NCBI GenBank assembly: GCA_038882715.1
Contig: JAVZNR010000001.1
Location: 78,313-142,312 of the forward strand
Direction of reading: 5' to 3'
Length of the DNA: 64,000 nucleotides
Source of the DNA: Candidatus Bathyarchaeia archaeon
GTDB taxonomy: Archaea; Thermoproteota; Bathyarchaeia; Bathyarchaeales; DTEX01
The notes beneath the pieces were generated by a model. That model made no database searches. It worked only from the letters and a program-made list of their open reading frames with translations, and was not told where the DNA came from. Each line of letters opens with the position of its first letter. Positions within the stretch are counted from its first letter, which is position 1. A program made the position numbers and the translations under genes. Positions 1 to 64,000 of the stretch are shown in pieces.

Positions 1-747
1 GGCTGCAACTGCCACTGTCTACACTGCTGGAGAATGCACTCCGGCGATAGGGAGGGGCTGGTTTGGAAGGAGTTTCCGCTGGAAACCGAAGAGTTTGATG
101 AGCCCTCTGAGATCATTGATGAGTTAATTGAGAAGAGAAAAGATCTCCTTTCAGGTTGGGGAGGAAACCCGAGGGTTGATGGGAGAAAGCTTGAAGAAGC
201 GTTAAGGCCAACGATGATGACTATGAGCCTAACTGGTGAGCCAACGCTTTACCCAAAGATCTCTGAGCTTATATTTGAAGCAAGAAAGAGGGGGATGATA
301 ACCTTTCTAGTGACGAATGGAACCATGCCTGAAATTCTAGAGAAAATGGATCCGCTGCCCTTTCAGCTCTACATTAGCGTGCTGGCGCCGGATAAAAACA
401 CTTACATTAAAGTTGCTAGACCGCTTATTAGAGATGCTTGGGAGCGTTTAAATAAGACGCTGGAGCTTCTCCCAAGCCTAGAGACGCGTAGGGTTTTAAG
501 GTTAACGGTTATTAGGGGCTGGAACACGCATAATATTGAGGGCTACTCGAAGATAATTGAGAAGAGTAGGCCAGATTTCATTGAGGTTAAGGCGTATGAA
601 TGGGTTGGGCAGAGCCGCGAGAGATTGCCGAAAGAAGCCATGCCGTACATGAGGGATGTGGAAGAGATCGCATACAACATCGCGGATTTAACTGGATACG
701 AGATTAAGGGTAAGTATGAGCCGAGCGGCGCAGTTCTTCTCGCTTAA
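1..747 (+). CDS. taw1: tRNA 4-demethylwyosine synthase Taw1/TYW1 (5' truncated by window edge)
   Basis: Radical SAM enzyme that builds the tricyclic 4-demethylwyosine base on G37 of tRNA-Phe from N1-methylguanosine and pyruvate. The frame is open from base 1 and begins inside the radical SAM motif: a C-x3-C-x2-C arrangement followed by WR, the TYW1 signature. Further on are MSLTGEPTLYP (the GEP motif of radical SAM barrels) and a conserved FIEVKAYEWVG segment near the C-terminus. The N-terminal part lies outside the window, so the first in-window ATG at 34 is not the true start. Assignment to the archaeal Taw1 family is firm from these motifs. No downstream gene is obviously co-transcribed, because about 95 nt including a TATA-like element follow. 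Confidence 0.9.
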   Translation, partial: GCNCHCLHCWRMHSGDREGLVWKEFPLETEEFDEPSEIIDELIEKRKDLLSGWGGNPRVDGRKLEEALRPTMMTMSLTGEPTLYPKISELIFEARKRGMITFLVTNGTMPEILEKMDPLPFQLYISVLAPDKNTYIKVARPLIRDAWERLNKTLELLPSLETRRVLRLTVIRGWNTHNIEGYSKIIEKSRPDFIEVKAYEWVGQSRERLPKEAMPYMRDVEEIAYNIADLTGYEIKGKYEPSGAVLLA

Positions 748-786
748 TTTTCTATGCTGAGCGTAAAACGTAAGAGTGCGAATCAA

Positions 787-799
787 CTTAAATATTTTA
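787..799 (+). promoter_or_regulatory. TATA-box-like element upstream of the UPF0147 gene
   Basis: An A/T-only stretch (CTTAAATATTTTA) sits 44-56 nt before the ATG at 843, in an otherwise non-coding gap after taw1. Spacing and composition fit an archaeal TATA box with a short leader. Assigned by eye only. Confidence 0.4.
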
Positions 800-842
800 C
801 CAGTATCTAGTAGAGGCTATCAGCAGGTTTGGAGGCGTCTGC

Positions 843-1121
843 ATGGTAAGTAAGAAGAAGATGCAGGAGTATGAGGAGAAGATAAAGCAGGCTTTAGCGA
901 TTTTGAATCAAGTTTCAGAGGACACCACAACCCCAAGAAACATTAGGAGAACCGCTAAGGAAGCCATGAACATGCTTCAATCAACTCAATACACGCTCGG
1001 CGTTAGGGCTTCAAATGCTATATCCATAATAGACGAGATACTGCAGGATCCAAACATGCCGCCTTACACCCGAGTAAAGCTATGGAATGTGATGAGCCTA
1101 CTTGAGGGAATAAAAGATTAG
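843..1121 (+). CDS. UPF0147 family protein
   Basis: Small (92 aa) all-alpha protein of the archaeal UPF0147 family; its biochemical role is unknown. The recognisable core is the TTPRNIRRTAKEAMNML segment at residues ~28-44, followed by RASNAISIIDEILQDPNMP at ~56-74, which are family hallmarks. The ATG is preceded by a GGAGG ribosome site at 831-835 and by an A/T-rich promoter-like element near 790. The dehydrogenase gene starts 12 nt after the stop, so the two may be co-transcribed. In other archaea this family is widely conserved, which argues for a housekeeping role; that is inference. Confidence 0.8.
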   Translation: MVSKKKMQEYEEKIKQALAILNQVSEDTTTPRNIRRTAKEAMNMLQSTQYTLGVRASNAISIIDEILQDPNMPPYTRVKLWNVMSLLEGIKD

Positions 1122-1133
1122 GGTGGTGTAGGA

Positions 1134-2180
1134 TTGCCGAAAGAGCTGCTAGCCGTAGCGCCGGGAAAACCTGTTTTAGTAGAGTACGAGGAGCCTCCCC
1201 TCAAACCAAACCAAGTGAGGGTTAAGAGCATTTTCTCGGCGGAAAAGCATGGAACCACCCTGCTGATCTATAGGGGTTTATCGCCTTTCTCTGAGAAAGC
1301 CTTTGACCCCGACACGGGGCTATTTATGCCTAAATATGAGGGTAAAGGTTGGGCGATCTCATTTCCAATTAGGCTCGGTAACATGACCGTAGGCACGGTG
1401 ATTGAAGTTGGAAGCCAAGTTAAAAAATTTAAGCCGGGAGACAGGGTTTACGGCTACTTACCGATCCGTGAAACGCACACCGTTGATGAGGAGAAGATAG
1501 ATTCAGCTCCACCAGAGCTTAACGATGAGGAGATAGTCTGCATCGACCCAGCTGCCGTCGCCCTAATGGCTGTCCGTGAGGGACACGTTAGGCTCGGCGA
1601 CACTGTGGCGGTTTTCGGCCTTGGTGCGATAGGGCTAATGGCTGTTCAAATGGCTAAGCTTTCCGGAGCCATACTGGTGATAGGCGTAGAACCCATAGAG
1701 AAGAGGAGGAAGCTAGCTGAGCGGTATGGAGCGAACATAGTTATAAATCCGAGGGAACGTGACGCTGGTCTAGAAATTAGGAGGGCTACCGGCTGGAAAG
1801 GCGTGGACATATCCGTAGAAACAAGCGGATCCTACTCAGCCCTACATCAAGCTATCAGGGGGACAAGGTATGGCGGAACAATAGTGCCGGTCTCATGGTA
1901 TCATGGCGAAGCAAAGGGACTAAACCTAGGTGAAGAATGGCATTTCAATAGGCAAATAATGGTTTCAGGCGCGCGGGTTGAGAGCGAACCTTACAGGGAC
2001 TACCCCTCATGGGACAGAAAGAGGGTTTATGAAACCGTGATAAGTCTGTTTAAGCGGAAGCTTTTAAGAATCGACGGGATGCTTTCGCCAATAGTGCACT
2101 TTAAAGATGTTGTTGAAGCCTATAAAATAATTGATGAAAGACCAGAGGAAACAATTAAATTAGGCGTTAAATATAGTTAA
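1134..2180 (+). CDS. medium-chain dehydrogenase/reductase lacking zinc ligands
   Basis: NAD(P)-dependent oxidoreductase of the MDR (alcohol/sorbitol dehydrogenase-like) superfamily, 348 aa. The N-terminal GroES-like domain is followed by a Rossmann fold with VFGLGAIGLMAVQMAK (GxGxxG, residues ~160-175). The catalytic-zinc ligands are not conserved: the usual C-G-(T/S)-D is H-G-T-T (EKHGTTLLIYRG), and the usual G-H-E is G-N-M. No four-cysteine structural-zinc loop is visible. It is therefore more likely a zinc-free MDR reductase acting on a sugar-like or quinone-like substrate; the substrate cannot be told. Start is TTG at 1134 after a GGTGGT-like ribosome site; translation is probably coupled to the upstream UPF0147 gene. 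Confidence 0.75.
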   Translation: MPKELLAVAPGKPVLVEYEEPPLKPNQVRVKSIFSAEKHGTTLLIYRGLSPFSEKAFDPDTGLFMPKYEGKGWAISFPIRLGNMTVGTVIEVGSQVKKFKPGDRVYGYLPIRETHTVDEEKIDSAPPELNDEEIVCIDPAAVALMAVREGHVRLGDTVAVFGLGAIGLMAVQMAKLSGAILVIGVEPIEKRRKLAERYGANIVINPRERDAGLEIRRATGWKGVDISVETSGSYSALHQAIRGTRYGGTIVPVSWYHGEAKGLNLGEEWHFNRQIMVSGARVESEPYRDYPSWDRKRVYETVISLFKRKLLRIDGMLSPIVHFKDVVEAYKIIDERPEETIKLGVKYS

Positions 2181-2210
2181 AAATGAAGGTTTGGGGAAGG
2201 ATTTAGCTTA

Positions 2211-3266
2211 ATGATTAGACGTGAAGCAATGCTATATGAGCTGCTCCAAGGTAACAGGGTTAAGTGTAACCTCTGCGCTCGCAGATGCATAATATCTGAT
2301 GGCGGAATGGGATTCTGTGGGGTCAGGAAAAATGAGGGTGGAAAACTCTATGCGCTGAATTATGCGATGGCTTGCGCAGCCAACGTTGACCCAATTGGCA
2401 AGAAACCGCTGTCGCATTTCCATCCCGGAGCGCTCGTGATGTCGATAGCAACTGTTGGATGCAATTTCAGATGCCAGTTCTGCGATAATTGGAGCATAAG
2501 TCAAGAGAAGGACATTATAGGCAGGAGTCTTCCACCCGAAGATGTCGTTAAAGCTGCTATTGAGAATAGTTGCCACGGGATAAGCTACACTTACACTGAA
2601 CCAACAATCTTTTTTGAGTACGCTTATGATACAGCTGTCTTAGCCCATGAGCACGGTCTCTTTAATACGTTCGTCACAAACGGCTATATGACCCCCGAAG
2701 CCATTGAAGCTATTGCGCCATACTTGGACGCTGCAACAGTCGACTTTAAGGGTGGAGGAGACCCAGAGTTCTACAGGAAGTTTTCCATGGTTCCATCAGT
2801 TGAGCCGATCTTCGAAGCCTTGAAGGAGATGAAAAGGAGGAACATACATATTGAGGTGACGAATCTCGTTGTGCCGAAAATAGGCGATTCTATAGAGAGA
2901 ATAAGGGAGCTGGCTTCATGGATTAGAGAGAATCTGAGCGAGGATACGCCGCTTCATCTGTTGAGGTTCCATCCAGACTACAAGCTGACGGACATACCGT
3001 CCACAGAGATCAAAACCCTTGAGAAAGCATATGAGGCGGCTAAGGAGGCGGGGTTAAACTATGTTTACTTAGGGAATGTTCCCGGCCACAAGTATGAGAA
3101 CACGTATTGTCCAAGCTGCCAAGAGCTAATAATAAAGAGATACGGTTTCGATATAATAAGGTGGAATTTAACGGCTGATATGAGATGCTCTAAGTGCGGT
3201 AAACAAATAGCGATTAAAGGAAAATTCCATAGATCAGGACTAACATTTCCATTTTCAATAATCTAG
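2211..3266 (+). CDS. amrS: AmrS-like radical SAM enzyme (AmmeMemoRadiSam family, PflA-like)
   Basis: Cytoplasmic radical SAM protein of 351 aa. A cysteine-rich N-terminus (C19, C22, C26, C36) precedes the radical SAM motif C84-x3-C88-x2-C91 (GCNFRCQFCDNW). The sequence NVDPIGKKPLSHFHPG just before it is typical of the AmmeMemoRadiSam-system radical SAM proteins, often annotated as pyruvate-formate-lyase activating enzyme-like. A C-terminal C-x2-C plus C-x2-C pair (YCPSCQ and MRCSKCGKQ) suggests an added zinc ribbon or auxiliary cluster. The usual partners (Memo and AMMECR1 proteins) are not in this window. ATG start. The physiological substrate is unknown. Confidence 0.85.
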   Translation: MIRREAMLYELLQGNRVKCNLCARRCIISDGGMGFCGVRKNEGGKLYALNYAMACAANVDPIGKKPLSHFHPGALVMSIATVGCNFRCQFCDNWSISQEKDIIGRSLPPEDVVKAAIENSCHGISYTYTEPTIFFEYAYDTAVLAHEHGLFNTFVTNGYMTPEAIEAIAPYLDAATVDFKGGGDPEFYRKFSMVPSVEPIFEALKEMKRRNIHIEVTNLVVPKIGDSIERIRELASWIRENLSEDTPLHLLRFHPDYKLTDIPSTEIKTLEKAYEAAKEAGLNYVYLGNVPGHKYENTYCPSCQELIIKRYGFDIIRWNLTADMRCSKCGKQIAIKGKFHRSGLTFPFSII

Positions 3267-3343
3267 CTTTCAATTATAAGCGCACACCGTTTTTCTAAAT
3301 TAGTTTAATAAGTTAGGGTATTGTAGAAGAAGTTTGGAGGACA

Positions 3344-4645
3344 ATGAGTATGAAGATGAGCGCCATAGATGTTTGGAAATTAGATGTGGGCGTAGGGCCA
3401 GCTGAGCACGGAGTTTATGTGGACGGATACCTTTATCTCGCCCCCACCTTCAGGGATGAGTTTTGGAAAGTTGACCCTGAAACCGGGGCCATATTGGATA
3501 GATTTAGGATGCCGGGCCATGTTTGGGGCGCTCCATTAGTAGACGGATCTGGGCTTTACGGCGCTTCAACCGGGGGAGACTTGATAAAATTTAGGCACGA
3601 TGGTGTTGTTGTGTGGAGGGTAAATACAGGTTTAGACGACTTTATAGCTGAAGCCGTTGTTGAGGCCTGGGGCAAATGCCTAGCAGTACAGTATCCGAAG
3701 GGAATAGCCCTCGTGGATAAGGCTGCTGGAGAAATATTGTGGGTTGATGAGTGGAGCCCTGAGGCGCCCGGAGGTCAGGAACCGACATTCGATCAAGAGA
3801 CCGGTGTCCTATGGGTCTGCCGGCCGACGGCGGAAAATGGGCTTGTCGCCTACGATGCAGGCGGCGAAAAAGTCCATTTGATTAATCTTCCCTCTCCACC
3901 AACCACTTATGCATGTCCGCAGATTTGGTCCGGCTACATCGTTCTAGTATGTAGAAGGCATCTGGTGGTTTTAGATAGGGGATCCGGAAGAATACTGTGG
4001 GTTAGGGATTTCTCCACAGTTAATTATGGGGGAGAAGAACAGGATTCGTTAAGCGGCGGGCCCAGAACCCTAACGCACAATGGCAGGGTGATGGTTTGGA
4101 CGGCTGATGGGGTTTTCACATGCATCAGTATATCTAGTGGCGAAGAAATGTGGAGGCTAGATTTTAAGAGCCTTGGTTTCGCTTCCGCCGAATGTAGTGA
4201 CCCTTGGGGTTACGCTGGAGGGGCTGCCGTTGACGGCGTCTTCGTTATCCTTGGCAGAAACAACCTTCCGGAGGACGCTGGGTCGCCATTCTCAATCGAT
4301 AGAAATCGTCTATTCATGATAGATTATAATTCAGGAGAGATAGTATACGTCTCTAAACCAGTTTACCAGATGGCATGCTGCTGTAAACCGATAGTCGCGA
4401 AAGGTAAAGTTGTGATCGGGAGCTGGTATAAAGATTCCGAAGAAAGAACCTACAGGAACTTTTATAATTGCTGGCGAATTGTCCCTTTGGAGAGCGAACC
4501 AAGTGAAAGCAGAGTCGTATTAGACAGAGACTACGCATGGCTCGGAGGGCCGCACCATGGAGGATATTCAAGAGGCTGCCTACTTGGCGTAAAGAAGAAG
4601 CCAGCGAGAGAAGATGCCCATAACATGGCATGTTGTGGGGTTTAA
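3344..4645 (+). CDS. PQQ-like beta-propeller repeat protein with MACC motifs
   Basis: A 433-aa protein made of WD/PQQ-like blades. Repeated strands of the type GxxxWRxxTG (VWRVNTG, ILWVDEW, ILWVRDF, EMWRLDF) recur about every 40-50 residues, as in outer-membrane BamB-like and quinoprotein-like propellers. There is no signal peptide, so it is probably cytoplasmic. Two unusual cysteine clusters are present: QMACCCKP around residue 345 and NMACCGV as the last residues. They could bind metal or form disulfides; this is inference. ATG at 3344 follows a GGAGG site at 3336-3340. The PHP gene begins 12 nt downstream, suggesting one transcript. Confidence 0.65.
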   Translation: MSMKMSAIDVWKLDVGVGPAEHGVYVDGYLYLAPTFRDEFWKVDPETGAILDRFRMPGHVWGAPLVDGSGLYGASTGGDLIKFRHDGVVVWRVNTGLDDFIAEAVVEAWGKCLAVQYPKGIALVDKAAGEILWVDEWSPEAPGGQEPTFDQETGVLWVCRPTAENGLVAYDAGGEKVHLINLPSPPTTYACPQIWSGYIVLVCRRHLVVLDRGSGRILWVRDFSTVNYGGEEQDSLSGGPRTLTHNGRVMVWTADGVFTCISISSGEEMWRLDFKSLGFASAECSDPWGYAGGAAVDGVFVILGRNNLPEDAGSPFSIDRNRLFMIDYNSGEIVYVSKPVYQMACCCKPIVAKGKVVIGSWYKDSEERTYRNFYNCWRIVPLESEPSESRVVLDRDYAWLGGPHHGGYSRGCLLGVKKKPAREDAHNMACCGV

Positions 4646-4657
4646 TGAGGTTTCAGT

Positions 4658-5353
4658 TTGCGTCTAAAAATTGATTTACATGTTCACACATCTTATTCAG
4701 ATGGTTCCGGAACAATTAGAGAGATTCTTAAGGTTGCTGAGAACAAAGGCTTAGATGGTTTGGCTATAACTGACCACAGGGTTCTTGACGGTTATTTTGA
4801 AGCTAAATCTTACGGTAGCAGGTTAATCATTTTGCCCGGATACGAGGTTGCTACAGATGCTGGGCACGTCTTAATCATAGGTCTAGAAGAGGAGCTGCCG
4901 CCTAATGTTGGATTGAAGCGATTTATGTCTTATTCCGAAATCATAGATTGGGTTAGGCTTAACGATGGATTAGCTGTATTAGCGCATCCAGCTATCGAGA
5001 TGTTCAATTTTGATAGGTGGATGCGGAATAAACCAGACGCCGTAGAAGTTTTAAATTCCCTATATCCGCTTCAATACTTTGTTAAGAGAGGTTTAAACGT
5101 ATCTTTAAAGCTGGGCGTCGCAGGTGTCGGCGGAAGCGATGCACACAGCCCATCAAATGTTGGTAACGCATACACTATTTTGAATCTGGACGGTGAGCCA
5201 AGCGAAAGAAAAATTAAGGAAGCTATCAGGAGGAATAGGGCTACTTACAGCGGCTCATTAGCGCCCTTCTCCACTAGATTGAGAATAGGGGCTAGCTTTC
5301 TACTGTCAAGCATCACCCGCCGTATCACCAATAGCGCGTGGTGTGAGGCTTAG
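4658..5353 (+). CDS. PHP-domain phosphoesterase
   Basis: Metal-dependent phosphoesterase of the PHP superfamily, 231 aa. Motif I is DLHVHTSYSDG at residues ~5-15. It is followed by AITDHRVLDG, a third motif with LAHPAIEMFN, and a terminal GGSDAHSP, which together supply the His/Asp metal ligands. The fold would hydrolyse a phosphate ester of a small molecule or nucleotide (TrpH/YciV type); the substrate is unknown. Start is TTG at 4658, 7 nt after a TGAGG site that overlaps the end of the upstream propeller gene region, consistent with an operon. It ends head-to-head with the convergent sugar isomerase, leaving about 30 nt between stops. Confidence 0.8.
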   Translation: MRLKIDLHVHTSYSDGSGTIREILKVAENKGLDGLAITDHRVLDGYFEAKSYGSRLIILPGYEVATDAGHVLIIGLEEELPPNVGLKRFMSYSEIIDWVRLNDGLAVLAHPAIEMFNFDRWMRNKPDAVEVLNSLYPLQYFVKRGLNVSLKLGVAGVGGSDAHSPSNVGNAYTILNLDGEPSERKIKEAIRRNRATYSGSLAPFSTRLRIGASFLLSSITRRITNSAWCEA

Positions 5354-5384
5354 ATTTAACGTTAATATTGAAGGTGAAAATTTC

Positions 5385-6245
5385 TCAACATGGCAACCCA
5401 GCCTTTCTCCAAACAGTTTTTAAGGCCTCGCCTGTTACTTTCACAGCGTCTTCGGGCTTCATTCTATTGACTTTTTCGCTAAAGGGTTCAGGTGTCACCG
5501 GTCCCTCGTATCCCAGATCTCTTAATGTCTTAAGGAAGCCTACTAGATTAATTACATCAGTCTCTCCGGGTAAGCATCTCACGTTATCTACAAGCTTGTC
5601 CAGCGGAACATTCTCCGGGGCATCATTTATGTGAACATATATTATGTCTTTACCTCCAAGTTTCATAAGGTCTTCTATGGTCCCCCTAGACGCATACCAA
5701 TGCCAGCTATCTAGTAGGATACCCACGTTCTCGGCTTCAAGCGCCCTACATAGGGAGAGGAGCCCATCCAAGTCATATATAAAAGTGTATTTGCGCCCCA
5801 CTCTAAGCGACTCCGTGCCCACAAACTCCAGCCCAAGCGAGCATCCGTTCTCATATAGAATGTTAGCTATCGGTTTAAGCCTAGATATGTGCCATTTAAA
5901 GTTGTCTTCAAACGGTTTATCGTCTGAAAATGGCAGAATAAACGTTAGCGCTCTCGTACATTCTATTTCAGCGGCTAAGGAGGCTAGACGCCCCAATTCC
6001 TTTAACCCACTATTAAAGGTTTCCTTGTCGCCACGCCAGTCGAAGGGTAACCACCAGCCGCTTGGCTTTATCCCCTCTTCAGAAAACATTCTCTTCACGT
6101 AGCTTGGGGATCTCTCCTCAATAAGATTTGAGACTTCTGTTATATTTACTTCGACGCCTTGGAAGTCTCCAAGTTTAGCTAGCTTTATGTTTTCCTGTAA
6201 ACTTTTATGTATGCCTATGGCGTATGGACTTAAACTCCTAAACAT
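5385..6245 (-). CDS. sugar phosphate isomerase/epimerase (xylose isomerase-like TIM barrel)
   Basis: 286-aa protein of the AP-endonuclease-2/xylose-isomerase-like TIM-barrel superfamily (IolE/IolI type). Diagnostic elements are GLEFVGTESLRVGRKY (a Glu metal ligand), VGILLDSWHWYASRG (Asp/His), IIYVHINDAPENVP (His/Asp) and GYEGPVTPEPFS (C-terminal Glu). It would interconvert or dehydrate a sugar or inositol derivative. It lies 56 nt downstream of the Gfo/Idh/MocA oxidoreductase on the same strand, the pairing commonly seen in inositol or unusual-sugar catabolism, so co-transcription is likely. The exact substrate cannot be inferred. Confidence 0.8.
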   Translation of the reverse strand: MFRSLSPYAIGIHKSLQENIKLAKLGDFQGVEVNITEVSNLIEERSPSYVKRMFSEEGIKPSGWWLPFDWRGDKETFNSGLKELGRLASLAAEIECTRALTFILPFSDDKPFEDNFKWHISRLKPIANILYENGCSLGLEFVGTESLRVGRKYTFIYDLDGLLSLCRALEAENVGILLDSWHWYASRGTIEDLMKLGGKDIIYVHINDAPENVPLDKLVDNVRCLPGETDVINLVGFLKTLRDLGYEGPVTPEPFSEKVNRMKPEDAVKVTGEALKTVWRKAGLPC

Positions 6246-6301
6246 ACTAGTACATTTGCCTCCAGAAACCTTTTAAGCTTTCCTTAACACTGCGAACTGT
6301 T

Positions 6302-7312
6302 TTAATCAACTCGAACTTTTCCTCCAGCATTAACGCTTTTAACTATGGCGTCTAGGGTTTTCAGCGCATAGTAAGCGTCTTCCGCGTCCGCGTGTGGATG
6401 AGACCCCGAGAGAATGCACTGCGTAAAATGCTCAAGTTCCTCCACGTAGCCTGGGCGGGAGACGCCCCTATAATGGCTTCCATGCTCGAATATCAGGGTT
6501 TGTATAGCGGTTGGATCCGTCGGCTCCATCCATCCTTTTCTACTTGCATATCTCAGTCTCTTAAACTGTTCTGCCTCAGCCCATCCTTCCGTCCCCTGAA
6601 CTCCAACCCGCTCGTAGAAGATCGGTGAGCAGCCGCTTAAGGTAAATGAGCCTACAGCTCCGGAGGCAAACAGCAGGCTAGCCGACACCGCGAGCTTTCT
6701 CCCTTCCACCGCTATGCCCCTCGCCTCAACCTCAACTACTCTTCTCCCAAGAAACTGGAGACAGTCCATTGGATGAATCGCTTGGTTAAGCATGAATCCC
6801 CATAGGAAGGGTTGCCCCCAAGCCCCTCTGGTGTCCGGGGCTAGGTATGTGGCTTCTAAGCGGAAAATATCGCCGAAATCTTCCCTCTCAGATATCTTTT
6901 TGAGAGCTCTGTGGACTGGCATGTGTCGCCAATGCGTCCCAACCATGCAAATTTTCCCGGAGGATTTCATCGCTTCATAAATTCTTCCCGCGCCGTCCAG
7001 CGTTAAGGACGGCGGCTTCTCTATGAACACATTTACGCCCTTCTTTAGACATGCGATCCCTAATTCCTCATGCATCTGTGGCGGCCCAACAATTATCACG
7101 CCGTCCGGAGACTCCTTATCTATCATTTCGCTGTAATCTATATACCATCTTTTAGCACCAAAGCGCCGCACAGCCTCTTTCGCTCTTCCCTCAACTAAAT
7201 CACAGGCAGCTACATACTCGATTTGTGGGATAAGCGCGGCAGCCGGCTGAAGACTCTCCATCGAGTGGTGCCCACATCCTATAAAACATATGCGCACTTT
7301 ATCCCGGCTCAT
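6302..7312 (-). CDS. Gfo/Idh/MocA family NAD(P)-dependent oxidoreductase
   Basis: 336-aa dehydrogenase with an N-terminal Rossmann fold (ICFIGCGHHSMESLQPAA, residues ~8-25). The family motif E-K-P-P-S at ~97-101 (VFIEKPPSLT) has the catalytic Lys. The C-terminal alpha/beta domain carries MLNQAIHPMDCLQFLG, with the substrate-site His. It probably oxidises a hydroxyl of a sugar, inositol or related polyol using NAD(P). It is the first gene of a two-gene minus-strand unit with the sugar isomerase. ATG start. The substrate is not identifiable from the sequence. Confidence 0.85.
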   Translation of the reverse strand: MSRDKVRICFIGCGHHSMESLQPAAALIPQIEYVAACDLVEGRAKEAVRRFGAKRWYIDYSEMIDKESPDGVIIVGPPQMHEELGIACLKKGVNVFIEKPPSLTLDGAGRIYEAMKSSGKICMVGTHWRHMPVHRALKKISEREDFGDIFRLEATYLAPDTRGAWGQPFLWGFMLNQAIHPMDCLQFLGRRVVEVEARGIAVEGRKLAVSASLLFASGAVGSFTLSGCSPIFYERVGVQGTEGWAEAEQFKRLRYASRKGWMEPTDPTAIQTLIFEHGSHYRGVSRPGYVEELEHFTQCILSGSHPHADAEDAYYALKTLDAIVKSVNAGGKVRVD

Positions 7313-7409
7313 CTAGATCACCAATTTAAACGTGAAACCAGATAGAAATTAGCTTTTAGGTGGTATTTAGTGATTTCCTAAAACTTTTGAAAACCCAGTA
7401 AATAATTTA

Positions 7410-8678
7410 TTAGGCAGCTGCTTTCAGGTTGATTCTCTTCAGTTCTTTCCTCAATATTAGCGGTGTTAAAGATGTTATCACGTTGGTTACTATAACGATA
7501 GTTGTTACAATTAAAGGATATAGGTTTGCTATGGCGATCTGACGCATGCTCATCTCATTGTAAACTACTATGCTTAATGTTGCGTTCGCTAATCCAGTTC
7601 CACACATTAAAGTCATAAGTTTTCTGTATTTTTGTAGCGTAGTGTTGCGGGTTGATATTTTAACCGCCAGGTCGCGAAGCAAAAGGTTCACTGACGTAAT
7701 TACTACAGCATAAATAAATCCGAGCATGTCGGGTACATATAGTAGACCTAAAATCACGAAGAAGAGTGCCTTAACAAGGAATGTTAATTCATTTTGGAAT
7801 CTCTTAATGTTCTCTATAAGGGCTTGTATGGATTTTGCATTTATATTTATGCCTAGATTTTTTATAGCTGTGAAATTTCCAAGCGTTATTCCGAAGACTA
7901 GGGCAGATAGGGAGCCGCTTCCACCAAGCATCTCCGTCCCAGCATAACATAGTATCAGCGCCGCAAGCGTGAGCATATAAGTGCACTCCTGCCCTTTAAT
8001 TATATCCAGAATTTTTATCCAAGCTGCGCCAACGATTACTCCTAAAAACATGCCGACAGCGAATTTAGCAATTAATGAAGACATTATTTCCTGAAGGTTA
8101 ATGAAGCCGCCGAAATATATGTCTAGGAGCATCATTACTAGGATTATGTTGAGAACGTCGGTAATAGTTGATTCCAAGGATAGAGTTGCCCTCACCTCAT
8201 CTGGCACCCTCATCCTCAATATTAATGGTATTATCACAACGGAGCTTGTTCCGGCGGTCATAGATCCAAGCATTAATCCCTCAAGCCAATCGAACCCCAT
8301 CATGAAGTAGCTTAAAAGCGGAACGAAAACCACGGCCAGAATGACATGCGTGAAAGCTAGCATAGCTGACCTAAAACTCTGCGAAAGAACTGTGCGGGCT
8401 TCTAGGTTTAGTCCCCCCTGAAAAAGAATTAGCGCCAAAGTTAAGGCTGAAAAGATCGGTGCCACCGATAAAAGATCCGCTGCTGAGAAAAACTTCAGTA
8501 GGGAGCCAAAAATGATGCCGATGAGTATTAGAAATAGAATATCTGGAAAACCCGTCTTCTTGAAGATAAAGTTGGCTAGAAAGCCAACAGATATTATTAC
8601 GCCAGCTGCCATAAAAACCATTTCAACATTAGCCATAGGGCTACGAACGCCCCTCTTAAGATTGGTTAGTAGGATCAT
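7410..8678 (-). CDS. cation/proton antiporter (CPA family, KefB/NhaP-like)
   Basis: 422-aa integral membrane protein with about 12 hydrophobic segments, starting with FMAAGVIISVGFLANFIF. Segment FPDILFLILIGIIFG is the conserved TM2 signature of CPA transporters. The GTSSVVIIPLIL and STITDVLNIILVMMLLD segments correspond to the unwound TM4/TM5 core with the conserved Asp. There is no TrkA-N domain at the C-terminus. It would exchange Na+ or K+ for H+ across the cytoplasmic membrane. An internal ATG (MANVEMVF) 14 codons in is an alternative start. It is divergent from the winged-helix regulator at 8745, with a short shared promoter region. Confidence 0.82.
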   Translation of the reverse strand: MILLTNLKRGVRSPMANVEMVFMAAGVIISVGFLANFIFKKTGFPDILFLILIGIIFGSLLKFFSAADLLSVAPIFSALTLALILFQGGLNLEARTVLSQSFRSAMLAFTHVILAVVFVPLLSYFMMGFDWLEGLMLGSMTAGTSSVVIIPLILRMRVPDEVRATLSLESTITDVLNIILVMMLLDIYFGGFINLQEIMSSLIAKFAVGMFLGVIVGAAWIKILDIIKGQECTYMLTLAALILCYAGTEMLGGSGSLSALVFGITLGNFTAIKNLGININAKSIQALIENIKRFQNELTFLVKALFFVILGLLYVPDMLGFIYAVVITSVNLLLRDLAVKISTRNTTLQKYRKLMTLMCGTGLANATLSIVVYNEMSMRQIAIANLYPLIVTTIVIVTNVITSLTPLILRKELKRINLKAAA

Positions 8679-8744
8679 ACCTCTTTTATCTTTTTTATAC
8701 TGAGGTAAGGCTATTTATTATTTTTGGAGCTCGGAGATAAGTGG

Positions 8745-9074
8745 ATGAGCTATAGCGCTAAACAATTAAAGTATGTGCTCAACTGGCTTATCGCCGGAAG
8801 TAGGGGCGGAGCTATGAGGGCTAGGATAATCATGGCGCTAAAGGAATCTCCCATGAACGCTAATCAGCTGGCTAACCTGCTTGAAGTAGACTATCGGACT
8901 ATAAGGCATCACTTGGAGATCCTAGAGAAGAACAAGATAATTTCTTCGGCTGGAAAGAAGTATGCGGTCACCTATTTTCTAACCACACTTATGGAGGAAA
9001 ATTACACAATATTCGAGGAGATTTGGGAGAAAATTGGAAAAAAGGAAAAAAGGATGGTTAAGCGAAATGAGTAA
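8745..9074 (+). CDS. winged-helix (ArsR-like) transcriptional regulator
   Basis: About 109-aa DNA-binding protein. The wHTH region covers GGAMRARIIMALKESPMNANQLANLLEVDYRTIRHHLEILEKNKII with the wing after it. This is the standard archaeal ArsR/HTH_20 arrangement with no obvious effector domain. ATG at 8745 is chosen because a CGGAG site lies about 7 nt upstream; an upstream in-frame TTG at 8724 has no ribosome site. The stop overlaps the start of the following membrane protein (ATGAGTAA), so the two are translationally coupled. It likely controls its own operon (membrane protein, secreted protein, ABC exporter) or the divergent antiporter. Confidence 0.8.
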   Translation: MSYSAKQLKYVLNWLIAGSRGGAMRARIIMALKESPMNANQLANLLEVDYRTIRHHLEILEKNKIISSAGKKYAVTYFLTTLMEENYTIFEEIWEKIGKKEKRMVKRNE

Positions 9075-9639
9075 AATGATGAATGGTAAAGATAGAAAAG
9101 TTGCGCTTATAATAATCGTTCTCTTAGCGGCAGCTATCATTGCAGCTATATGCAGCCTACATATTACTGGGGCCTCGCCAGAGCGCCAAGTTAGAAGGCG
9201 CTGGGGTCTAACAGAGAACCAGATAATAGAGATTAAGCAGTTGGCGGATAAATATCGGCGCGGCGAGATAAATCGAGAAGAATTCGAGTCCAGTATATTG
9301 TCAAGGTTTAGGGATTGGGAGATTATTCCGCCGCCGAACATCCTTATACCGGATATAGAGGTTTTCTACACCGCTAAATCCATAATTTCAACCGTTAACG
9401 TTACGCTTGTACTAATACTGCTCCTAATATACGTAGATGTTTACCGGAAGACTAAAGCTCAATTTTCAGCCGGCCTCATAATATTCTCGCTGGTGCTGCT
9501 TTTCTATACGCTTTCGTCTAACCCATTCATGCACATGCTCTTCGGCTTTAGAGCCTTCGGACTCGGCCCATTCGCTATGCTGCCGGACGCCCTCACATTT
9601 GCCGCTTTAATAATCCTGCTGTATCTCAGCCTTAAATAG
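9067..9639 (+). CDS. membrane protein with SHOCT-like cytoplasmic/linker segment
   Basis: About 190 aa. A first transmembrane helix (VALIIIVLLAAAIIAAICSL) is followed by a charged helical hairpin IKQLADKYRRGEINREEFE that resembles SHOCT motifs, and then three more hydrophobic segments toward the C-terminus. No enzymatic motif is seen. ATG 9067 is preferred over the TTG at 9034 because it overlaps the regulator's stop codon. Together with the regulator and the downstream secreted protein and ABC exporter it looks like an envelope-related unit. Function unknown. Confidence 0.6.
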   Translation: MSKMMNGKDRKVALIIIVLLAAAIIAAICSLHITGASPERQVRRRWGLTENQIIEIKQLADKYRRGEINREEFESSILSRFRDWEIIPPPNILIPDIEVFYTAKSIISTVNVTLVLILLLIYVDVYRKTKAQFSAGLIIFSLVLLFYTLSSNPFMHMLFGFRAFGLGPFAMLPDALTFAALIILLYLSLK

Positions 9640-9727
9640 CATCCAAGATTAATGCTGAATAAAATTTGACATAATTCTGAAAAACCTTTTTAATGCATTA
9701 GCCTCCTATCTTAGGTGGTGATGTAGA

Positions 9728-10288
9728 TTGAGAAAGAGCATACTGTTGGCGGCTCTGGGCTTAGTCACATTAAGCGCCATAATCATTTCAACATACAGTG
9801 CTTTAGCGTGGTACAATGGCTACCCGCGGATAACCCAGATACGTGAATTCAGAGCCACGCCAGTCTCAGCCGAGCCCCCATGTATCATTAATGCTCAGAA
9901 TTTCACGTGGAATTTCAAGCGTTACTGGAGATGGATGCTAGGAAATGAATGTGGCAGGTGGAAGATGATTGTTAAAGGCGATTTTCGTAGAGCCGAGTTA
10001 GAGTTAAGTGAGGAATTTAAAGAGAGGGTTTTAGACATAGCGAGCAAGGATGAGGATGTACAGAGTCTCCTTAACGAGGGCTATAATATTAGCTGTATTA
10101 GACCAGTTCACATGAAATCCATAGTTCAAGAGAATGGTCAGGTTACAATCGAGGTTGATGAGGTTCTTCTCGTGTTGACTAAGGATAAATATAGCCGTGC
10201 ATTCATAGAAGTAGACCTTAAAGCCGAGAAGGTTACTAGGATAACCATGATAAATGTAACAGTGATCGAAAAGAGCACAGCAACTTAA
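9728..10288 (+). CDS. secreted or membrane-anchored protein of unknown function
   Basis: 186 aa with an N-terminal signal peptide or anchor (RKSILLAALGLVTLSAIIIST) and an extracytoplasmic remainder. The mature part contains WNFKRYWRWMLGNECGRW and a C-terminal half of beta-rich, charged sequence; there is no recognisable domain. Start is TTG at 9728 after a GGTGGTGAT ribosome site, and an A/T-rich region around 9675-9700 may hold a promoter. The ABC permease starts 45 nt downstream, so this could be the extracellular partner of that exporter; this is inference from order only. Confidence 0.55.
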   Translation: MRKSILLAALGLVTLSAIIISTYSALAWYNGYPRITQIREFRATPVSAEPPCIINAQNFTWNFKRYWRWMLGNECGRWKMIVKGDFRRAELELSEEFKERVLDIASKDEDVQSLLNEGYNISCIRPVHMKSIVQENGQVTIEVDEVLLVLTKDKYSRAFIEVDLKAEKVTRITMINVTVIEKSTAT

Positions 10289-10333
10289 AACTTCCCTACC
10301 CTATTTTTATCTATTTAGATTGGAGGATAAGGA

Positions 10334-11596
10334 ATGTTTACATGGAGTTTAGCAGTTAGAAACTTGAAGAGGCGGAAGCTGAGAACAGCTCTTACGGCTT
10401 CCGGCATAGTTGTAGGGATAAGCATGATGTTTATTCTACTGTCCTTGGTCTCGGGGATGGAGGTTCAGGCGAGAAGGATGGTTCGAGCCTTAGGCGGAGC
10501 AGATATGATAGTATCTAACTCCACGTCGTTTAGGGGTGGTATGGGCGGAGGGTTCTTCGGCACACTGCCGAGCCCAAGCACATTAGATATATCAATCGTA
10601 GATGTGATAGGCGGGATGCCGGGGGTCTACGCTGTTTCGCCGCAGTTCTCGTTCAGCGGCTCCATTAACGGTAGGAGGGTTACAATGTATGGAATTGTGC
10701 CACCGCTATACGATCTTGTTACCGGTGGATTAAACATTGTTGAGGGCAGGTCCCTCACGGAGAACAGTAGTGGAGAAATAGTTTTCGGAAAAGCTTTAAT
10801 GGAACTCTTAAATCTAACCCTAGGGCAAACTGTTAGCTTATCTGGCGGTCAGGAGAGTGTAGAGCGAACCTTCACTATAGTTGGCGTATTTGAGACCGGC
10901 ATGGTTTTCCAAGAGTATGCGGCCTACATAACGCTAATCGATGCGCAAAATATCACCGGTGAGCGCGACCTCGTAACTCAGATACTTGTGAAGTGCGAGG
11001 ATCCATCAGTAGTTAGTGATGTCGCATCCCTAATCTCGTCAACTGTGCCCGGCGTTAGGGTTACAACACCCACAGCAGTGCTCCAGCAGGCGAACCAGAT
11101 GCTAAACACTCTAACAATGTTCTTCGCTACGATAGGGCTGGTAGCCTTATTCGCCGGCAGCTTCGGCGTGGCAAACACCATGATAATGTCTGTAACTGAG
11201 AGAACCCGCGAGATAGGTGTATTGAAAGCTATAGGGGCGAAAAGCTATGACATAATGAAGATTTTTCTCGCTGAGTCGCTTCTGATAGGATTTATAGGTG
11301 GTGGGGTAGGCGTAGCCGTTGGAAGCGTGCTGGCATATGCGTTCCCAATGTTAACGTCCGGACTATTTGTGGCTGGCACCTCCCCATTAGGCATGAGGAA
11401 CCCGTTCTCTGGCGCAGCGAATCCGGGATTAGGCGGCAGATCTATGCAAACAGTTATGTTGGCTACCCCAACCATAACGCCCATGAATATCGCAATATGC
11501 TTCTCTCTGGGGGCATTAGTTGGGGTTCTGGCCGGACTCTATCCGGCTTGGCGTGCTTCAAAAATGAGACCTGTGGAGGCGCTTAAACATGTCTAA
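10334..11596 (+). CDS. MacB/FtsX-type ABC transporter permease
   Basis: 420-aa permease. The N-terminal TM segment follows LAVRNLKRRKLRTALTASG, the typical MacB/LolC start. A large extracellular MacB-PCD domain spans residues ~50-240. Three C-terminal TM helices of the FtsX domain (ETEREIGVLKA-like motif: TERTREIGVLKAIGA) end with GLYPAWRASKMRPVEALK, the conserved FtsX tail. It probably couples ATP hydrolysis by the next gene product to extrusion of, or mechanical action on, a surface protein or lipid-like substrate. GGAGG precedes the ATG, and its 3' end overlaps the ATPase gene by 8 nt. Confidence 0.88.
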   Translation: MFTWSLAVRNLKRRKLRTALTASGIVVGISMMFILLSLVSGMEVQARRMVRALGGADMIVSNSTSFRGGMGGGFFGTLPSPSTLDISIVDVIGGMPGVYAVSPQFSFSGSINGRRVTMYGIVPPLYDLVTGGLNIVEGRSLTENSSGEIVFGKALMELLNLTLGQTVSLSGGQESVERTFTIVGVFETGMVFQEYAAYITLIDAQNITGERDLVTQILVKCEDPSVVSDVASLISSTVPGVRVTTPTAVLQQANQMLNTLTMFFATIGLVALFAGSFGVANTMIMSVTERTREIGVLKAIGAKSYDIMKIFLAESLLIGFIGGGVGVAVGSVLAYAFPMLTSGLFVAGTSPLGMRNPFSGAANPGLGGRSMQTVMLATPTITPMNIAICFSLGALVGVLAGLYPAWRASKMRPVEALKHV

Positions 11597-12272
11597 AACT
11601 ATTGTTAGAACAATTAATTTGAGCAAAGTCTATAGGCGCGGCAAGGTTAATGTTCCAGCCCTAAATAACGTTAATCTCCAAGTGTTATCCGGCGAGATAA
11701 TTGGCATAATGGGGCCTTCAGGCTCTGGCAAGACAACTTTGCTAAACCTTATAGGCGGCTTAGATAGGCCGACAAGCGGAAAAATATTTGTTGACGGCGT
11801 TGACATAACGGCTTTAGGTGAGAAGGATTTAGCCGACTACAGACTTAGAAAGGTTGGATTCGTATTTCAATTCTATAACCTTATACCGACGCTAACCGCA
11901 CTAGAAAACGTTGAAATACCGATGGCGTTAGCAGGCGTCCCAAAAAACGAGAGGCGTGAAAGGGCAGTTAACCTCCTAAAGATGGTTGGCTTAGAGGCGA
12001 GAGCCGACCATAAGCCTGATGAGCTGAGCGGTGGAGAACAGCAGCGCATAGCAATAGCAAGAGCATTAGCAAATAATCCATCAATGGTTTTAGCCGATGA
12101 GCCGACCGGAGATTTAGACTCTAAATCAGCGCTCACATTAATGAATCTCATAAAGGATCTGAACAAAAAGAATGGACAAACATTTATCATAGTAACCCAT
12201 GACCTGATAGTCGCAGAAAGATGCACGAAAATCTACGCTATCAGAGATGGAAGAATAGATATACAGAAATAA
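11589..12272 (+). CDS. ABC transporter ATP-binding protein (LolD/MacB type)
   Basis: 227-aa ATPase of the LolD/FtsE group. Walker A is GPSGSGKTT (~42-50). The Q-loop is in VFQFYNLIPTLTALENVEIP, the signature is LSGGEQQRIAIARAL (~140-154), Walker B is MVLADEPTGDLDS, and the H-loop is in IIVTHD. All catalytic elements are intact. It powers the MacB-type permease encoded just upstream, with which it overlaps by 8 nt. No other permease is nearby. Confidence 0.93.
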   Translation: MSKTIVRTINLSKVYRRGKVNVPALNNVNLQVLSGEIIGIMGPSGSGKTTLLNLIGGLDRPTSGKIFVDGVDITALGEKDLADYRLRKVGFVFQFYNLIPTLTALENVEIPMALAGVPKNERRERAVNLLKMVGLEARADHKPDELSGGEQQRIAIARALANNPSMVLADEPTGDLDSKSALTLMNLIKDLNKKNGQTFIIVTHDLIVAERCTKIYAIRDGRIDIQK

Positions 12273-12324
12273 TTTGCTCAACGAATTATTTTTACGCTCA
12301 ATTCTCTATTAAGTGGAAAAATGT

Positions 12325-14388
12325 TTATCTATAGTTCAGTGCAAAAGCCGCAAATCTTTTTAACTCGGCAGCATTAAATTCTATGCGCCCCTCTTCTTCC
12401 TTATAATTCAATTCCTTTTCCTCCGGAAGCTTCAGCAATCTTTCAGGCTTCTTGCCATTTAGAGCGATTTTAACGTTTATTCCTCTGATTGGAATGCATT
12501 CTTCTATTAAGTTAAGCAGAGTGATTATATATCTTCCATGGTTCTTTTGATCAAACAATGTCATTTCCACGAATCCAGGCGCGTCGCTCTCGAAACTAAA
12601 TGATTTTGGATAGAGAAGACGAATTAGCCGAATAAAGGTATTCTGATGATACTTAACTCTTTCCAGATCTCCCGTAATATAGATTGCCCTACCTTTACCG
12701 TAATTATTTAAAATAATTGCTGGATAATTTGTGATTTTACCAGGAGGATTGCTATGTATAGAGGCGAAATGTTTCGTATCAGCAGGGTCAGTATACGGGA
12801 GAATTATTTTCCCTAAAACCTCGGCACCTTCTCTTGCTTCAACCTTCAGCTGAGAGCCATATATACTTAAAGGATACTTTGAAGAATAACCTAAAAGAAC
12901 TTCTTCCCCCTTTCCTATCGGGGATATGTAAGTGAAGCTTTCTTTTGTTTCACCTAAATAAGAGACCCCAAGAAGGTCAGATAACAAGAAGTCTCCCATT
13001 TTCCCATCTTTTCTTATAAGGGATGTATGCTTGCTGGCGTAAAGCACACCGCCATTTTTTACAAACTCTCTGAACGCCTCAGCTTCTTCTTCACCCATCA
13101 TTAGAACATTAGGAAGCACAAGCACCTTGTAAGATGATAGACTCCCTAAGTTCTTCTTCGTTATAACAGTGAAAGGAATATGATTCCTAATGAATGATTC
13201 AGCAACATTTAAAGCAGATTCTAAGTGAGGCATTTTTTGAGATGCTTCCATCACATTTTTCCCATTATCAGCGAGGTCGAACTTGGATTCGGTACTAAAG
13301 TAAATGGCTGCGTCAGCAATAGGCTCACCCCCTAAGTATTTTTCGTATTTCTCTATTTCCTCAAAGATTTCTCTCATGGTATAGTATACACTCTCATTCA
13401 GCGTTCCATCAGGGTTAATCGCGTCAATAAAAACAAAAGCAGCCCCATTTGCAATAGCTGCATAGGCTTCTAACTCCAGTAATTCCTTCGGTTTCAGAGT
13501 TGTGTGATCGGTAAGAGAAACATTAGAAGATGTTTCAAATGCACACGGTTTATTTTTCGTTAAATTGTGAAATAGCTTACAGGCAAAGCTCTCTTCTAAG
13601 AGCCCGCCATAAAAATCGCCTTGCAAAAAATCGCACTGTTCACTCAATTTTTGAGTGACGCCCAGCAACCATGATTTATCGTACGTAGAGGATTGATGCT
13701 CCACAGTAACTTCAGGCTTTATTCTTCTTACTGTAGAAGTAATTAAGGCAGCAAAGTCAATCAACCATTTTTCTCTTTTTCTTTGAAAGGTTACCCACTT
13801 TTGGTCAAGCCAATTGACGATTCTCGGGATCTCTCCTCCCACCTCCTCAGAATACTTTTCCTGACAATGTTTACAGTAGCAAACTGTGGGCCAGAATGTC
13901 ATGTCGAAACGAATACCCTCAAAATCATAATTCTTACAGATCTCTTCGACCTGCTTTACGGCAAAGTCTCGGTAAGGTGAGTTTGGACAACAAACACCGT
14001 ATCGACTATTTTCAGCAGCCTCTTTTCCATCTGCTCTTATAATTCTCCAATCAGGGTGAGCGTCGTAAGCCCATACATTGAATATCAAACTATAGTAAAC
14101 TACAACATTAATTCCATTTTCATGGCATAGATCGATAACTTCCCCCAGTATATCTCTTCCCCTTAAACCCTTATGCATAGCTCCAATTTTTGTTGGATAG
14201 TAGCAGAGACCCATATGAGATGTTGCATATACAACTGTCGATTCAACTCTAGCTAACGTTAGAGCTTCTACATATTTTTTCGCGTTAAACTCGGATAGAA
14301 AATTTTCATCCCAATCAGCAATATGCATATCAACAACATTTCGCCGATAAACTTTCTTAAACCATTCCCTATCCTTCAAAGCAACCAT
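12325..14388 (-). CDS. glycosidase of the GH42/GHL6-like superfamily
   Basis: 687-aa soluble protein without signal peptide. The N-terminal half is a TIM barrel with GINVVVYYSLIFNVWAYDAHPDWR and FEGIRFDMTFWPTVCYCKHC; the CYCKHC motif and FDMTFW strand resemble hypothetical glycosyl hydrolase 6 (GHL6) proteins. The second half has a beta-galactosidase trimerisation-like (class I glutamine amidotransferase-like) domain around YKVLVLPNVLMMGEEEAEAF (residues ~415-435) and a beta-rich tail. Likely a beta-galactosidase- or fucosidase-type enzyme acting on oligosaccharides inside the cell. It lies downstream of the solute-binding protein gene on the same strand, which suggests it degrades the imported substrate. 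The clan assignment is from motifs only. Confidence 0.65.
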   Translation of the reverse strand: MVALKDREWFKKVYRRNVVDMHIADWDENFLSEFNAKKYVEALTLARVESTVVYATSHMGLCYYPTKIGAMHKGLRGRDILGEVIDLCHENGINVVVYYSLIFNVWAYDAHPDWRIIRADGKEAAENSRYGVCCPNSPYRDFAVKQVEEICKNYDFEGIRFDMTFWPTVCYCKHCQEKYSEEVGGEIPRIVNWLDQKWVTFQRKREKWLIDFAALITSTVRRIKPEVTVEHQSSTYDKSWLLGVTQKLSEQCDFLQGDFYGGLLEESFACKLFHNLTKNKPCAFETSSNVSLTDHTTLKPKELLELEAYAAIANGAAFVFIDAINPDGTLNESVYYTMREIFEEIEKYEKYLGGEPIADAAIYFSTESKFDLADNGKNVMEASQKMPHLESALNVAESFIRNHIPFTVITKKNLGSLSSYKVLVLPNVLMMGEEEAEAFREFVKNGGVLYASKHTSLIRKDGKMGDFLLSDLLGVSYLGETKESFTYISPIGKGEEVLLGYSSKYPLSIYGSQLKVEAREGAEVLGKIILPYTDPADTKHFASIHSNPPGKITNYPAIILNNYGKGRAIYITGDLERVKYHQNTFIRLIRLLYPKSFSFESDAPGFVEMTLFDQKNHGRYIITLLNLIEECIPIRGINVKIALNGKKPERLLKLPEEKELNYKEEEGRIEFNAAELKRFAAFALNYR

Positions 14389-14559
14389 CCCTTAACATTT
14401 TAAGCATTAACACTAAAAGTATTTTTGGTTATAGGAGAAAAAGAGCGTATCTAATCGAATTTTTACCAACATTCCATTCAGAGAACATTAAAGATTTTCC
14501 TATTTTTATAATCTCACTCAAAAAATTAAATAAAAAATAGGATGGTGAATGGTGATCCG

Positions 14560-17025
14560 CTAAGATGCAGGTTTTCTTAGTAGCAGGATCACTGTTACCA
14601 CTAGGGTCAATATAACTAGCGCTATCAAAGCGTAGCTTATCGTCGCTATAGTTGATAATTGGCTTCCAAGCGCAGATATATCGCCTCTTAAAGCTGATAT
14701 GCTGTCTTTTAGATCCGATACGCTTGCGCTCATAGTGGATGCGCTGCTCTTTAAGTCAGATGTAGCGGAAGTCAGCTCGGTTCTTATGGCAGAAGTCGTG
14801 GCCTCTAATGCTGAAACTTTTCCTATGAGGTCTGATACCGCTTTCGCAATCTCAGGTATCTCAGCTGGGACCGGTGGGCTATATGTAACTTTGCCTTCAG
14901 CAACAAGCTTCTCAGCATCTTCTCTTGGAATAACTAGTGCGTCACCCGCTTTAAATGGACCATATGTTTTACCATCGGTGCCAGTAAAGGCAGGTATGTT
15001 AGTCTTGGCGTATACAGTCACGTAAACGTAGGCTGGAGGTACGTGGCTGGCCAGCCCTTGAGCTATTAATCTCTCGGCATCCTCTTTCGGTATGCGCACG
15101 TAATCTCCCATGCTATAGGGTCCATAAGATAAACCGTCAACTCCAGTGAATGCTGGGACATCGCCAACAATCCATACGCTGGAATATTCAACGGGCGTCC
15201 ATCCCGGTCTTGGTAACGCGTCTTTCGTGGGCGCCCTTCCGGTTGGGTATAGCCTTAGTATAACGAACATGTGCTGAGCCCACCATGAAACCGGATCCAT
15301 GTAGTAGTTTTCTGGGTATGTTGGCCATCCATCCCATGCATAGCCGTCTTGGAGGGTGTAGAATGGTGTTGGGAAGAAGCCTATCCACGGCATCTGCTCA
15401 GCCCATATTAATAGGGCTTTTCTGCCAAGCTCTATTACCTTCTCCTCCTCCCAGGGAGGAGTTCTCTCCATCTCATCTATAATGGCGTTTAATTCCGCCC
15501 TCCTTGGGAATGAATAATTGGCCCATCCAAGCCCAGGCGCAAGCGGGTTATAGTATTTTGAGTGCCATCCTTGTATATGCGGTGTAAGCTCCAATAGTAG
15601 GGTGCATCCGGGCCATCTTGTGCCAGCTCCTCCCGGATCCCCTTTAGCTCCTCTAGCTGAGAATATTCCCGCCTCTACGGGTTCCACTTCCACATCTATG
15701 CCAAATTTCTTCCAGTGATCCGCAACTAAAAAGGCAATTCTCAAAGATTCCATCTCAAAGCCGCTGGGGGCAGTTATACCTATCTTCCAAGGTTCACCTG
15801 TAGGCAGCCTCCACTTACCATCTGGCACCCTTGTAAATCCAACTGATTTAAGTAGCCTTTCAGCTTCAGCTGGATCGTACTTCCACCAACCCGTATTTGG
15901 ATCTAAACCAAGCTTTATGAGTTCTGGTAGTAATGGTTTAGTGTAGGCTTCAATGGCGAATGGATACGGCACTATCGGGAGCGGTGTAGTAGATGGAAGA
16001 GAACCGTCGACTCCACGGAAAGCCTCGTATACATCTCTGAAGTTTATGGCGAAAACCAGCGCTTTCCGCACCTCTGTTATATTGTATGGATACATCAGCA
16101 AGTTGAACCCTATACCTTTAACACATGCATCAAGTGGCCATGCGAAAGGAGCTATACGTCTCCAACCCATAATATATGGGTTTCCTTTAATAACTATCTC
16201 AGCGGCTTCAGGCACCAAGGTTCTTAAGCAGTCTAGCTCATGCCTAACCATGGCAAGAGCTTTTACTTCATCTGGACCTGGGTGTATATAAAGCACATAT
16301 TTAGGTGATGGTTTAAGTCCGAGAAGTTTTGTCGCCCACCAATTCTCTTCTCTTTCCCAGAGGAACCAGTTGCCCGCTGGGTCGACGGCTTTCAGATTAT
16401 ATGGGCCTATACTTAACGGTGGATAGAATTTAAATGTTACTGGGTCTTTTCCCTCCCATATATGTTTGGGCACAATCCACCAGCCAGTACCATATATTAT
16501 CACGGTGAAAGCATAGTGGAACCTTGGATATGGCGCCTTAAGCTTTATTTCTACAGTGTAATCGTCTACTGCCCTAGCGCTTTCTATCCAAGTAACAGCG
16601 AAGGTGTGAGTGGCCCATTCTTTAGTTTTTAAGGCGGTTTCAATTGTGAATACCACGTCGTGCGCTGTGAATGGTTTTCCATCATTCCACGTTGCTCCCT
16701 TTCTAAGGAAGAACCTCACCGTCTTAAAATCTGCAGAATACTCAAAGCCTGTACCCAACCAATTTATAAGCGTACCAGTAGTTGTATTAACATACCAGAG
16801 GAAAGCTGCACAAAGTTGCTGGAAACCGTTACCGCCGGTGGCTGGCTTACCTGGAATCTTAAAGTTGAAATCGTATGGATCAATATAGGTTCCCCAATGG
16901 TTTTCTACGACCAAAACATCTCCACGTGGAACACCTGGGGGTAAGGGCAATTGCGCTGAAACCGGTGTAACACTCATCATTAATGAGAGGACTGTTGATA
17001 TCAGCAGAAGAAAAGATAGATTCAC
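14560..17025 (-). CDS. ABC transporter family-5 solute-binding protein, membrane-anchored
   Basis: 821-aa extracellular binding protein of the peptide/oligosaccharide SBP_bac_5 family. A hydrophobic N-terminal signal segment lacking basic residues covers ~1-25. The SBP domain (~35-600) includes YSADFKTVRFFLRKGATWNDGKPFTAHDVVFTIE in two parts. Two copies of a ~45-residue beta module (IPAFTGTDGKTYGPFKAGD-type, ~618-662 and ~669-715) follow. Then come a Ser/Ala-rich coiled coil (~725-793) and a C-terminal TM anchor ending in LLLRKPAS, as in archaeal surface binding proteins. The start is a GTG at 17025 with no ribosome site, only 7 nt from the oppositely directed permease start, so the 5' end may be truncated. 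Confidence 0.85.
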   Translation of the reverse strand: MNLSFLLLISTVLSLMMSVTPVSAQLPLPPGVPRGDVLVVENHWGTYIDPYDFNFKIPGKPATGGNGFQQLCAAFLWYVNTTTGTLINWLGTGFEYSADFKTVRFFLRKGATWNDGKPFTAHDVVFTIETALKTKEWATHTFAVTWIESARAVDDYTVEIKLKAPYPRFHYAFTVIIYGTGWWIVPKHIWEGKDPVTFKFYPPLSIGPYNLKAVDPAGNWFLWEREENWWATKLLGLKPSPKYVLYIHPGPDEVKALAMVRHELDCLRTLVPEAAEIVIKGNPYIMGWRRIAPFAWPLDACVKGIGFNLLMYPYNITEVRKALVFAINFRDVYEAFRGVDGSLPSTTPLPIVPYPFAIEAYTKPLLPELIKLGLDPNTGWWKYDPAEAERLLKSVGFTRVPDGKWRLPTGEPWKIGITAPSGFEMESLRIAFLVADHWKKFGIDVEVEPVEAGIFSARGAKGDPGGAGTRWPGCTLLLELTPHIQGWHSKYYNPLAPGLGWANYSFPRRAELNAIIDEMERTPPWEEEKVIELGRKALLIWAEQMPWIGFFPTPFYTLQDGYAWDGWPTYPENYYMDPVSWWAQHMFVILRLYPTGRAPTKDALPRPGWTPVEYSSVWIVGDVPAFTGVDGLSYGPYSMGDYVRIPKEDAERLIAQGLASHVPPAYVYVTVYAKTNIPAFTGTDGKTYGPFKAGDALVIPREDAEKLVAEGKVTYSPPVPAEIPEIAKAVSDLIGKVSALEATTSAIRTELTSATSDLKSSASTMSASVSDLKDSISALRGDISALGSQLSTIATISYALIALVILTLVVTVILLLRKPAS

Positions 17026-17032
17026 TACACTT

Positions 17033-17902
17033 GTGGCAGGGGTTTATGATCCGCAATCAATAAATAAGCTACGTGAAGACTTGTATGAGATTTTTGGTCT
17101 ATCTGGTAAATCTCTTTTAGAGGATTATTTAGCTTTTATTCGTAGAGTATTAACTTTTAATTTCGGGCCATCTTTTATCTCTTTCCCAACACCAGCGTTT
17201 GAATTAGTATTGAGAAGATTACCATGGACTATAGGGCTTCTTTCAGTATCAACTCTGATTACATGGACAACTGGAAATCTTTTAGGGACTATGGCTGGCT
17301 ACTTTAGGACGAGAAAATTTGCCAGAATACTTGAGAGCGTAGCAATATCATTATATCCGGTGCCATATTATATAATGGCGTTAATACTCATGTTACTTTT
17401 TGCGTTTTTAATACCCATTTTTCCTCTAGGCGGAGGAATCAGTATAATTCCGGAGACCTTAAACTTAGAGTTGATCCTTAATATAATTTGGCATTCATTT
17501 CTCCCGGCTTTATCCCTAATACTTCCGGGAGCACTAGGTTGGTCCTTTCTTAGCTCCAGAACACTGACTTTAGAAGTCCTATCTGAAGATTACACAAAGT
17601 ACGCGGAGTTCAGAGGTTTACCCGGAAAACATGTATTAAGGAGGTATGTGCTCAGGAATATTCTTGTGCCGCAAATGACGGTCTTAGCATTGTCTCTTGG
17701 AGGAATATTTAGTGGAGCACTACTCACTGAAGTCATATTTGCGTATCCAGGCGTGGGTCAGCTAGCGTATAGAGCTGCTTTTGCGGGCGACATAAATACT
17801 CTTATGGCTGTACTGCTCCTATCCATGATAGCCGTGTCTACAGCTATCTACTTGCTAGATTTGCTCTATCCGCTTATAGATCCAAGGATAAGATATAGGT
17901 GA
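17033..17902 (+). CDS. DppB/OppB-type ABC permease lacking its first membrane helix
   Basis: 289-aa permease of the dipeptide/oligopeptide/nickel family. It begins with VYDPQSINKLREDLYEIFGLSG and LNFGPSF-like segments, which in intact homologues follow the first TM helix and its short extracellular loop. The remaining five TM segments and the EAA loop are present (EYTKYAEFRGLPGKHVLRRYVLRN-type, here DYTKYAEFRGLPGK). The missing ~40-45 residues cannot be found upstream in frame: the frame is open but encodes hydrophilic sequence antisense to the binding-protein signal. Start is a GTG at 17033 with no visible ribosome site. Either the gene is truncated or the junction is an assembly join. It overlaps dppC (GTGA). 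Confidence 0.75.
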   Translation: MAGVYDPQSINKLREDLYEIFGLSGKSLLEDYLAFIRRVLTFNFGPSFISFPTPAFELVLRRLPWTIGLLSVSTLITWTTGNLLGTMAGYFRTRKFARILESVAISLYPVPYYIMALILMLLFAFLIPIFPLGGGISIIPETLNLELILNIIWHSFLPALSLILPGALGWSFLSSRTLTLEVLSEDYTKYAEFRGLPGKHVLRRYVLRNILVPQMTVLALSLGGIFSGALLTEVIFAYPGVGQLAYRAAFAGDINTLMAVLLLSMIAVSTAIYLLDLLYPLIDPRIRYR

Positions 17903-18777
17903 AAACAACGATGAGTTCGTCATTTTTAAAGAATGTTGGCAGAAATTTCGTGCTTCTCTACAAGAGCAACTTTAAATTTAAACTGGGTTTCACACTGATT
18001 CTAATAATTTTTATTTTAGGCTTTGCGGTATCCTCATTCTCTCCAATAAACACTCGCGCTTTATACACTGTTCCAAAGGATCAGCCCCCATCCTTCAAAT
18101 ACTTGTTAGGAACATCTAGCATGGGTCGGGATGTATTCTGGGAACTCTGCGCCTCAATTGGCAAATCTCTAACTATAGCATTGATAACCGCACTTATAGC
18201 ATCTCACATAGGCTTATTTATCGGTTTAATATCTGGAATAAAAGGCGGCATGCTTGACAGACTCTTAATGTTTATTTCAGATACCTTCATAATAGTGCCT
18301 GGCTTCCTTTTATTGGTTGTAATCATTTCAATAATTAAGTCATGGATCACCGTGCCTCTTATAGGTGCAATAATATCTATAGTTTCATGGCCTTGGCCCG
18401 CCAGGCAAGTTAGGTCCATGGTTTTATCTCTTAGGGAGAGAACCTTTGTTTATACGGCTAAGCTTTCAGGTATGGGAACTGGCAAAGTTCTACTTTTTGA
18501 AATAATGCCTTATATATTTGGATGGCATCTTGTGAATTTCACTAATACAATACTTTTCTCTATAGGTACAGAGTCGGGTTTAGCGATATTCGGCTTATCA
18601 TTATTAGGCGATAACACATTAGGTGTAATGCTTTATTGGGCTCTAAATTATTACGCTCTTTTTAGAGGAATATGGTGGTGGATAACAGCTCCAATTGTGA
18701 CTCTCGTATTAATTTTCGTTTCATTTTATCTTGTTTCCACGGGATTAAGTGAGTATTTACATCGCATAATGAAGTGA
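17899..18777 (+). CDS. DppC/OppC-type ABC permease
   Basis: 292-aa second permease of the peptide/oligosaccharide importer. It has a cytoplasmic N-terminus, TM1 (FTLILIIFILGFAVSSFSP-type) and the family motif LGTSSMGRDVFWELCASIGKSL (residues ~75-95), followed by five TM helices. The EAA loop is RTFVYTAKLSGMGTGKVLLFEIMPY. It is full length compared with the family, unlike the adjacent DppB. The start GTG at 17899 overlaps the upstream stop by 4 nt. It would form the heterodimeric channel with the DppB homologue. Confidence 0.88.
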   Translation: MKTTMSSSFLKNVGRNFVLLYKSNFKFKLGFTLILIIFILGFAVSSFSPINTRALYTVPKDQPPSFKYLLGTSSMGRDVFWELCASIGKSLTIALITALIASHIGLFIGLISGIKGGMLDRLLMFISDTFIIVPGFLLLVVIISIIKSWITVPLIGAIISIVSWPWPARQVRSMVLSLRERTFVYTAKLSGMGTGKVLLFEIMPYIFGWHLVNFTNTILFSIGTESGLAIFGLSLLGDNTLGVMLYWALNYYALFRGIWWWITAPIVTLVLIFVSFYLVSTGLSEYLHRIMK

Positions 18778-18783
18778 CCTTCT

Positions 18784-19785
18784 ATGGAACTGGTGCTTAG
18801 AGCAACCAACTTGAAGGGTGGTTATCTGCTGAATCCCGCATATGCCGCAGCCTCGCAACATGAATTATATGTGGACGCTGTTAGCGGCGTATCACTAGAT
18901 CTATTTAGAGATGAAATATTTGGTATAGCGGGAGAATCCGGATGCGGCAAATCAACATTCACTAAGATAATTTACGGATATCTAGAACCCCCATTAATAT
19001 TAAAGGATGGAGCCGTTCACCTCTACACTAAAAAGGGGAAAGTTTTTCCGATAACGTCTTTAAGTAGAGAACAGTTAAAGAAGGATGTCTTCTGGAAGCA
19101 CGTTTCTTATATACCTCAGAGCTCCATGAACGTATTGAACCCTACCATGAGGATAAGAGACCACTTCGCAGAGATGTTTAAGCTACATGCTAATATGGGT
19201 AAAACAGAAGCCTACGAGGAAGCTAAAAAATATTTAGAACAAATGGGGCTTCCTAAGGATGTATTATCGGCTTTCCCCCATCAGTTAAGCGGAGGTATGA
19301 GGCAAAGAGTAGTAATATCTCTAGCGTTAATAATGAGACCGGATTTGATTTTAGCAGATGAACCAACCTCAGCTCTTGACGTTATAAATCAGCAAACGGT
19401 TTTATCAATGCTTAAAGACGCCCAAGAATCTTTTAAAAATACGGTCGTGATAGTATCTCACGATATGGGAGTTCATGGAGTTATAACTCACAGAATAGCT
19501 GTTATGTACGCTGGCAGGATCGTAGAAGTGGGGAGAACAGAGGAAGTCTTTGAAGATCCTTTGCATCCCTATACTCAAGCTTTAATAAAAGCATTGCCGA
19601 GATTAGGTGATAAAACTCAACGTAAAGGTTTAAGTGGACATCCGCCTGACCTTAGGAACCCTCCACCAGGCTGCAGGTTTGGTCCTAGATGCCCATTCTC
19701 TGGGCAACAATGCAAGGAAGAGAGCCCTACTCTGCGCGAAGTAAAACCTGGACGTTTTGTTGAGTGTTGGTTATATTACACGTAA
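18784..19785 (+). CDS. DppD/OppD-type ABC transporter ATPase
   Basis: 333-aa ATPase with Walker A GESGCGKST (~46-54), signature LSGGMRQRVVISLAL, Walker B LILADEPTSALD and H-loop VIVSHDMG. The oligopeptide-transporter C-terminal region HPYTQALIKALPRLG plus a four-Cys motif (CRFGPRCPF..QC..C) fits the Fe-S-like C-terminal element of DppD proteins. It forms the ATPase heterodimer with the next, frameshifted gene. It begins 6 nt after dppC in an operon. Confidence 0.93.
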   Translation: MELVLRATNLKGGYLLNPAYAAASQHELYVDAVSGVSLDLFRDEIFGIAGESGCGKSTFTKIIYGYLEPPLILKDGAVHLYTKKGKVFPITSLSREQLKKDVFWKHVSYIPQSSMNVLNPTMRIRDHFAEMFKLHANMGKTEAYEEAKKYLEQMGLPKDVLSAFPHQLSGGMRQRVVISLALIMRPDLILADEPTSALDVINQQTVLSMLKDAQESFKNTVVIVSHDMGVHGVITHRIAVMYAGRIVEVGRTEEVFEDPLHPYTQALIKALPRLGDKTQRKGLSGHPPDLRNPPPGCRFGPRCPFSGQQCKEESPTLREVKPGRFVECWLYYT

Positions 19786-19796
19786 GGGGTGATTTT

Positions 19797-20767
19797 ATGA
19801 GCGAGAATTTTTTGCTTCAAATAATAGATGTTAGCAAAATATTTGGTTATGGTTTTCTCGGCAGAATTAAATTTCCAGCGGTAGATCACGTATCTCTCAC
19901 CATGGAGAATAAACCAAAAATATTCACGATTGCTGGTGAGAGCGGATGTGGAAAGACAACGCTGGCAAGAATGATGCTTGGAATAATTGAGCCAAGCATG
20001 GGGAAGATCCTATATAAAGGCAAGGATCTACATAAACTCAATTCAAAAGATAAGTTGTTGTTCTTAAAAGAGGTTCAAGGTGTTTTTCAGGATCCCTATG
20101 ACACGTTTAATCCACTAAAAAAGTGGAAACATATCTTTATGAAACCACAAGGAATTTGTTGGGATTAAAAGATGATGAGGCTGTGATCAAGTATATTAAT
20201 GATACGCTGAGCTTCATGGGGTTATCTTTTAAGGATGTGAAGGGTAAATATCCGCGAGAATTTTCGGGTGGGGAATTACAGAGAATTTCTATTGCTAGGG
20301 CGCTCCTATCTAAACCTAATTTAATGATCGTAGATGAACCTGTATCTATGATCGATGCATCTATGAGAATGAATATATTAAATATGTTTAAGAGTCTCCG
20401 AGATGATGATAAGGTATCATTCATTTATATAACACATGATCTCGCAACAGCCTACTACATAAGTGACGACATAGCAATAATGTATAGGGGAATCATTGTG
20501 GAAGCGGGCCCTGCTGAAAAGGTGCTTACGGAAAGATATCACCCCTATACTAAGGCTTTGATAGAGGCTTTACCTGAATATAGCAAGAGAAGCGAGTGGT
20601 TCACTAGAAAAACAAAGCCTCCAGGCATAGAAGTTAAGGAGTTCGTAATGCCCTACTGCAAATATGCTCATTCATGTCGTTTCAAAATGGATATATGCGA
20701 TCAAAAAAGGCCTCCCATGATCAATATCAATGGAGTAAAAGTTTCTTGCTGGTTATACAAAAAATGA
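19797..20767 (+). CDS. DppF/OppF-type ABC ATPase interrupted by a -1 frameshift
   Basis: Two overlapping frames encode the halves of one OppF-type ATPase. Frame 1 (ATG 19797 to stop 20168) holds Walker A GESGCGKTT and the Q-loop VFQDPYDTFNPLKK. Frame 2, open from 20123, continues with VETYLYETT, the signature FSGGELQRISIARAL, Walker B LMIVDEPVSMID, H-loop ITHD and the C-terminal HPYTKALIEALPEY and C-rich tail. The join lies exactly at the heptamer A_AAA_AAG (20117-20123), in register for a -1 slip that gives ...PLKK-VETYL. Either a programmed frameshift, a real single-base deletion in an A run, or an assembly error. An in-frame TTG upstream (19764) overlaps dppD and is not preferred; AAGGGGTGA precedes the ATG. 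Confidence 0.8.
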
Positions 20768-20823
20768 GCGGGATGAAAAGCAGGACTCTTTTATCATAAT
20801 TGTTGTAAAACTTAAAATACTAG

Positions 20824-20839
20824 GTTTAAAATATTTATT
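20824..20839 (+). promoter_or_regulatory. TATA-like element before the CcdA/DsbD-like gene
   Basis: TTTAAAATATTTATTA lies 3-18 nt before the ATG at 20842. Archaeal TATA boxes sit about 25 nt before the transcript start, so transcription would begin near 20855. That favours a leaderless message starting at the in-frame ATG at 20854. Confidence 0.4.
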
Positions 20840-20841
20840 AC

Positions 20842-22119
20842 ATGGTTGGCCTAATGTCGTTGAATAAGTTTTACATAATAATTCTTTTGAGTATTATAGC
20901 AGCTTTATTATCACAAATTATTCTAGTTAACGCTAAGGCTAACATTGAAGTTTTCATCTACGATTTCCCCGAATTTGAAAGTTCAAAATATATGAATAAT
21001 TACCTCAGCAAATACTCTGAATTAAAACCGACATTCTATTATTTGAATGATTCAAGTAATTTAAAGGACTTTTTGAACATAGCTAATCTACTAGTTACAC
21101 ATGGCGTTTCTGTATTACCACCCAACTTCTGCACTCCCTGTGAAATGGCACGAGGATTAAATTGGCAGGAGATTTACATACAATACCTGACGCCATTAAC
21201 TCTAATCTTTCGGGATGGAAGATTAATGGCGATGGTGATTTCAAGATACGATGAGAATACGTTGGAGCAAGCGCTCACGCATTCTAGTTCTGGCAACAAA
21301 ACAAAAGTATTTTTATCTGGCGGAAGTACGGAATTGTTGAAGGATGAAGCGAGAACTAAATTAGAAGAACTTTTTAAAAATAAAATAAGATATCAGGTAA
21401 ACTTCTTTCATATTTTGCCCATCATCGTCATAGCAGCATCCCTGGATGCCATAAATCCATGTGAATTTTTTATTCTTATTGTTTTTCTCTCGTTAGTTGC
21501 TATACGATTTGGAAGAGAAGCCCTTTTAAAGTTTGGGTTAGCCTTCTCAGTGGCGATTTTCGCCGCCTATTTTATGATGGGTCTTGGAATATGGAGGTTA
21601 ATCGGTTACCTTCATGAGGCACGAATAGTAGTTATCATTTTAGGCTTATCTCTTGGGCTTAGGTCGATGCTAAACTTTATTTTTGGCCTTTTTGGTTTGT
21701 CGATAGGCTTCAGAGAAACTATTGGAAGTCTTCTAAACAAGAGGTTTAAGCGCATACCAAAGCTCATCTCAGAAAAAGTTGCTACTCAATTAAGAAGGTT
21801 TTCCAATAACCCCGTATCAGCTTTCCTCACGGGAATAGTCACGAGCATATTCCTTCTCCCATGTACGTCAGGGCCATATTTAATTGCCCTAAGCCTTATA
21901 GCAAACCTAGAAACGCAAATGCAAGGGCTCTTACTTCTCATATTATATAATGGTATAATAATGGCACCGTTCTTGGTGATAACTTTTGGCATTTACCTAT
22001 TAAAAATTAAAAGTAGCCGATTAAAAAGGTGGTTTTCTACAAAACAGAGGTGGCTAAATCTTATAAGCGGACTATTAATGTTAACCTTAAGCATTTACTT
22101 AATTTTCTATGCATTGTAG
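20842..22119 (+). CDS. DsbD/CcdA-like membrane protein with extracellular thiol-motif domain
   Basis: 425-aa protein. An N-terminal membrane segment (~10-30) leads to an extracytoplasmic domain of roughly 150 residues containing PPNFCTPCEMARG (C97, C100; a CxxC thiol motif). The membrane half begins with ASLDAINPCEFFILIVFLSL and contains IFLLPCTSGPYLIAL; the paired N-P-C and L-P-C-T-S-G-P-Y motifs are the redox-cysteine signatures of CcdA/DsbD electron carriers. It likely transfers reducing power from the cytoplasm to extracytoplasmic disulfides. The CxxC placement after a P-P pair is not the classical thioredoxin position, so the N-terminal fold is uncertain. The ATG at 20854 is an alternative start given the close TATA-like element. 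Confidence 0.75.
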   Translation: MVGLMSLNKFYIIILLSIIAALLSQIILVNAKANIEVFIYDFPEFESSKYMNNYLSKYSELKPTFYYLNDSSNLKDFLNIANLLVTHGVSVLPPNFCTPCEMARGLNWQEIYIQYLTPLTLIFRDGRLMAMVISRYDENTLEQALTHSSSGNKTKVFLSGGSTELLKDEARTKLEELFKNKIRYQVNFFHILPIIVIAASLDAINPCEFFILIVFLSLVAIRFGREALLKFGLAFSVAIFAAYFMMGLGIWRLIGYLHEARIVVIILGLSLGLRSMLNFIFGLFGLSIGFRETIGSLLNKRFKRIPKLISEKVATQLRRFSNNPVSAFLTGIVTSIFLLPCTSGPYLIALSLIANLETQMQGLLLLILYNGIIMAPFLVITFGIYLLKIKSSRLKRWFSTKQRWLNLISGLLMLTLSIYLIFYAL

Positions 22120-22241
22120 GAGAATTTCCAGAAGCGCTTAGGAGACAAGAGATGAATCCTTGGCCAAGAGAATATGCACAATGGAAGTAAATATTCATGG
22201 CTTTTCCAGATGGTGAGGGATAAATTTTATCGGTGGATTGG

Positions 22242-22394
22242 TGCGGGGGGTGGGATTTGAACCCACGAACCCCTTCGGGACGGGATACCCCATCGTTGGA
22301 TCTTGAGTCTTACGCGCACATGGCCTTTTATCCGTCATGTGCTCCGCGCATCTGGTCTCTGCCTTAATGTTTGACCTAGCTCTGCCACCCCCGC
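22242..22394 (-). tRNA. tRNA-Leu(CAA) with intervening sequence(s)
   Basis: On the minus strand the 7-bp acceptor stem (GCGGGGG/CCCCCGC, A discriminator) and T arm (GTGGG-TTCAAAT-CCCAC) are perfect. A variable arm with CCC-GAA-GGG fits a class II tRNA, and the loop CTCAAGA gives anticodon CAA (22303-22305). The gene is 153 nt, about 70 nt too long. A strong 7-bp hairpin (22336-22342 with 22316-22322) lies before the anticodon loop. A canonical leucine tRNA is nearly restored if about 22351-22369, 22309-22343 and 22282-22297 are removed. The exact splice junctions are my estimate; position 26 remains unsatisfied. It would need the archaeal splicing endonuclease. Confidence 0.85.
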
Positions 22395-22470
22395 ATTAAC
22401 CACATATTTTTTAGGTAAAAAAATATACTTGATCTCACCATTAAATTTATCTCTTGAGAGCGAGGGAGGC

Positions 22471-23403
22471 ATGCTGTTGAGCGAGGATGAGATTGTTGAA
22501 ATTATTGAGAATGCTAGCAGGAGCGTTGTGAACATTAATACTTTAAGGGTTTTCCACGACTTCTTCTATCAGGTTGTCCCAGTTGAGGGTATAGGTTCAG
22601 GCTTCATATTTGAGGAGAGGGGATACATTTTAACCAATTATCATGTTGTTGAAGGGGCTGAGAGGATAATTGTCACTTTAACCGATGGACGCGTCTTTGA
22701 GGCTAAGCTCGCTGGAGCCTACAGGGGTTTAGATATAGCGGTCCTGAAGATAGATGCTGAGAACCTAGTGGCCGCTAAGCTAGGCGACTCCGATAAGTTA
22801 AGGGTTGGGCAAAGGGTTTTCGCGATAGGAAATCCCTTTGGGCTGGCTGGTGGGCCAACAGTCACGTCGGGAGTTATAAGTGCGCTGAGAAGGACGATTC
22901 ATTCTGAAAGGGGGATTTTTAGGGATCTTGTTCAGACGGATGCTGCCATCAACCCGGGGAACTCCGGCGGGCCGCTCATAAACATTAATGGCGAGGTTAT
23001 CGCAATAAACACGGCTATAATACCTTTCGCTCAGGGAATAGGTTTCGCTATACCGATAAATGCCGCTAAGGAGGTTGCTAGAGAGATAATATTGCGTGGC
23101 TACTATACGAGACCTTGGCTTGGAATCGCTGGCGTAAGCATAAATAGGCGCATAGCCGAATACTATGGTCTACCAGTTGAGCATGGCGTGCTCGTTGCTA
23201 GGGTTACACCTGGAAGCCCCGCGGATAAGGCTGGGATAGAGCGAGGCGACATAATACTTGAGTTTGATGGGAGACGTATTGGTGGAGTAGAAGAACTTCA
23301 GGGGATCATTTCTGAGAAAAAGCATGGTTCTGAGTGCGAAGCCGTAATTCTAAGGGGTGTAAGAAGGTTTAGGGTGAAAATTATATTGGAGAGGGAGCCC
23401 TGA
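22471..23403 (+). CDS. HtrA/DegP-like trypsin-family serine protease with PDZ domain
   Basis: About 310 aa. The catalytic triad is visible as H58 (ILTNYHVVEG), D88 (RGLDIAVLK) and S165 (NPGNSGGPL), and the fold continues to a C-terminal PDZ domain (GVLVARVTPGSPADKAGIERGD). There is no signal peptide or membrane helix, so unlike most HtrA proteins it appears cytoplasmic. The ATG at 22471 follows GGGAGG closely; a TTG at 22477 has better spacing from the same site. An upstream in-frame TTG at 22429 lies near the tRNA promoter and has no ribosome site. Probable role in protein quality control. Confidence 0.85.
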   Translation: MLLSEDEIVEIIENASRSVVNINTLRVFHDFFYQVVPVEGIGSGFIFEERGYILTNYHVVEGAERIIVTLTDGRVFEAKLAGAYRGLDIAVLKIDAENLVAAKLGDSDKLRVGQRVFAIGNPFGLAGGPTVTSGVISALRRTIHSERGIFRDLVQTDAAINPGNSGGPLININGEVIAINTAIIPFAQGIGFAIPINAAKEVAREIILRGYYTRPWLGIAGVSINRRIAEYYGLPVEHGVLVARVTPGSPADKAGIERGDIILEFDGRRIGGVEELQGIISEKKHGSECEAVILRGVRRFRVKIILEREP

Positions 23404-23462
23404 ATCAATTGGGCGCCAACCATATATTCTGGTTAACATTATAATCTCTATGGTGATGTTAA

Positions 23463-23777
23463 ATGCCCATAGACCCGGACTTCCATAAGAAGAGGAAGAT
23501 CGTTGATAACCATAAGGGGCATGCCGTCTGGGGCCCCATTGAGCCGCCCACAAAACTTGGAATTCATGGAACAAATGTCGCCGTTGACTGGGATATATGT
23601 GAGGGATGCGGAACATGTATCGACGTCTGCCCAGTAGGCCTTTATGATTGGGCTGAGGCGCCCGGTCATCCGGTTTCAGAGAAGAAGTCGGATCCAGTTA
23701 GAGAGTCTGAGTGCATACAGTGCTTAGCATGTGAAACCCAATGTCCAACGCAAGCGATAAAAATCACCCCGCCCTAA
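23463..23777 (+). CDS. zfx: zinc-containing dicluster ferredoxin
   Basis: 104-aa electron carrier. An N-terminal extension carries H17, H20 and H35 (VDNHKGHAVWGP..GIHGT) and the core carries D77 (KKSDPV). These four residues match the zinc ligands of the Sulfolobus zinc ferredoxin with a one-residue offset. Two clusters are coordinated by C46-x2-C49-x2-C52-x3-C56 and C84-x2-C87-x2-C90-x3-C94. It serves as cytoplasmic partner for oxidoreductases such as the AOR encoded 15 kb away. ATG preceded by GGTGATG; a T-rich run follows the stop. Confidence 0.93.
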   Translation: MPIDPDFHKKRKIVDNHKGHAVWGPIEPPTKLGIHGTNVAVDWDICEGCGTCIDVCPVGLYDWAEAPGHPVSEKKSDPVRESECIQCLACETQCPTQAIKITPP

Positions 23778-23782
23778 CATCC

Positions 23783-23793
23783 TTTTCTTTTTT
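23783..23793 (+). terminator. T-rich terminator-like run after the ferredoxin gene
   Basis: TTTTCTTTTTT occurs 6 nt after the ferredoxin stop codon in a non-coding gap. Archaeal transcription commonly ends at such T runs without a hairpin. No other evidence. Confidence 0.35.
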
Positions 23794-23865
23794 AAACCAC
23801 CCTTAATCCATTAACCCTATATCAGCGATGAGAGTTATCGCTTTCGCGGTAATGTAAGGGGTGAG

Positions 23866-24732
23866 ATGATAGAGGACATCAGGAGGATAATGTTGACTGC
23901 TCAGAAAAATGAGATTACTGAGCATTATGTCTATAGAAAGCTGGCCCAATCTATGAAGGATCCTAATAACAGAGGTGTTTTGAAGAGTATTTCAGACGAG
24001 GAGCTTAAGCATTATGAGTTTTGGAGAGAATATACGCGTAAGGATATTAAACCCAGCAGGCTTATAATCTGGAAATACTTCTTAATTTCCAAGATTTTCG
24101 GGATAACCTTTGGAATAAAGCTCATGGAGAGAGGTGAAGAGAAGGCCCAAGTTATATATGAAAAAATAGCTGAGCGTATTCCCGAAGCTTCTAGAATAGT
24201 TGAAGATGAAGATTCACATGAAAAGGAGCTTATGGGTCTAATTGATGAGGAGAAGCTCAGATACGTTAGCTCCATAGTTCTAGGATTAAATGATGCGCTT
24301 GTTGAGCTTACAGGGGCGCTAGCTGGCTTCACGCTGGCTTTGCAGGAGGCGCGTTTAGTTGCGATGACGGGATTAATCACTGGGATTGCAGGGGCGCTCT
24401 CAATGGCTACATCAGAGTATTTGTCAACTAAATCCGAGGCGGATGCTAAGGATCCGATTAAGGCGGCCGCATATACGGGTACAACCTACATCCTCACCAT
24501 ACTATTTCTGATATTACCATACATGCTCTTAGATGAGATCTATATATGCATTGGTTTATCGCTGATGAGCGCGGTAATACTTATTTCCCTATTCACTTTC
24601 TATATATCTGTGGCGAAGGATTTGCCTTTCAAGAAAAGATTCCTAGAGATGACCGTTATAAGTCTCGGAATATCTTGCTTAACCTTCCTTATAGGCTTTC
24701 TAGTAAGAATATTTCTGAACATAGAGATATGA
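23866..24732 (+). CDS. ferritin-like/VIT1 (CCC1) fusion metal transporter
   Basis: 288-aa protein. The N-terminal ~130 residues form a ferritin/rubrerythrin-like four-helix domain with metal-ligand patterns (E-x6-Y motifs, DEELKHYEFW, EDEDSHEKEL). They are fused to a VIT1/CCC1 transporter whose first helix is LGLNDALVELTGALAGFTLAL and second is GITGIAGALSMATSEYLSTKSE-like. Such fusions (MbfA type) export iron or manganese under iron or oxidative stress; that role is from the family. Start ATG at 23866 after AAGGGGTGAG. Confidence 0.87.
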   Translation: MIEDIRRIMLTAQKNEITEHYVYRKLAQSMKDPNNRGVLKSISDEELKHYEFWREYTRKDIKPSRLIIWKYFLISKIFGITFGIKLMERGEEKAQVIYEKIAERIPEASRIVEDEDSHEKELMGLIDEEKLRYVSSIVLGLNDALVELTGALAGFTLALQEARLVAMTGLITGIAGALSMATSEYLSTKSEADAKDPIKAAAYTGTTYILTILFLILPYMLLDEIYICIGLSLMSAVILISLFTFYISVAKDLPFKKRFLEMTVISLGISCLTFLIGFLVRIFLNIEI

Positions 24733-24802
24733 GATATTCTGAGAAGAATTCATAGTAAAAAAGATAAGTGAGGTGATGTTTTAAGGGTTTACGAAAAAAC
24801 TT

Positions 24803-25465
24803 TCACTCCAATTTCTTGTAGCAGAGCCACCAGTCTAGGCACTTTATTTCTCCAGCTTTCTCCTGCTCTCTTCTCTTCTGGATCATGTCTACAGTGTTTG
24901 CGGGCGGGACTATCACGTTGTCGCCGACTATCTCATTGTTCGGCCAGTTGGCTGGTATAGCGTAGCCTTTATCAGCGATCTGGAGCGCTCTCACCATTCG
25001 GAGAATCTCATCCATGTTTCTGCCAAGCTCCATTGGATAATAGAGTATAGCTCTGATAATGCCCTTAGGATCAACTATGAAGACGGCTCTCACAGTCTGT
25101 GTTCCCGCAGCCTGCTTATGGCGCATGCCTAATCTTGCGGATATTTCTCCAGTGTTATCCGCAATTATTGGGAACTGTATCTCTACGCCGAGCTTCTCTT
25201 TAATCCACTCCTCCCATTTCAGATGCGCGAAAACCTGATCTATGCTTAGCCCTATTAGCTCGCAGTTTAACTTCTTAAACTCGTCATATCTCTTCTGAAA
25301 CGCGACGAACTCTGTAGTGCATACTGGCGTGAAGTCCGCCGGGTGGCTGAACAGGATAAACCACTTACCGCCATAATCATCTGGAAGCTTAATCACGCCT
25401 CTAGTAGTTCTAACCTCCATCTGGGGGAATCTGTCGCCTATTAACGGCATCCTATACTCTTCCAT
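24803..25465 (-). CDS. peroxiredoxin (archaeal Prx6-type)
   Basis: 220-aa thiol peroxidase. The peroxidatic cysteine is C49 in [13 protein letters not shown]. Two C-terminal cysteines, C209 and C215 (KCLDWWLC), match the resolving-site pair of archaeal hexadecameric peroxiredoxins such as that of Aeropyrum. It reduces H2O2 and alkyl hydroperoxides in the cytoplasm. The region [25 protein letters not shown]-type is typical (here [20 protein letters not shown]). ATG start. Placed near HtrA, the ferritin/VIT1 fusion and ferredoxin genes, suggesting a loose oxidative-stress neighbourhood. Confidence 0.93.
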
Positions 25466-25638
25466 AAAAATCCCACCAATAAAATTAAGCGTGAAAAGTA
25501 GATATAAGATTTGCTTGCGAAAATCGGCTTAAAACAATGGTTAGAAAACCGCTTTCGGAAGATTTATCACAATTATCGCGAAATTTTCACAAAATATTTG
25601 AGTAAGATTAAATTATCCTTTTAGTGGCTTAAGAGATG

Positions 25639-27477
25639 CTACGACACCAGTTCTTTTACTTTTCTCACTATGCCCGCTGCATCTATTCCTTGCTCCGCCA
25701 TGAGCTCCTCCGGTTTTCCGGAGTGCGGCATCTTTCTGACCGCCAATATATGTGGCTTTATCCCTAGCGACGCCACAGCCTCGCCGATCCCGCCCTCCGA
25801 ATAATGATCTTCAACCGTTATTATACGCCCCGTCTCCTCGGCGGCCTTGATTAGAGTTTCAGCGTCCAATGGTTTAACCGAATAGCAGTCTATAACCCTG
25901 ACGCTGATCCCATCCGCTTTCAATTTCTCATAAGCTTTTAAGGCTTCGTGAACCGTTATCCCGGCCGCCACAATGGTTGCCTCATCATTTCCGCTACATT
26001 TAAGAACTTTTGAACCCCCGATGTGAAATTCTTCATCATTATTATAGATAACCGGCGTTTTAGGCCTAGTTGTCCTAATGTAAGATATGCCTTCAAAGTT
26101 TGCCATTGCGCATGTAAGCTTCTCGGCGCTCACAGCGTCGCATGGATAGAGGACAGTGCTGCCGAAGACCGCTCGAAAGAGGGCTAAGTCCTCTAAACCC
26201 ATCTGGGAGGGGCCGTCTTCGCCTATTGATACTCCGGCATGCGAACCAGCTATCTTCAGGTTGGCCCTAGAGTAAGAAGCCATTCTTATCTGGTCGAAGG
26301 CTCTTGATAGGAAGCATGCGAATGAGGAGAGAAATACGTCGAAGCCCTGTGATTGAAGCCCGACGGCTACGCCGACCATGTTCTGCTCAGCAATATAGCA
26401 TTGTAGGCTTCTCTCCGGGAACTTATCGAAGAAATACATTGTGAATGTTGAGTTCTTCACATCGCCGTCTAGAACAACCATCCTTTCATTCTGCTCACCC
26501 ATTTTAACAAGGGCTTTCCCGAAAGCTTCTCTAGTTGCAACCATCTCGCCTACCTTGTATTCAGTTCTAATTAAGTATTTCTTTCTCGGCTCAATGGGAA
26601 TTTTAGCCTCTGTAAGGTTCCGCGGCCTAAAATTAATATCTTTTATTTTAGGAAGAATCTCTTTCTCCGCTCGGCCAAACTCCTCTTTGCTTAAAGCTCT
26701 TCCATGCCTATCTTCAGCGTTTTCAAGGAAGCTCACGCCTTTACCCTTAACCGTCCTAGCGATTATAAAGAAGGGTTTATCAGAATTTTTGGCCTCATTA
26801 AAAGCCCTCATTAAATCTCTAATGCTGTGTCCATCGCATACGGTTACATTCCAGCCGAAGGCTTTAACTCTCTCAGCGTATGCTTCCCAGTTCCACTGAA
26901 ACATGGTTGGCTCGCTCTGACCAAGCCTATTCATATCCAATATAGCTATAAGATTCGACAATCTCAGCTTACCAGCCAAATTTAACGCTTCCCAAACAGA
27001 GCCCTCAGCAACCTCCCCGTCGCCTAGAAGAACATAAACCCGTCTATCTATGCCCAGAAGCCTTTTGGCGTAAGCCATACCTAAACCTATGGATAAACCT
27101 TGCCCAAGCGAGCCTGTTGCAACCCTTATACCCTTAACCCTAGGTACAGGATGCCCCTCGAGCTCGGAGTCAAACTGCCTTAAAGTCATAAGCTTCTCTC
27201 GAGGAAAGACGCCTATTTCAGCTAGAGCCGCATATAGGATTGGGGCGGCATGACCTTTCGACAAAACAAACTCATCATTATCTAAGTAATCCAAGTTTTT
27301 CGGATCCACATTTATAATGCTGAAGAATAATGTTGCCATAATTTCAGCGCTCGATAGGCAGCTGGTTGGGTGGCCAGACCCAGCATTTGTAGTGGATCTA
27401 AGACTATGCAGTCTCAGAATGTTCGCAATGTTTTGGAGACCTTCCTCAATATCCTCCGGAACATTCATTATGGACAC
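25639..27477 (-). CDS. tkt: transketolase (single chain)
   Basis: 612-aa thiamine-diphosphate enzyme that moves two-carbon ketol units between sugar phosphates. The N-terminal TPP domain has HPTSCLSSAEI and GDGEVAEGSVWEALNLAG (residues ~152-169). The pyrimidine-binding domain starts around residue 310 with EAFGKALVKMGE. The C-terminal transketolase domain ends near residue 610. Many archaea carry the enzyme split into two genes; here both halves are fused in one reading frame. With no transaldolase nearby it may supply pentose phosphates and erythrose-4-phosphate for the aromatic amino-acid pathway whose trp branch is in this window. ATG start. Confidence 0.93.
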   Translation of the reverse strand: MSIMNVPEDIEEGLQNIANILRLHSLRSTTNAGSGHPTSCLSSAEIMATLFFSIINVDPKNLDYLDNDEFVLSKGHAAPILYAALAEIGVFPREKLMTLRQFDSELEGHPVPRVKGIRVATGSLGQGLSIGLGMAYAKRLLGIDRRVYVLLGDGEVAEGSVWEALNLAGKLRLSNLIAILDMNRLGQSEPTMFQWNWEAYAERVKAFGWNVTVCDGHSIRDLMRAFNEAKNSDKPFFIIARTVKGKGVSFLENAEDRHGRALSKEEFGRAEKEILPKIKDINFRPRNLTEAKIPIEPRKKYLIRTEYKVGEMVATREAFGKALVKMGEQNERMVVLDGDVKNSTFTMYFFDKFPERSLQCYIAEQNMVGVAVGLQSQGFDVFLSSFACFLSRAFDQIRMASYSRANLKIAGSHAGVSIGEDGPSQMGLEDLALFRAVFGSTVLYPCDAVSAEKLTCAMANFEGISYIRTTRPKTPVIYNNDEEFHIGGSKVLKCSGNDEATIVAAGITVHEALKAYEKLKADGISVRVIDCYSVKPLDAETLIKAAEETGRIITVEDHYSEGGIGEAVASLGIKPHILAVRKMPHSGKPEELMAEQGIDAAGIVRKVKELVS

Positions 27478-27666
27478 CTATAATAGATCAAAAATTTTAA
27501 AGAATTATTAACGTTTTGCGTTATCCACCTTTAAGTCTGCTTAAAGTTTCCTTCCGCGCTAACCTAACGATTTATTGATTTATGACAGTTTCCTCCTAAA
27601 ATATTCTGAGATGAGGAACCACCACCTTCAACGTAGATAAGTGTGAATTTAAAGCGGAAGTTTAAG

Positions 27667-27675
27667 TTTTAAATA
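27667..27675 (+). promoter_or_regulatory. TATA-like box for the zinc-ribbon microprotein
   Basis: TTTTAAATA lies 53 nt before the GTG start at 27728, in an otherwise non-coding 250-nt gap after the divergent transketolase gene. The upstream part of that gap (27478-27660) shows no other recognisable element. Confidence 0.4.
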
Positions 27676-27727
27676 CTCATTGTGCACCTATAATTAATGT
27701 ACGAATATTTGATTGGAGGCTGAAAAA

Positions 27728-27850
27728 GTGAAGTGCCCAGTTTGCGGTCAAGAAGCAAAGCTCGTGAAGGAATGGGATTTAGGTCCTAGAGTCCACATAA
27801 AGCTTTATGAATGCTGCGGCAAAAAGTTCCGCGAGTACATAAAGAAGTAG
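27728..27850 (+). CDS. 40-residue zinc-ribbon microprotein
   Basis: Short gene encoding 40 aa: MKCPVCGQEAKLVKEWDLG at the start, a middle KLYECCGKKFREYIKK, then stop. C3-x2-C6 and the C-C pair at 29-30 form a plausible one-zinc ribbon. GTG start is 7 nt after a perfect GGAGG (27716-27720), with a TATA-like box upstream, so it is a real and independently expressed gene. The basic C-terminal helix suggests nucleic-acid or ribosome contact; this is inference. I cannot assign a name. Confidence 0.75.
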   Translation: MKCPVCGQEAKLVKEWDLGPRVHIKLYECCGKKFREYIKK

Positions 27851-27956
27851 AAAATGCCGTCGACGCGCCTAAGAACATTGAGGCATGGTTTCCACCATAA
27901 GTCTCAACTTTATTTATATCCTTAAACTATTCATGTTTATGTTGTGATAATGAGAG

Positions 27957-28841
27957 ATGAGGAACGCTTCAATCATGAGAATCTCTGTTACTGAAATACT
28001 TAATAGCTCGTTTTCCGTTTATCTAAGCAGCTTAGAAATCTTCTTCTCGATCTTTTTAGCCTTAAACGTTGTTAACGTCGCTTTAATTAAATTTATTCTA
28101 GGTTTTTTGCCGCCTTTTAATCCACCATATATTTCAGCGGATAGTTTTCTTCTTCGAACAGTTAATTATTTGGCTTCCTCAACACCGATCCTTTCTCTCG
28201 CTTTCCTTTCAGCTTGGATATTAACAAACTTAGGTTGCGGTTTAGCGGTCAAATCTGCTTTCGACATTTTTGAGGGGAGGAAAGTGAATGTGAAAAGCAA
28301 CCTTATATTAGTTTTCAAATTACTGAAAGATATATTGAGCGTAAGTTTCTTGACAGGAGTTCTTATTGTCTCGGGAATAATCCTCTTCATATTTCCGGGG
28401 ATTATTATGGCTGTGATCTTTAACCTATCTATACCAGCGCTAATATCTGAGCGGTTAGGGGTTTTTAGGAGCTTGAAGAGGAGCAGAGATCTAACTGATG
28501 GCGCATGGTGGAAGACTTTTCTACTCCTCACAGCAGTATTCATATTGCTTGCGGCGGCCTATTTATCCGCGGAGCTACTGACGACAGTTCTTCGCTCAAG
28601 CATTGCTAAAACGATGGCTACCATCATAGCTATCTCGCTCGTTGAGCCTATATATCCCATAAGCATATCCAATCTCTATAATGTTCTTGAGAGGCAGAAA
28701 GCCGCCCATCGGCCGATAGATCGCGAGACAGCATACCAGCAACGCATTTTCGAGTCGGAAGTGAAGGTTTGCTACAACTGTGGACAGATTTTGCCATATG
28801 ATGCAGTATACTGCCCGAATTGTGGAGTAAGAGCCGTCTAA
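27957..28841 (+). CDS. multi-pass membrane protein with C-terminal zinc ribbon
   Basis: 294 aa. About six hydrophobic segments in residues ~15-240 resemble the glycerophosphoryl-diester-phosphodiesterase-like/DUF975-type membrane domain, including ALISERLGVFRSLKRSRDLTDGAWWKTF, a motif common to such proteins. A cytoplasmic tail ends with CYNCGQILPYDAVYCPNCG (two C-x2-C knuckles, residues ~272-290). No catalytic residues are evident. Function unknown; the zinc ribbon suggests an interaction role. ATG start at 27957 with weak ribosome-site signal. The 150 nt between it and DNA ligase hold nothing I can identify. Confidence 0.6.
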   Translation: MRNASIMRISVTEILNSSFSVYLSSLEIFFSIFLALNVVNVALIKFILGFLPPFNPPYISADSFLLRTVNYLASSTPILSLAFLSAWILTNLGCGLAVKSAFDIFEGRKVNVKSNLILVFKLLKDILSVSFLTGVLIVSGIILFIFPGIIMAVIFNLSIPALISERLGVFRSLKRSRDLTDGAWWKTFLLLTAVFILLAAAYLSAELLTTVLRSSIAKTMATIIAISLVEPIYPISISNLYNVLERQKAAHRPIDRETAYQQRIFESEVKVCYNCGQILPYDAVYCPNCGVRAV

Positions 28842-28995
28842 CCAGCCTTCAATAAACACCTTGTGAATAAAGATGTAAATTATTTTCGTGGAAAACGCGT
28901 TAATTGCTTTTATCGTTAAAGCTAAGAATAAATTAGGCACGCCATTAAAAATAAATTGATAGATTTACGTTAAGCTGCTGGGGGATTCCTAGATA

Positions 28996-30759
28996 ATGGA
29001 TTACTCTCTCGTCACAGAGGCGTATGAGAAAATCGAAGGCACGACAAAGAGGCTTGAAATGACCGATTACCTAGTTGAATTGCTTATGAAAACACCCAAA
29101 GAAGTCATAGATAAAGTTGTGTATTTAACTCAGGGTAAACTTTACCCAGACTATGTAGGCATAGAGCTCGGCGTAGCGGAGAGGCTTGCGTTAAGGGCTG
29201 TAGCTAAGGTTGCGGGGCGCAAAGAAGAAGAGATTGAAGAAGATTTGGCGAGAACCGGAGATTTAGGTGAAACCGCGCAGATCTTCCTAGAGAAAAGGCG
29301 CCAGGTGTCTTTCTTTAGAAAGCCTTTAACCGTAGAGAGAGTTTATCAGACTCTTGATAGGATAGCGAAGGCTGCCGGAGAAGGCTCTATGGATTTGAAG
29401 GTAAATCTTCTGGCAGGTCTTTTAGCTGACGCGACGCCGAAAGAGGCAAAATATATTATTAGAACTGTTACCGGGAAACTTCGCCTCGGCATAGCCGACA
29501 TGACCATTCTGGATGCGCTGGCAATAGCCTACGGTAAGGGGAAGGGTGCAAGAGACATTATTGAGAGGGCGTATAATATATCCTCTGACCTAGGCAAAGT
29601 TGCCAAAGCCCTCGCTGAAGGCGGACTTGAAGCCCTCAAGAATTTTCATGTCTCAGTCGGCAATCCAATTAGACCGATGCTGGCCGAGAGATTAAGCTCT
29701 CCTGCCGAGATACTTGAAAAACTTGGCGGAAAATGCATCGCCGAATACAAGTATGATGGCGAGAGAATACAAGCCCACAAGTCTGGTAACGACGTAACGC
29801 TATTCTCAAGGAGACTTGAAAATATTACAAGCCAGTATCCCGATGCAGTAGAATTAATCAGGAACCATGTTAAAGCTGAAGCCGCCATAATTGAAGCTGA
29901 ATGCGTGGCTGTGAACCTCGATACCGGAGAGATGATGCCCTTCCAAGAGCTCATGCATAGGAGACGCAAATACGATATTGAGAAAGCCGCAAAAGAGTAT
30001 CCTGTCTCCCTCTTCGCATTCGATGTGCTCTATGTTGATGGTAAAGATTTAACGTTAGAGCCGTACCCGACGAGGCACAAGGTTCTTGAGGAGATGATCG
30101 AGCAAAGCGATAGGTTTCAGATAGCTAAATACTTGATTGTTGATAACGCTGACGACCTAGAGCGTTTCTTTGAGGAGGCTGTAGAGGCTGGATGCGAGGG
30201 GCTTGTCTGCAAGTCGCTGAGCGGCGACGCTATTTATCAGGCTGGAGCTAGAGGCTGGCTCTGGATAAAATATAAGCGGGACTATAAGAGCGAGATGACC
30301 GACACGGTAGACCTCGTAGTTGTCGGAGCATTCTATGGTAGGGGAAGGAGAGCTGGAACCTATGGAGCGCTGCTTCTAGCAGCTTACAACCATGATAACG
30401 ATACTTTTGAAACAGTTTGTAAGTGCGGATCCGGCTTCACAGATGAAGATCTACAGAACCTTCCAAAAATGCTTGATCCCTATAGGATTAACCATAGGCA
30501 TCCACGGGTAAACTCAAACCTTGAGGCGGACGTATGGTTCCTGCCAAAAATGGTTATAGAAGTAATCGGAGCCGAAATAACTCTAAGCCCAATCCACACC
30601 TGCGCGAAAGACCTGATAAGAAAGGGAAGCGGATTAGCAATAAGATTCCCGAGATTTACGGGAAGGTATCGCACCGATAAATCGGCGGAGGATGCTACAA
30701 GAGTGGACGAAATAGTGGAAATGTATAGGAGACAACTAAAGAAGATAGAAGCCGAGTAA
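28996..30759 (+). CDS. lig: ATP-dependent DNA ligase
   Basis: 587-aa replicative ligase that seals nicks with ATP. The alpha-helical DNA-binding domain (~1-215) is followed by the adenylation domain with catalytic K252 in EYKYDGERIQ. Motif III FAFDVLYVDG, motif IV EGLVCK and motif V WIKYKRDY follow, then the OB-fold domain ending near residue 580. Length and order match crenarchaeal/euryarchaeal LigI homologues. ATG with GGGGGAT upstream. It is followed by the long palindrome rather than another gene. Confidence 0.96.
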   Translation: MDYSLVTEAYEKIEGTTKRLEMTDYLVELLMKTPKEVIDKVVYLTQGKLYPDYVGIELGVAERLALRAVAKVAGRKEEEIEEDLARTGDLGETAQIFLEKRRQVSFFRKPLTVERVYQTLDRIAKAAGEGSMDLKVNLLAGLLADATPKEAKYIIRTVTGKLRLGIADMTILDALAIAYGKGKGARDIIERAYNISSDLGKVAKALAEGGLEALKNFHVSVGNPIRPMLAERLSSPAEILEKLGGKCIAEYKYDGERIQAHKSGNDVTLFSRRLENITSQYPDAVELIRNHVKAEAAIIEAECVAVNLDTGEMMPFQELMHRRRKYDIEKAAKEYPVSLFAFDVLYVDGKDLTLEPYPTRHKVLEEMIEQSDRFQIAKYLIVDNADDLERFFEEAVEAGCEGLVCKSLSGDAIYQAGARGWLWIKYKRDYKSEMTDTVDLVVVGAFYGRGRRAGTYGALLLAAYNHDNDTFETVCKCGSGFTDEDLQNLPKMLDPYRINHRHPRVNSNLEADVWFLPKMVIEVIGAEITLSPIHTCAKDLIRKGSGLAIRFPRFTGRYRTDKSAEDATRVDEIVEMYRRQLKKIEAE

Positions 30760-30763
30760 TATT

Positions 30764-30936
30764 AACCAGAAAATTTCTATTATACGCCAAGCCAGGTCTA
30801 AGCCTTGAGCACCACCCGGCCCGTTTAAGCAAAGTCTTTGTCGCACGTCAGTCTTCAGCCGTTTCGACTGACGTGCTCTTTGCTTAAACGCGGTGCTCAA
30901 AGCCTACTTCCTGGCTTGGGCATAATAATTTTTCGT
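30764..30936. repeat. long imperfect palindrome; candidate structured RNA or MITE-like element
   Basis: The gap between lig and the next gene folds almost entirely on itself. Paired blocks are 30787-30796 with 30910-30919 (10 bp), 30805-30813 with 30892-30900 (9 bp), 30822-30834 with 30878-30890 (13 bp) and 30843-30853 with 30866-30876 (11 bp), around a 12-nt loop. The A/T-rich flanks (GAAAATTTCTATTAT and ATAATAATTTTTC) extend the symmetry. Asymmetric internal loops of ~8 nt lie only on the 5' strand (30814-30821 and 30835-30842). No ORF. It is too elaborate for an ordinary terminator. Type is undecided: ncRNA, non-autonomous mobile element, or hairpin at the transcript end. Confidence 0.75.
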
Positions 30937-30999
30937 GTATTTGACTTATAAAACTTTTCACACAATTTTTTAAGTTTAAAATCTAAATATTTTTGGAGG

Positions 31000-31653
31000 A
31001 TGGTTTTGAAAAGACCTCTTGAGCGATTCGAAGAAGATTTAGACCTTATTGTGAATAAGCTTTGTAGTGGTGAAAGTGAGAAAACTTGTCAGCAGATTTT
31101 GAGGCTAAGAGATAAGCTGATTGCTCTTTACAGGAGAAACCTTGTTAAAATTAATCATTCTGTTATGGAACTTATATGCGCCAAATACCTTATTTTGAGC
31201 GGATACTATGTTGATGTGGAATATGCTTTAGACGGCATATCATGCGACATATATGCTTTAAAAGGGCTGGGCAGCCTAATTGTTGAAGTTGAGACAGGTT
31301 ATGTTCCGCCAGAGCATGCTGTCGACCCAGAAATATACTGCATGGTTAGAGTGACAAGTAAAATCGTTAGGTACAGCAATTATGCGGAGAAATTCGCTTT
31401 AGCGACGCCGCCATACTATGTGCTCTGTTTTTCGCCAGCATTAATTAAGCCGCCGAGATATAGGACGTTGAGCGAGATCAAAGAGATTAAAGCCTTATGC
31501 GACCTGTATTATAGTAATCCGCCGGTCACTATTGAGGAAATAAGGAATGCTCGCCTACACGCAATATACATAATCGACGTGGATAAGGGAGTGGTTAAAG
31601 AGACCGACCCAAACACTTATCTGGAGAAGACGCAGGAACTCTATAAGTGGTGA
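31000..31653 (+). CDS. conserved archaeal protein, possible PD-(D/E)xK nuclease-like fold
   Basis: 217 aa, no signal or TM segment. The central part GYYVDVEYALDGISCDIYALKGLGSLIVEVETGYVPP (in two pieces here) has a D-x(n)-E-x-E pattern between beta strands, reminiscent of restriction-endonuclease-like folds that recognise or cut DNA. The C-terminal half (YYVLCFSPALIKPP, IYIIDVDKGVV) is beta-rich. ATG at 31000 touches a GGAGG site; the in-frame TTG at 31006 has better spacing and may be the true start. Function unknown. The rhomboid gene begins 6 nt downstream, suggesting an operon. Confidence 0.55.
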   Translation: MVLKRPLERFEEDLDLIVNKLCSGESEKTCQQILRLRDKLIALYRRNLVKINHSVMELICAKYLILSGYYVDVEYALDGISCDIYALKGLGSLIVEVETGYVPPEHAVDPEIYCMVRVTSKIVRYSNYAEKFALATPPYYVLCFSPALIKPPRYRTLSEIKEIKALCDLYYSNPPVTIEEIRNARLHAIYIIDVDKGVVKETDPNTYLEKTQELYKW

Positions 31654-31659
31654 AGAGCA

Positions 31660-32292
31660 TTGAGGAAAGTTACATTGCTAATTCTCCTCTGCATACTCAC
31701 AACTATACTCTGTTCATACTTTGGTGAAAACCCTCTGCTCGACGCCTTGTATTTTAGCGGCGAGAACCTCGCGAAAGGATATTTTTGGACCCCGATAACA
31801 TCTCTTTTTATACATGCAAATTTAATGCATCTAATCGGAAACATTGTTTTTCTCTACATTTTTGGGAGCACGTTGGAAAGGGAGGTTGGGTCGGCTAGAA
31901 CCATGTTGGCATTCTTTTTTGGTGGAGCATTATCGTTTATTTTAAGCCTATACTTTTACGGTTACAATGCTAGGATGGTTGGTGCCTCAGCTGCGATTTT
32001 CACATTAGCGGCCGCGGTTATGCTCATTAAACCGCTTAAATTTTCCTGGATATTTTTGATGCCTTTAGGACTTGTCGCAGTCTTATATTTCATATATAAT
32101 CTTTTCGCGGCTTACTATTTAGCTGGCAGCACTAGTATAGGTTACTGGGGGCATGCTATAGGCTTTTTAATAGGAGTCCCGTTTGGAATTTCTTGGAGCC
32201 GCGGTAAATGGAAAATAAACCTACTGATAACGGTGGCGCTTTTAGCATTATACCTGTTTGCAGTTTTCATTATAACGAGGATGCTTTTTTGA
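31660..32292 (+). CDS. rhomboid-family intramembrane serine protease
   Basis: 210-aa, six-TM intramembrane protease. The loop-1 HANLMHLIGN motif (residues ~52-61), catalytic S110 in VGASAAIF and catalytic H165 in WGHAIGFLIG are all present. The GxSx motif has Ala after Ser in place of the more usual Gly, which is tolerated in the family. It would cleave membrane proteins within or near the bilayer. Start is a TTG at 31660. Probably expressed with the preceding conserved protein. Confidence 0.88.
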   Translation: MRKVTLLILLCILTTILCSYFGENPLLDALYFSGENLAKGYFWTPITSLFIHANLMHLIGNIVFLYIFGSTLEREVGSARTMLAFFFGGALSFILSLYFYGYNARMVGASAAIFTLAAAVMLIKPLKFSWIFLMPLGLVAVLYFIYNLFAAYYLAGSTSIGYWGHAIGFLIGVPFGISWSRGKWKINLLITVALLALYLFAVFIITRMLF

Positions 32293-32418
32293 AGGCGCTT
32301 AAAGGATGTTTTCCCAAAAAAATTAAGAGTGAAATGGTGTCAAACTAAACTTTAGAATTGAGCATCATTGAGCATAGCGGCTCTTGAAGCGTGAAGCGTA
32401 TCTGAAGGGGGGATTGCT

Positions 32419-33615
32419 ATTAGAGTTTACTTTGGGGTGTGCGGTATCGGATTTGGGCATGCTGGAAGATGCATACCAATAGCTAATAGGCTCAGGGATC
32501 TGGGCGCCGAGATATTATTCTCAACCTACAAAGATGCTGTAGAATACATTAGGAGAGAGGGTTACCCCGTGGTTGAACCCCCCTCAATGGACGTCATGGT
32601 TAAACCGGATGGAACGATAGATTTCAGGCAGACAGTAGTCAACCCCGGCCCCTTCCTAGCCGCCTTCATGTTTACTAGGCAGGTTGAGACCGAAATTAGA
32701 TTTCTCAGAGCGTTTAAGCCGGACGTTGTTGTCTCTGACTCACGAGTTTCCCCTATTATAGCCGCAAGGTCTCTAGGCATCCCAGACATATGCATAGTTA
32801 ACCAATTCAAAATAATAATACCTAGGAAGAAGAGGCTTCTCAGGCTTGCAAAGATCACCGAGACTGGGGGATTAGCAATAATAGGTAAAATTTGGGTTGC
32901 TGGGCCATCCCCCCTTCTGATCCCGGATTTTCCGCCACCATACACGATATCTGTTGAAAACCTAAAAATGCCGATGAGATATTATAGGCGCGTAAAATTT
33001 GTCGGCCCTATACTGCCCACTTACCCGGACGAACTGCCAAGTAAGGAGGAGCTACGCGAAAAGCTTGGTTTTAACGATGATAAACCGTTGATATTTGCGC
33101 CCATAAGCGGGCCATTAAAAGAGAGAGCCTACATAATCGAAGTCTTAAAGAAGATTTTTAGGGAGTTTCCTGAAGACTATCAGATCGTCATGTCTACTGG
33201 AAGCCCGGATAATCCTATTCAAGTTACCAGATATAAACGCAACTTTACGGTTTATAACTGGCTTCCAAACAGATTTGAGTATTTGAAGGCTTCGGATCTG
33301 GTAATCTCTAGAGCTGGGCACGGAACATTAACACAAAATATTTACTATGGTAAGCCAATGGTGCTAATACCGACGCCAAGCCACACTGAGCAAACAAACA
33401 ACGCAATAAGGGTCAGGGAGATGGGGATTGCTGAGGTTATAGAGCAGAGTGAAGTCACTGTGGAGACTCTTCTTAGCGCCGTGAACAAAGTCTTATCAGA
33501 TGATACGTATAGGAGGAATATTGAGGATATACGAAGTAAGGTTATTGGGATAAATGGATTGAAAACCGTGGTAGAAACGATTCTAAACTTAGTAGAAGAT
33601 GGTTATGGCGCTTAG
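32419..33615 (+). CDS. GT28/MurG-like glycosyltransferase with a probable non-canonical start
   Basis: About 398-aa glycosyltransferase of the MJ1255/VC2487 type. The N-terminal Rossmann motif is VYFGVCGIGFGHAGRC, and the C-terminal nucleotide-sugar site is DLVISRAGHGTLTQNIYYGKPMVLIPTPSHTEQTNNA-like (given in parts). The first canonical start, GTG 32437, would delete the first beta strand (RVYFGV). In-frame ATT codons at 32413 and 32419 follow a GAAGGGGGG ribosome site; the second is spaced 6 nt. I therefore place the start at 32419, as ATT. It probably transfers a sugar from a nucleotide sugar to a lipid or glycan; acceptor unknown. It converges on rlmE, with 10 nt between stops. Confidence 0.75.
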   Translation: MRVYFGVCGIGFGHAGRCIPIANRLRDLGAEILFSTYKDAVEYIRREGYPVVEPPSMDVMVKPDGTIDFRQTVVNPGPFLAAFMFTRQVETEIRFLRAFKPDVVVSDSRVSPIIAARSLGIPDICIVNQFKIIIPRKKRLLRLAKITETGGLAIIGKIWVAGPSPLLIPDFPPPYTISVENLKMPMRYYRRVKFVGPILPTYPDELPSKEELREKLGFNDDKPLIFAPISGPLKERAYIIEVLKKIFREFPEDYQIVMSTGSPDNPIQVTRYKRNFTVYNWLPNRFEYLKASDLVISRAGHGTLTQNIYYGKPMVLIPTPSHTEQTNNAIRVREMGIAEVIEQSEVTVETLLSAVNKVLSDDTYRRNIEDIRSKVIGINGLKTVVETILNLVEDGYGA

Positions 33616-33625
33616 CGCTGGATCA

Positions 33626-34246
33626 TCACCCTCTGTAGTTTAGTCCCAGCACATATATTTCAGCGCTACTCTTCCTACTTGCTTCAGGCTTTATAACTTT
33701 CACCTGATTGAAATGCTCTCTAACCCTACCTAAGAATTGCTGAAATAAATCTCCTTGGAAAACCTTCGTAAAAAAATTTCCACCTTTCCTAAGAGCCGCG
33801 AGAGCTATGTTTAGCGAGGCTTCCGCGAGCTCTATTTGCCGTGCATGATCTAGCTCCCAGACCCCGGAAACATTCGGTGAAACATCTGATATCACAACGT
33901 CTGCCGGCCTTGGCAAAATGGCTTTAATCCTTCCTATTGTTTCAGAATCCCTGATGTCGCCAACAATTGTGTGAACATTCTCAAAGTTTAACGGTTTAAT
34001 CTCCCTTAAATCTACGCCTAAAACGAAGCCTTTATCGCCAACCAGTTTTCTAGCGGCTTGAAGCCATCCGCCTGGAGCAGCACCTAAATCAACGACGACA
34101 TCTCCATATTTTATAAAACCATATTTTTTCACTGCCTGTAGAAGCTTATATGCTGCGCGCGACCTATAATTTTCCTCTTTCGCTCTCCTATAATAATAAT
34201 CTCTTTTTCTCAAAAGCCATTGACCGGGCAAATAAACATTCACCAT
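33626..34246 (-). CDS. rlmE: RlmE/FtsJ-family 2'-O-ribose RNA methyltransferase
   Basis: 206-aa AdoMet-dependent enzyme that methylates U2552-type ribose in 23S rRNA. The N-terminal KRDYYYRRAKEENYRSRAAYKL motif carries the catalytic Lys, VVDLGAAPGGWLQ is the AdoMet site, and DVVISDVSPNVSG holds the catalytic Asp. FFTKVFQGD (Lys) and the C-terminal KPEASRKSSAEIYVL (Glu) complete the K-D-K-E tetrad. ATG start. It is 17 nt downstream of the TFE-beta gene on the same strand. Confidence 0.93.
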   Translation of the reverse strand: MVNVYLPGQWLLRKRDYYYRRAKEENYRSRAAYKLLQAVKKYGFIKYGDVVVDLGAAPGGWLQAARKLVGDKGFVLGVDLREIKPLNFENVHTIVGDIRDSETIGRIKAILPRPADVVISDVSPNVSGVWELDHARQIELAEASLNIALAALRKGGNFFTKVFQGDLFQQFLGRVREHFNQVKVIKPEASRKSSAEIYVLGLNYRG

Positions 34247-34263
34247 GAAAAAGCGGCATATAT

Positions 34264-34617
34264 TTAGGCTTGGTCTTCCTTAAGTATCCACTGCACTAAT
34301 TTTTCGCAGTTGTTTGGTGAAGTTCTTCCACCAGCACCACACTTTAAGCTTTCCTCACATGAGATGCATGGGCAGTCCAGTATTGAGTCTATTGAGACAG
34401 CATGGCGCTTAGGATACAGCCTATATGTCCACCGCCCCCTTGAAATCTCCGGCTTCCGATAAATTAATCCTTTGCTTTCAAGCCTAATCGATATTCTAGA
34501 CCCCTCCCTACTCGTAGCGTTAATCTCGCGCCAGAGATCCGATTGCAGTATCCCCTTCTCGCCGCTCCTCATTATTATCTCAAGCGCCTTCTGTTCAAGA
34601 TCATTGTCTCTAGGCAT
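34264..34617 (-). CDS. TFE-beta (RPC34/39-like) transcription factor
   Basis: 117 aa. A winged-helix domain (~8-70; LEQKALEIIMRSGEKGILQSDLWREI) is followed by a cysteine cluster C82, C84, C87, C93 and C104. The segment CISCEESLKCGAGGRTSPNNC with downstream LVQWILKE closely parallels the C-terminal Fe-S motif of eukaryotic RPC39 and of archaeal TFE-beta. It would join TFE-alpha to open promoter DNA on RNA polymerase. No TFE-alpha gene is in the window. ATG; divergent from kae1 with about 120 nt between. Confidence 0.8.
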   Translation of the reverse strand: MPRDNDLEQKALEIIMRSGEKGILQSDLWREINATSREGSRISIRLESKGLIYRKPEISRGRWTYRLYPKRHAVSIDSILDCPCISCEESLKCGAGGRTSPNNCEKLVQWILKEDQA

Positions 34618-34708
34618 AACTAATTCTCCTCAAACTTCGCAATTCCCTTAATAAAAATATTCGTCATCCATAAATATAAAGCATATTAAGTGAAAGATAA
34701 AGCATTAA

Positions 34709-35749
<1,041 letters not shown>

Positions 35750-35785
35750 GTTAAATTTGAGAGGGCAGAACCGAGGGGTTATGAG

Positions 35786-36424
35786 ATGAGCGTCCTGATA
35801 AAGAAGGGTGCTGAGGCAAGTATTTATCTCGAAGAATGGTGTGGCATGAAAGCCATATTTAAGAGAAGGTACCCGAAAAAGTATCGTACACCTGAACTCG
35901 ATAGGATGCTGCAGGTGCAGAGGACTAAACATGAGCCGCAGATGATTCATAAGGCTAAGGAGGCGGGGGTCCCTACGCCAATAATATTTATGGTTGACTT
36001 AGAGGAGTCTACAATAATCATGGAGTATGTTGAGGGCAAGCAGATAAAACAGATACTTAATGACCTGCCGCCCGACGAGAGAATTAAGATATGTCGGCAA
36101 ATAGGCGTACTTGTGGGTAGGCTGCATAAAAATGGAATAATCCACGGCGACCTCACCACCTCAAACATGATTTTAACAAAGCATGGAAACATAGTTTTTG
36201 TGGACTTCGGTTTAAGCGAGCAGAGCACGGATCTTGAGGAGAAAGGCGTAGACTTACATTTAATGAAGAGATCTTTTGCTAGCACACATTATAAATACGC
36301 TGACGAATGTTTTAGGGCGGTTATGGAAGGTTACGAGGAAGTGGTGGGAAGCGAGGTTGCGAAAGAAGTTTTAGAGAGAGTTAGAGAAATAGAGAGAAGA
36401 GGCCGATATATAACGGAGAGGTGA
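35786..36424 (+). CDS. bud32: Bud32 atypical kinase/ATPase (KEOPS)
   Basis: 212-aa PRPK-family protein that stimulates Kae1 by ATP hydrolysis. The small N-lobe has KKGAEASIYLEE and the catalytic region has NGIIHGDLTTSNMIL (HGDxxxxN). VDFGLSEQSTDLEEKGVDLHLMKRSF is the PRPK signature. Full length for a stand-alone Bud32. The ATG follows GAGGGG. The stop overlaps the rdgB-like gene by 4 nt, forming a kae1-bud32-rdgB unit. Confidence 0.96.
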   Translation: MSVLIKKGAEASIYLEEWCGMKAIFKRRYPKKYRTPELDRMLQVQRTKHEPQMIHKAKEAGVPTPIIFMVDLEESTIIMEYVEGKQIKQILNDLPPDERIKICRQIGVLVGRLHKNGIIHGDLTTSNMILTKHGNIVFVDFGLSEQSTDLEEKGVDLHLMKRSFASTHYKYADECFRAVMEGYEEVVGSEVAKEVLERVREIERRGRYITER

Positions 36425-37020
36425 AAATGCAGCCCAAAAGATTCCCCTACGGTAAACTAATATTTTTTGCGACTGGAAACATCAATAAATTTAATGAAGC
36501 CAGAGGGGTTTTAGCGGAATACGGAATATCAGTTGCAATGCTCAAAATTAAAACGGTGGAAATTCAAGATGACGATATTGAGAATATTGCGAAGGCGAGA
36601 GCCTTAAACGCTTTACGTGAGGTTAATTTGCCGTTGATCGTCGAAGACGCCGGGCTCTTTATAGATGCTTTAAAAGGTTTTCCGGGACCATTCTCCTCAT
36701 ATGTTTATAAGACGATAGGGTTGAACGGAATAATTAAGCTTTTAAATGGGGTGGAGGATCGTAGAGCGCATTTTAAGTCCGCAGTTGTATTCTGTGATCC
36801 AAGCGGCGAATTAAAGTGTTTCATAGGAGTGTCTAATGGTAGGATTGCTAGAGAACCCAGAGGCAGCAGCGGCTTCGGCTTCGATCCGATATTTGAGCCT
36901 GATGAGCGGCCTACAAAAACCTTTGGTGAAATGGGCATCGAAGAGAAAAATCTTTTCTCACATCGTGCAAAAGCTTTGAGAAGATTTGCTGAGTGGTATA
37001 GGGATTGGTCTACTTCCTGA
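36421..37020 (+). CDS. rdgB: XTP/dITP (non-canonical purine NTP) pyrophosphatase
   Basis: 199-aa Ham1/RdgB enzyme that removes dITP, ITP and XTP. Motifs: FATGNINKFNEARGVL at the N-terminus, LIVEDAGLFIDALKGFPGPFSSYV (substrate-binding loop), GSSGFGFDPIFEPD and a C-terminal SHRAKALRRFAEW. Start GTG at 36421 overlaps bud32 by 4 nt (GTGA). It is followed by the L40e gene, 67 nt downstream. Confidence 0.95.
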   Translation: MKMQPKRFPYGKLIFFATGNINKFNEARGVLAEYGISVAMLKIKTVEIQDDDIENIAKARALNALREVNLPLIVEDAGLFIDALKGFPGPFSSYVYKTIGLNGIIKLLNGVEDRRAHFKSAVVFCDPSGELKCFIGVSNGRIAREPRGSSGFGFDPIFEPDERPTKTFGEMGIEEKNLFSHRAKALRRFAEWYRDWSTS

Positions 37021-37087
37021 AAACCGAAAAATATATTTTCATCTCTCTGCCCTTTTTTGTTTCAATAGGCTTGAGGTTTGAGAAGAG

Positions 37088-37249
37088 ATGCCTATAGTTG
37101 ATCCATTAAAGAGGAGCATAGCGCAGAAGAAGAGACTTTACCTAAAGATATGTAGAGACTGCGGTGTTAGAAACGCTCCAACCGCTGAAAAATGCAGGAA
37201 ATGCAGAAGCAGAAACTTAAGATGGAAGAAGCGGGAGAAGACCCGATAG
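37088..37249 (+). CDS. rpl40e: 50S ribosomal protein L40e
   Basis: 53-aa zinc-ribbon ribosomal protein, MPIVDPLKRSIAQKKRLYLK at the N-terminus. The zinc ribbon is C22-x2-C25 and C36-x2-C39 (ICRDCG, KCRKCR), and the C-terminus is very basic (RNLRWKKREKTR). These match archaeal L40e. ATG start after GAGAAGAG. A TTTCAATAGGC-type spacer separates it from rdgB. Confidence 0.95.
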   Translation: MPIVDPLKRSIAQKKRLYLKICRDCGVRNAPTAEKCRKCRSRNLRWKKREKTR

Positions 37250-37356
37250 TTATCAAGCATTTTCTTCCCTAAATAACAGCATTTATTCTCCTTTTGGACA
37301 TCATAATAAAAGGTTTCACGAAGCGTTGTTGCGCGTTTAAATTTTAAGTTGGATTA

Positions 37357-38112
37357 TCATCCAACTTTAAGGATTACTTCTATCTGGCAGTCAGAAGGCA
37401 TTCTCATCTTCTCCATCCACTCATTTCCGACAGCTATCATAGCAAATATCCCCGCGACTTCAGCCTTCGCCTTATAGACAAGGTTTAGAAGAGCGTTTTG
37501 GGTCTCCCCACTCTTTATAATGTCGTCAACTATTAGGATGCTATCGCGCCTCTTAATCGCGTCCCTTGGAATATAAAGCGTTAAAGTGTACCCCGAATTG
37601 CTTAATACATATGTTTCCTCAAGGAACGATGAGACCCCAACCTCCTTATTTGACTTCGCTATAACCAAGTTAACGCCTAAAGCATTGGCAACCATCGTTG
37701 CGAGAGGGACGCCGTCCACGGCGGCGGTTAAAACTTTCGTTATTCTTTTTCCAGCGAACCTAGCTATCGCATAGTTTGCAGCCTGCCTTAAAAGTATTAT
37801 GTCGCCTATGAGCAAGGTATTATCAAAATATCCGTCGCTGTTAAACTTTAACCTCCTCTTGAACTCGTTCTCTAAGCCAACAATTTTCGATAGCGTGTTC
37901 CATAGCTGGCGAGCCCTTTCCTTGTTCGGTAGGACATGGCCTTTGGCATACCTGCTTAAGACCGTTACGGGTAGATCGGTTTTAGCGGCGAGCTCTCTGT
38001 AAGTATAATATTTTTTAGCTGTTCGAAGCAACTCCACTGTTGCTAAACGAAATTTTAAATCTTCGGTGTGGGTTGAAGCTTTAACCTCATCATATGTTAA
38101 ATCGTGGAGCAT
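37357..38112 (-). CDS. GfcR-like regulator: HTH plus phosphoribosyltransferase domain
   Basis: 251-aa PyrE-like archaeal protein. The N-terminal helix-turn-helix is YTYRELAAKTDLPVTVLSRYAKG (~36-58). The phosphoribosyltransferase domain has the PRPP motif SILIVDDIIKSGET (~190-203). This architecture corresponds to the haloarchaeal GfcR sugar-catabolism regulator and to orotate-PRTase-like proteins. It likely senses a phosphorylated ligand and binds DNA. Could be annotated as purine/orotate phosphoribosyltransferase, but the HTH argues for regulation. ATG start with GGAGGAGACG upstream on the minus strand. Confidence 0.8.
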   Translation of the reverse strand: MLHDLTYDEVKASTHTEDLKFRLATVELLRTAKKYYTYRELAAKTDLPVTVLSRYAKGHVLPNKERARQLWNTLSKIVGLENEFKRRLKFNSDGYFDNTLLIGDIILLRQAANYAIARFAGKRITKVLTAAVDGVPLATMVANALGVNLVIAKSNKEVGVSSFLEETYVLSNSGYTLTLYIPRDAIKRRDSILIVDDIIKSGETQNALLNLVYKAKAEVAGIFAMIAVGNEWMEKMRMPSDCQIEVILKVG

Positions 38113-38508
38113 AACGTCTCCTCCCGCGCTGAATAATTCTGGATAGATCCGTTATAGAATAATTTTCTTTTCGTTTTCTTTTCAGTAGTTCGAAAACCAA
38201 TCTCGTAAAGTTGGGCGAAAAAAATAAGAATTGACTTGAAATAAGATTGTTTTTCGTTTAATTTTGTTATGAAGGTGATAGTCGTAAAGAATTTTAACGA
38301 AAAATGTGTAAGATTGCCTTTTTTACGCAGATGTTCCGCGTTCTAGTTTTGGACATTATGAGGGAAGCAGTCTCGCAACATACGTGTTTCCTACTGTGGC
38401 AGGCGTTTGAACGATGTTAGAGAAGAGTTTTACCGTAATGATTAAGAGCCTCCTAATGATAAATTACTTAAAACTCAGAGAAATTTATAGGAGAGGGTCA
38501 GCGATTAT
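38113..38508. other. 396-nt intergenic region between divergent genes
   Basis: No ORF above about 30 codons and no tRNA or C/D-box pattern that I can recognise. The minus-strand side must contain the GfcR-like promoter and the plus-strand side the promoter of the 38509 gene (A/T-rich runs near 38455-38475). The central 38330-38420 stretch is less A/T-rich than its surroundings and could hold a small RNA. Confidence 0.5.
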
Positions 38509-38943
38509 ATGAGCGGCGAGCAGGGTTCGAGGAGGGGTAAGGTTAAGATCATATATAAGCCGGCTAAAGAGATCGTTATACTTGACTATTTCCAGTTTTC
38601 CAGAGACGCCCTAGATCAAATGTTCGCCCGCCTTATACATTCGGGTCTACCGGTGATAGCGCAGTGGGCTGAAGGATTAGTATTCGTGTATTTTCCTCTA
38701 ACACCTGACACCAATGAGTTGATGGAGAATTATCTTAGGGGGAGAATTTTCTGGAGCTCCGTAAATTTTGCCTTAATGCCTAAATATTCCCCATCAATTA
38801 AAGTTGGCGGTTTAGAGATACCCGTCCTAGATGTCTCAGACCACCCAGTTTTAGTGGAAGTTGCACGATGGCTGAAGAAACACGCTAAACCAGACGTGAA
38901 AACGCCTACGGGCATCGTTAGAGGAGACCAGTTAACGCAATAA
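38509..38943 (+). CDS. hypothetical protein
   Basis: 144 aa. No recognised domain. Beta-rich middle (YKPAKEIVILDYF, LPVIAQWAEGLVFVYFPL) and a helical, basic C-terminus (VEVARWLKKHAKP). No signal or membrane segment. Start ATG at 38509, with GGAGAGGG about 16 nt upstream. Because it ends 96 nt before the tungsten-type AOR gene, it may accompany that enzyme, but the spacing makes co-transcription uncertain. Confidence 0.55.
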   Translation: MSGEQGSRRGKVKIIYKPAKEIVILDYFQFSRDALDQMFARLIHSGLPVIAQWAEGLVFVYFPLTPDTNELMENYLRGRIFWSSVNFALMPKYSPSIKVGGLEIPVLDVSDHPVLVEVARWLKKHAKPDVKTPTGIVRGDQLTQ

Positions 38944-39039
38944 TAACGTAAACCCCTTCTTAAATTAATAAAACAATAAATGATAAATATCGCCTCTACT
39001 TTAATTCTTCTAATCCCTTAATAAGGGGAGGAATGATGA

Positions 39040-40893
39040 TTGTTTGGTTACGCTGGTAGGATTTTAAGAGTGAACCTGTCAACTGGGAAGACTTCGCTTG
39101 AACCGCTGAAGGAGGAGATGGCAAAGAAGTATATTGGCGGCATAGGCTTAGGTATAAGGCTACTAGTCGACAACTCAAAGCCCGGCATCGACCCGCTTAG
39201 CCCGGAGAACCCACTGATACTTACAACCGGGCCGCTCAGCGGTACAGTTGCGCCAACGGGCGGTAATGGACACGCCTTCGTCGCTAAGTCTCCGTTGACC
39301 AATGGAGTTGGCGAAGCTAAGTCGCATGGTTTCTTCGGCGCTGAACTTAAGAGGGCTGGTTACGACGCGGTGATATTTGAGGGAAAAGCCGAGAAACCCG
39401 TCTACGTATGGATAGACGACGACAGCGTTCAGATAATGGATGCTAAACACCTTTGGGGTAAATCCCCGCAGGAGACCGAAGATATCATTAGGGAGGAGCT
39501 AGGCGACTATTATATTCGCGTAGCGGCGATAGGTTTAGCAGGCGAAAAGCTCTCGCGGATCGCATGCATAATCAATGATAAAACTAGAGCTGCTGGGAGA
39601 TGCGGCCTGGGCGCCGTCATGGGGTCAAAGAACCTTAAAGCCATAGCTATTAGAGGAACTAAAGATGTCCCGGTAGCTAAGCCAGAAGAATTCTTAGAGT
39701 TTGTTAAGGTTCTGCATGAGAGGATGAAGGGGCCTGCAACAGTTAAGTATAGAACTCTCGGAACACCGCAGAACGTTTTAGTCCACAATTCTCTCGGCTG
39801 CCTACCAACGAGGAACTTCACGAATGCCGTCTTCGAGGGCGCTGAGAAGGTTAGCGGCGAATACCTGAACATGCGCTTCGTAACTAAAATTATCGGCTGT
39901 TCCTCATGCGCGATGAGGTGCGAGCACATAGCTGTTGTGCCGGAAGGCCCATATAAAGGGACTATGGCTAGGGTTGAATATGAGCCGTTGTGGGCTTTCG
40001 GCCCCCACTGCGGCGTCGATCGGATGGATGCCATAATTAAGGCCATAGACCTATGTAATTATTATGGCATGGATTCGATATCAGCCGGTAACATTGTTGG
40101 CTTCGCAATGGATTGCTATGAGCATGGAATATTGACGAAAGATGATACTGGTGGATTAGACCTGAAGTTCGGTAACGCTGAAGCAATTGTTAAGCTAACT
40201 GAGATGATGGGTAGGCGTGAGGGGCTAGGTAACATATTGGCTGAGGGCGTTAAAAGGGCTGCGGAAATCATTGGGAAAGGTGCCGAGAAGCTCGCTGTTC
40301 ACATTAAGGGTCTTGAGATGACCGGCTACGACATTAGGGGGCTTAAGACAGCCGCCGTAGGCTACGCGGTCTCGTTCCGAGGAGCCGACCACAACAGGCA
40401 TGGAGCCTACGCCCTAGACATAGCTGGGAAAGTTGACAGATTCAAGTTTGAGAAGGGTAGATCTAAGCTGGTTATTGAGATAGAGGACCTATATACAATA
40501 ATTGATTCGCTCATAGTCTGCAAGTTCTCCAGAGGGGTCTACTATAAGGGGTTTGAGGATCTAGCCAAATATTATGTGCTTGTAACCGGAATGGAGATGA
40601 CGGCTGAAGAGTTGAGGCGGGCTGGCGAGAGAATAAGCAATCTGGCGAGACTATATAATATTAGAGAAGGGTTCACGAGGAAAGATGATCATCTGCCAAT
40701 CAAAGTTATGACGACACCGATACCAGACGAAACAGTGTCGAAGGGAAGCTACATAACTCAAGAGGAGCTAGACTTTATGCTTGACGATTACTATGCGCAT
40801 AGGGGCTGGACAAGGGAAGGGATCCCAACCCTTGAGAAGCTCAATGAGCTAGGTCTGGAGGATTTGGCGTACATCGTTAGGGATAAGTTTTAA
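39040..40893 (+). CDS. aor: tungsten-type aldehyde:ferredoxin oxidoreductase
   Basis: 617-aa enzyme oxidising aldehydes to acids with ferredoxin as acceptor. It carries a bis-pterin (W or Mo) centre and one [4Fe-4S] cluster. Cluster ligands are C287, C290, C294 (CSSCAMRC) and C494 (VCKFSRG), the same positions as in Pyrococcus AOR. Pterin-binding motifs include GPLSGTVAPTGGNGHAFVAKS-type and GADHNRHG. Start is TTG at 39040, 8 nt after GGGGAGG. The polyferredoxin gene 44 nt downstream is the likely electron partner, and the two moeA genes supply cofactor. Other family members (formaldehyde or GAP oxidoreductases) cannot be excluded. Confidence 0.93.
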   Translation: MFGYAGRILRVNLSTGKTSLEPLKEEMAKKYIGGIGLGIRLLVDNSKPGIDPLSPENPLILTTGPLSGTVAPTGGNGHAFVAKSPLTNGVGEAKSHGFFGAELKRAGYDAVIFEGKAEKPVYVWIDDDSVQIMDAKHLWGKSPQETEDIIREELGDYYIRVAAIGLAGEKLSRIACIINDKTRAAGRCGLGAVMGSKNLKAIAIRGTKDVPVAKPEEFLEFVKVLHERMKGPATVKYRTLGTPQNVLVHNSLGCLPTRNFTNAVFEGAEKVSGEYLNMRFVTKIIGCSSCAMRCEHIAVVPEGPYKGTMARVEYEPLWAFGPHCGVDRMDAIIKAIDLCNYYGMDSISAGNIVGFAMDCYEHGILTKDDTGGLDLKFGNAEAIVKLTEMMGRREGLGNILAEGVKRAAEIIGKGAEKLAVHIKGLEMTGYDIRGLKTAAVGYAVSFRGADHNRHGAYALDIAGKVDRFKFEKGRSKLVIEIEDLYTIIDSLIVCKFSRGVYYKGFEDLAKYYVLVTGMEMTAEELRRAGERISNLARLYNIREGFTRKDDHLPIKVMTTPIPDETVSKGSYITQEELDFMLDDYYAHRGWTREGIPTLEKLNELGLEDLAYIVRDKF

Positions 40894-40937
40894 TAACAGT
40901 GTTAAATTAATTTGAAAAACTATATGGGAGGAATAGC

Positions 40938-41426
40938 ATGTCCCATATACATGCGAGAAAGTTTGTTTCAGCTGACCCAGATAAATGCGTTGGATGCAGC
41001 GTATGTGAATACATATGTTCATTCGAGAAAGAAAAGGTATTTAACCCCCTCAAATCGCGTATAAGGGTTGTCCGATTAGACACTATTGTGAATATGTCTA
41101 TCGCATGCAGGTTATGCGAGGACGCGCCATGTGTAGCGGCATGCCCACGCGACGCGCTTAAGCAATCTGAAGAGACAGGTATAGTGATGGTTGATGAAGA
41201 CAAGTGTAACGGATGTGGATGGTGCATTGAAGCATGCGATTATGGCGCAATAATGCTTCACCCGGATAAAAAGGTCGTATTCGTATGCGACACATGTAAT
41301 GGAAGCCCTAAGTGCGTGGAATGGTGCCCGGAGAAAGCCTTAGACTTCATCACTAAGGATGTTCTAGCCCAGAAATCAAGAATATCCGCAGTAAAGAAGC
41401 TCTTCCAAGAAGTGTTAAGAGCGTAA
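40938..41426 (+). CDS. 4x[4Fe-4S] ferredoxin-like electron-transfer protein (AOR partner)
   Basis: 162 aa with four Cys motifs for four clusters (CVGCSVCEYIC, CRLCEDAPCVAAC, CNGCGWCIEAC and CDTCNGSPKCVEWC), like CooF/HycB/DmsB subunits. This length and motif spacing is typical of the electron-transfer subunit that pairs with AOR-family enzymes. Cytoplasmic; start ATG at 40938 after GGGAGGAAT. It would take electrons from the AOR to a soluble ferredoxin or other acceptor. Downstream, the 41509 gene is on the opposite strand. Confidence 0.9.
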   Translation: MSHIHARKFVSADPDKCVGCSVCEYICSFEKEKVFNPLKSRIRVVRLDTIVNMSIACRLCEDAPCVAACPRDALKQSEETGIVMVDEDKCNGCGWCIEACDYGAIMLHPDKKVVFVCDTCNGSPKCVEWCPEKALDFITKDVLAQKSRISAVKKLFQEVLRA

Positions 41427-41508
41427 ACCTCATCAAATCCATTCATTTTTCCATAATTTTTGGCTTTAAAACGATTTTTCAGCGTAAAATGTATATTATA
41501 TTTTGTCT

Positions 41509-42072
41509 CTACGAATTCAGCCTTAAGTCTTTGATAAGCATTCCTGGGTTGGATGCGAGGTGATGGTGCACATTAACAATAACCTCTAGATCTCGAACTA
41601 CTATCTGTAGGATGAGGAAAACTCTCCAAGACCGTTCATCTGAGCAATTGTTTAAGTCCGCTGCAATATGCTTTAGAAGGCTGGATACAATGCATATCAC
41701 GTCCGCGATCTCCGTGAGCTTATATGACAGCCAGAAGGCCCCGCGCCTTCCACCAGAACCCTGCTCTTTAATGAGGCTCTCAAATACTCCTCTAATGTTT
41801 TCCAGAGTTTCAACTGATATCGCGCCAAGTATCCTTCGCATGTATTCATCTCCCGGTCTCTCCCTGAGTTCTATACCGACCTCCTCGAGAGCCACTTTAA
41901 GATGATCAATTATGATCCTGATCCTTTTACTTGCAAGCATTAAATGAAACCTTAGTCCCCCATCAGCCCTATTTACAGCGTTCTCAAAAAAATCTAAAAT
42001 ATCTGTCATAATCCAATAGAAGGCGAAAAGAAGCTGAAAACTACCATGAGCTGAATCAGCGCCCTTTAACAT
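41509..42072 (-). CDS. hypothetical helical protein
   Basis: 187 aa, predicted almost wholly alpha-helical with amphipathic repeats (FHLMLASKRIRIIIDHLKVALEEVG; VVRDLEVIVNVHHHLASNPG). No signal peptide, membrane segment or known motif. Start ATG (MLKGADSA) or a downstream one such as MTDILDFFENAVNRADGG. It is divergent from the trp operon, so its promoter shares the region with the trp promoter. Function unknown. Confidence 0.55.
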   Translation of the reverse strand: MLKGADSAHGSFQLLFAFYWIMTDILDFFENAVNRADGGLRFHLMLASKRIRIIIDHLKVALEEVGIELRERPGDEYMRRILGAISVETLENIRGVFESLIKEQGSGGRRGAFWLSYKLTEIADVICIVSSLLKHIAADLNNCSDERSWRVFLILQIVVRDLEVIVNVHHHLASNPGMLIKDLRLNS

Positions 42073-42143
42073 TTCTTACAACTCCAGCATTACAGGTGAA
42101 AATAAACTTAGATGCCAATATTTAAAGATTGTATGTTAACTTT

Positions 42144-42198
42144 TGTACAGAAAAGATTTAAATAAAACATTTGTATACATTTTTGGCCGTTATGTACG
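42144..42198 (+). promoter_or_regulatory. trp promoter with TGTACA-type boxes
   Basis: A TATA-like TTTAAATA (42157-42164) is flanked by TGTACA at 42144-42149 and by the palindrome TGTATACA at 42172-42179, with TGTACG at 42193-42198 just downstream. In Methanothermobacter the TrpY repressor binds TRP boxes with consensus TGTACA near the trpE promoter. The placement here, on both sides of a TATA box in front of the trp operon, suggests similar repression. No trpY-like gene is in the window. Confidence 0.55.
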
Positions 42199-42310
42199 GT
42201 GATGCGTATGGGTGATCTAGTTTGGCGCACAATACGAATCCCTTAGGCGTGAATCCTCAAAGCCAGTAAGATTTAGAAGACTTCCGAGCAGGCGGCCTCT
42301 CGACGTATTC

Positions 42311-43594
42311 TTGAATCTCTGCGACGACTATGATTATATCTTTCTGCTTGAATCGATGGGCGACGACGGGAATAGATCCCGCTTCTCTTTCATAGGTTTT
42401 GAGCCTGAGGTAACTGTGACTATCAAGGATGGGGTTGCGCGTGTAGGCGAAGATCATATGAAAATTGATGATCCACTCAGCGTTATCGAAGCGTTTATAA
42501 GTGGAGCTAAGCCCTGCGACAACTACTTTAGGTATATTGGTGGAGCTGTTGGATACATATCCTATGACGCTGTGCGCTACTGGGAGAAATTGCCATATAA
42601 ATCCGTAGATGATTTGGGTTTTCCCGACGTTGAGGTCGGCATATATAGCGATGGAATAATCTTCGATCACCTAAATAACGACGCATTCTATTTCTATAGG
42701 GGCGAGGATAAGTATAGTGACATCATAAAGAAGATTTATAGGGAGATAAACATACCTGCGTTGTCTTTCTCAACGCCGAAAGTTAACATGAGCAGAGACC
42801 GCTACAACACTATCATCGATAGAGCAAAGGGATACATTTTTGCAGGAGACATTTTTCAAGTCGTGCTTTCTAAAAGGTATAGCGCAAGCTATAGAGGCGG
42901 TTTCCAAAGATTCTACTTAAATCTGAGAAGGATTAACCCGTCGCCATACATGTATTTCCTCAAGATGAACGATCGGTTCATAATTGGCTCAAGCCCAGAA
43001 ACCCTCGTTAAGGTGGAAGGCGATCTAATCGAGACTTACCCTATAGCCGGGACAAGACCTGTAACCGGAAACCATGAGAAGGATGCTGTTCTAGAGAAAG
43101 AATTACTTCAAGATCCGAAAGAGATAGCGGAACACGTGATGCTTCTAGATTTAGCTAGGAATGATCTCGGCAAAGTCTCAGAGTTCAACACCGTTAAAGT
43201 TGCCGAGTTCATGAGAATTCATAGGTATAGCCACGTTCAGCACATAGTTTCTAGGGTTATTGGCAGACTGAGAAGGGGTTGCGACTGCTTTGATGCCTTG
43301 AGAGCCGTATTTCCAGCGGGCACAGTTTCCGGGGCTCCCAAAGTTAGGGCTATGGAGATTATTGATGATCTTGAAATGGTTCGTAGGGGGCCCTATGCTG
43401 GCGCCGTAGGCTACTTCTCCTATAATGGTAACATGGATTTCGCGATAACGATACGAACTCTATTCGCCAAAGACGGCAAACTGCACATACAGGTTGGCAG
43501 CGGCATAGTTGCAGACTCAACAGCCGAGAATGAGTGGCTTGAGACCGAGTTTAAGGCTAGAGCCCTAATGAAAGCTTTAGAAGAATCCGAATGA
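42311..43594 (+). CDS. trpE: anthranilate synthase component I
   Basis: Chorismate to anthranilate, using ammonia from TrpG. The feedback-site motif LLES lies near the N-terminus, and the chorismate-binding domain shows IGSSPETLVKVEGD, PIAGTRPV, LLDLARNDLGKV and the C-terminal PAGTVSGAPKVRAMEI. TTG 42311 is the first canonical start in this frame, but TrpE-like sequence (VRFRRLPSRRPLDVF) continues upstream in frame to 42221 without any ATG, GTG or TTG. The true start is therefore unclear: non-canonical start, frameshift from the ATG at 42202, or a sequencing error. First gene of trpEGDCFBA. Confidence 0.93.
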   Translation: MNLCDDYDYIFLLESMGDDGNRSRFSFIGFEPEVTVTIKDGVARVGEDHMKIDDPLSVIEAFISGAKPCDNYFRYIGGAVGYISYDAVRYWEKLPYKSVDDLGFPDVEVGIYSDGIIFDHLNNDAFYFYRGEDKYSDIIKKIYREINIPALSFSTPKVNMSRDRYNTIIDRAKGYIFAGDIFQVVLSKRYSASYRGGFQRFYLNLRRINPSPYMYFLKMNDRFIIGSSPETLVKVEGDLIETYPIAGTRPVTGNHEKDAVLEKELLQDPKEIAEHVMLLDLARNDLGKVSEFNTVKVAEFMRIHRYSHVQHIVSRVIGRLRRGCDCFDALRAVFPAGTVSGAPKVRAMEIIDDLEMVRRGPYAGAVGYFSYNGNMDFAITIRTLFAKDGKLHIQVGSGIVADSTAENEWLETEFKARALMKALEESE

Positions 43595-43614
43595 ATGCTC
43601 TGGAGGTGTTATGG

Positions 43615-44211
43615 TTGAAGGTTCTTATAATAGACAATTACGATTCATTCGTATATAACATTGTTCAATACGTTGGTGAGCTAGGCGGCGAACCAATAAT
43701 TTACAGGAACAATGAAATAACCTTAAGGAAAGCAGCGGAAATCAGTCCAGAAAGGATAATCATTTCGCCGGGTCCGGGCAACCCGGCTGACAGAAGATAT
43801 TTCGGGGTGTGCTCCGACATACTGTTGACTTTAAGCGTGAAAGTGCCGACTCTAGGCGTTTGCCTCGGGCATCAGGGGATAATATATGTCTTCGGCGGCA
43901 GAATAATTCCGGCTAAAAGGGTTATGCATGGGAAAACAAGCTTGATCTCGCATGATGGAAAGGGGATTTTTAAGGGCGTTGAAAATCCCTTCGAGGCCAC
44001 AAGATACCATTCGCTTGTCGGCGATGAGGCCTCGCTGCCATCCTGCCTAGAGGTTACGGCCAGATCGCTAGATGATGGTGAGATTATGGGCGTTAGGCAT
44101 AGGCTGTACCCTATAGAAGGCATACAGTTCCATCCGGAATCGATACTGACCCCTGAAGGAAAGAAGATAATTAAGAATTTCTTGGACTGGGGGTGCAAAC
44201 ATGATAGTTGA
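43615..44211 (+). CDS. trpG: anthranilate synthase component II (glutamine amidotransferase)
   Basis: About 198-aa class I amidotransferase that delivers ammonia to TrpE. It has the catalytic Cys in LGVCLGHQGI, the His/Glu pair in IQFHPESILT and the start motif KVLIIDNYDSFVYNI. TTG at 43615 is chosen because GGAGGTG lies 6 nt before it; an upstream ATG at 43591 overlaps trpE and lacks this spacing. It ends 11 nt inside trpD, so translation is coupled. Confidence 0.95.
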   Translation: MKVLIIDNYDSFVYNIVQYVGELGGEPIIYRNNEITLRKAAEISPERIIISPGPGNPADRRYFGVCSDILLTLSVKVPTLGVCLGHQGIIYVFGGRIIPAKRVMHGKTSLISHDGKGIFKGVENPFEATRYHSLVGDEASLPSCLEVTARSLDDGEIMGVRHRLYPIEGIQFHPESILTPEGKKIIKNFLDWGCKHDS

Positions 44212-45262
44212 CTGCATAAGGAAGGTTGTTGAGGGCGAAAACCTAACGCCTCAAGAGGCATGTGAAGTGATGAGGGAGATAATGAGCGGCGCGGCAACCC
44301 CGTCTCAGATAGCGGCCATTTTAACCGCGATGAGGATGAAGGGCGAAACTGTGGAGGAAATATCAGCTTTCGCATCAGTGATGAGAGAATTCTGCAACAC
44401 CATTAAACCGAACGTTAGGGGGCGGGTTATCGATACATGTGGAACCGGAGGAGATAAAATAAAGACATTTAATGTGAGTACGTTAACCGCTCTCGTTGCC
44501 GCTGGAGCCGGCGTCCCAGTTGCCAAGCATGGAAACCGTTCAGTAACAAGTAAAATCGGGAGCGCAGATCTCCTAGAACGATTAGGCTTAAACCTCAACG
44601 TTGAGCCAGAAGTTGTTAAGAGATCCATAGAGGAGATAGGGATAGGCTTCATGTTTGCGCCCAAGTTCCATCCAGCTATGAAGTACGCGGCTGGACCGCG
44701 CAGGGAAATCGCTATAAGAACAGTCTTTAACCTTCTTGGACCCTTAACTAACCCTGCTGGGGTAAAAGCGCAGCTCCTTGGCGTCTTCGATGAGGCTCTG
44801 CTTAAACCTATCACGCTAGTCCTTAAAAGACTTGGTTGCGAGGAGGCTATGGTAGCGCATGGAGCCGACGGTCTCGATGAAATCTCAATAATTGGTAAAA
44901 CTTCTGTGGCTTGGCTTAAAAACAACAATATAATGTTTCTTGAGCTGACCCCAAAGGACTTCGGCGTAGAGGCGGCTAGGGCTTCAGATTTAGTTGTGCA
45001 AAGCCCCGAAGAATGTGTCGAACTATCGTTCAAACTGCTGTACTGTAGCCCGAAAATCGATGACCCCAAGCTCCGCATGGTCCTCGTAAACTCGTCTGCA
45101 GCGTTGATTATTGGGGGGAAAGCCGACGATTTTAAGTACGGCGTCGAGCTCGCTATGGAATCTATTGCGAGCGGCTCAGCATACAAGAAACTTAGAGAGC
45201 TAATTAAGAGGTATGGCGGCAATCCCTCAATACTCGAGGAGCTTGAGAAGAAGTATGGTTGA
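44201..45262 (+). CDS. trpD: anthranilate phosphoribosyltransferase
   Basis: 353-aa enzyme joining anthranilate to PRPP. Shows DTCGTGGDKIKTFNVST (PRPP-binding GTGGD), KHGNRSVTSKIGSADLLE and NPAGVKAQLLGVFDE. Full length. Overlaps trpG by 11 nt and trpC by 8 nt. A long antisense frame on the minus strand is only a shadow. Confidence 0.96.
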   Translation: MIVDCIRKVVEGENLTPQEACEVMREIMSGAATPSQIAAILTAMRMKGETVEEISAFASVMREFCNTIKPNVRGRVIDTCGTGGDKIKTFNVSTLTALVAAGAGVPVAKHGNRSVTSKIGSADLLERLGLNLNVEPEVVKRSIEEIGIGFMFAPKFHPAMKYAAGPRREIAIRTVFNLLGPLTNPAGVKAQLLGVFDEALLKPITLVLKRLGCEEAMVAHGADGLDEISIIGKTSVAWLKNNNIMFLELTPKDFGVEAARASDLVVQSPEECVELSFKLLYCSPKIDDPKLRMVLVNSSAALIIGGKADDFKYGVELAMESIASGSAYKKLRELIKRYGGNPSILEELEKKYG

Positions 45263-46067
45263 CTTTTTAGATCTGCTGGCTAAGGCTGCTATGGAGAACA
45301 TTCGGGAAGGCTACTATAGTCGGCACAGCGCTTCAGGGAGCCTTAACCAACATGGGAAGAGAAGCCTTAGGGATGCTATACTTGGCTGCAGAAGAGCTGC
45401 CATAGTGCCGGAGATTAAGTTCGCTTCACCCTCAGCCGGGATTCTAAGGGCGGATAAAAGCGATGTGGAATCTATTGCCAGAGAAATGGTTTCTGCAGGA
45501 GCCGTTGGAATATCTGTTCTGACAGAGCCAAAGTACTTTTCCGGTTCACTTGAAACTTTTATTAAAGTCCGTCTATCAGTTGACGCGCCGCTTCTTATGA
45601 AGGATATAATTTTAAGCCGGTGTCAAATCGATGCTGCGCGTAGATTAGGCGCAGACGCCATACTTTTAATAGTCTCCATCTTTGAGCGCGGGTACTGTGA
45701 AATGGGGATCGATGAGATGATAGATTACTCTCACAGCATGGGGCTTGAAGTCTTGTTGGAAACTCATGATCCTAGCGAGTTTAAGACAGCGTTGTCGACG
45801 AAAGCCGATATGATAGGGATAAATAACAGGGACCTAAGAACCCTTAAAGTAGATATTAATACAACTAAAGCCATATTGGAGAAAGCTGGTAGGCTTAGGG
45901 TTGAAGGCAGGCCGATAATCAGCGAGAGCGGAATAAAATCGCCTGAAGATATATGTTTCCTGAGAAAATATGGCGTGGACGCTTTTCTGATCGGAACGGC
46001 TGTCATGTCCGCTAAAAACATTAGAGACTTTGTTACGCGTCTGGTGAACGCTTATGAGAAGGGTTAG
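45255..46067 (+). CDS. trpC: indole-3-glycerol phosphate synthase
   Basis: About 270-aa TIM barrel that closes the indole ring. Motifs: AAIVPEIKFASPSAGILR (catalytic Lys in EIKFASPS), LLMKDIILSRCQI, ADMIGINNRDLRTLKVD and RPIISESGIKSPED. The ATG at 45255 overlaps the trpD stop; the upstream in-frame ATG at 45213 would add an unrelated N-terminus. It overlaps trpF by 14 nt. Confidence 0.96.
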   Translation: MVDFLDLLAKAAMENIREGYYSRHSASGSLNQHGKRSLRDAILGCRRAAIVPEIKFASPSAGILRADKSDVESIAREMVSAGAVGISVLTEPKYFSGSLETFIKVRLSVDAPLLMKDIILSRCQIDAARRLGADAILLIVSIFERGYCEMGIDEMIDYSHSMGLEVLLETHDPSEFKTALSTKADMIGINNRDLRTLKVDINTTKAILEKAGRLRVEGRPIISESGIKSPEDICFLRKYGVDAFLIGTAVMSAKNIRDFVTRLVNAYEKG

Positions 46068-46713
46068 AGTCAAAATATGCGGCATAACTAGAGTAGAAGA
46101 TGTTTACGCGGCCGTTAAAGCCGGCGCGGACTCTCTGGGATTTATTGTCGACGTCCCGGACTCGCCGAGGAACATATCGTTGGAGCAGGCTAAACGGTTG
46201 ATGGCGACTACTCCCTTATTCGTCACGAAGGTTGCAGTCACCGTCTTCAAGGGCCTTGAGCAAACCCTCAAAGTTTACAGAAAATTAAGACCTGACGCGC
46301 TGCAGCTGCACGGCGCTTTACCTTCATTAGATGAGATAAAGGAAGTCTCTAGGCGAACCAGGGTTATAGGGGTTGTTAAGGCTGTTTCAGATAAGATTCC
46401 TGAAGGCATAGTGCACGGCATAGGTTACCTTGACGCCATACTGGTTGATTCACATGCTCCGGGAATGTACGGCGGCACGGGGATAGTTCACGACTGGTCT
46501 TTAAGTAGAAGAATTAGGGACTCAATATACCCTAAACCGCTGATCCTCGCCGGAGGCTTAAGGCCTGAGAACGTTAGAAGCGCGATCCTCACCGTTGAAC
46601 CATTTGCGGTGGATGTTTCAAGCGGTGTCGAAGCCTATCCCGGAGTTAAGGATGCTAAGAAGATTTTCTCTTTCATTGAGGAAGTTAGGAGGGCTGAGGA
46701 ATGCCTAAACTGA
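46054..46713 (+). CDS. trpF: phosphoribosylanthranilate isomerase
   Basis: 219-aa TIM barrel performing the Amadori rearrangement before TrpC. N-terminal [26 protein letters not shown] carries the catalytic Cys (C10 region). [10 protein letters not shown] and [14 protein letters not shown] are the substrate-phosphate loops. ATG start inside the 3' end of trpC; 13-nt overlap with trpB. Confidence 0.96.
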
Positions 46714-47900
46714 GCGAGTATCCGACGAATGGAAAGTATGGTAGGTTTGGCGGAAGGTTCGTTCCAGAAACACTTATGTCCGCGCTCATTGAGCTTGAGG
46801 AAGCGTACTTAAAGGCGAAAGAAGACGAGGAGTTTAAAACCCAGCTGAAATATTATCTTTCAGAGTACGCTGGAAGACCGACGCCCCTATACTATGCGAG
46901 AAACCTTACAAAGAGGCTTGGCGGAGCAAAAATTTACTTAAAGCGTGAGGATCTAGCCCACGGCGGAGCACATAAAATAAACAATACCATTGGGCAGGCG
47001 CTTCTAGCTAAGAGGATGGGGAAGAAGAGGGTGATAGCTGAAACTGGCGCCGGGCAGCATGGTGTTGCGACAGCTATGGCTTGCGCAGCGCTGGGTTTAA
47101 GAGCTGAAATATATATGGGCTCAGAGGACATGAGGCGCCAGAGGTTAAACGTTTTTAGGATGGAGCTTCTAGGCGCAAAAGTTCATCCAGTAGAATCGGG
47201 ATCCAAAACCCTCAAAGACGCTATAAACGAAGCCCTCAGAGACTGGGTTACAAACGTTAAAACAACCTACTATTTAATAGGTTCTGTTGTAGGCCCGCAT
47301 CCATACCCAATGATGGTCCGGGATTTCCAAAGCGTCATCGGGTTAGAGATAAGAGGGCAGATTTTGGAGAAGGAGGGGAGGCTGCCGGACATATTGGTAG
47401 CGTGTGTTGGCGGTGGAAGCAACGCCATGGGAACATTCTATCCATTCCTAGACGACTTGGAGGTTGAGTTATATGGTGTTGAGGCAGCTGGTGAGGGGAT
47501 AGAGACCGGGAGACATGCCGCCTCCCTATGCGCTGGCTCAGAAGGGGTTTTTCATGGCATGAGAACATATGTTCTACAGGATGAGGATGGCCAAATAACG
47601 ACGACGCATAGCATATCAGCTGGCTTAGATTATCCTGGAGTTGGACCTGAACACTCGTTCCTAAAAGAGGTTGGGCGCGCCAAGTATGTTGCTGTAACTG
47701 ATAGAGAGGCCGTGGAGGCTTTCCTTGAGCTCTCTAGGAGCGAGGGCATAATACCGGCCTTAGAGCCGTCTCATGCCTTAGCCTACGCTATGAGGATTGC
47801 GCCGAATCTAAGCAGGGACACCATAATAGTTGTCACATTGTCCGGAAGAGGCGATAAAGATGTTGAGGTTGCCGCATCCTACCTAGGTGTCAAGATATGA
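46701..47900 (+). CDS. trpB: tryptophan synthase beta chain (TrpB1 type)
   Basis: 399-aa PLP enzyme condensing indole with serine. Start [15 protein letters not shown] is the TrpB1 signature. The PLP-Lys motif is [17 protein letters not shown], the phosphate loop is [12 protein letters not shown] and [12 protein letters not shown] is the beta-replacement region. TrpB1 pairs with the TrpA encoded immediately downstream (4-nt overlap). Confidence 0.97.
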
Positions 47901-48733
47901 GGGCCATAGAGGAGAAATTTAGGAGTCTAGGTAGGCGCGGTGAAGGCGCATTAATAGGGTACGTTACGTGCGGCGACCCGATGCCAGACTACACGCTGAA
48001 GATAGCTAAAGCGCTGATTAGCGGCGGAATTGATATGCTTGAGCTCGGCATACCTTTCTCAGACCCAATAGCCGACGGCCCAATTATACAGCGCGCCGCC
48101 ATGAGGGCGCTTAAAGCCGGCGTAAGGCCGCTTACCGTGATGGAGACCGCTAAAAAAATATCTGCGGCTCATCCAAACACGCCAATCATCATATTAACGT
48201 ATTTCAACCTGATTTTCAAAGCTGGGCTGGAAAGATTCTTTAATCTCGCTAAAGAAAACGACATTGACGGGGTTATTGTCCCAGACCTATCTGTGGAAGA
48301 AGCCTCAGAGTATAAGGCTGTAGCCGAAAGATACGATGTTGACACAATTTTTCTCGCAGCCCCTTCAACTCCAAATGGACGCCTCAAGAAGATTATCGAG
48401 TATTCCTCAGGATTCATATATCTAGTTTCAGTTCACGGAGTCACAGGCCCTAGAGAGAGGCTAAGGAAAGAAAGCATCGATTTTGTTAGGAGGGCTTCCT
48501 CAATGTCTGGCGGAAAGATCCCTATAGCTGTCGGGTTTGGGATATCTAAGCCTTCCCATGTTAGGAGAGTTATCGCCGAAGGTGCTGACGGCGCAATAGT
48601 CGGAAGTAAAATCGTCAAAATCATGGAGGAAAACATTGATAATGAGGCAAGAATGCTCTCAAAGATAGAAAGTTTCATTAGGGTCCTCAAGAAGTCAACT
48701 GTGAAGAACTCTAGCTCCGCTATGAGATTTTAA
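47897..48733 (+). CDS. trpA: tryptophan synthase alpha chain
   Basis: 278-aa TIM barrel releasing indole from indole-3-glycerol phosphate. Catalytic Glu is in [16 protein letters not shown] (E-x-G-x-P-F-S-D-P), and the second catalytic Asp in [24 protein letters not shown] and [11 protein letters not shown] are phosphate-binding loops. Last gene of trpEGDCFBA; a T-rich run (48783-48790) about 50 nt after the stop may be the operon terminator. Confidence 0.96.
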
Positions 48734-48847
48734 ATGCTCAAGAATATGCATACATGCTCATTAGCGTTTGAGAATATAAGCTCTTTTTTCAAAAATCTTA
48801 TATTATTGTCCCGCCATTTGCTTAGGTGAAATAACTGGTGGAAATTA

Positions 48848-49765
48848 ATGCTTGGCATTTTTCGGAAATCTAAAGAGAGGAAAGGGGGAAAGAAGGCGGT
48901 TAATCGAGCGCAAAGGCGCCTAGACGAGTACAAGCCAGCGCCGGAGGAAAGCTCTCCACCGTGGGTTGCATCTTTCAGAGAGGTGGAGAATGAGGTAGAT
49001 AATAACGTTAAGTCTCTTCATCTTCACATCAAAAATATTAAGGAAACATCCTTGAAAATTGAGGAGCTAACGAAGATATTTAAGGCTGGCGAAATACCTG
49101 AAAACGTATATAATATTCTTTTAGTCGAGCTGAGCAGCAACCTATCGTCATTAATAGGTGAAATGCTCAGAATCAGGGAGAATTTAGAGCTGCTTAGAGC
49201 GAGAGCTAAGCTTGAGTGGGCAAAAGAAAAAATTGATATGGGGAGCATTTTTGAAAGCCAGTCTTTTTCTAAAGACTACTATTATTATAGAGGGTTACCG
49301 GTAATTAAGTGGCAGGACGTAATAAGCAAAATTGACAGCGCTTTATCATCGCTATCCTTCGAGGAAGAGCTATCCATTATTGAAAAGTATCTGTCAATAA
49401 TCAGAGATAAATCTTCTTCAGGAGGATTGAAGGAAACCGAAGATATCAAGCAGATCTGTCAGCAGCGCTTAAGCGTGTTTTCAGAGAAGTGGGTTTCTAT
49501 AAGACATGAAAAGGTTAGAAAAATAATAGATTTGGAGGCAAGAGCATCGCAGCTAAGGGATAGCATTAAGGAGATTGAAGTTAGGTTCGCGGTAGGGGAA
49601 TTCGATAAAAACCTATACGAGATGAAGATAGGTCAGCTGCAAGGGGCTTTAAAGAGTGTGGAGAAAGAGATATCGGATCTTAGGAATTACATTAGTGAAA
49701 TAGATCAGAAAATATTTAAGATAACTGAGTTATTGAGGGAGGATAGGCAAAATATTGGCGTGTGA
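48848..49765 (+). CDS. coiled-coil protein, first gene of an unassigned operon
   Basis: 305-aa soluble protein with a basic N-terminus (MLGIFRKSKERKGGKK), then long coiled-coil segments. Two helical hairpins resemble each other: IEELTKIFKAGEIPENVYNI (~72-91) and IKEIEVRFAVGEFDKNLYEM (~240-259); both have a G-E-(I/F) turn followed by a conserved Tyr. The pattern recurs in both downstream proteins and in the 9067 membrane protein. No ATPase or enzyme motif. ATG preceded by GGTGG. It overlaps the next gene by 11 nt. It could be a cytoplasmic scaffold for the membrane proteins encoded downstream. Confidence 0.6.
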   Translation: MLGIFRKSKERKGGKKAVNRAQRRLDEYKPAPEESSPPWVASFREVENEVDNNVKSLHLHIKNIKETSLKIEELTKIFKAGEIPENVYNILLVELSSNLSSLIGEMLRIRENLELLRARAKLEWAKEKIDMGSIFESQSFSKDYYYYRGLPVIKWQDVISKIDSALSSLSFEEELSIIEKYLSIIRDKSSSGGLKETEDIKQICQQRLSVFSEKWVSIRHEKVRKIIDLEARASQLRDSIKEIEVRFAVGEFDKNLYEMKIGQLQGALKSVEKEISDLRNYISEIDQKIFKITELLREDRQNIGV

Positions 49766-51137
49766 TGGAAAAACATTAGCTAAAACGATTCTAATACTGA
49801 TGAATGCCATATTCTTTTTAGTGCTTTGCATGGCGCCGTTAACAGCATTATGCTCAACTCTATCAAAATATAATAGCGCAGAAAACACCAATGTAAACGT
49901 GACTTTGGTGATAAGTAGCGGGGATGGAAAGATTATCCCCAATAATTTAACTGTTTCCATATACGACTTGAATGGCAGCCTAATATTGAGCTGGGCGCTA
50001 AACGATACTGGGCGTTTAGATGCGAATCTCAAAAAAGGATTATACACAGTCATAGTTAAAGCCGACAATAATATCGTCAGCTCTCATAGAATACATATTG
50101 AAGAATCTAAAACCATCACTATCAACATGCAATCTTACGCCTTAGAGGTTACGTGTATTGATCAAGAAGAGAAATATGTGCGAGGGGCAGTAGTTCTCCT
50201 CTATGGCTTAGCGGGTTTCTCTACCGAAGGGGGCGCCCATGAAGAGTGGCAGCTTGTGAATTTAGCTAGAACGGATGAAAATGGAACAGCGCTTTTTCAT
50301 GGTGTTTGGGGCGGAATATATAGGATTACGGTTAAAAGCGGTAAAACAATCGGTGAAAATACGCTGGAAGTCTATGAACCAAAACACATAACCATAAAAT
50401 GCGACAGAGCATCTCTAAAGATTAGCGTCGTTACATCCGCGCCAATAGAGTATCCTCTTTCAAACGCGTCCGTCCTCTTACAGGATAGTGCCGGCCATCT
50501 GCTTTTTAAAGGCTATACTGACGATTATGGAAGCATAGAATTCGAGAACCTATACATCGGCAACTACACGATTTTCGTTGATTGGATGGATACACAAATT
50601 TTTTCCGGCGTGGTGAACACTAGATCTGTCAGAGAACTGCGAATAAGAACATCGGTCTTTAAAGTCTCACTGCACGTTAAAGGTCCCCTAGGCGAATCTC
50701 TACCCCGCTCAAAAATATTTATCTCGAAAATAATTTCTAGGAGAACCGTGAGTGTAGGGGAGATTGAGGCTGACGATAATGGTTTCATCACGTTTTTCTT
50801 GCCTTTCGGTACGTATGAGTTGACTTGTGTGAGCGGGATCTACTATGGTAAAATCACCATTAACTTGTCTGACAATTACAGCGGAGCAATACAATGCAAC
50901 GTGCACTCGAATGTTTGGGCTCTAATATTCCTGTTATCTTTCCCCCTACTTATCCTGTCCTTAGTGATAGAGCGGAATAAACTTAGGAAGCCGCTGGAAT
51001 ATAGGCGCTACCAAAACATGCTATCGCGACTTGAATCAATGTACAGTAGCGGTTTAGTGGAATACAAGATATATAGGAAACTTAAGGAGGAGTATGAGAC
51101 GAAACTTATAGAGTTGGGAGGAAGAAGGCGCAGATGA
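49755..51137 (+). CDS. surface protein with Ig-like repeats, TM anchor and SHOCT-like tail
   Basis: 460 aa. An N-terminal hydrophobic segment (ILILMNAIFFLVLCMAPLTAL) leads to about four beta-sandwich repeats resembling carboxypeptidase-regulatory-like or Ig domains (NVNVTLVISSGDGKIIPNNLTV-type, with glycosylation-like N-x-S/T). Then come a TM helix (VWALIFLLSFPLLILSLVIE, ~383-402) and a short cytoplasmic coiled-coil tail LSRLESMYSSGLVEYKIY. Most of the protein is thus extracellular and anchored at its C-terminus. TTG start overlapping the upstream gene. Probable partner of the permease encoded next. Confidence 0.6.
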   Translation: MACDGKTLAKTILILMNAIFFLVLCMAPLTALCSTLSKYNSAENTNVNVTLVISSGDGKIIPNNLTVSIYDLNGSLILSWALNDTGRLDANLKKGLYTVIVKADNNIVSSHRIHIEESKTITINMQSYALEVTCIDQEEKYVRGAVVLLYGLAGFSTEGGAHEEWQLVNLARTDENGTALFHGVWGGIYRITVKSGKTIGENTLEVYEPKHITIKCDRASLKISVVTSAPIEYPLSNASVLLQDSAGHLLFKGYTDDYGSIEFENLYIGNYTIFVDWMDTQIFSGVVNTRSVRELRIRTSVFKVSLHVKGPLGESLPRSKIFISKIISRRTVSVGEIEADDNGFITFFLPFGTYELTCVSGIYYGKITINLSDNYSGAIQCNVHSNVWALIFLLSFPLLILSLVIERNKLRKPLEYRRYQNMLSRLESMYSSGLVEYKIYRKLKEEYETKLIELGGRRRR

Positions 51138-54100
51138 AGAATAAACGTAACATAAACCCGGCTTTATGGATTTTAGCAACGCTTTCCCTCATCGCATTCT
51201 CCTTAATTGCATGCTCCAGTAAAGTTGAATGCTACGATGGAAACGTTCAAGTTTGGCTGAGATTCTCTTTAAGAGAGTATCGGTCTGACAACCCTCTCAA
51301 CAATGTTTCCGTCTCAATTAAAATATCTACGCCTAAAGGAAGATTCGAGCTGGGACCCTACGTAAGTAATGAAACTGGAATAATAGTTGTTCCTTTAGGA
51401 GAATTCTCCGCTAAGGATTTATCTACACCATTAAGATTAACTGATTTAGTCTTGTCGGGCGACTATATTCCGATTAAGGTTAACAACGTTTTTCTTGAAG
51501 ACATACCGTTTTCAGCGCAGTATAAGTCTAGACAGGTTGAATTCTCAAATATGCAGATTACGGTTGAACATGAATTTTTCGAGAGAACCGCAGTAGTTAA
51601 TGTTGATTGCTGGGCCCTTAGAGGCAAATTAGTCTCGATTTCAGACTGTGATCCGATAACTGGTGAAAGATCGGTGATCGGCATAAAGATGGCTGCTAAA
51701 GCTGTCCCCGAGGATGAGGTGAAAAGGGATGTTTATGAAAGTCTTTACTTTATTCCGGTTGGCTATAGCACGCTCATATACCATGCGCCTAAAACTAGAG
51801 TGGAATACGTTTACCCAAATCTCAAAATCGTCGTGGATGAGAACACATCTTCACTAAACTGGATGTATCATGCGGCGAAATCCTATGGAAATTATAGGAT
51901 GGGTCTGGTTGACAGAGAAATCAATTGGCTGAAGTCTGCTGGCTTATCTCTTGACCGCGAGATAGAGGAGAAATCGGCTCTTGAAAGCCTGCTCGACAGG
52001 ATTCTGAGCCTCTACGAGAAGGAAGATTACAGCACGGCCCTCAGCGGGATAAGGCTATTCATAAACAGGATTAATGACTTGGAAAAGTGGCTGTCAAATC
52101 TGAAAACTTTTTCGTTAGCAAGCACCATCTGCATAAGTCTTTTTGTTTTCGGGCTCTCCTCCATACTCTCAGGATTCATTTTTAATGAGCCCTCAAAAAA
52201 CAAAGAGCGGGCGGCGATGAAAGCCGCGCTGTTTACGTCCCTGCTAGCGTTCTTCTTTTTAACAGACCCATCCTCTAGGATTACATGCGCCATATTGGTT
52301 GAAAGCGCCTTCAGCTCACCTCTCCCAGAGATAAATGTTCCAACAATCCTCTTAGGCTTATTTGTCATAGGTGTGCTAATATATTTTTTAGCAACGGTCA
52401 TCTCCATTAAGAGGTCCCCAGTAACGGATCTCGCATTACAGTTAGGTGTAAGAAGCCTAAAGAGAAGACCCCTTAGAACATTACTGACTTTAATAACCAT
52501 AGTGATAATCGTGTCCTCAGCAATAGCCTTCGTGAATATATCTGCTGCAAGAGAGACTAGAGTGAAGGGTTCTTGGCCCAGCACAAACGTCTTAGGCTTA
52601 AAGATAAGCGTGGATCCCGTAACGCCGGCTGGATTAAGCTCACATGACGTCGAATGGATTGAGGAGCAGGAGTGGTGTGATGAGGTCACGTATGTGGAGA
52701 GGGTTAAGGCTTATGAGCCGCTCGGCGAGACATATATTTCCCGCGTTGTGCTTTTCAGCTTCGGCGCAGAAAACCCGCGAATAGCGAGTTTGATTTGCGT
52801 CGACCCGATCTTTATGGAGAAACACTATAATTTCTCCCGCTATATAAGGGGGCTCTGGAAAGACTTCTCTAGAGGCGAAAAGGTTGCCCTCCTGCCAGCG
52901 AGATATGATGTTGCCATCGGCGACTACGTAATGTTGAGCGTAGAGGAAACGCTTATGACGCCGTTCGGAGCGGTACCTCTTGGATCTAGGGATCTAGGTC
53001 GTTTTCGAGTTGTCGGTAAATTTGAGCCAGCTCAGCTTTCGGATTTTAAGGGGATAGATGGCAGCCCGCTTTTCACCGAGCTGCTGAATGCTGTTTTGCT
53101 TCCAGTAAATTCGATAGAAGATCCATCGATGGCCATTTCAGAAGTCACAGTGATCGTGAAATCGGGTTTTGACCCCCTGGAGGCCGCTAGGGAGTTAGCG
53201 TATCTGCTTGGGCTTCCCGTAGTAGCTAACAAGAACGGTTTAGCGATTCTGGTTAGATGGGGGCTTGAGATCTCAAGTACAGGTGTTCTTCAGTATATTG
53301 TTCCGCTGCTTGTGGCGGGCTTAATGATGTACATAACAGCATTATCAATCTTTGAGGAGAGGAAGAGAGATCTATTCACGCTAGCAACACTGGGCCTAGA
53401 CCCTCAAAATGTGCTTCTCACATTTCTCGTAGAAACTTTACTTATGGGATTACTGGGAACATTTATAGGCTTCTTCGGCACCCACATTCTCTCAACAATA
53501 CTATCGCTTATTCCTCCGCTTAAAATGGGGATACCATATAATCCCTTCTCATTCTTCGTGGCCCTGCTTGTCGGCGTAGCCACAGTTTTCCTCGGAGGAT
53601 ACCTGCCATCCGTGAAAGCTCAAGGCTTAAGCTTAATGGGCAGGCCTAAAACCCGCGAACTACTGGGCGAAATAATTGTTGAGGGAGATAACGCTGTTTT
53701 TCAGCTTCCTATAAGGGAGACTCTTCAGAGCAGTGAACTACTATATGATTACTCTAGGGAAATCCTTAGGAAAGTGCCTTCATCCCTAGTGGATCCGCAT
53801 TCAATTAAGAGCGAAATATACGGAGACGGCTCATTCAACATATCATTTGTGGTCTTGAGCGGCAGTCAAAGCGTCTTCATACCATGTAACTTAAAGGGCG
53901 AACGGAACGAGGATGTCTTGACGCTCTCCATAATATTTCCGAAATCCTTCATGGAGTATGAGCGGATTAAGAGGATACTTCGCGATTTGGAGGCGCACAT
54001 GATTGGTTTCTCCTCGTGGCGTGACATGCAATTGAGGATGCGAATCGTGAGGGAAGCGCCCAAGAAACAGAAAACTATGGATGAAATATTGGATGAGATG

Positions 54101-54475
54101 AAACTGTTGATTAAGGAGATAAAGGATCTTAATAGAAAAATTGGGATTTTAGAGGCGCAGAAGGGAAAGCTTACCGAAGAAATCTATCGCGAGTACAGGC
54201 AAAAATATCTCAACATGATTAATGAAAAGTTTAAGGCTCTGCGCTCAACCTCTGTGGGTTTAGAGCCATATCTAAGCCAGATACAGGAGGAGATAAGGAG
54301 AACTAACCTAGAGATAGAGAGAGTTACAATAGCCTATAATCTCGGCGAAATAAGCGAGGAAGACTACATTAAGATGTGTAGCCCTCTGCAGAACAATCTA
54401 GCCGCGCTAAAAAACAGGCTTAGCGAAGTTGAGGAGATACTAGAGTTCCTAAGAAAACCTTTAGGAATATTTTAA
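51134..54475 (+). CDS. large FtsX-like permease with extracellular and coiled-coil domains
   Basis: 1113 aa. An N-terminal TM or signal (~13-28) precedes a large extracellular region (~30-320). After three further hydrophobic segments comes the ABC-permease core start, LGVRSLKRRPLRTLLTLITIVIIVSSAIAF (given here in parts in the translation near residue 440). A MacB-PCD-like extracellular domain and three C-terminal FtsX helices follow (IVPLLVAGLMMYITALSIFEERKRDLFTLATLGLD, also in part). The tail is cytoplasmic and ends with a coiled coil containing IAYNLGEISEEDYIKM. No cognate ATPase is nearby. Likely a mechanotransmission or lipoprotein-handling permease; function unknown. Overlaps the upstream gene by 4 nt. 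Confidence 0.6.
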   Translation: MKNKRNINPALWILATLSLIAFSLIACSSKVECYDGNVQVWLRFSLREYRSDNPLNNVSVSIKISTPKGRFELGPYVSNETGIIVVPLGEFSAKDLSTPLRLTDLVLSGDYIPIKVNNVFLEDIPFSAQYKSRQVEFSNMQITVEHEFFERTAVVNVDCWALRGKLVSISDCDPITGERSVIGIKMAAKAVPEDEVKRDVYESLYFIPVGYSTLIYHAPKTRVEYVYPNLKIVVDENTSSLNWMYHAAKSYGNYRMGLVDREINWLKSAGLSLDREIEEKSALESLLDRILSLYEKEDYSTALSGIRLFINRINDLEKWLSNLKTFSLASTICISLFVFGLSSILSGFIFNEPSKNKERAAMKAALFTSLLAFFFLTDPSSRITCAILVESAFSSPLPEINVPTILLGLFVIGVLIYFLATVISIKRSPVTDLALQLGVRSLKRRPLRTLLTLITIVIIVSSAIAFVNISAARETRVKGSWPSTNVLGLKISVDPVTPAGLSSHDVEWIEEQEWCDEVTYVERVKAYEPLGETYISRVVLFSFGAENPRIASLICVDPIFMEKHYNFSRYIRGLWKDFSRGEKVALLPARYDVAIGDYVMLSVEETLMTPFGAVPLGSRDLGRFRVVGKFEPAQLSDFKGIDGSPLFTELLNAVLLPVNSIEDPSMAISEVTVIVKSGFDPLEAARELAYLLGLPVVANKNGLAILVRWGLEISSTGVLQYIVPLLVAGLMMYITALSIFEERKRDLFTLATLGLDPQNVLLTFLVETLLMGLLGTFIGFFGTHILSTILSLIPPLKMGIPYNPFSFFVALLVGVATVFLGGYLPSVKAQGLSLMGRPKTRELLGEIIVEGDNAVFQLPIRETLQSSELLYDYSREILRKVPSSLVDPHSIKSEIYGDGSFNISFVVLSGSQSVFIPCNLKGERNEDVLTLSIIFPKSFMEYERIKRILRDLEAHMIGFSSWRDMQLRMRIVREAPKKQKTMDEILDEMKLLIKEIKDLNRKIGILEAQKGKLTEEIYREYRQKYLNMINEKFKALRSTSVGLEPYLSQIQEEIRRTNLEIERVTIAYNLGEISEEDYIKMCSPLQNNLAALKNRLSEVEEILEFLRKPLGIF

Positions 54476-54484
54476 TTTGCTGAA

Positions 54485-56443
54485 TCAGAACTCTATCTTT
54501 CTCCCCGTTTCCTCATCTACCCTGTAGCCTTGGAAATCTTTTATGAATCTTCTGGCTAAATCGTTGAACTCATCTACGAGCCGCCCAATCATCTTTTTGC
54601 TGAGCGCATCTTTTCTTATCACGAGATCGTACCTCTCATAGTTTATGGGCGTAAAAGCTAAGCCGTATTTTTCCGCCACATATCTGACCGCCACTGCAAC
54701 ATCAACCACGCCTCTAAAAACTAGGTGCGCCGCGGCCTCATGCGTCTTTACCTCAAAATTATACCCTTTAACCCTACTTTTCAGCTCCTCTGACCCGACA
54801 CCTCTTCGTCTTGCCTCTTCCTCCAGCAATAGGTCTATTAGAATCCTGGTGCCGCTTCCCGGATTCCTGTTAACGAAACTAAATTCTTTATCCACTATAT
54901 CGCTTATAGACAATGTCTCTGTAAAACCCCTCCTATATATAAAGCCCTGCTCACGTAAATAACCCCTAATAAGCAATACTTCCTTCAAACCCATCTTCTT
55001 AATGAACGGTACATTGTATTCTCCCGTCTCTCGGTCAAGTAAGTGAACCCCAGCCATATCAGCTACGCCCATTTTAATGGCATGTAGCCCAGCCATGCTA
55101 CCTACGTTAAGCATACGTATATTTTCAGTCGAAATAATGCAGCCTATTAAATGTTGGAGCAATGGATCGTGACTGCCAATTATGTTCGCATCACACGGCC
55201 TCCAGAACGGATTCACCAAAACCTTTAATTCACAGTTTGCTGGAACATGCTCCACATGCTCCGGCACAACTATGTATCCGTCCACAAGGCTTAGAGAAGA
55301 CACCCTACCGCTATGCCCCGGTAGAGGATACGCCATCATAGATCCTCCACGCTCCATCAACACAGCGGGCACGAATACCCTTACGCCCGGCTCACCTTTA
55401 AGGGGCATCGGCACACGCGCATCAATATACTTGTGCTCGTATACTTTAGCCCCCTGAAGTCTCGCCAATATCGGCATAAAGTATAGATTTACGGTTAGGA
55501 GACACGATAGCGGGAAACCCGGCAAGCCCAATATTATCTTGCCGCCGTGAACAGCTATAGCTAATGGTCTACCCGGTCTCTCTCTGACGCCGTGAACTAT
55601 TAGGCCTGGAACAAGCCTAGATAAAGCCCTATAAACTAAGTCTTCTAGACCAGCGGATGTCCCCCCTATAGTGACTACCAGATCGTTCTCTTCAATCGCT
55701 CTCCAAAGCCGATCCTCCAAATCCCCCCTATCATCCGGAGCTCTTTCATAAATCTTTGGATCTGCACCCATAAGTTTAGCGTAACCATACACGAGGTGGG
55801 AGTTAGAGTCATATATACAGCCGTAATCTAACTGTTCGCCCGGAGCCCTAAGCTCATCTCCAGTTGGCAATATACCAACCTTCACAGGCTTATACACGTG
55901 AACTCTGCTAACTCCCAGAGCGGCCAGCATAGATGCCAATAGGGGCGTAACCATCTCGCCCCTCCAGGCGGCAACCTCCCCTTCGGAGAAGTCTGATCCA
56001 ATTTGATCTATGTTTTCGCCTCTAGCCACGCTCCTATAGAAAAACGCGTAGTTGCCCTCAACGCTAGTATACTCTACTGGAACAACAGCGTCAGCCGGGT
56101 AGGGTATGATAGCCCCTGTAGAAACTTCTACGCACTCACCCCTGTTAATCCTAATGACCCTGGTTTCGCCGACCGATATTTGACCCGCTATCTTCAGCTT
56201 TCTAGGCCTATCCTCATATACGCCCACAAGGTCATCGCTTATCACCGCGTATCCGTCCATAAGCGACCTAGTGTACGGTGGATAATTCACCTTAGAGTAC
56301 ACGTTGCGGCTTAACACCCTGCCTAAAGCTTCGCTTAGAGGAAGCTCCAGTTCACCCAGAGGCTCTAAAGGCCTATATCTTTCGAGAATCGGTATAACCT
56401 CATCCACTGAGACCAGTCTACGATAAATTTTGCGTTCAGTCAA
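54485..56443 (-). CDS. moeA: MoeA fused to a periplasmic-binding-like (PBP) domain
   Basis: 652 aa. Residues ~1-410 form a complete MoeA (MPT-Mo/W insertase) with MDGYAV near the N-terminus (SLMDGYAVI), VVTIGGTSAGLEDL and LGLPGFPLSCLLT. The C-terminal ~240 residues carry a PBP-like type domain (NVGSMAGLHAIKMGVADMAGVHLLD; NRNPGSGTRILID) as in archaeal MoeA/LysR-substrate-binding fusion proteins. It likely inserts molybdate or tungstate and senses the oxyanion. It overlaps the second moeA by 4 nt, both on the minus strand, converging with the FtsX permease. Confidence 0.93.
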   Translation of the reverse strand: MTERKIYRRLVSVDEVIPILERYRPLEPLGELELPLSEALGRVLSRNVYSKVNYPPYTRSLMDGYAVISDDLVGVYEDRPRKLKIAGQISVGETRVIRINRGECVEVSTGAIIPYPADAVVPVEYTSVEGNYAFFYRSVARGENIDQIGSDFSEGEVAAWRGEMVTPLLASMLAALGVSRVHVYKPVKVGILPTGDELRAPGEQLDYGCIYDSNSHLVYGYAKLMGADPKIYERAPDDRGDLEDRLWRAIEENDLVVTIGGTSAGLEDLVYRALSRLVPGLIVHGVRERPGRPLAIAVHGGKIILGLPGFPLSCLLTVNLYFMPILARLQGAKVYEHKYIDARVPMPLKGEPGVRVFVPAVLMERGGSMMAYPLPGHSGRVSSLSLVDGYIVVPEHVEHVPANCELKVLVNPFWRPCDANIIGSHDPLLQHLIGCIISTENIRMLNVGSMAGLHAIKMGVADMAGVHLLDRETGEYNVPFIKKMGLKEVLLIRGYLREQGFIYRRGFTETLSISDIVDKEFSFVNRNPGSGTRILIDLLLEEEARRRGVGSEELKSRVKGYNFEVKTHEAAAHLVFRGVVDVAVAVRYVAEKYGLAFTPINYERYDLVIRKDALSKKMIGRLVDEFNDLARRFIKDFQGYRVDEETGRKIEF

Positions 56444-57657
56444 GGCGAGCCACCCCGACCCCAGAGGTTAACTTCAACCTCACACCCTTCATCGAAGCCC
56501 TCTAAATCCTCCGGAACCTCTACAAACCCGTTGCCCTTAAGCAGGCTAGCTAATGCTCCAGACCCGCCCGTCATGAGTGGCTCAGCATACGTTCTGCCGC
56601 CTTCATCATAAACTCTCACGCGCACAAAGCCTTTAACACCCATCTTCACAGTGACCCTACGGGTTAACGTAGCTTTAACCTTAGGGTATTCCGGTATCTC
56701 TAAGCCTAGACCCCTTAAAAGAGGCTTCAAGAGGTATTCTAGGGTTGACATGGCGGCTACGGGAAGGCCGCTCAAAGCCAGTATAGGTTTGCCGTCCTTT
56801 ACCGCTAGGCAGGCGGTCTTACCCGGCTGAATAGCGAATCCATGTACAAGATATTCCGGCTTTATGCCCTCTATCGCCCTAATAGTATGGTCATGTTTAC
56901 CCATAGACGTCCCCCCGACTAGCACTGAAAGATAATGTGTCTCGTCTCTTCTGAGCCACCCGGATATAGCGTCAACCTCGTCTCCGACCATGGACACTTC
57001 ATCCACGATGAGGCCATGCCACCTAAGCCATGCGGCGACAAATTCCTGAGTGAACGGTCTAAAATACGTGCCTCCTACGATTTCGTCCCCGACATTTAGA
57101 ACCCTCGCTCTCAGATCGAAGACTTTAACCCTAACCCTACCCTCTAAAATCAATCCAGCTATGGCCTGAGGTGCGACTCTACAACCCCTATAGACTATGG
57201 TTATGCCCTCATCGTATTCTTCCCCAGGCAGCGAAACATTTTCATATCTGGCTGAACGCTTCAACACAAGAACCCTATCGCCCTCCTCAACGGCGTCCTC
57301 CAACGGCACCACAGTATCGGAGCCAACGGGCAGCAGAGCGCCAGTCTCAACCCTGACAGCTGAGCCGGGCTCTAAAACAATATTAGTGTTCAGCCCAGGC
57401 CTAGCATAAGCGTCGAAAAGCCTCAGTGAAACGGGCGAGATGGGTGAGGCTGACTCGATGTCAAGAGCGCGGACAGCATAACCATCCATGACGGATTTAG
57501 GTCTAGGCGGAAGCTTAAAGCTGGAGACTACTGTCTCAGACGAATATTTTCCCAAAGAACCCTCTACGGGAACCTCAACCTCACCCGGAGGACTGAGAAA
57601 CTTTAGGACTTCGGGCAGAACATCTGAAACCCTATGGAGCTCCCTCAACCCTTCCAC
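56440..57657 (-). CDS. moeA: MoeA, molybdopterin molybdenum/tungsten transferase
   Basis: 405-aa stand-alone MoeA. Motifs: PPRPKSVMDGYAVRALD, ETGALLPVGSDTVVPLED, LVGGTSMGKHDHTI and ALSGLPVAAMSTLEYLL. It is the first gene of a two-moeA operon. Archaea often carry two MoeA versions, possibly one each for Mo and W; with the AOR in this window a tungsten role for one is plausible. ATG start; divergent partner region has no gene. Confidence 0.93.
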   Translation of the reverse strand: MEGLRELHRVSDVLPEVLKFLSPPGEVEVPVEGSLGKYSSETVVSSFKLPPRPKSVMDGYAVRALDIESASPISPVSLRLFDAYARPGLNTNIVLEPGSAVRVETGALLPVGSDTVVPLEDAVEEGDRVLVLKRSARYENVSLPGEEYDEGITIVYRGCRVAPQAIAGLILEGRVRVKVFDLRARVLNVGDEIVGGTYFRPFTQEFVAAWLRWHGLIVDEVSMVGDEVDAISGWLRRDETHYLSVLVGGTSMGKHDHTIRAIEGIKPEYLVHGFAIQPGKTACLAVKDGKPILALSGLPVAAMSTLEYLLKPLLRGLGLEIPEYPKVKATLTRRVTVKMGVKGFVRVRVYDEGGRTYAEPLMTGGSGALASLLKGNGFVEVPEDLEGFDEGCEVEVNLWGRGGSP

Positions 57658-57997
57658 CTACAACGCGCCAACCAATATGCTCGACATCTAAAATCGATTT
57701 CAGAACTAAAATATAATGTTATCCCGGCCAAAGCAGAGGGTGGAATTCTAGCCGTGAAAGATCAACCCTTCACCCCAGAGAAGGAAGGGTGGGCTCGTAT
57801 AGCCACACCTACCTAATCACAGAATATTGCTTAAAAACTTTGGCTATTTCACTATTATGGCTGCCGAAGAAAACCGCATCTGAAATGGTTCATAAAACAA
57901 TTAGGGTTAACCCTAGTACTGCCCTATCCCGCAGATTCCTGCTCTCCCGGAAAAGCTTATTTTAAGTTTCTTTTAAAAATCGGGGAAGTTTTCTTGG
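57658..57997. other. 340-nt non-coding region between moeA and tRNA-Thr
   Basis: Short overlapping frames at 57634-57816 have no ribosome site or motif and look like chance. The region contains the moeA-operon promoter (minus strand). T-rich stretches near 57835-57850 and 57960-57972 are possible promoter or terminator sequences. Nothing else is recognised. Confidence 0.5.
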
Positions 57998-58070
57998 AGC
58001 CCCGGGCGGGATTTGAACCCGCGACCCGCGGCTTACGAGGCCGCTGCTCTAACCACTAAGCCACCGGGGC
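57998..58070 (-). tRNA. tRNA-Thr(CGT)
   Basis: 73-nt cloverleaf on the minus strand: acceptor GCCCCGG/CCGGGGC, D arm with GGCTTAGTGGTTAGAGC, anticodon stem GCGGC/GCCGC around loop CTCGTAA (anticodon CGT), T arm GCGGG-TTCAAAT-CCCGC, discriminator T as usual for archaeal tRNA-Thr. No intron. CCA is not encoded. Confidence 0.95.
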
Positions 58071-58174
58071 CTAAGGCTTAAATCATTAGTTAATTTTTAT
58101 GAATGATAAATATTTTTCCCAATAATAAATTAGCTAGCTAATAAATGAAATATTCCTGATAATTTTATCAGAGC

Positions 58175-58963
58175 GTGATCTCTTTGAGCAATGGGATTAG
58201 AGAGGGCGACTACGTTTTACTATATCTAGATGATAAGAGGACGTATATGGTGAAGGCGGAGAGGGGGAAGGTTCTTCACACGCATAAGGGTTTTGTGAAA
58301 ATTGATGACCTTATCGGTAAGGAGTTTGGCACACGTGTGAAGAGCAGTCTTGGAGTTGAATTTATTGCGTTTAAGCCGAGCATAAGGGACTATATATTTA
58401 AGAGCTCTAGGGGTACGCAGATAATATATCCCAAGGATATGGCGCTCATAATTTTATTCGGCAACATACAGCCCGGAAGCCGAGTTGTTGAGGCTGGAAC
58501 TGGAACTGGAGCCCTAACAACAGTGTTGGCAAGTTATGTAAGGCCCGATGGGCGAGTACATAGCTATGAGATTAGAAGCGAGCTTCTCGAGATTGCGCGG
58601 AGAAATTTAGAGAGGGCCGGTGTACTGGAATATGTTGAATTAAAGAGTAAGGACATAACGTTGGGGATAGATGAGAGTAACGTTGATTCTGTCGTTTTAG
58701 ATATGGCGGAGCCTTGGCTTGTTGTCCCTCACGCGTATAGAGCGTTGAAGGGTAGCGGCTCATTCATATCGTTCAGCCCAACGATAGATCAAGTAATAAG
58801 AACTGTCGAAGAGCTAAAGATGAATAATTTCGCAAATATAGAGACCATAGAATGCCTTGTAAGAAGAATAAGGGTTGAGAAAGGGAAGACTCGGCCAGAG
58901 ACTTTAATGACCGGTCATACCGGATATATGGTTTTTGCGAGGAAGGCGCTCCCAGAGAATTGA
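58175..58963 (+). CDS. trmI: tRNA (adenine-N1)-methyltransferase TrmI
   Basis: 262-aa Rossmann methyltransferase forming m1A57/58 in tRNA. The N-terminal beta-barrel domain (~1-75) precedes AdoMet motif I VVEAGTGTGALTTVLASYV, acidic loop VHSYEIRSELLEIARRN, motif IV SVVLDMAEPW and the tail HTGYMVFARKA. GTG at 58175 is used; TTG 58184 is an alternative. Neither has a strong ribosome site. Directly downstream of the tRNA-Thr locus. Confidence 0.93.
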   Translation: MISLSNGIREGDYVLLYLDDKRTYMVKAERGKVLHTHKGFVKIDDLIGKEFGTRVKSSLGVEFIAFKPSIRDYIFKSSRGTQIIYPKDMALIILFGNIQPGSRVVEAGTGTGALTTVLASYVRPDGRVHSYEIRSELLEIARRNLERAGVLEYVELKSKDITLGIDESNVDSVVLDMAEPWLVVPHAYRALKGSGSFISFSPTIDQVIRTVEELKMNNFANIETIECLVRRIRVEKGKTRPETLMTGHTGYMVFARKALPEN

Positions 58964-59048
58964 TTACATAATGCTCCATAGATAGGTTTTTATCCTAAAA
59001 GATATTTTAGTGAGAAGAAGAATAGATTGACAAGGGGATTAATGTGAG

Positions 59049-59630
59049 TTGAGCGATTTGCCGAGTAAAGCCAAGCGTGTCTGGAACAATAGGATGTTTA
59101 AAACTTTACTCATGTTCACCATATTAATCGTAAGCGTTTTCCTCGCCCACAAAATTCTCACCGTAATTTTAAGGACAGAGTACCCGTTATCTACACCGGA
59201 ATCATGGAGCATGTGGCCGACAATTAGTAGAGGAGACCTGTTGATTATTCAAGGTGGATTGAGAGGTGAAGATATCCACGCGGATCCAAAGTACGGTGAC
59301 ATAATTGTTTTTAAGGATCCGAGGGGTGGATCCACCCCCATAGTTCATCGGGCAATATATAAAGGGTATGATGAAGGAAGGAAGATGTGGTTCTTTAGAA
59401 CCAAGGGGGACAATAACTGGAGCGAGGATCCGTGGATAGTGTGGGAGGATGGCATATATGGTAAAGTCATCTTCATAATACCCTACCTAGGCTACTTTAG
59501 GATATATTTGGGTAATGAGGGAGGAATAGTGATTATAGCCATTTTAATAGTGGTTCTCTTAATATCAGAGAACTGGGATCTAATAAAGGAGAGAATAGGC
59601 AATAGAGGCAACAGTTCTAGTCAAAAATAA
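59049..59630 (+). CDS. signal peptidase I (archaeal S26B type)
   Basis: 193-aa membrane protease that removes secretory signal peptides. TM1 at ~18-40, then catalytic S54 in ESWSMWPTI, Ser/His dyad partner H100 in TPIVHRAI, and a C-terminal hydrophobic segment IVIIAILIVVLLIS. The Lys of bacterial enzymes is replaced by His, as usual in archaea. TTG start overlapping an upstream GTGAG; short leader. It would process the signal-bearing proteins in this window, such as those at 9728 and 14560. Confidence 0.9.
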   Translation: MSDLPSKAKRVWNNRMFKTLLMFTILIVSVFLAHKILTVILRTEYPLSTPESWSMWPTISRGDLLIIQGGLRGEDIHADPKYGDIIVFKDPRGGSTPIVHRAIYKGYDEGRKMWFFRTKGDNNWSEDPWIVWEDGIYGKVIFIIPYLGYFRIYLGNEGGIVIIAILIVVLLISENWDLIKERIGNRGNSSSQK

Positions 59631-59641
59631 TTCTGTGGAAA

Positions 59642-59657
59642 ATAAATATAAATATAT
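59642..59657 (+). promoter_or_regulatory. TATA box of the tbp gene
   Basis: ATAAATATAAATATAT lies 58-73 nt before the tbp ATG, with GGGGGATG just before the start codon as ribosome site. Fits an archaeal core promoter with a leader of about 40 nt. Confidence 0.5.
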
Positions 59658-59714
59658 CCCATAACATAGAAAGTTCAAGTTACTTGTTAAATACATGTTG
59701 GGGGATGCCATTTA

Positions 59715-60284
59715 ATGTCTCAGCAAACACAAGTCAAAGTTAGAATAGAAAACGTGGTTGCATCCGCAACACTAAATCAGAGAATAGACTTAAACGCTGT
59801 TGTCAAGGGTTATCCCGGAGTAGAATATCGCCCTGAGCAATTCCCAGGGCTAGTTTTTAGATTAAAGAGACCTAAAACTGCAACGTTGATTTTTAACTCT
59901 GGTAAGATGGTTTGCACAGGTGCGAAATCTGAGAGAGAAGCCCGTAGGGCGGTCATGAGGGTTATTAAGGAGCTTAAGAAGAGCGGAATAGTGATAGTTG
60001 GTAAGCCGGAATTAAAAATTCAGAATATTGTGGCCTCTGCAAATTTAAATGGTGTTATTGATCTAGAAAAGTCAGCTTACGTTCTAGGTAAGACGATGTA
60101 TGAGCCGGAGCAATTCCCAGGTCTAATTTACCGAATGGATGATCCTAAGGTTGTTATACTTCTGTTTGCGAGTGGAAAACTCGTTTGTACGGGCGCTAAG
60201 AAAGAGGAGGACGTATATAGGGCTGTGGAGAACCTGCAGAAGAAGCTTGAGCGAGAAGGATTAATATATTATGAGCAAAGGTGA
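59715..60284 (+). CDS. tbp: TATA-binding protein
   Basis: 189-aa general transcription factor. Two direct repeats (~8-93 and ~99-184) share N(I/V)VASAxLNxxIDL, EQFPGL(V/I)(F/Y)R and SGK(M/L)VCTGAK. Full length. The stop overlaps the next gene's GTG start by 4 nt, so TBP and the SIS-domain protein are translationally coupled, an unusual pair. Confidence 0.97.
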
Positions 60285-61396
60285 CTCTAACTCTACTGGG
60301 GGACTTTAATCTGACTTTCACCGAATACTTTGATCATCACATGTTAAAAGAGGTTCTGGAAGAACCGGAAGTAATTAGAAGAACTATTGAGGAGGAGCGA
60401 GATAACATAAAGAACGTGGCCAGCGAGATCGCGTCTAAAGTTTTCGATATAGTGTACATAACTGGTAGCGGAACAAGCTATCATGCCGGGCTAGTGGCCC
60501 AATATGCGCTCTCAAGTCTCACGAATTTAGCGTCTAGCACCATACCGGCTTCGGAGTTCCAACGTTGGGTACCGCCAAGCATTTCACGAAGGTCTCTGGT
60601 AGTGGCTATATCCCAATCAGGGGAGAGCTCCGACATTATTGATGCAGTTAAATACGCGGTTAAGAGGAAAATGAGAGTTCTCGCAGTAACGAACACTCCT
60701 GGAAGCTCGCTTGCAAACCTAGCAGACTACGTAATAATTCCAAGGTCAGGCAAGGAGATCGCTGTTCCGGCAACAAAAACCTATGTGGCGCAACTTACAG
60801 CCGTCTTAATGTTTGCCATCGAATTAGCTGCGTTTAAAGAGAGCGAAACTGACATTAGCATTTTAAGAGAAAAATTCTTTAAGGTTCCGCTTTTAGTCGA
60901 AGAAATACTCAAGTTTTATAGGGAGAATATTCGTGAGACAGCCACAAAATATAAGGACAAAAACTTAATATTCGCCTTAGGCAGCGGGCCAAATTACGCT
61001 ACTGCCCTAGAAACCGCCTTAAAGCTTAAAGAGACATGCATGGTTTTTGCTGAGGGATTCGCGACGCGGGAGTTTCTTCATGGTCCAATAAGGCTTGTTG
61101 ATGAGAGAACGCTTATGATATTAATTTCCCCAATGGAAGAAGTTAATGATTACATTGAGTTATCGAGAAGCTTCAGGAGTTTTGGTGCAAAGGTAATCTC
61201 CGTTTTAGAGAAAACCGAGAATTCTGACGCTTTCCTCAAATTTTTTGATGATGTTTTTTTCGTTCCATACGGGTTGCCTAAAATTTTCTCTCCAATAATA
61301 TTTATTGTTCCACTCCAATTATTCACATATTATGTGGCCATCTTTAAAGGTTTAAACCCGGATAAGCCGGAAAAGCTCGTGAAGGTGGTGAAGTAG
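60281..61396 (+). CDS. SIS-domain aldose-ketose isomerase (GlmS isomerase half, no glutaminase)
   Basis: 371-aa protein with two SIS domains: [18 protein letters not shown] and [20 protein letters not shown]. The linker motif [20 protein letters not shown] is that of GlmS, but the N-terminal glutamine amidotransferase domain is absent. Such proteins act as isomerases/deaminases of hexosamine phosphates with free ammonia or as AgaS/FrlB-type enzymes. Contains [14 protein letters not shown] (phosphosugar loop) and the [11 protein letters not shown] motif. GTG start overlapping tbp. Confidence 0.85.
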
Positions 61397-61397
61397 A

Positions 61398-62096
61398 GTG
61401 AGAATAAAGGCTGTAACTTTCGATATTGAAGATACGCTTTACGATTCTTCTCTACAGATGAGGATGGCGAGACTTAACGCTATAAGAGCTATGATTGAGG
61501 CGGGTCTCCCAATAGATGTTGAAACAGGATATAAGAGGCTTGAAGAGATAGTTAACGAGTATGGTGCTCATTACGGTAAACATTTTGATAAGCTTCTCGA
61601 GCGTTTAGGGTTAAGATGGAACCCGAGGGTTATAGCGGCTGGAGTTGTCGCTTATCGAGAAACCAGTCAAGCGTATCTTAAACCATTCCCCGACACTGTT
61701 CCAACCTTGATTCAACTGCGTGACCACAAATATAAGCTGGGTGTTATCTCCGATGGCTTAGCTGTTAAGGAATGGCAGAAGCTGATACATCTCGGGGTTC
61801 ATCACCTATTTCATTCAGTTGTGATATCCGAAGAATGTGGAACCCTGGAATTAACCGACGAAGTTTTCAGAAGATGTCTCAGGGAATTAAATGTTGAACC
61901 TCATGAAGCCATATATGTGAGCAGCAGGTTAAACAAGGCTATAAAAAACGCGAACAAAGTGGGGTTAATAAGTGTAAGACTTAGGAGAGGCGATCACTGC
62001 GTTGAGGAACCTGAGTCTCCAGAGGCTTGCGCAAAATATGAGATAGACAATCTTTCACAGATATTCGAAGTTATTGAGGAGGAGAAGCGTCAGTAG
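61398..62096 (+). CDS. HAD-superfamily protein with degenerate catalytic motifs
   Basis: 232 aa with HAD fold: FDIEDTLYDSS at the N-terminus, then a helical cap and GVISDG. Motif I is D9-I-E11-D12-T instead of D-x-D-x-T, so the acid/base Asp is Glu. Motif III lacks its Lys (GTLELTDEVF in place of RKPDP), and the final acidic motif is VSSRLNKAIKNA without the G-D pair. It is likely inactive or altered. GTG start 2 nt after the SIS gene. Ends convergent with the radical SAM gene with a 7-nt overlap. Confidence 0.7.
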   Translation: MRIKAVTFDIEDTLYDSSLQMRMARLNAIRAMIEAGLPIDVETGYKRLEEIVNEYGAHYGKHFDKLLERLGLRWNPRVIAAGVVAYRETSQAYLKPFPDTVPTLIQLRDHKYKLGVISDGLAVKEWQKLIHLGVHHLFHSVVISEECGTLELTDEVFRRCLRELNVEPHEAIYVSSRLNKAIKNANKVGLISVRLRRGDHCVEEPESPEACAKYEIDNLSQIFEVIEEEKRQ

Positions 62097-62770
62097 AAGC
62101 AGGGGATATATTCTCTTGCTCTAAACTTAACCTTTAGGCTTGAAGCCAAATCCTGAATCTTAGATATATCTATCTCCGGAAGCATCACCGCCGTAATCTC
62201 CACATCGAGAGACGCATCCCTAGCGACTTTAACGAACTCAATGGCGCTCTTATAGGCATTTGCGAAAACCGGTCTACAAATCCTATTATATGTTTCTTCA
62301 TCATGCCCATTTATACTGACGCTCACCGCGTTAACACCTGAATCCTTAAGCTCTTCTACAACGTTTCTTCCGGGGTTAAGTAGGAGAGCGTGCCCATTCG
62401 TATCCAGTCTAATCCTAAGGGAGAGAAAATGCTCCCTGATCCATTTTGCAATTTCCAGTAGGCAATCAAGCCTAATAGTTGGCTCACCGAAGCCGCAGAA
62501 AACGGTCTCTCTCCATTTTCTCCTTGAGATATGTCGCTCTAGGTCTTCAACTATCTCGTTAACACTGGGTTCTTCGCTGAGCTTGAGGTTGAAGCCAGCT
62601 ATGCCGCTCCAATAATTTTTAAAGCAGAAGTAGCAGTTGTTGGAGCAGCGATTAGTAATATTCAAGTAGAGCGTGTCGCCCAACCAGTATACGAAATCCT
62701 CCCTCCGCTTCAAATATTTCCCCTCAACCTTAAAACCATAATTCCAGCCATTATCTGGCAGCCGGAACAC
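62090..62770 (-). CDS. radical SAM protein (TatD-associated-like)
   Basis: 226 aa. LYLNITNRCSNNCYFCFKNYW carries C-x3-C-x2-C, followed by FCGFGEPTIRLDCLLEIAKWI (GEP motif), a Rossmann-like SISINGHDEETYNRICRP and an otherwise compact barrel. The organisation matches the small radical SAM proteins associated with TatD. No substrate is evident. ATG at 62770 overlaps the 3' end of the half-MFS gene by 61 nt, so the two are probably linked. Confidence 0.75.
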   Translation of the reverse strand: MFRLPDNGWNYGFKVEGKYLKRREDFVYWLGDTLYLNITNRCSNNCYFCFKNYWSGIAGFNLKLSEEPSVNEIVEDLERHISRRKWRETVFCGFGEPTIRLDCLLEIAKWIREHFLSLRIRLDTNGHALLLNPGRNVVEELKDSGVNAVSVSINGHDEETYNRICRPVFANAYKSAIEFVKVARDASLDVEITAVMLPEIDISKIQDLASSLKVKFRAREYIPCFY

Positions 62771-63261
62771 ATGATGAAGACCGGCTCAAAGCCGACTACG
62801 CTGACTATCACTGCGGCAACGAAGGCTGCAAGGGACCCGGCAATGTCGTACGCGGATTCAGATAATCCTATAATTAGCCCCTTCCTCTTTCTGCTGCATA
62901 CCTCAACAATAAGTGCTAGCCGCGCCGGATCCTGTAGGGCGTATGATAGCCCTAGGAAAAATTCTATTAGGTATAGATGCGTGAGTTCGTAGGCGAAAAT
63001 ATATGCTAGTGAGCATAAAGCGCCAAGCGTGACGCCTACTAAGAAAATAACTTTATTTCCGTAAATATCTATCATCTTGCCGGCCACCATCTTAAAAATT
63101 GCAGATGATATGCCAAAAATGGTTAGAAGAATGCCTATGTCTAATGTTGAGACGGGGAATCGATTAAGAACAAATATTGTATATATTGAGCCAAGCAGAC
63201 CCGCCCCTAAGGAACTCAGAGTGCTCAGCGTGATCATGAAGAGTATCCGTTCTCTCCGCAT
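62710..63261 (-). CDS. half-length MFS transporter (six TM helices)
   Basis: About 183 aa containing only the N-terminal six-helix half of an MFS transporter, with the loop motif G-x-M-x-D-x-x-G (AGKMIDIYGNKVIF). A full MFS has ~400 residues and 12 helices. ATG at 63261 is chosen after a perfect GGAGGT 6 nt upstream; a TTG at 63276 overlaps that site. The reading frame stops after helix 6 inside the radical SAM gene. It may be a remnant or a dimerising half-transporter. Confidence 0.7.
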   Translation of the reverse strand: MRRERILFMITLSTLSSLGAGLLGSIYTIFVLNRFPVSTLDIGILLTIFGISSAIFKMVAGKMIDIYGNKVIFLVGVTLGALCSLAYIFAYELTHLYLIEFFLGLSYALQDPARLALIVEVCSRKRKGLIIGLSESAYDIAGSLAAFVAAVIVSVVGFEPVFIMCSGCQIMAGIMVLRLRGNI

Positions 63262-63404
63262 AGGCTCTACCTCCAAAGGGTAGAGCGGAGACGTAGGAGA
63301 TTTCTCTGAAACTATTCGTTGTTGAAATCAACATTCCGGGGTCTGCCCGCCTCCTAAATAAGTTATATAGCTTCGGCTTAAATAAGGGTTACGGGACGCT
63401 AAAA

Positions 63405-64000
63405 TCAAATCGACTTGAAGTGCTCCCATCCCTTCCTCTCTACAATAACCCTTTTCCCATTGACCTCCATGCATATTTCCCTCTCACCTATAGCCTCGCC
63501 CACCTCTATCAGTTGCACTCCAATGCTGCCGAGAGCCTCTTTCGCCCTCTCAAACATGTTGGGTTTAACCGTGACGACAAGCTCATATTCTTCCCCACCA
63601 TAAAGGCTTAAGTTGACTGGGTCAAGATTATATTCCTCAGCAAACCACTTTACTTCCGGCGCTATCGGAATATTCCTAATAAGAAACCCAACTTTACTGG
63701 CCTCCGAAAGCTCATAAAGGCTCCACGCTAAGCCATCACTTGAATCTATTGACGCCGTCAATGCCCCCAGATCCGCTAGAATTAAGCCTTCTCTAAGACG
63801 GGCTTTTGGTAACAAGACTGACTCGACCAGCGGCTTCCTTACATGAGCTGGTGGACTCAAACCCTCAAGCAGTATTCTAAGCCCAGCGGACGTTTTTCCA
63901 AAATATCCTGTCACCGCAAGTATATCGCCCGGCTTAGCCCCGCTCCGCTTGACAACTTTCTTCGCATCACATAACCCTATCATTAAACAGTCTATCACTA
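63405..64000 (-). CDS. thiL: thiamine-monophosphate kinase (5' truncated by window edge)
   Basis: C-terminal ~198 aa of ThiL, which phosphorylates thiamine monophosphate to the diphosphate cofactor. Motifs: KRSGAKPGDILAVTGYFGKTSAGL, ASIDSSDGLAWSLYELSEAS (ATP site, S-D-G-L) and LYGGEEYELVVT. The frame is open to the window end, so the N-terminal domain lies outside. Its product TPP is the cofactor of the transketolase encoded at 25.6-27.5 kb. Confidence 0.93.
   Translation of the reverse strand, partial: VIDCLMIGLCDAKKVVKRSGAKPGDILAVTGYFGKTSAGLRILLEGLSPPAHVRKPLVESVLLPKARLREGLILADLGALTASIDSSDGLAWSLYELSEASKVGFLIRNIPIAPEVKWFAEEYNLDPVNLSLYGGEEYELVVTVKPNMFERAKEALGSIGVQLIEVGEAIGEREICMEVNGKRVIVERKGWEHFKSI

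Follow-up and report, generated by a model that had tools for sequence, protein, structure and literature searches.

A structured RNA gene family of Bathyarchaeia, with a covariation-supported pseudoknot and a nuclease-fold protein as candidate partner

The hairpin and its neighbours

The window (the whole 64,000-nucleotide stretch of Bathyarchaeia DNA analysed here) holds a near-palindrome at 30786-30921, with A/T-rich inverted flanks running out to about 30764-30936, which lies between an ATP-dependent DNA ligase gene (lig) and a gene for a protein with a predicted nuclease-like fold. This placement agrees with the original prediction, the ligase being identified through Pfam and the other neighbour through its predicted fold; the RNA described below is convergent with lig. 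Folding of both strands likewise bore out the shape ascribed to the palindrome: read on the plus strand, its 8-nt bulges are confined to the 5' strand (TCTTTGTC, 30835-30842, and ACCCGGCCC, 30814-30822), and in the minus-strand reading they fall on the 3' side. The terminal loop comprises 12 nt (30854-30865), and an extra small, two-sided internal loop sits above the outer stem (30905-30909 / 30797-30801). When folded, the segment 30740-30960 reaches -78.6 kcal/mol on the plus strand (z -7.5 against dinucleotide shuffles) and -93.2 kcal/mol on the minus strand (z -9.6), with none of 200 dinucleotide shuffles giving as stable a fold. As had been stated, there is no open reading frame inside the hairpin; it is also single-copy in its genome, the sole second DNA match being the palindrome's own reverse strand. 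What the original prediction overlooked is the strand, the promoter, a pseudoknot between loop and bulge, the relatives with more than one arm and the association with the adjacent gene. The parts of the locus are as follows.

28996..30759, plus strand: ATP-dependent DNA ligase, convergent neighbour (Pfam PF01068, PF04675, PF04679)
30770..30921, minus strand: predicted non-coding RNA (fold, homologues, promoter spacing, and a covariance model match at 30803-30901 on the minus strand); probable 5' end at about 30921, probable 3' end at about 30770 in a T-rich stretch
30786..30796, minus strand: outer stem, 3' strand CCTGGCTTGGC (pairing counts over 53 RNAs)
30797..30801, minus strand: base-domain internal loop, 3' side, TTAGA (of GGCTTAGACC), conserved in types A and B
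30802..30813, minus strand: helix H1, 3' strand (compensatory changes)
30814..30822, minus strand: lower bulge GGGCCGGGT, in which GCCG (30820-30817) pairs with the terminal loop (pseudoknot covariation)
30823..30834, minus strand: helix H2, 3' strand (covariation)
30835..30842, minus strand: hinge bulge GACAAAGA, a nearly invariant single strand opposite a single A (30877)
30843..30853, minus strand: helix H3, 3' strand (covariation)
30854..30865, minus strand: terminal loop GAAACGGCTGAA, in which CGGC (30861-30858) pairs with the lower bulge (pseudoknot covariation)
30866..30876, minus strand: helix H3, 5' strand, pairing with 30843-30853 (98.8% of cells paired)
30878..30889, minus strand: helix H2, 5' strand GTTTAAGCAAAG, pairing with 30823-30834 (97.9% of cells paired)
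30892..30904, minus strand: helix H1, 5' strand, pairing with 30802-30813 (compensatory changes)
30905..30909, minus strand: base-domain internal loop, 5' side, AAGTA (consensus RAGYA), common to types A and B
30910..30921, minus strand: outer stem, 5' strand GCCCAAGCCAGG (pairing counts over 53 RNAs)
30946..30953, minus strand: TATA box TTTTATAA, centred about 27 nt upstream of the predicted start (spacing in 53 loci)
30954..30959, minus strand: BRE-like element GAAAAG, upstream of the TATA box (conserved A positions)
31000..31653, plus strand: gene for an orphan PD-(D/E)XK-like protein, divergent, candidate partner (adjacency, co-occurrence, predicted fold)

Distribution in Bathyarchaeia

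Bathyarchaeia are very abundant, barely studied archaea of sediments. The DNA search for other copies, which gave none more in the hairpin's own genome, found homologues in relatives: of the 61 related genomes searched, 10 of 10 genus-mates matched strongly and genomes from other families of the order more weakly. A motif pattern run over 84,980 species genomes returned 38 stretches, of which the 21 that pass the arm covariance model carry the title Candidatus Bathyarchaeota or Bathyarchaeum, or in one case ‘uncultured archaeon’; the remaining stretches do not pass. Bacterial matches to the pattern fail the model, as do all three from IMG/VR, and a viral origin was set aside on this count. Covariance models, which the original prediction had proposed to build, gave class-wide counts: the 99-nt model R1 detects the RNA in 62 of the 257 class genomes and R2, built from 62 sequences, in 63 of 257, and in a phylum sample of 398 genomes every match fell inside Bathyarchaeia; the class and phylum searches used stricter filters, such that weak members may be missed, and the E-values of the models are rough. 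Some genomes (G041, G128, G134 and G140) carry several RNA loci.

Rfam 15, searched with the hairpin of the window, gave no credible match among its 4227 families at E<=10, and with six member loci (E<=1) returned tRNA as its sole match. A search of the open-access literature, with subscription papers and preprints outside its scope, likewise found no structured RNA of Bathyarchaeia. Taking these comparisons together with the covariation described below, we consider that the hairpin almost certainly represents a genuine new structured RNA family of Bathyarchaeia.

Covariation and a loop-bulge pseudoknot

Fifteen arms, aligned without using structure (alignment A1), show double changes that keep the pair at 23 of 35 arm pairs; 94.3% of arm cells are paired (slid controls, 32-46%), and A1 is matched by no shuffle on any covariation measure. 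Pairing is held in 97.9% of cells in helix H2 (double changes at 6 of 13 pairs) and in 98.8% in helix H3 (9 of 11). The outer stem, counted over 53 RNAs, has 539 of 583 cells paired, where shuffling gave 419 and at most 449.

The terminal loop and the lower bulge also change in concert, appearing as CGGC/GCCG, CAGC/GCUG, CAGU/ACUG, UGGC/GCCA, CAAC/GUUG and AGGC/GCCU; over 62 matches 97.9% of cells in this loop-bulge pseudoknot are paired and all four pairs are double-changed, a level of pairing that 0 of 500 shuffles reach and that compares with 4-40% in slid controls. Where an RNA has two arms, the pseudoknot of the second is 96.2% paired, including an AGAC/GUCU version in one Bathyarchaeum RNA. 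Because of this covariation, one of the one-sided bulges (GGGCCGG) can be read as a strand of the pseudoknot and the other (GACAAAGA) as a hinge that hardly varies. We do not claim a kink-turn at the hinge, having found in a by-hand check that a G-C pair beside it competes with the required G-A pairs.

Promoter, strand and ends

Across 53 loci, TATA-like boxes are concentrated about 26-30 nt upstream of the outer stem's first base, which is the spacing of archaeal TATA boxes, and at the place expected for a BRE conserved A residues occupy positions -47, -46 and -44, counted from the GRAGYA motif. Many loci have T-rich stretches after the 3' side of the RNA. Among paired cells, G-U outnumbers A-C when read on the minus strand (149 vs 55; 35 vs 9 in A1), an excess which leans towards a minus-strand RNA in the model-fitted alignment and less so in A1; since G-U exceeds A-C, the functional molecule would be the minus-strand RNA, and its transcription from a promoter of its own is, on these signals, very probable. 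In several loci of a genus of family f8 (g21; L109, L113, L115-L119, L122) a second small hairpin (AGTGGA...TCCACT), followed by a T-run, stands just past the outer stem and is apparently a terminator.

The comparative evidence shows the feature to be the predicted gene of a stand-alone structured RNA of ~150 nt on the minus strand, in which the outer stem and the conserved internal loop make up a ‘base domain’; above this rises a three-helix arm, H1-H2-H3, with a pseudoknot that joins the terminal loop of H3 to the bulge between H1 and H2.

One arm, two arms and a second arm type

End-to-end lengths of the outer stem are quantised, at 134-140 nt for RNAs with one arm and 219-236 nt for those with two. 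The genus of the window has one arm; the RNAs of g2-g5, the remaining genera of its family, and of f6, f7 and f8 have two, ~95 nt apart. Upstream of nuclease-like genes that have no match to the arm model, there is another long divergent hairpin with the same base domain: a pattern scanner found 19 of these among 60 gene loci (f6, f8, f9, f12, f13), its chance level being 28 hits in 5.2 Mb of shuffled sequence. We refer to 15 of these hairpins as type B and to the RNAs with the arm of the window as type A. An alignment of the 15 type B hairpins has double changes in 24 of 40 pairs; the base domain and the promoter spacing equal those of type A, and the arm is different. A model (R3) built solely from type B recovers type A RNAs of most families, with E from 1e-5 to 1e-12 and with matches extending to the ends of the outer stem, which is independent evidence that types A and B form a single superfamily. 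The same model brings in further loci adjoining the gene, such as those in G036 (f4) and G127.

Both types occur together in G126 (C11 and C110), G053, G101, G102 and G114, and in such genomes they are paralogous RNAs with a shared base domain and different arms. In f9, f12 and f13 the base domain carries yet other arms (L142 958-1125, L143 2752-2909, L144 3697-3851, L145 2748-2904); the f12 and f13 arms resemble each other and neither type A nor type B.

The nuclease-like neighbour

No family of Pfam, NCBIfam or PADLOC matches the neighbour protein, which is 217 aa long. Its AlphaFold2 model (pLDDT 88, pTM 0.85) has an alpha-beta-beta-beta-alpha-beta core, and most of its top-ranking Foldseek matches, each of them weak (E >= 3e-3), are PD-(D/E)XK proteins (XisH, SfsA, FokI, HindIII, Hjc, Can2 and Bax1). 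The candidate active-site positions are D83 and E96-V97-E98, with D83, E96 and E98 invariant in seven homologues and the usual K replaced by E; such an E-x-E in place of E-x-K occurs in BamHI. We describe the protein as PD-(D/E)XK-like, with a predicted nuclease fold.

The RNA is divergent from this gene at ~100-400 nt in f1, f5 and f11, at about 79 bp in the window, and type B and similar RNAs are divergent from it in f4, f6, f8, f9, f12 and f13; the ligase neighbour is conserved in families f1 and f5. The gene is present in 113 of 257 class genomes: in 58 of the 63 that carry the RNA against 55 of the other 194 (kinship being allowed for solely by genus counts), or, by genus, in 17 of 19 with the RNA against 27 of 90 others. 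When type B is included the figures become 81 of 87 against 32 of 170, a comparison biased by type B having been sought beside the gene. The association has its exceptions, in that type A RNAs lie away from the gene in Bathyarchaeum-type and other genomes of f6, f8, f25 and f27, no gene was detected in the RNA-bearing genera g26 and g82, and many f27 genomes have the gene and no detected RNA. At L157-L159 and L182-L198 (mostly f27) the gene stands without an adjoining base-domain RNA; the RNA there may have been lost, have moved elsewhere or have diverged too far. Conserved adjacency can also result from ancestral synteny; even so, these distributions make a functional link between the RNA and the neighbouring protein reasonably probable. 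To this extent the suggestion of a protein-recognised hairpin remains viable at the level of RNA, the base domain being conserved and co-inherited with the nuclease-like gene.

A model for the RNA and its possible partner

Synthesising these observations, we propose a model in which H3 folds back beside H2 at the GACAAAGA hinge, so that the pseudoknot can form; the similar lengths of the two helices (11 and 12-13 bp) would suit H3 to lie along H2. This fold-back would give a compact module, used once in the RNA of the window and twice in many relatives. The RNA would then work in trans and supply the RNA component of a ribonucleoprotein whose protein is the divergently encoded, PD-(D/E)XK-like one: the invariant base domain may serve as a common recognition element that is read by the protein, with the arms, in at least two architectures and in one or two copies, setting specificity or holding the protein in a given state. 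A functional pairing of RNA and protein is suggested because the RNA has its own promoter, is usually co-inherited with the gene and is frequently adjacent to this orphan. Taken as a whole, the explanation of a trans-acting RNA that forms or regulates a ribonucleoprotein with its nuclease-fold neighbour is the one that we lean towards, by a modest degree; a ribonucleoprotein in the strict sense is a more tentative proposal, to which we give somewhat less than an even chance. More speculative again is the idea of a hitherto unknown class of ribonucleoprotein, with an orphan PD-(D/E)XK-fold enzyme and RNAs of one invariant base domain and interchangeable arms, pseudoknotted or of other kinds. 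Each genome would have one or several such RNAs, which might serve the enzyme as cofactor, scaffold or specificity element.

Several known RNAs invite comparison. Archaeal RNase P and SRP RNAs are also single-copy structured RNAs, but both are located elsewhere in the genome of the window and have no similarity to this one. The Ro60-associated Y RNAs are, like it, small stand-alone hairpins with a conserved stem and an internal loop near the base; we rejected this identity, as no Rfam Y RNA match was found and a TROVE (Ro) protein occurs in just 1 of the 257 class genomes (G247, C137), one without a detected RNA. In fold-back riboswitches such as SAM-I, a bend lets a terminal loop dock against a bulge or junction; the present RNA differs in sequence and topology, has no Rfam match and is mostly found outside 5' leaders. 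It shares with OLE, ROOL and GOLLD (PMC12286853) the standing of a conserved structured RNA with little or no known role, but is archaeal, several times smaller and of unrelated structure.

Alternative explanations

The main competitor to the model is a stand-alone regulatory RNA whose arm binds another protein or a ligand (as a sponge, scaffold or sensor), the nuclease-like gene being an old neighbour and the Bathyarchaeum copies cis-regulators in 5' leaders. A compact pseudoknotted fold would suit such a sensor, in f6, f8, f25 and f27 the type A RNAs show no linkage to the gene, and in the Bathyarchaeum group one-arm copies (L130 16569-16667, plus strand, and 6356-6454, minus; L131 3990-4084, minus; L132 3102-3199, minus; L101 4033-4131, plus) sit 40-90 nt before start codons. 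Behind them stand a cold-shock-domain gene, dodecin genes and small ORFs, proline-rich or basic, with a DJ-1/PfpI gene following in one case, and in four of the five TGCTGAGAATA lies between TATA box and hairpin, just downstream of the box; these leaders could possibly constitute a cis-regulated stress regulon, and the module may work in cis as well, to judge from its position in front of genes. The association with the nuclease-like gene across many families and genera nevertheless speaks against a different partner, and the window RNA, being convergent with lig, is no leader; we consider this explanation unlikely, though a serious contender. A pair akin to type III toxin-antitoxin systems, with tandem pseudoknotted arms neutralising a nuclease, is much less probable still. 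Pseudoknotted and sometimes repeated RNA modules beside a nuclease-fold gene do recall ToxIN (PMC5086642, PMC8860590), and the likeness extends to ToxI and CptI; the arms here are, however, much larger (~95 nt) and number one or two per RNA, each RNA has its own promoter and is divergent from the gene or often unlinked to it, rather than co-transcribed as repeats, and it is syntenic and single-copy in most genomes, a pattern of vertical inheritance with nothing mobile about it. The partner, with its PD-(D/E)XK-like predicted fold, also matches no type III toxin family in Pfam, NCBIfam or PADLOC, and the pair thereby departs from the defining features of this group.

The original prediction had allowed for a guide or regulator RNA, a MITE-like element or a fold-back artefact of sequencing. 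Its RNA stands, on the compensatory changes, the promoter and conservation throughout the class; its guide drew no support from 16S rRNA. A modification or processing guide pairing with rRNA through its bulges would account for single-stranded stretches being conserved within a molecule that is otherwise helical, but the terminal loop and the lower bulge are each other's pairing partners, Rfam gave no H/ACA, C/D or other match, and complementarity to 16S rRNA (gene at C2 156668-158166) is no better than in shuffles; the 23S gene was not detected in the assembly of the window's genome. We rate such a guide as very improbable. Least probable of all, to the point of being nearly negligible, is an element that acts as DNA, be it MITE, recombination site, terminator or assembly fold-back, with no RNA gene. 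The near-palindrome between genes speaks for it, and single-stranded DNA could form the same fold; against it, G-U is tolerated over A-C on one strand, the pseudoknot covaries and a promoter stands at the spacing of a transcription start. A MITE needs multiple dispersed copies, where here there is one per genome at a conserved site, and independent assemblies of many species exclude the artefact. The earlier view that the hairpin is unlike a simple terminator holds good, given its ~150 nt, its own promoter and its conserved loop and pseudoknot.

Outlook

The preferred reading, of a trans-acting RNA with a nuclease-fold partner, is directly testable, since the cultivated Bathyarchaeum tardum carries several copies of the RNA, and the small size of RNA and protein alike would allow them to be reconstituted and their structures determined. 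The family adds a new entry to the non-coding RNAs of archaea, one with a covariation-supported pseudoknot, a predicted promoter of its own, modular arms and a candidate protein partner.
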